8,288 nt of DNA from Candidatus Thorarchaeota archaeon (GTDB taxonomy: Archaea > Asgardarchaeota > Thorarchaeia > Thorarchaeales > Thorarchaeaceae): contig JAEOUL010000312.1 of the NCBI GenBank assembly GCA_016839345.1, forward strand, positions 1-8,288, read 5' to 3'. Of the stretch, positions 1 through 8,288 are shown piece after piece (position 1 is the first letter of the stretch; every line of letters starts with the position of its first letter). The position numbers were made by a program, and so were the translations under genes. The notes under the pieces were generated by a model. The model had not been told where the DNA came from, searched no databases, and saw nothing but the letters and a program-made list of their open reading frames with translations.

Positions 1-340
1 GTCGTTCAAGGAGAAGGTCTGCAGTTTCAAAACCAATATCTAGCATCTCGCGAGCGGCTTTGATTATCTTAGTTGCTGTAGTTTCACCAATTGAGCCAGC
101 TGCTGCAAGCTCGCCGGGTGATGCAACCGCGATAGCCTCAACGCTCTTGTATCCGGATTCAGCTAGACGTTTTCCGATTGCGGGTCCTACACCTGGAAGA
201 TCCGTAACTTCAATTCCAGATATTCCTTCGTCGCCTCCAACATCTTCAAGTGTTATTTCTCCTTCTGCGCCTTCAAATTCCTCGTAATCTAATTCCTCAT
301 CTTCTTCATCTGCTTCGTCTGTCTTCTTCCTCGGTGCCAT
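1..340 (-). CDS. radA: RadA recombinase, N-terminal part (runs off left edge)
   Basis: RadA is the archaeal RecA/Rad51-family recombinase, which forms filaments on single-stranded DNA and carries out strand exchange in homologous recombination. Only the first 113 codons are visible. They comprise a basic start (MAPRKK), a very acidic segment (about residues 7-38), and the family's N-terminal helix-hairpin-helix domain. That domain has the first hairpin DLPGVG at 47-52, then SVEAIAVASPGEL, then a second hairpin region leading into TATKIIKAAREML. The segment ends in DIGFETADLLLER, which matches the RadA linker entering the ATPase core (GFETADxxLERR in relatives). The Walker motifs lie outside the window. 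The ATG at 340 is preceded by an SD site GGGAGGT with a 7-nt gap, and a TATA-like box lies further upstream. The gene follows the Roadblock gene on the same strand after 143 bp and probably has its own promoter. The acidic stretch before the domain is longer than in many RadA proteins. Identity is near certain for this length of sequence. Confidence 0.93.
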   Translation of the reverse strand, partial: MAPRKKTDEADEEDEELDYEEFEGAEGEITLEDVGGDEGISGIEVTDLPGVGPAIGKRLAESGYKSVEAIAVASPGELAAAGSIGETTATKIIKAAREMLDIGFETADLLLER

Positions 341-347
341 ATAGAAG

Positions 348-354
348 ACCTCCC
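348..354 (-). promoter_or_regulatory. Shine-Dalgarno site of radA
   Basis: Minus-strand GGGAGGT ends 7 nt before the ATG at 340. It is a strong match to the archaeal anti-SD and fixes the radA start. Confidence 0.8.
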
Positions 355-361
355 AATATCG

Positions 362-388
362 CTCAACCTAATTCCTGTTCCGGTTGAG
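362..388 (-). repeat. 7-bp perfect inverted repeat in the radA leader
   Basis: CTCAACC (362-368) and GGTTGAG (382-388) are exact reverse complements separated by 13 nt. The element lies between the predicted radA transcription start (about 400) and the SD site (348-354). It could be a protein-binding dyad or an RNA stem just above the ribosome site. The symmetry is seen directly; a regulatory role is inference. Confidence 0.45.
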
Positions 389-417
389 ATTGTTGACGTG
401 ATAGAGTCGCTTCTCAG

Positions 418-430
418 AGTATAAAAATAG
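418..430 (-). promoter_or_regulatory. Predicted TATA box of radA
   Basis: The minus strand reads CTATTTTTATACT, a good archaeal TATA-like element. A start about 25 nt downstream would fall near 400 and give a leader of about 60 nt carrying the inverted repeat and the SD site. It lies in the 143-bp gap after the Roadblock gene, so radA is probably transcribed on its own. Confidence 0.55.
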
Positions 431-483
431 CACTAGTGAATAAACCGAGTGAGGAAACTATATCATTCAAAATGGGTTCATAA

Positions 484-792
484 TTAGCTTCTCGTTAGAG
501 TAACCAAGATGAACTCTTCTTGGGGAGCAATTCGAATTCCACCCATATTTGTCTGAATCTGAATGAAAGCTAACTCTCCTCCTTCTTTAACACCTCTGAC
601 TATTTCCCAAGTCTTACCAATTAAAGCACTAAGAAGAGCAGAGATCTCCTCAGCCCTTTCGAGTGTTACCCCCCATGTATTAATTGGGAATCCCTCTGGG
701 CTAATGAAGAGCGCGGCATAAACATCAGGAAACTTGCTCGTTATATTTTGGATAATTCTCTCGAAAATCTCACGCTTTGGCATCGCTGTCAT
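484..792 (-). CDS. Roadblock/LC7 domain protein
   Basis: This 102-residue protein is essentially a single Roadblock/LC7 (MglB-type) domain. Features seen: an N-terminal amphipathic helix (KREIFERIIQNITSKF), the strand-turn motif AALFISPEGFPINTWG typical of the family, a central helix EEISALLSALIGKTWEIV, and C-terminal strands GELAFIQIQT and IRIAPQEEFILVTLT. Family members dimerise and serve as scaffolds or activators for small Ras-like GTPases. Stand-alone copies are common in archaea and especially numerous in Asgard genomes. No GTPase gene is in the window, so the partner is unknown. Two ATGs lie close together (792 and 783). The first is taken because AGGAAGTG sits about 10 nt ahead of it. 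The gene is divergent from the PAP2-like gene and upstream of radA on the same strand. A functional link to recombination is not shown. Confidence 0.82.
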   Translation of the reverse strand: MTAMPKREIFERIIQNITSKFPDVYAALFISPEGFPINTWGVTLERAEEISALLSALIGKTWEIVRGVKEGGELAFIQIQTNMGGIRIAPQEEFILVTLTRS

Positions 793-802
793 GTATTTAG
801 TA

Positions 803-810
803 CACTTCCT
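803..810 (-). promoter_or_regulatory. Shine-Dalgarno site of the Roadblock gene
   Basis: Minus-strand AGGAAGTG ends 10 nt before the ATG at 792 and 19 nt before the second ATG at 783, which favours the upstream start. Confidence 0.5.
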
Positions 811-867
811 AGCAGTTTCGTGGTGTTCTGTTATCTGAAAAGTGTTAAGTGGACAAAGAAAAAGCTT

Positions 868-882
868 GTTGTCATAAACAGG
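868..882 (-). promoter_or_regulatory. Possible TATA element in the divergent region
   Basis: The 200-bp divergent gap (793-992) contains ACCTGTTTATGACAA on the minus strand. TTTATGA is the closest TATA-like run upstream of the Roadblock gene and would give a leader of about 50-60 nt. The same site read on the plus strand (TCATAAAC) could serve the PAP2-like gene. The match is weak. Confidence 0.25.
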
Positions 883-934
883 TAGCTTTCATGATGATAG
901 TTCCAGCTATTACATGTGAGTGGAGGGGAAATTT

Positions 935-988
935 TTGAGAGAGGAACTAATGGTTCATTGTTTCACACTGACACAAGAAAAAGATTGA
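935..988 (+). CDS. Possible 17-codon leader ORF before the PAP2-like gene
   Basis: A TTG at 935 opens a 17-codon frame (MREELMVHCFTLTQEKD) that stops with TGA at 986-988, four bases before the ATG at 993. It is preceded by a strong SD-like run, GGAGGGG at 922-928, with a 6-nt gap. This is a better ribosome site than the one at 993. It could be a leader peptide that couples translation into the membrane protein gene, or chance. The two confident TTG starts elsewhere in the window (top6A, top6B) make a TTG start plausible. The peptide is not recognised. Confidence 0.25.
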   Translation: MREELMVHCFTLTQEKD

Positions 989-992
989 AGAT

Positions 993-1652
993 ATGAAGGT
1001 GATTGTTGGATTTCCATCGGTGGTATTAGTGAAGTACCATGATCAAACACTTGACTTGCGAGGAACACGTGTTGCAATTTCACGTGTGATTTCACGACTT
1101 ACTCCTGCGCCACTCATAAACCTCTATGTTGGAATCATCATCTCAATAACATCACCTATTGGTCTAGGACCTATTCTCAATTCATATTCATCAATCCTGA
1201 TTTGCATCATAATAATGGTCATTCTTCCAATCGCACCCATAGTATATGAAGCGTGGAGGGGAAATGTGGACCTTGATGTATCTGCAAGAGAGAGTAGAAC
1301 TAGATTTTTCTTATTCTCAATATTTTGCTACTTTCTAGCAATTGTTGTCTATGGTTTACTTGAATGTTATGTCATGTCCTCACTTGCAGCCTCCTACTTT
1401 ACCGTGACAGCAGGTGTTATGCTTGTGAGTTTAAAATGGAAGATATCTGTACATGGAGCAGGGGTTGGAGGCCCCGGTACTGCGTTAATCTACGTGTATG
1501 GTCCAATTGCTCTTTTGGTAATAATAGTCTGGATACTTGTAATTTGGGCGAGAATTATCCTGAAACAGCACACACTAGAGCAATCAGCTGGTGGAGTACT
1601 ACTGGCTTTTTTCATTACTTGGATTACTTACCTCTTCGTTTTTCCACCTTAG
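993..1652 (+). CDS. PAP2 superfamily (phosphatidic acid phosphatase type 2-like) membrane protein
   Basis: This 219-residue hydrophobic protein has about five or six membrane segments (roughly 42-60, 66-86, 105-127, 130-147, 165-189, 199-217). It carries a recognisable archaeal form of the PAP2 phosphatase signature. Motif 1 is DVSARESR (95-102), the position of the KxxxxxxRP arginine motif. Motif 2 is KISVH (150-154), with H154 in the place of the PSGH histidine. Motif 3 is WARIILKQHTLEQ (185-197), matching SRx5Hx3D with R187 and H193, but Q197 replaces the usual aspartate. Family members remove phosphate from lipid phosphates or polyprenyl pyrophosphates at the membrane, so a role in isoprenoid-lipid carrier recycling is possible, though the substrate cannot be told. 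ATG 993 is the first start after an in-frame stop (969-971) but has only a weak SD. AAGGTGAT at 996-1003 lies just inside the frame, so GTG 1020 is an alternative start. The first recognised conserved part, ISRLTPAPL, begins at residue 33. Confidence 0.66.
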   Translation: MKVIVGFPSVVLVKYHDQTLDLRGTRVAISRVISRLTPAPLINLYVGIIISITSPIGLGPILNSYSSILICIIIMVILPIAPIVYEAWRGNVDLDVSARESRTRFFLFSIFCYFLAIVVYGLLECYVMSSLAASYFTVTAGVMLVSLKWKISVHGAGVGGPGTALIYVYGPIALLVIIVWILVIWARIILKQHTLEQSAGGVLLAFFITWITYLFVFPP

Positions 1653-1712
1653 ACAGGTAAAATGCGCTACTGAGGATTTTGTACGAAGATTGTTCATATG
1701 TGAAACATCTGA

Positions 1713-1722
1713 GTTTAATATA
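1713..1722 (+). promoter_or_regulatory. Predicted TATA box of the zinc-ribbon/TPR gene
   Basis: TTTAATATAC is a good archaeal TATA-like element. Transcription would start about 25 nt downstream near 1743, giving a very short leader before the ATG at 1760. This agrees with the lack of a clear SD site there. Confidence 0.5.
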
Positions 1723-1734
1723 CAGTTCGAACTG
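1723..1734 (+). promoter_or_regulatory. Perfect 12-bp palindrome, candidate operator
   Basis: CAGTTCGAACTG is exactly self-complementary and lies immediately downstream of the TATA-like box, between it and the expected transcription start. A dimeric repressor bound here would block polymerase recruitment. The sequence and position are seen directly; the operator role is inferred. Confidence 0.45.
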
Positions 1735-1759
1735 AAAATAACTGGAATGCGGTTTCAAA

Positions 1760-3013
1760 ATGCAGGATCAAATACTTTGTCCAGAATGTGGAAAAAGACT
1801 CAGAAGAGGATCTACTTTCTGCATCGACTGTGGAAGCAATATACCTGATGACGCCCCAATCGCACCTCCAGAACCAGTACTCGGAGAATCAACAATGAAT
1901 GAACCTGCGGATAATAGTGATGTACTACCAAGCCTTGAAGAGTCAGGACTTGAAGAGGAGCCTATTACTGAAGAATCTGCAAGCCCTCTAAAAGAAGAAG
2001 ATTTGAGCTGGGACGAACCACCTGCAGCGGCACCGACGCTTCCAGAAGAAGATCTTAGCTGGGATGACAGATCACTACCAGTGTCTGAAGAAACTCTTGA
2101 AGATGATGAAGAAGAAGATGATGAGGATCTTACTTTACTTGAAGACCCGCCTGTTCAAATTGAAGATTTAGGAGGGCGAAGTACGGATCTTGTTTGGGAG
2201 GAGGATGGAATTAAGGAAGGGATGCCATTCAGAGAAGTTGAACCTCCAAGAGTTTATGTTGAAGAGGTTCCTATTACAACTGAAGAGGCTCTTGAGCATC
2301 TGTTTCCTGATGGTGTTCCCAAAGAGGTGCGTGAGGAAACGAAGGAGGCTGTTGAGCATCTATTCCCTGAGGGACGAGGAAGTACAACTACAACATTCAT
2401 TGATGTGGTTGTTGGAAAACCAGCAAAGATAGGACCTTCATCATTCAGGGAACTTCAAACCCCAGCATGTCCTAATTGTGGTATAGATTTGACATCGGAT
2501 GATTTCGAGTACCCAGATTATGTATTTGATGCAATGGGCAGAGCTAGACTCGAACATGGAACTTTACATCTCAAGGAGAATGAGCATGAGAAAGCAATCG
2601 AATCATTCGAGATGGCAAAGATGCTTTTTGAAAAGGCCAAAAATGAGAAAGGAGTTCAAGAGAGCATTAAACGTGTGGATATTGGATATGACTCAATGGC
2701 AATGTTCCATTTTGAACAAGGTGAAAACCACTTGAAAGTTCATGAGTACGAGTGGGCGATAGTCCAGTTCAGAAAGGCAAGAGAACTCTATATGTTTAGC
2801 ACTGATGCGAAGAAGAGAGCTCGCTGTACTGAAAAAGTCCGTGAGTCTTACGTTGAATGGGGTAAGTTCCTCGAGGCTGAAGGAGACCGTCTCTCAAAAG
2901 AGGGTCGATCAAGGGACGCGCTTGCCAAGTATCAAGAAGCTGCGGCTAAATATCGAGAGGGAGAAGACAAGAAGAGACTCAAGGGTCTCGACAAGAAGAT
3001 CAGAAAAGCCTAG
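1760..3013 (+). CDS. Zinc-ribbon, acidic-linker and TPR repeat protein of unknown function
   Basis: I do not recognise this 417-residue protein as a named family, but its architecture is clear. Residues 7-24 form a zinc ribbon (C7-P-E-C10 and C21-I-D-C24). Residues about 30-175 are a strongly acidic, probably disordered linker with repeated tryptophan motifs (DLSWDE 81-86, DLSWDD 98-103, LVWEEDG 144-150). Residues 176-205 hold a 20-residue tandem repeat with core EAxEHLFPxG. Residues 237-240 are a second CxxC (CPNC) with no obvious partner pair. Residues about 255-402 are three TPR-like helical hairpins (around 258-292, 311-346 and 364-400), followed by a basic tail. No signal peptide or membrane segment is seen, so it is probably a cytosolic adaptor. 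The ATG at 1760 fits the TATA-like box at 1713-1722 and a short leader. The gene lies 107 bp after the PAP2-like gene on the same strand, with its own apparent promoter, and ends 2 bp from the convergent amidohydrolase gene. Confidence 0.72.
   Translation: MQDQILCPECGKRLRRGSTFCIDCGSNIPDDAPIAPPEPVLGESTMNEPADNSDVLPSLEESGLEEEPITEESASPLKEEDLSWDEPPAAAPTLPEEDLSWDDRSLPVSEETLEDDEEEDDEDLTLLEDPPVQIEDLGGRSTDLVWEEDGIKEGMPFREVEPPRVYVEEVPITTEEALEHLFPDGVPKEVREETKEAVEHLFPEGRGSTTTTFIDVVVGKPAKIGPSSFRELQTPACPNCGIDLTSDDFEYPDYVFDAMGRARLEHGTLHLKENEHEKAIESFEMAKMLFEKAKNEKGVQESIKRVDIGYDSMAMFHFEQGENHLKVHEYEWAIVQFRKARELYMFSTDAKKRARCTEKVRESYVEWGKFLEAEGDRLSKEGRSRDALAKYQEAAAKYREGEDKKRLKGLDKKIRKA
1994..2068 (+). repeat. 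Repeated acidic tryptophan motif (EEDLSWD[ED])
   Basis: Within the zinc-ribbon/TPR gene, EEDLSWDE (residues 79-86) and EEDLSWDD (96-103) are nearly identical and 17 codons apart. A looser copy, LVWEEDG, follows at 144-150. Spaced acidic-hydrophobic peptides in a disordered linker are typical of docking motifs; the partner is unknown. Confidence 0.6.
2282..2374 (+). repeat. 60-bp imperfect tandem repeat (EAxEHLFP[DE]G)
   Basis: Two copies of a 20-codon unit lie in register 60 bp apart in the zinc-ribbon/TPR gene. The conserved core is EEALEHLFPDG (175-185) and KEAVEHLFPEG (195-205), and the DNA is also clearly similar. This suggests a local duplication. Confidence 0.65.
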
Positions 3014-3015
3014 CT

Positions 3016-3939
3016 TCACAATGTTGTCCTTGGTTTGAACCCCGTAAGTCGTAGAATATTATCTCTGAAAATCAAATCAACATCCTCCTGAGAATAGTTG
3101 AATTGAGGCAAAAGAGACTTTACTGCTTTGTATTGCTCCTCAAGAATGTTGTATCTGAAACCACGCGGGAAGAAAGATGAATCAGTCCCAAATACAACTC
3201 TACAGGATGCTCCTGCTTTCAATGCTCTCTCAAAAATCTTGGTTATCGTGAGATCTACATCTTGGTAGTTCATCCACATGTTGCTCCCGCTTGTATCCAT
3301 CACTACATTGTGTGTTTGGTACATAAGCATCAACACTTCACGAAAGAAACCTGCTCCGAAGTGTGCAATCATAAAGTTGAGATCGGGATAGTCAAGGGCT
3401 GGTTTTTGAATGTCAAGAGGATTTCCATATCTCAGATTAGCTTGAGTCCCAATGGTGATACCGAAGTGGAGGATAATAAGCAGGTTCTGTTTTTTTGCCT
3501 CTTCGTATACTGGATAAACAAGCTCATCGTAAGCATGAAAGTTCCAGGAACTTGGGTAGAGTTTGATCCCCTGAAATCCATCCTTTCCAGCCTGCTTGAC
3601 AATGTCAACAGCTTTCTCTTCTGCGGGATTGATGTTTGCATAGCCTAGGAATCTCCCAGGGAAACGTTTCCTTGCTTTGTTGAATTCGTCCCACACTTCC
3701 TCTCCAATCATCATACCAATTGCAGTTATTCCATATTTATCAAGCTCATCAGCCCACATCTGACCAGCATCCCAACTCTCGTCAGGAATTTTGAGTTCAG
3801 GCATATCCGTCTGAAATGAAACTCTGTTCTGCATTCTTTCAAGGGAAGCCCCACTGTCTAACCATCGCTTGATTGTATCATATGTGAAGAAATGAGCATG
3901 GCTATCAATGACTTCGATTCCTACTTTCGAAACTATCAT
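3016..3939 (-). CDS. Amidohydrolase-superfamily metal-dependent hydrolase (COG2159 type)
   Basis: A TIM-barrel amidohydrolase of the COG2159 (Amidohydro_2) type, about 307 residues from the chosen ATG. Counting from the further upstream GTG (3948), it has the metal-binding IDSHAH (H17, H19), GIKLYPS with K129, the barrel histidines in IILHFG (H161) and MIAHFG (H196), and the catalytic/metal aspartate in GTDSSF (D256). The active-site set therefore looks complete. Family members hydrolyse or decarboxylate small organic acids; the substrate cannot be named. Two starts are possible. GTG 3948 falls at or before the predicted transcription start, whereas ATG 3939 is preferred because a TATA-like box 25-30 bp upstream would make the transcript almost leaderless from there. 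The gene follows top6A by about 90 bp on the same strand but seems to have its own promoter. No signal peptide is seen. Confidence 0.8.
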   Translation of the reverse strand: MIVSKVGIEVIDSHAHFFTYDTIKRWLDSGASLERMQNRVSFQTDMPELKIPDESWDAGQMWADELDKYGITAIGMMIGEEVWDEFNKARKRFPGRFLGYANINPAEEKAVDIVKQAGKDGFQGIKLYPSSWNFHAYDELVYPVYEEAKKQNLLIILHFGITIGTQANLRYGNPLDIQKPALDYPDLNFMIAHFGAGFFREVLMLMYQTHNVVMDTSGSNMWMNYQDVDLTITKIFERALKAGASCRVVFGTDSSFFPRGFRYNILEEQYKAVKSLLPQFNYSQEDVDLIFRDNILRLTGFKPRTTL

Positions 3940-3960
3940 CCATATCACACAAGAAATTCT

Positions 3961-3977
3961 CTATAGTTATTTTTTGT
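3961..3977 (-). promoter_or_regulatory. Predicted TATA box of the amidohydrolase gene
   Basis: The minus strand reads ACAAAAAATAACTATAG in the gap after top6A. A start about 25 nt downstream falls near 3944, only a few bases before the ATG at 3939. No SD site is present, so a leaderless transcript is likely. Confidence 0.45.
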
Positions 3978-4027
3978 ACATTCTCTTTTGGTTAAAAGAC
4001 CTCACTTGTGGTACAGAAATTGCACGC

Positions 4028-6193
4028 CTAAATCCAGTCACCAGTTTCAAGCTTTCGTGGTATATAATCATCAGTCAAGTACTCAAAGCTATGACTAGCG
4101 AAAGCCTGTATCTCAGCTTTCTCTTTTAATCTAAGCATGAGTTCAAGATCTTCAACCCAAGGCTTGTTTCTCTTAACAAAGGGTTCTTTGAGCATGTCCT
4201 TGACTCGTTTTATGTCAGTAGGTTGCATAGGAATTCGAACTGCTTTTGGAATCTTATACTCATCAAGGTCTCTGCTAAGGACTCCAAGGAGTTTGAGTTC
4301 TGGTGTTGCAATGAATGGAGACTCATAGCTGAGCCGTTTGCTACCTCTAAGGAATACCGAGTAGATATAATGTCCATAAGGATCAGAGTCCACAAGTGCA
4401 AAGGCAGGAATCTCAAGCTCTTTGACTAGCATCTTCAGAAACGCTCGTGTGGCAATATCACCTGATCCCTTTCCTGTGAGTACAATGCATGGTTGTCGAT
4501 TCCAGTATTTGGCTTCAGCCAAACGCATCACTGCAGCATCTTTTTCAGAAAGTATGATAAATTCTGCATCACTCTCGATAATCTCAAGTTGGTCAAGGAA
4601 AGGAGTGACAGCCCATCCTCCAGTTCCCATTTTTGTTAAATCTATGAGGTCTCCACCATCTCTAATCGTGACTCGACCCATAGCTGAACCCCTCGCCGAT
4701 GCTACAACATGAATACTATCTCTTGTTGTTTGAATCATCGCAGCAACATCTTCGATAATTTTGTCACTATACTTTTGCTCTCTGAAGAGGTTGACATCAC
4801 TATAGAAGACCTCTCGTTTTGTGGCATGCAGGTTGGACTTGAGGAGTTTGAATACAATTTCCATGACTCTTGCTGTTCGAGTTGCATCAACCACGGATGC
4901 AAGAGAGTGATATGGTCTTGAAATGGTCTTCATACCTAATAACAAAAGATCACGTATCTCATCCCAAACGATATTATCTCCACTCCTGCTAGGAATATCA
5001 AAGGCAGGTCTTCCAGTCATCATTGTTTCATTTAGAATATCAAGTGCAGTATCGACGATTCTCTCAGTTGTGTCATCTACTGTTAGGTTCACAACCTCAA
5101 CTGTTTCAATAAAGGGTATAGCTTGTTCATCCGTCTTTGGAATTTTTGTTTTCTTTTCTGCAGCAGCCCATTTCTCCTTCATTTCAGCAGCAAATTCTGC
5201 GACAGCTGTTGGAACTGGTAAACCAGATTCTTTCTTGATTGGTTTCGGTTTCTTTCTCTTAGTTGGGGTCTTTGGTTTCTTGGCAGGTTTCTTTCGAATC
5301 GGTGTTTCCTTTGGAGGTGCCTTCTTTGGGGCTTTCTTTGCAACAGGTTTCGTGGGTACTTCTTTCTTCTCTGGCTCTTCCTCCTCGGGCGGCTTTTTGA
5401 CTTCTGTTTTTGGCTCGATTATTATTGGTTCTCCTGTCAGAAGTGCCATTTCTTGAGTCCGTACCAGCTCTTTTGCAGCAGCGACTATCTTTGTGGCTTT
5501 TGCTGAACTAAGACCATCAACCTTTCTAGCTACATTTTCAGGTGAAGCTCGAGCAATTCGAGCCACGGAATCATAACCTGCTCGCTCCATGGAAAGGGCG
5601 AGCTTTGATCCAAGACCAGGTATATCGGTCATAGCCAATCGTGGAGGAGCATCTTCAAAATCTTGTTCCTCTACAGATGGTGTAGATGGTTCGGTTGGAG
5701 CTTCGCTTTTCTTAACTAAATCTTTAGCAGCGTCAATGAGTTTCTTTGCACCAGCTTCACTTAATCCATCTACCTTTTTAGAAATTGAACTTGACCTTGC
5801 ACGTGAAATTTTCTCTACAGTTTCATATTTTGCTTTAATGAGTTTGGTTTCTAACTTATGTCCAACACCAGGGAGTTGCTTTAAACTGAATGCACTCTCA
5901 GGCAATGGAGGAGGAGTTGCTTCTTTCTTCTTCCTTGCTGGTTTCTTACTAGCTGCAGGTTCTTTCGTGATAGGTTTTTTCTTTTCAGTTTCTTTCTTCT
6001 TTTTGGGAGTCCTCTCTTTTGCAGTTGGTTTCTTTGGTTTACTTGGAGTCTTCTTTACGCTTGTAGATTTCTTCGTTGGCTTCTTCACAGAAGTCTTCTT
6101 CTTTGTAATCTTCTTTGACTTGGTTGGACCAATTACTTCTCCAAGGGTTGCTTGAACGGTTTCTGGCTTCTTCTTTGATTTCTTGCGGCTCAA
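4028..6193 (-). CDS. top6A: DNA topoisomerase VI subunit A (Spo11-like) with long HhH-containing N-terminal extension
   Basis: The catalytic, DNA-cutting subunit of topoisomerase VI, a type IIB enzyme that passes one duplex through a transient double-strand break in another. The core occupies about residues 356-721. The winged-helix active site is TKREVFYSDVNLF with catalytic tyrosine Y464. The Toprim fold has E550 (ILSEKDA), GKGSGDIATR (574-583) and the acidic pair D602/D604 (VDSDPYG). The usual length is roughly 350-390 residues; here 721. The extension consists of a lysine/threonine/proline-rich tail (1-95), two helix-hairpin-helix domains (about 102-162 with LPGVG 107-111, and 186-248 with IPGLG 191-195), and a second Lys/Pro-rich linker (about 261-322). 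The HhH domains resemble the RadA N-terminal domain. The start is TTG at 6193, overlapping the top6B stop as TTGA, with SD GAGGGAGGCG 7 nt upstream, so translation is probably coupled. The core call is secure; the role of the extension (extra DNA binding) is inferred. Confidence 0.93.
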   Translation of the reverse strand: MSRKKSKKKPETVQATLGEVIGPTKSKKITKKKTSVKKPTKKSTSVKKTPSKPKKPTAKERTPKKKKETEKKKPITKEPAASKKPARKKKEATPPPLPESAFSLKQLPGVGHKLETKLIKAKYETVEKISRARSSSISKKVDGLSEAGAKKLIDAAKDLVKKSEAPTEPSTPSVEEQDFEDAPPRLAMTDIPGLGSKLALSMERAGYDSVARIARASPENVARKVDGLSSAKATKIVAAAKELVRTQEMALLTGEPIIIEPKTEVKKPPEEEEPEKKEVPTKPVAKKAPKKAPPKETPIRKKPAKKPKTPTKRKKPKPIKKESGLPVPTAVAEFAAEMKEKWAAAEKKTKIPKTDEQAIPFIETVEVVNLTVDDTTERIVDTALDILNETMMTGRPAFDIPSRSGDNIVWDEIRDLLLLGMKTISRPYHSLASVVDATRTARVMEIVFKLLKSNLHATKREVFYSDVNLFREQKYSDKIIEDVAAMIQTTRDSIHVVASARGSAMGRVTIRDGGDLIDLTKMGTGGWAVTPFLDQLEIIESDAEFIILSEKDAAVMRLAEAKYWNRQPCIVLTGKGSGDIATRAFLKMLVKELEIPAFALVDSDPYGHYIYSVFLRGSKRLSYESPFIATPELKLLGVLSRDLDEYKIPKAVRIPMQPTDIKRVKDMLKEPFVKRNKPWVEDLELMLRLKEKAEIQAFASHSFEYLTDDYIPRKLETGDWI
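5450..5890 (-). repeat. Two tandem RadA-like helix-hairpin-helix domains in Top6A
   Basis: Residues about 102-162 and 186-248 of Top6A are two copies of one domain. Matching segments are QLPGVGHKLETKLIKAKYETVEKI and DIPGLGSKLALSMERAGYDSVARI in pattern, then VDGLSEAGAKKLIDAAKDLV and VDGLSSAKATKIVAAAKELV. The period is about 84 codons. Both carry the two glycine-containing hairpins expected for non-specific duplex or junction DNA binding. The same layout occurs at residues 46-100 of the RadA at the left edge. Confidence 0.82.
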
Positions 6194-8208
6194 TCAAATT
6201 CGCCTCCCTCAGCTGTGATTTCATCATCGAGCGAAATATCTGCGATAAGATCAGATCCAACGGTGTCAGTTTCTGTTTCTTCTTGGTCAGCTTGAGTTTC
6301 AAAACCTGTAATCGAATCCCTTAACCTACTTGCTATCATTTCAGCATCAAACTTAGTTTTTGTCTTTCCATCATTTACAATACTTACTAGACTCTGTGCA
6401 AATTGGTCTGCATACATTGCCAATATTCCTGCACGTTTAGCCTTCCTTTGTGCAGTTTCACGTCTTGTAATGAATCTCCTAAAACGCCTTCCTGCATCTT
6501 CAAGTGCTAGTTTGATTTCACGTATCATCACTTCATCTTCGGCGAGGGCTTGTTTACTCTGACCCTTGAACATAACGTGAACGTATGCTCCAGCAACATG
6601 GATGAAGACCATAAGAGGACCCCGAGGAATTCCATTATCAAATGTTGTTACTTTGTAATTCTTCCAGTTTACAGATGCGGTGGCTTTCCACGTAGCACAG
6701 TCACTATTATCTCGAAGTTTAGGTACTCTATTTACAAAGCGCCAAAGAACCATTGGAGCAGAGGTGGCTGGTTTGATTTCTCCTCCATATGCAATACAAA
6801 CTTCAACTGCAAAGGAGAGACCTTTGCCAGAGGTGGGTTTTCGCGTTACCGCAGTCGCGAAGTCTGGATTGTAAGCCATTTGTATTGTCTGCTCAAACAC
6901 TTCTTCACCAACGGGAACAACTGTGTCAGTAGGTGGAGCAATATAGTCTTCACTTGAGAAAGCCCGATACAATAACTCAACTTCGGTCTTTGATAATGTG
7001 TCTGTAGGAGTACTCATCTTAAGGTCATCTAGATGACGTCGTCTAAGGTCTTTACTTGCATTAGAAACAATTGTCCGAGCTTTATTTGTGCTCATTCGAC
7101 AGAAAGCTTTTGTTAAAAAGCTTCGAAGGTCAGTTTCTCGAGTTTCTCGTAGTAAATCTTGGAACTCACCTATTCTGATACTTGCTGGGTGGGGTTGGGC
7201 ATATTTTGGTTCGTCTGGAAAGACATTTACTCTTCTTGGATAGATGTGGACCTCTCCATAGGGATCAATGAAGATGATAGTAACATGTGAGTTGAGAAGA
7301 GAGGCCATCTCATTGTAGATATCAGCATATCCTCGCCGGTACTGAATGTTCAGATAACATAACCTGATGTATGTACCATGATGAAAAGGAAGGTCCATAT
7401 CAATGGGACCTCCTACATGGTCCTTGGTATTAGCAGTAGTTGTGTAGAAGTTAGTCACTGTTGCGGCATCAGAATTGAATCTCTTTGAGATTGTGAAAAT
7501 GGGTTTTCCAGTTGTGTTCTGTGCATCACTAAATGCTGATGGTGCACCAAATCCTTGACTGCCACGAGTTTGGCGCAGTTTCTCGGATTTGCTTGAAGCC
7601 AGATAAATTCCAAATTTTTCTAAATCATCAGGAACCATACCAACTCCCGTATCGAAGCACGTGAATTCATAGACTTTGAATCCTTCTTCATCATCGATTG
7701 GTACAAGATCTGGCATTTGTACTTCTTTAAGCTCAATGACCACGAGAGGTTCACGTTTGTTCAAAAGAGTGCGTAACGGAGCTACGAATTTCCTGAATTC
7801 TGTCATTCTTTCGTCAATTGTATCCTTTCTTCGAGGTGGAATCTCAACCTCTTTTCCTGCCTTCACGTCACGCTCCAACTGCTTACTCAAAGCTATTGTG
7901 TCAATCTGCCCTTCCTGAAGTTTGACTCGCACATCTTCGATAATCTTTGAATCTAGTTGCGGCTGAAGACGTGGACGTCGATTGGTCTTCCACCACCAAC
8001 TCTCTAATGCGTCAATTGCATTATCCAGAAACTCAATTGCATATTGAGTATGTTTATTCAACCCAGTCTCAAAACCAACAAGCTGAGTTCGTTTACGCAT
8101 GAACTTGGCTATAGTACCCTGTTTGATATCACCAGAATCTGATGAGGTAGGTACAGGTTGGGCTTTTGGTTTGGTAGATTTAATTGACTTCTTTTTTGAC
8201 GGACTCAA
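6190..8208 (-). CDS. top6B: DNA topoisomerase VI subunit B (GHKL ATPase)
   Basis: The ATP-driven gate subunit of topoisomerase VI, 672 residues. It dimerises on ATP binding and drives the A-subunit cleavage cycle. Seen in order: the N-terminal strap TIAKFMRKR (32-40); the GHKL N-box EFLDNAIDALES with E59 and N63; G1 box FDTGVGM (D186, G188, G190); and G2 box GSQGFGAPSAF...TTGKP (216-236). An H2TH-like segment follows (about 360-450, including APPTDTVVPVGEE). The transducer domain contains FAVEVCIAYGG (466-476), RFVNRVPKLRD (490-500) and FKGQSKQALA, which holds the probable switch lysine K552. Residues about 75-152 are an insertion between N-box and G1 that most relatives lack. The tail (about 638-672) is acidic. 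The start is TTG 8208: the frame has a TGA just upstream (8215-8217) and GGAGTGAT sits 5 nt before the TTG. It is co-directional with and overlaps top6A, the usual archaeal order. Confidence 0.94.
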   Translation of the reverse strand: MSPSKKKSIKSTKPKAQPVPTSSDSGDIKQGTIAKFMRKRTQLVGFETGLNKHTQYAIEFLDNAIDALESWWWKTNRRPRLQPQLDSKIIEDVRVKLQEGQIDTIALSKQLERDVKAGKEVEIPPRRKDTIDERMTEFRKFVAPLRTLLNKREPLVVIELKEVQMPDLVPIDDEEGFKVYEFTCFDTGVGMVPDDLEKFGIYLASSKSEKLRQTRGSQGFGAPSAFSDAQNTTGKPIFTISKRFNSDAATVTNFYTTTANTKDHVGGPIDMDLPFHHGTYIRLCYLNIQYRRGYADIYNEMASLLNSHVTIIFIDPYGEVHIYPRRVNVFPDEPKYAQPHPASIRIGEFQDLLRETRETDLRSFLTKAFCRMSTNKARTIVSNASKDLRRRHLDDLKMSTPTDTLSKTEVELLYRAFSSEDYIAPPTDTVVPVGEEVFEQTIQMAYNPDFATAVTRKPTSGKGLSFAVEVCIAYGGEIKPATSAPMVLWRFVNRVPKLRDNSDCATWKATASVNWKNYKVTTFDNGIPRGPLMVFIHVAGAYVHVMFKGQSKQALAEDEVMIREIKLALEDAGRRFRRFITRRETAQRKAKRAGILAMYADQFAQSLVSIVNDGKTKTKFDAEMIASRLRDSITGFETQADQEETETDTVGSDLIADISLDDEITAEGGEFD
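6201..6210 (-). promoter_or_regulatory. Shine-Dalgarno site that sets the top6A TTG start
   Basis: Minus-strand GAGGGAGGCG, inside the last codons of top6B, ends 7 nt before TTG 6193. It supports TTG as the true start and re-initiation after the overlapping top6B stop. Confidence 0.75.
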
Positions 8209-8213
8209 TCTTG

Positions 8214-8221
8214 ATCACTCC
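8214..8221 (-). promoter_or_regulatory. Shine-Dalgarno site that sets the top6B TTG start
   Basis: Minus-strand GGAGTGAT ends 5 nt before TTG 8208. An in-frame TGA at 8215-8217 rules out any further upstream start, and the next in-frame ATG is at codon 37, inside the conserved strap. TTG is therefore the likely start. Confidence 0.75.
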
Positions 8222-8247
8222 ATTGGTTGGAGGTTCTTTTTCGTAAG

Positions 8248-8286
8248 CTAGAGCGTTAAGACAGGTTTTCCCGTTCTTTCTGCGTT
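8248..8286 (-). CDS. Possible C-terminus of an upstream minus-strand gene (runs off right edge)
   Basis: The last 80 bp upstream of top6B are too short to identify. One frame ends in NAERTGKPVLTL followed by TAG at 8248-8250, which would leave a normal 39-nt spacer before top6B. A second frame ends with ENLS and TAA at 8256-8258. A third stays open through the top6B start and stops at 8180. The first looks most like a natural protein end, but this is a judgement from composition only. No promoter for the topoisomerase pair is visible in this short stretch, so it may be transcribed from further upstream. Confidence 0.3.
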   Translation of the reverse strand, partial: NAERTGKPVLTL

Positions 8287-8288
8287 GA

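Follow-up and report, generated by a model that had tools for sequence, protein, structure and literature searches.

The window analyzed here, the whole 8,288-nucleotide stretch of thorarchaeal DNA, encodes a topoisomerase VI (topo VI) A subunit (Top6A) with an N-terminal arm bearing helix-hairpin-helix (HhH) domains, which appears from its sequence to be a previously undescribed form of this known enzyme, as far as the literature was searched. The arm runs from a short conserved peptide through a lysine-rich linker, at least two (HhH)2 domains, and a second linker into a normal Top6A core. The original prediction had called this arrangement unknown in the characterized enzymes, and no published description of an HhH-armed Top6A was found in the topo VI, Asgard, HhH, Thorarchaeota, Spo11, or RadA literature, a search that covered few subscription papers or preprints. 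In the available parts of two topo VI surveys (PMC11302465 and PMC9348778), the architecture goes unmentioned and the word "hairpin" occurs in neither. The solved topo VI A chains are 369–389 residues long (2q2e and 2zbk) or 301 residues long (1d3y), which leaves no space for the HhH arm that the thorarchaeal form adds.

The core of the protein is that of an ordinary topo VI. Both Pfam core domains scored over their cut-offs on the 721-residue protein (TOP6A-Spo11_Toprim, 8.3e-53; TP6A_N, 3e-19), and the four residues by which the original prediction had recognized a normal core—i.e., Y464, E550, D602, and D604—were invariant across 41 aligned sequences, the window protein included. Patterns for the catalytic Tyr, the Toprim Glu, and the DxD motif were found in 38 of 40 fetched long frames. 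The NCBIfam PRK04342 equivalog models matched as well, all below their own cut-offs (best 2e-87, 293 bits, under its cut-off of 465). A solved Spo11 matched the long Top6A at 2.8e-05, far more weakly than the Top6A of 2zbk did (1.3e-62); the core tree described below had no Spo11 row. Judged on these matches, the 721-residue frame is a complete topo VI A subunit with its active-site motifs intact. Its partner, Top6B, lies directly upstream on the same strand, the TTG start of Top6A sharing bases with the Top6B stop (TTGA) in an overlap of 4 bases. Top6B was matched over the cut-off by PF09239 (4.9e-42) and NF003218 (342 bits, cut-off 274) and below threshold by HATPase_c_3 (19 bits, cut-off 25) and TIGR01052 (299 bits, below its own). 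Together, the two genes encode a complete type IIB topoisomerase, for which ATP-dependent strand passage is predicted. The features are collected in Table 1.

Table 1. Features of the topo VI locus in the window (position 1 is the first letter of the window; residues are those of the 721-residue Top6A)
Feature	Positions	Strand	Basis and remarks
RadA, N-terminal part	2..340	minus	gene runs off window; frequent neighbor of the long pair
Top6A with N-terminal HhH arm	4028..6193, stop included	minus	721 aa, TTG start
Toprim domain, residues 545–715	4049..4561	minus	Pfam; contains E550, D602, D604
TP6A_N (winged-helix) domain, residues 438–496	4706..4882	minus	Pfam; Tyr464 at 4802–4804
Conserved helical segment joining arm to core, residues 323–350	5144..5227	minus	alignment; predicted helix 329–350
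Second basic linker, residues 250–322	5228..5446	minus	sequence; pLDDT mostly < 50
(HhH)2 domain 2, residues 187–249	5447..5635	minus	Pfam, HhH profile, predicted fold, structure matches
Linker between HhH domains, residues 165–186	5636..5701	minus	pLDDT < 50 over most
(HhH)2 domain 1, residues 102–164	5702..5890	minus	Pfam, HhH profile, predicted fold, structure matches
First lysine-rich flexible tail, residues 22–97	5903..6130	minus	sequence; pLDDT mostly ~30
N-terminal peptide QATLGEVI, residues 14–21	6131..6154	minus	Q-x-[TS]-L-x-x-h-h in otherwise variable tail
Shine-Dalgarno-like GGGAGG	6203..6208	minus	9 bases 5' of TTG; read by eye
Top6B partner, 672 aa	6190..8208	minus	transducer; GHKL boxes by eye; lysine-rich N-tail

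Ahead of the core, Pfam HHH_5 matched two stretches of the same protein (protein-level E-value 2.2e-17). This domain search recovered the two HhH domains anticipated from the sequence, which lie between a lysine-rich tail and a second basic linker. The description of the HhH domains as RadA-like was also upheld: the predicted helices superpose on RadA N-domains at ~1.2 Å over ~60 residues, although the Foldseek E-values are weak (~0.01–0.06) and the top match was a NusA chain, the sole one with E ≤ 0.001; tandem SAM-domain chains were among the matches too. RadA/Rad51 N-domains made up most of the top structural rows, tied with a polymerase theta helicase domain in VIA-align, which is a re-examination of Foldseek's list and no separate search. 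When a sequence profile of the HhH pair was used, the best single-stretch solved match was 1pzn, again a RadA/Rad51 N-domain (1.9e-11), and the best by whole chain was topoisomerase V (topo V), at 1.4e-15 with several repeats summed and 7.5e-10 for its best single stretch. Top6A thus shares with RadA/Rad51 the same kind of (HhH)2 domain but not the RecA-type ATPase core, for which the best RadA-model stretch in the protein covered positions 6–67 of 316 (51.6 bits vs. a cut-off of 259). Nor was a type IC catalytic domain present in it, the topo V profile match being limited to the HhH part and the catalytic core being of type IIB.

The hairpin motif GxGx[KR] was kept in 86 of 93 HhH copies. Of the 36 fetched frames, 34 had an arm of positive net charge (+16 to +67, the arm boundary being fixed at 300 residues for six frames), compared to −16 to +8 for the core; the arm's charge was about zero in the two proteins with seven HhH copies. 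The linkers are predicted to be disordered, and their sequence varies strongly among relatives. The full-length AlphaFold model had a mean pLDDT of 49 and drew on 19 sequences near-identical in the core; the core was not taken from this model.

The arm is unlikely to be a product of chance read-through, as had been argued from its continuous frame and Shine-Dalgarno-supported start, since the N-terminus recurs among relatives, at least two HhH copies stand in every frame longer than 600 residues, and dN/dS of the HhH part is low (0.06–0.15 in six overlapping pairs, rough values because dS exceeds 1). The conserved N-terminus and the conservation of the HhH domains likewise disfavor a translation start inside the frame near residue 320. 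The extension itself was thereby confirmed, but its size was overestimated at about 355 residues: the closest Asgard relatives without HhH domains have Top6A frames of 408–416 residues, and the gain is therefore about 310.

We then surveyed how widely the long form occurs. In the Toprim match list, a Top6A of the long kind was read in 43 of 47 thorarchaeal genomes, 40 of which were fetched, while those of G201, G209, and G220 are fragments at contig ends, identified by their match pattern only. Every one of the 36 fetched frames longer than 600 residues, and the window's own, carried at least two HhH copies (37/37). The four shorter fetched frames comprise two that run off the edge (L112 and L113, the latter retaining one HhH copy), one with an unreadable stretch, and one near a contig end (L114). 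No long A was read in G195, G207, G213, or G223; only G213 and G223 among these are small genomes, so the long A may be truly missing from some.

Across the phylum, a Top6A match was obtained in 211 of 227 genomes, and the relatives of the window protein considered here are the best 120 of 289 matches, the named ones carrying mostly Thorarchaeota labels. Our HhH profile detected the arm in none of 50 distinct A genes from other Asgard archaea (52 rows, two of which repeat a gene already counted, L059 and L070 being incomplete). Among the matches listed, the best one of each Asgard genome outside the class has a frame of at most 506 residues, too short for the HhH pair, a few of these frames being fragments. 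The idea that the extension is an ordinary trait of archaeal Top6A, which the original prediction had named as its own possible refutation, is thus rejected within Asgard, the group surveyed. The one HhH-profile match in the other-Asgard loci was weak (0.006) and fell in L065, in a 251-residue ORF other than Top6A.

Other extensions were seen in these relatives. Two Top6A proteins of ~472 residues (L058 and L061) carry an N-terminal ubiquitin/SUMO-like domain (PF11976, 1.5e-07 and 2.6e-08; PF00240 over cut-off); other Asgard frames of ~470 residues have an extension of like length, and L046, the one tested, was without a Pfam match. Two giant Top6B frames of ~2290 residues (L171:4941-11816 and L172:6517-13407) have RAD51D_N and HHH_5 Pfam matches after the transducer, HHH_5 being just under the cut-off in L171 and over it in L172. 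Our own HhH profile finds none in either, Pfam being the source of the HhH-like assignment; a second A–B pair lies ~11 kb distant.

The number of (HhH)2 copies varies within the thorarchaeal family. Among the 37 long frames, 31 have two copies, three have four, one has five, and two have seven, the counts for L085, L104, and L105 being minima as these run off the locus edge. Pfam counts (7, 5, 7, 4, 4, and 2) agreed with the HhH profile for all six proteins given. Copies 1 and 2 are 92% identical in L090 and 97% identical in L094, and copies 2–4 of L083 share 79–83% identity. Since neighboring copies reach 97% identity, the array grows by in-frame tandem duplication.

In a tree of the core built from 106 rows, the long A proteins formed one clade (SH-aLRT 100) within Asgard Top6A, adjoining three Asgard genomes with plain Top6A (SH-aLRT of the join, 83). 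Deep joins are unsure because long branches were flagged for three reference chains and for the clade of a divergent third kind of Top6A, which, like the short A (~350–380 residues), was separate in the tree. The nearest solved core was Sulfolobus 2zbk for the long A and Methanosarcina 2q2e for the short A. Given the position of the long clade and these nearest-structure matches, the simplest account is that the ancestral Asgard enzyme acquired the HhH arm; two other topo VI systems stand beside it. By match list, the long kind is present in 43, the short in 40, and the third in 35 of 47 genomes, with all three in 27, each kind usually with its own adjacent B in the fetched loci. No HhH copies were found by our profile in 20 short or 17 third-kind A proteins.

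Several observations concern these other systems. Third-kind proteins (L135–L154) keep LRDFYY, and the Toprim D-x-D is replaced by D-x-S in all 18 proteins matching the search pattern. The short pair lies ~6–9 kb from FEN1 in four of six genomes searched (G003:C2, G005:C26, G190:C45, and G218:C68); the long pair frequently has RadA in its vicinity. Locus L153 of G001 has a short-type Top6B without a listed short-type Top6A, on a contig (C1) that is nearly all of the 3.2-Mb genome. Gyrase/topo IV A (PF00521) was matched in one of 47 thorarchaeal genomes (G208:C269:7923-9038) and in none of the other 46, in agreement with the absence of gyrase from Thorarchaeota stated in the accessible part of PMC9348778.

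The surroundings of the long pair are partly shared. A B gene accompanies the long A in the same orientation in 32 of the 40 long loci fetched, and no B was found within the stretch examined in the remaining eight; in G002, the two genes are ~0.6 Mb apart. In the window, an amidohydrolase follows Top6A on the minus strand, and farther along are a zinc-ribbon/TPR protein and a membrane protein (plus) and a roadblock protein and RadA (minus), an order common to many loci, with exceptions such as L018, L025, and L031. RadA was within the examined stretch of 21 of 39 named loci, some stretches stopping short of its place. At 993–1652 of the window is a membrane-protein-like frame with a weak PAP2 Pfam match (0.045), which adjoins the long pair in many loci.

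What might the arm do? The reading we favor, at a probability of roughly 0.55, is that it serves as a general DNA-holding (processivity) leash. HhH domains and basic linkers would grip duplex DNA without sequence preference through hairpin–phosphate contacts, and the two arms of each A2B2 complex may tether it to the same DNA or to neighboring duplexes between strand-passage cycles. The enzyme, whose studied relative works distributively, would thereby become more processive, bind more tightly, or tolerate more salt. In favor of this reading are the RadA/topo V kinship of the (HhH)2 domains, the retained hairpin motif, the basic arm, the disordered linkers, and the changing copy number. We infer DNA binding, processivity, and the position of the arm in the complex by analogy, the processivity reading being drawn from three reports, each available in part: topo V uses its tandem (HhH)2 domains as a processivity factor and has less activity with fewer repeats (PMC9489208); Methanosarcina mazei topo VI is distributive (PMC5922973); and the RAD51 N-domain touches duplex arms via lysines (PMC12360782).

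Like the topo VI of Sulfolobus shibatae (2zbk), M. mazei (2q2e), and Methanocaldococcus jannaschii (1d3y), the thorarchaeal long form combines a winged helix and Toprim core, bearing the catalytic Tyr, Glu, and DxD, with a Top6B encoded next to it. With topo V (type IC, from Methanopyrus kandleri), it shares the fusion of a topoisomerase to tandem (HhH)2 domains; in topo V, however, the catalytic domain is unrelated and 12 (HhH)2 domains come after it, three with lyase sites (PMC9489208, in part), whereas the thorarchaeal form has two to seven on flexible linkers ahead of a type IIB core. Such arrays are called unusual in the part of the topo V literature seen (PMC9489208), and topo V is reported from M. 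kandleri only (PMC7614492, likewise in part). The latter source also describes plant topo VI with BIN4 and RHL1, extra parts that are separate proteins and are likened here by description.

The original prediction had proposed that the HhH domains hold or sense a second duplex, a crossover, or a branched junction and so alter the enzyme's choice of DNA. Duplex holding fits our results, while sensing is less supported. As a structure sensor, the HhH pair would recognize a crossover, a junction, or the second duplex (T-segment) and license cleavage or strand passage there; M. mazei topo VI does favor DNA crossings, but the same source, as far as available, assigns that sensing to Top6B elements (PMC5922973). 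RuvA and XPF chains match the HhH profile weakly (0.007–0.03), and the N-domain of RAD51, one of our structural matches, is described as holding donor duplex arms in the D-loop (PMC12360782, in part). Against this, two to seven copies with near-identical, recent tandem duplicates on long disordered linkers do not suggest a fixed geometry, and a basic array of variable copy number is better explained by a general holding arm than by recognition of one branched structure; we regard sensing as unlikely. A nearly neutral fusion, retained by descent, is far less probable: the arm's linkers are highly variable and its copy number changes, but the low dN/dS of the HhH parts in six pairs, the retention of the hairpin motif, and the HhH pair in all 37 frames longer than 600 residues argue against drift.

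Alternatively, the HhH domains or the N-terminal peptide could bind a partner such as RadA, PCNA, or chromatin and place topo VI at replication or recombination sites. The vicinity of RadA in those 21 loci and the RadA N-domains among the best structural matches are compatible with such recruitment, and Pyrococcus abyssi topo VI is reported to co-purify with NucS, plus PCNA and RFC (PMC4929162, in part). The peptide is also kept in a variable tail: Q-x-T-L occurs in 33 and Q-x-S-L in one of 36 fetched frames not running off the edge (35/37 for both with the window), the two frames without it being one with an unreadable stretch and L114, which starts 57 bases from the end of a contig and has no arm. 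To score likeness to PIP boxes, we used 12 thorarchaeal PIP motifs (five FEN1 and seven NreA, RNase HII C-termini being left out). The peptide ranked first among PIP-like sites in 30 of the 35 long proteins, with same-tail shuffles reaching its score in a median fraction of 0.004 (worst, 0.43). Its median score of 6.5 is nevertheless far under the 17.9–25.3 of thorarchaeal PIP boxes, the aromatic pair of a QxxhxxFF-type motif is missing, and its scores fall mostly among those of the top sites in 1038 other ORFs (median 4.8; 95th percentile 9.9), with 6 of 35 above that percentile; the window's own peptide, at 4.3, scores below the other-ORF median. DNA-binding residues are, moreover, kept in the HhH hairpins, and we consider recruitment unlikely.

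The hydrophobic end of the peptide is present in 29 of 35 frames and lost in four of six proteins with more than two HhH copies vs. two of 29 with two, a hint, from few and related proteins, that its loss tracks larger arrays. A PIP box in Top6B (DI[KR]QGTIAKFM) was considered and rejected, as it aligns by eye with the N-terminal stretch of ordinary Top6B (short B, L116), named the strap in the available part of PMC13040014.

A general DNA-holding leash on this enzyme would amount to a topo V-like solution that recurs throughout an Asgard class on a type IIB enzyme unrelated to topo V, and the natural variants with two, four, five, and seven copies would allow titration of the arm's effect. 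More speculatively, type II topology work in Thorarchaeota may be shared by the three topo VI enzymes, of which the ancestral one would be processive and DNA-leashed via an expandable HhH array, convergent with topo V, its N-terminal peptide perhaps docking on the replisome or a RadA-linked recombination site; we hold this wider picture as tentative. Together, the HhH arm, the ubiquitin-like domain on some Top6A, and the large extensions on some Top6B suggest that Asgard topo VI, a family related to Spo11, is modular.
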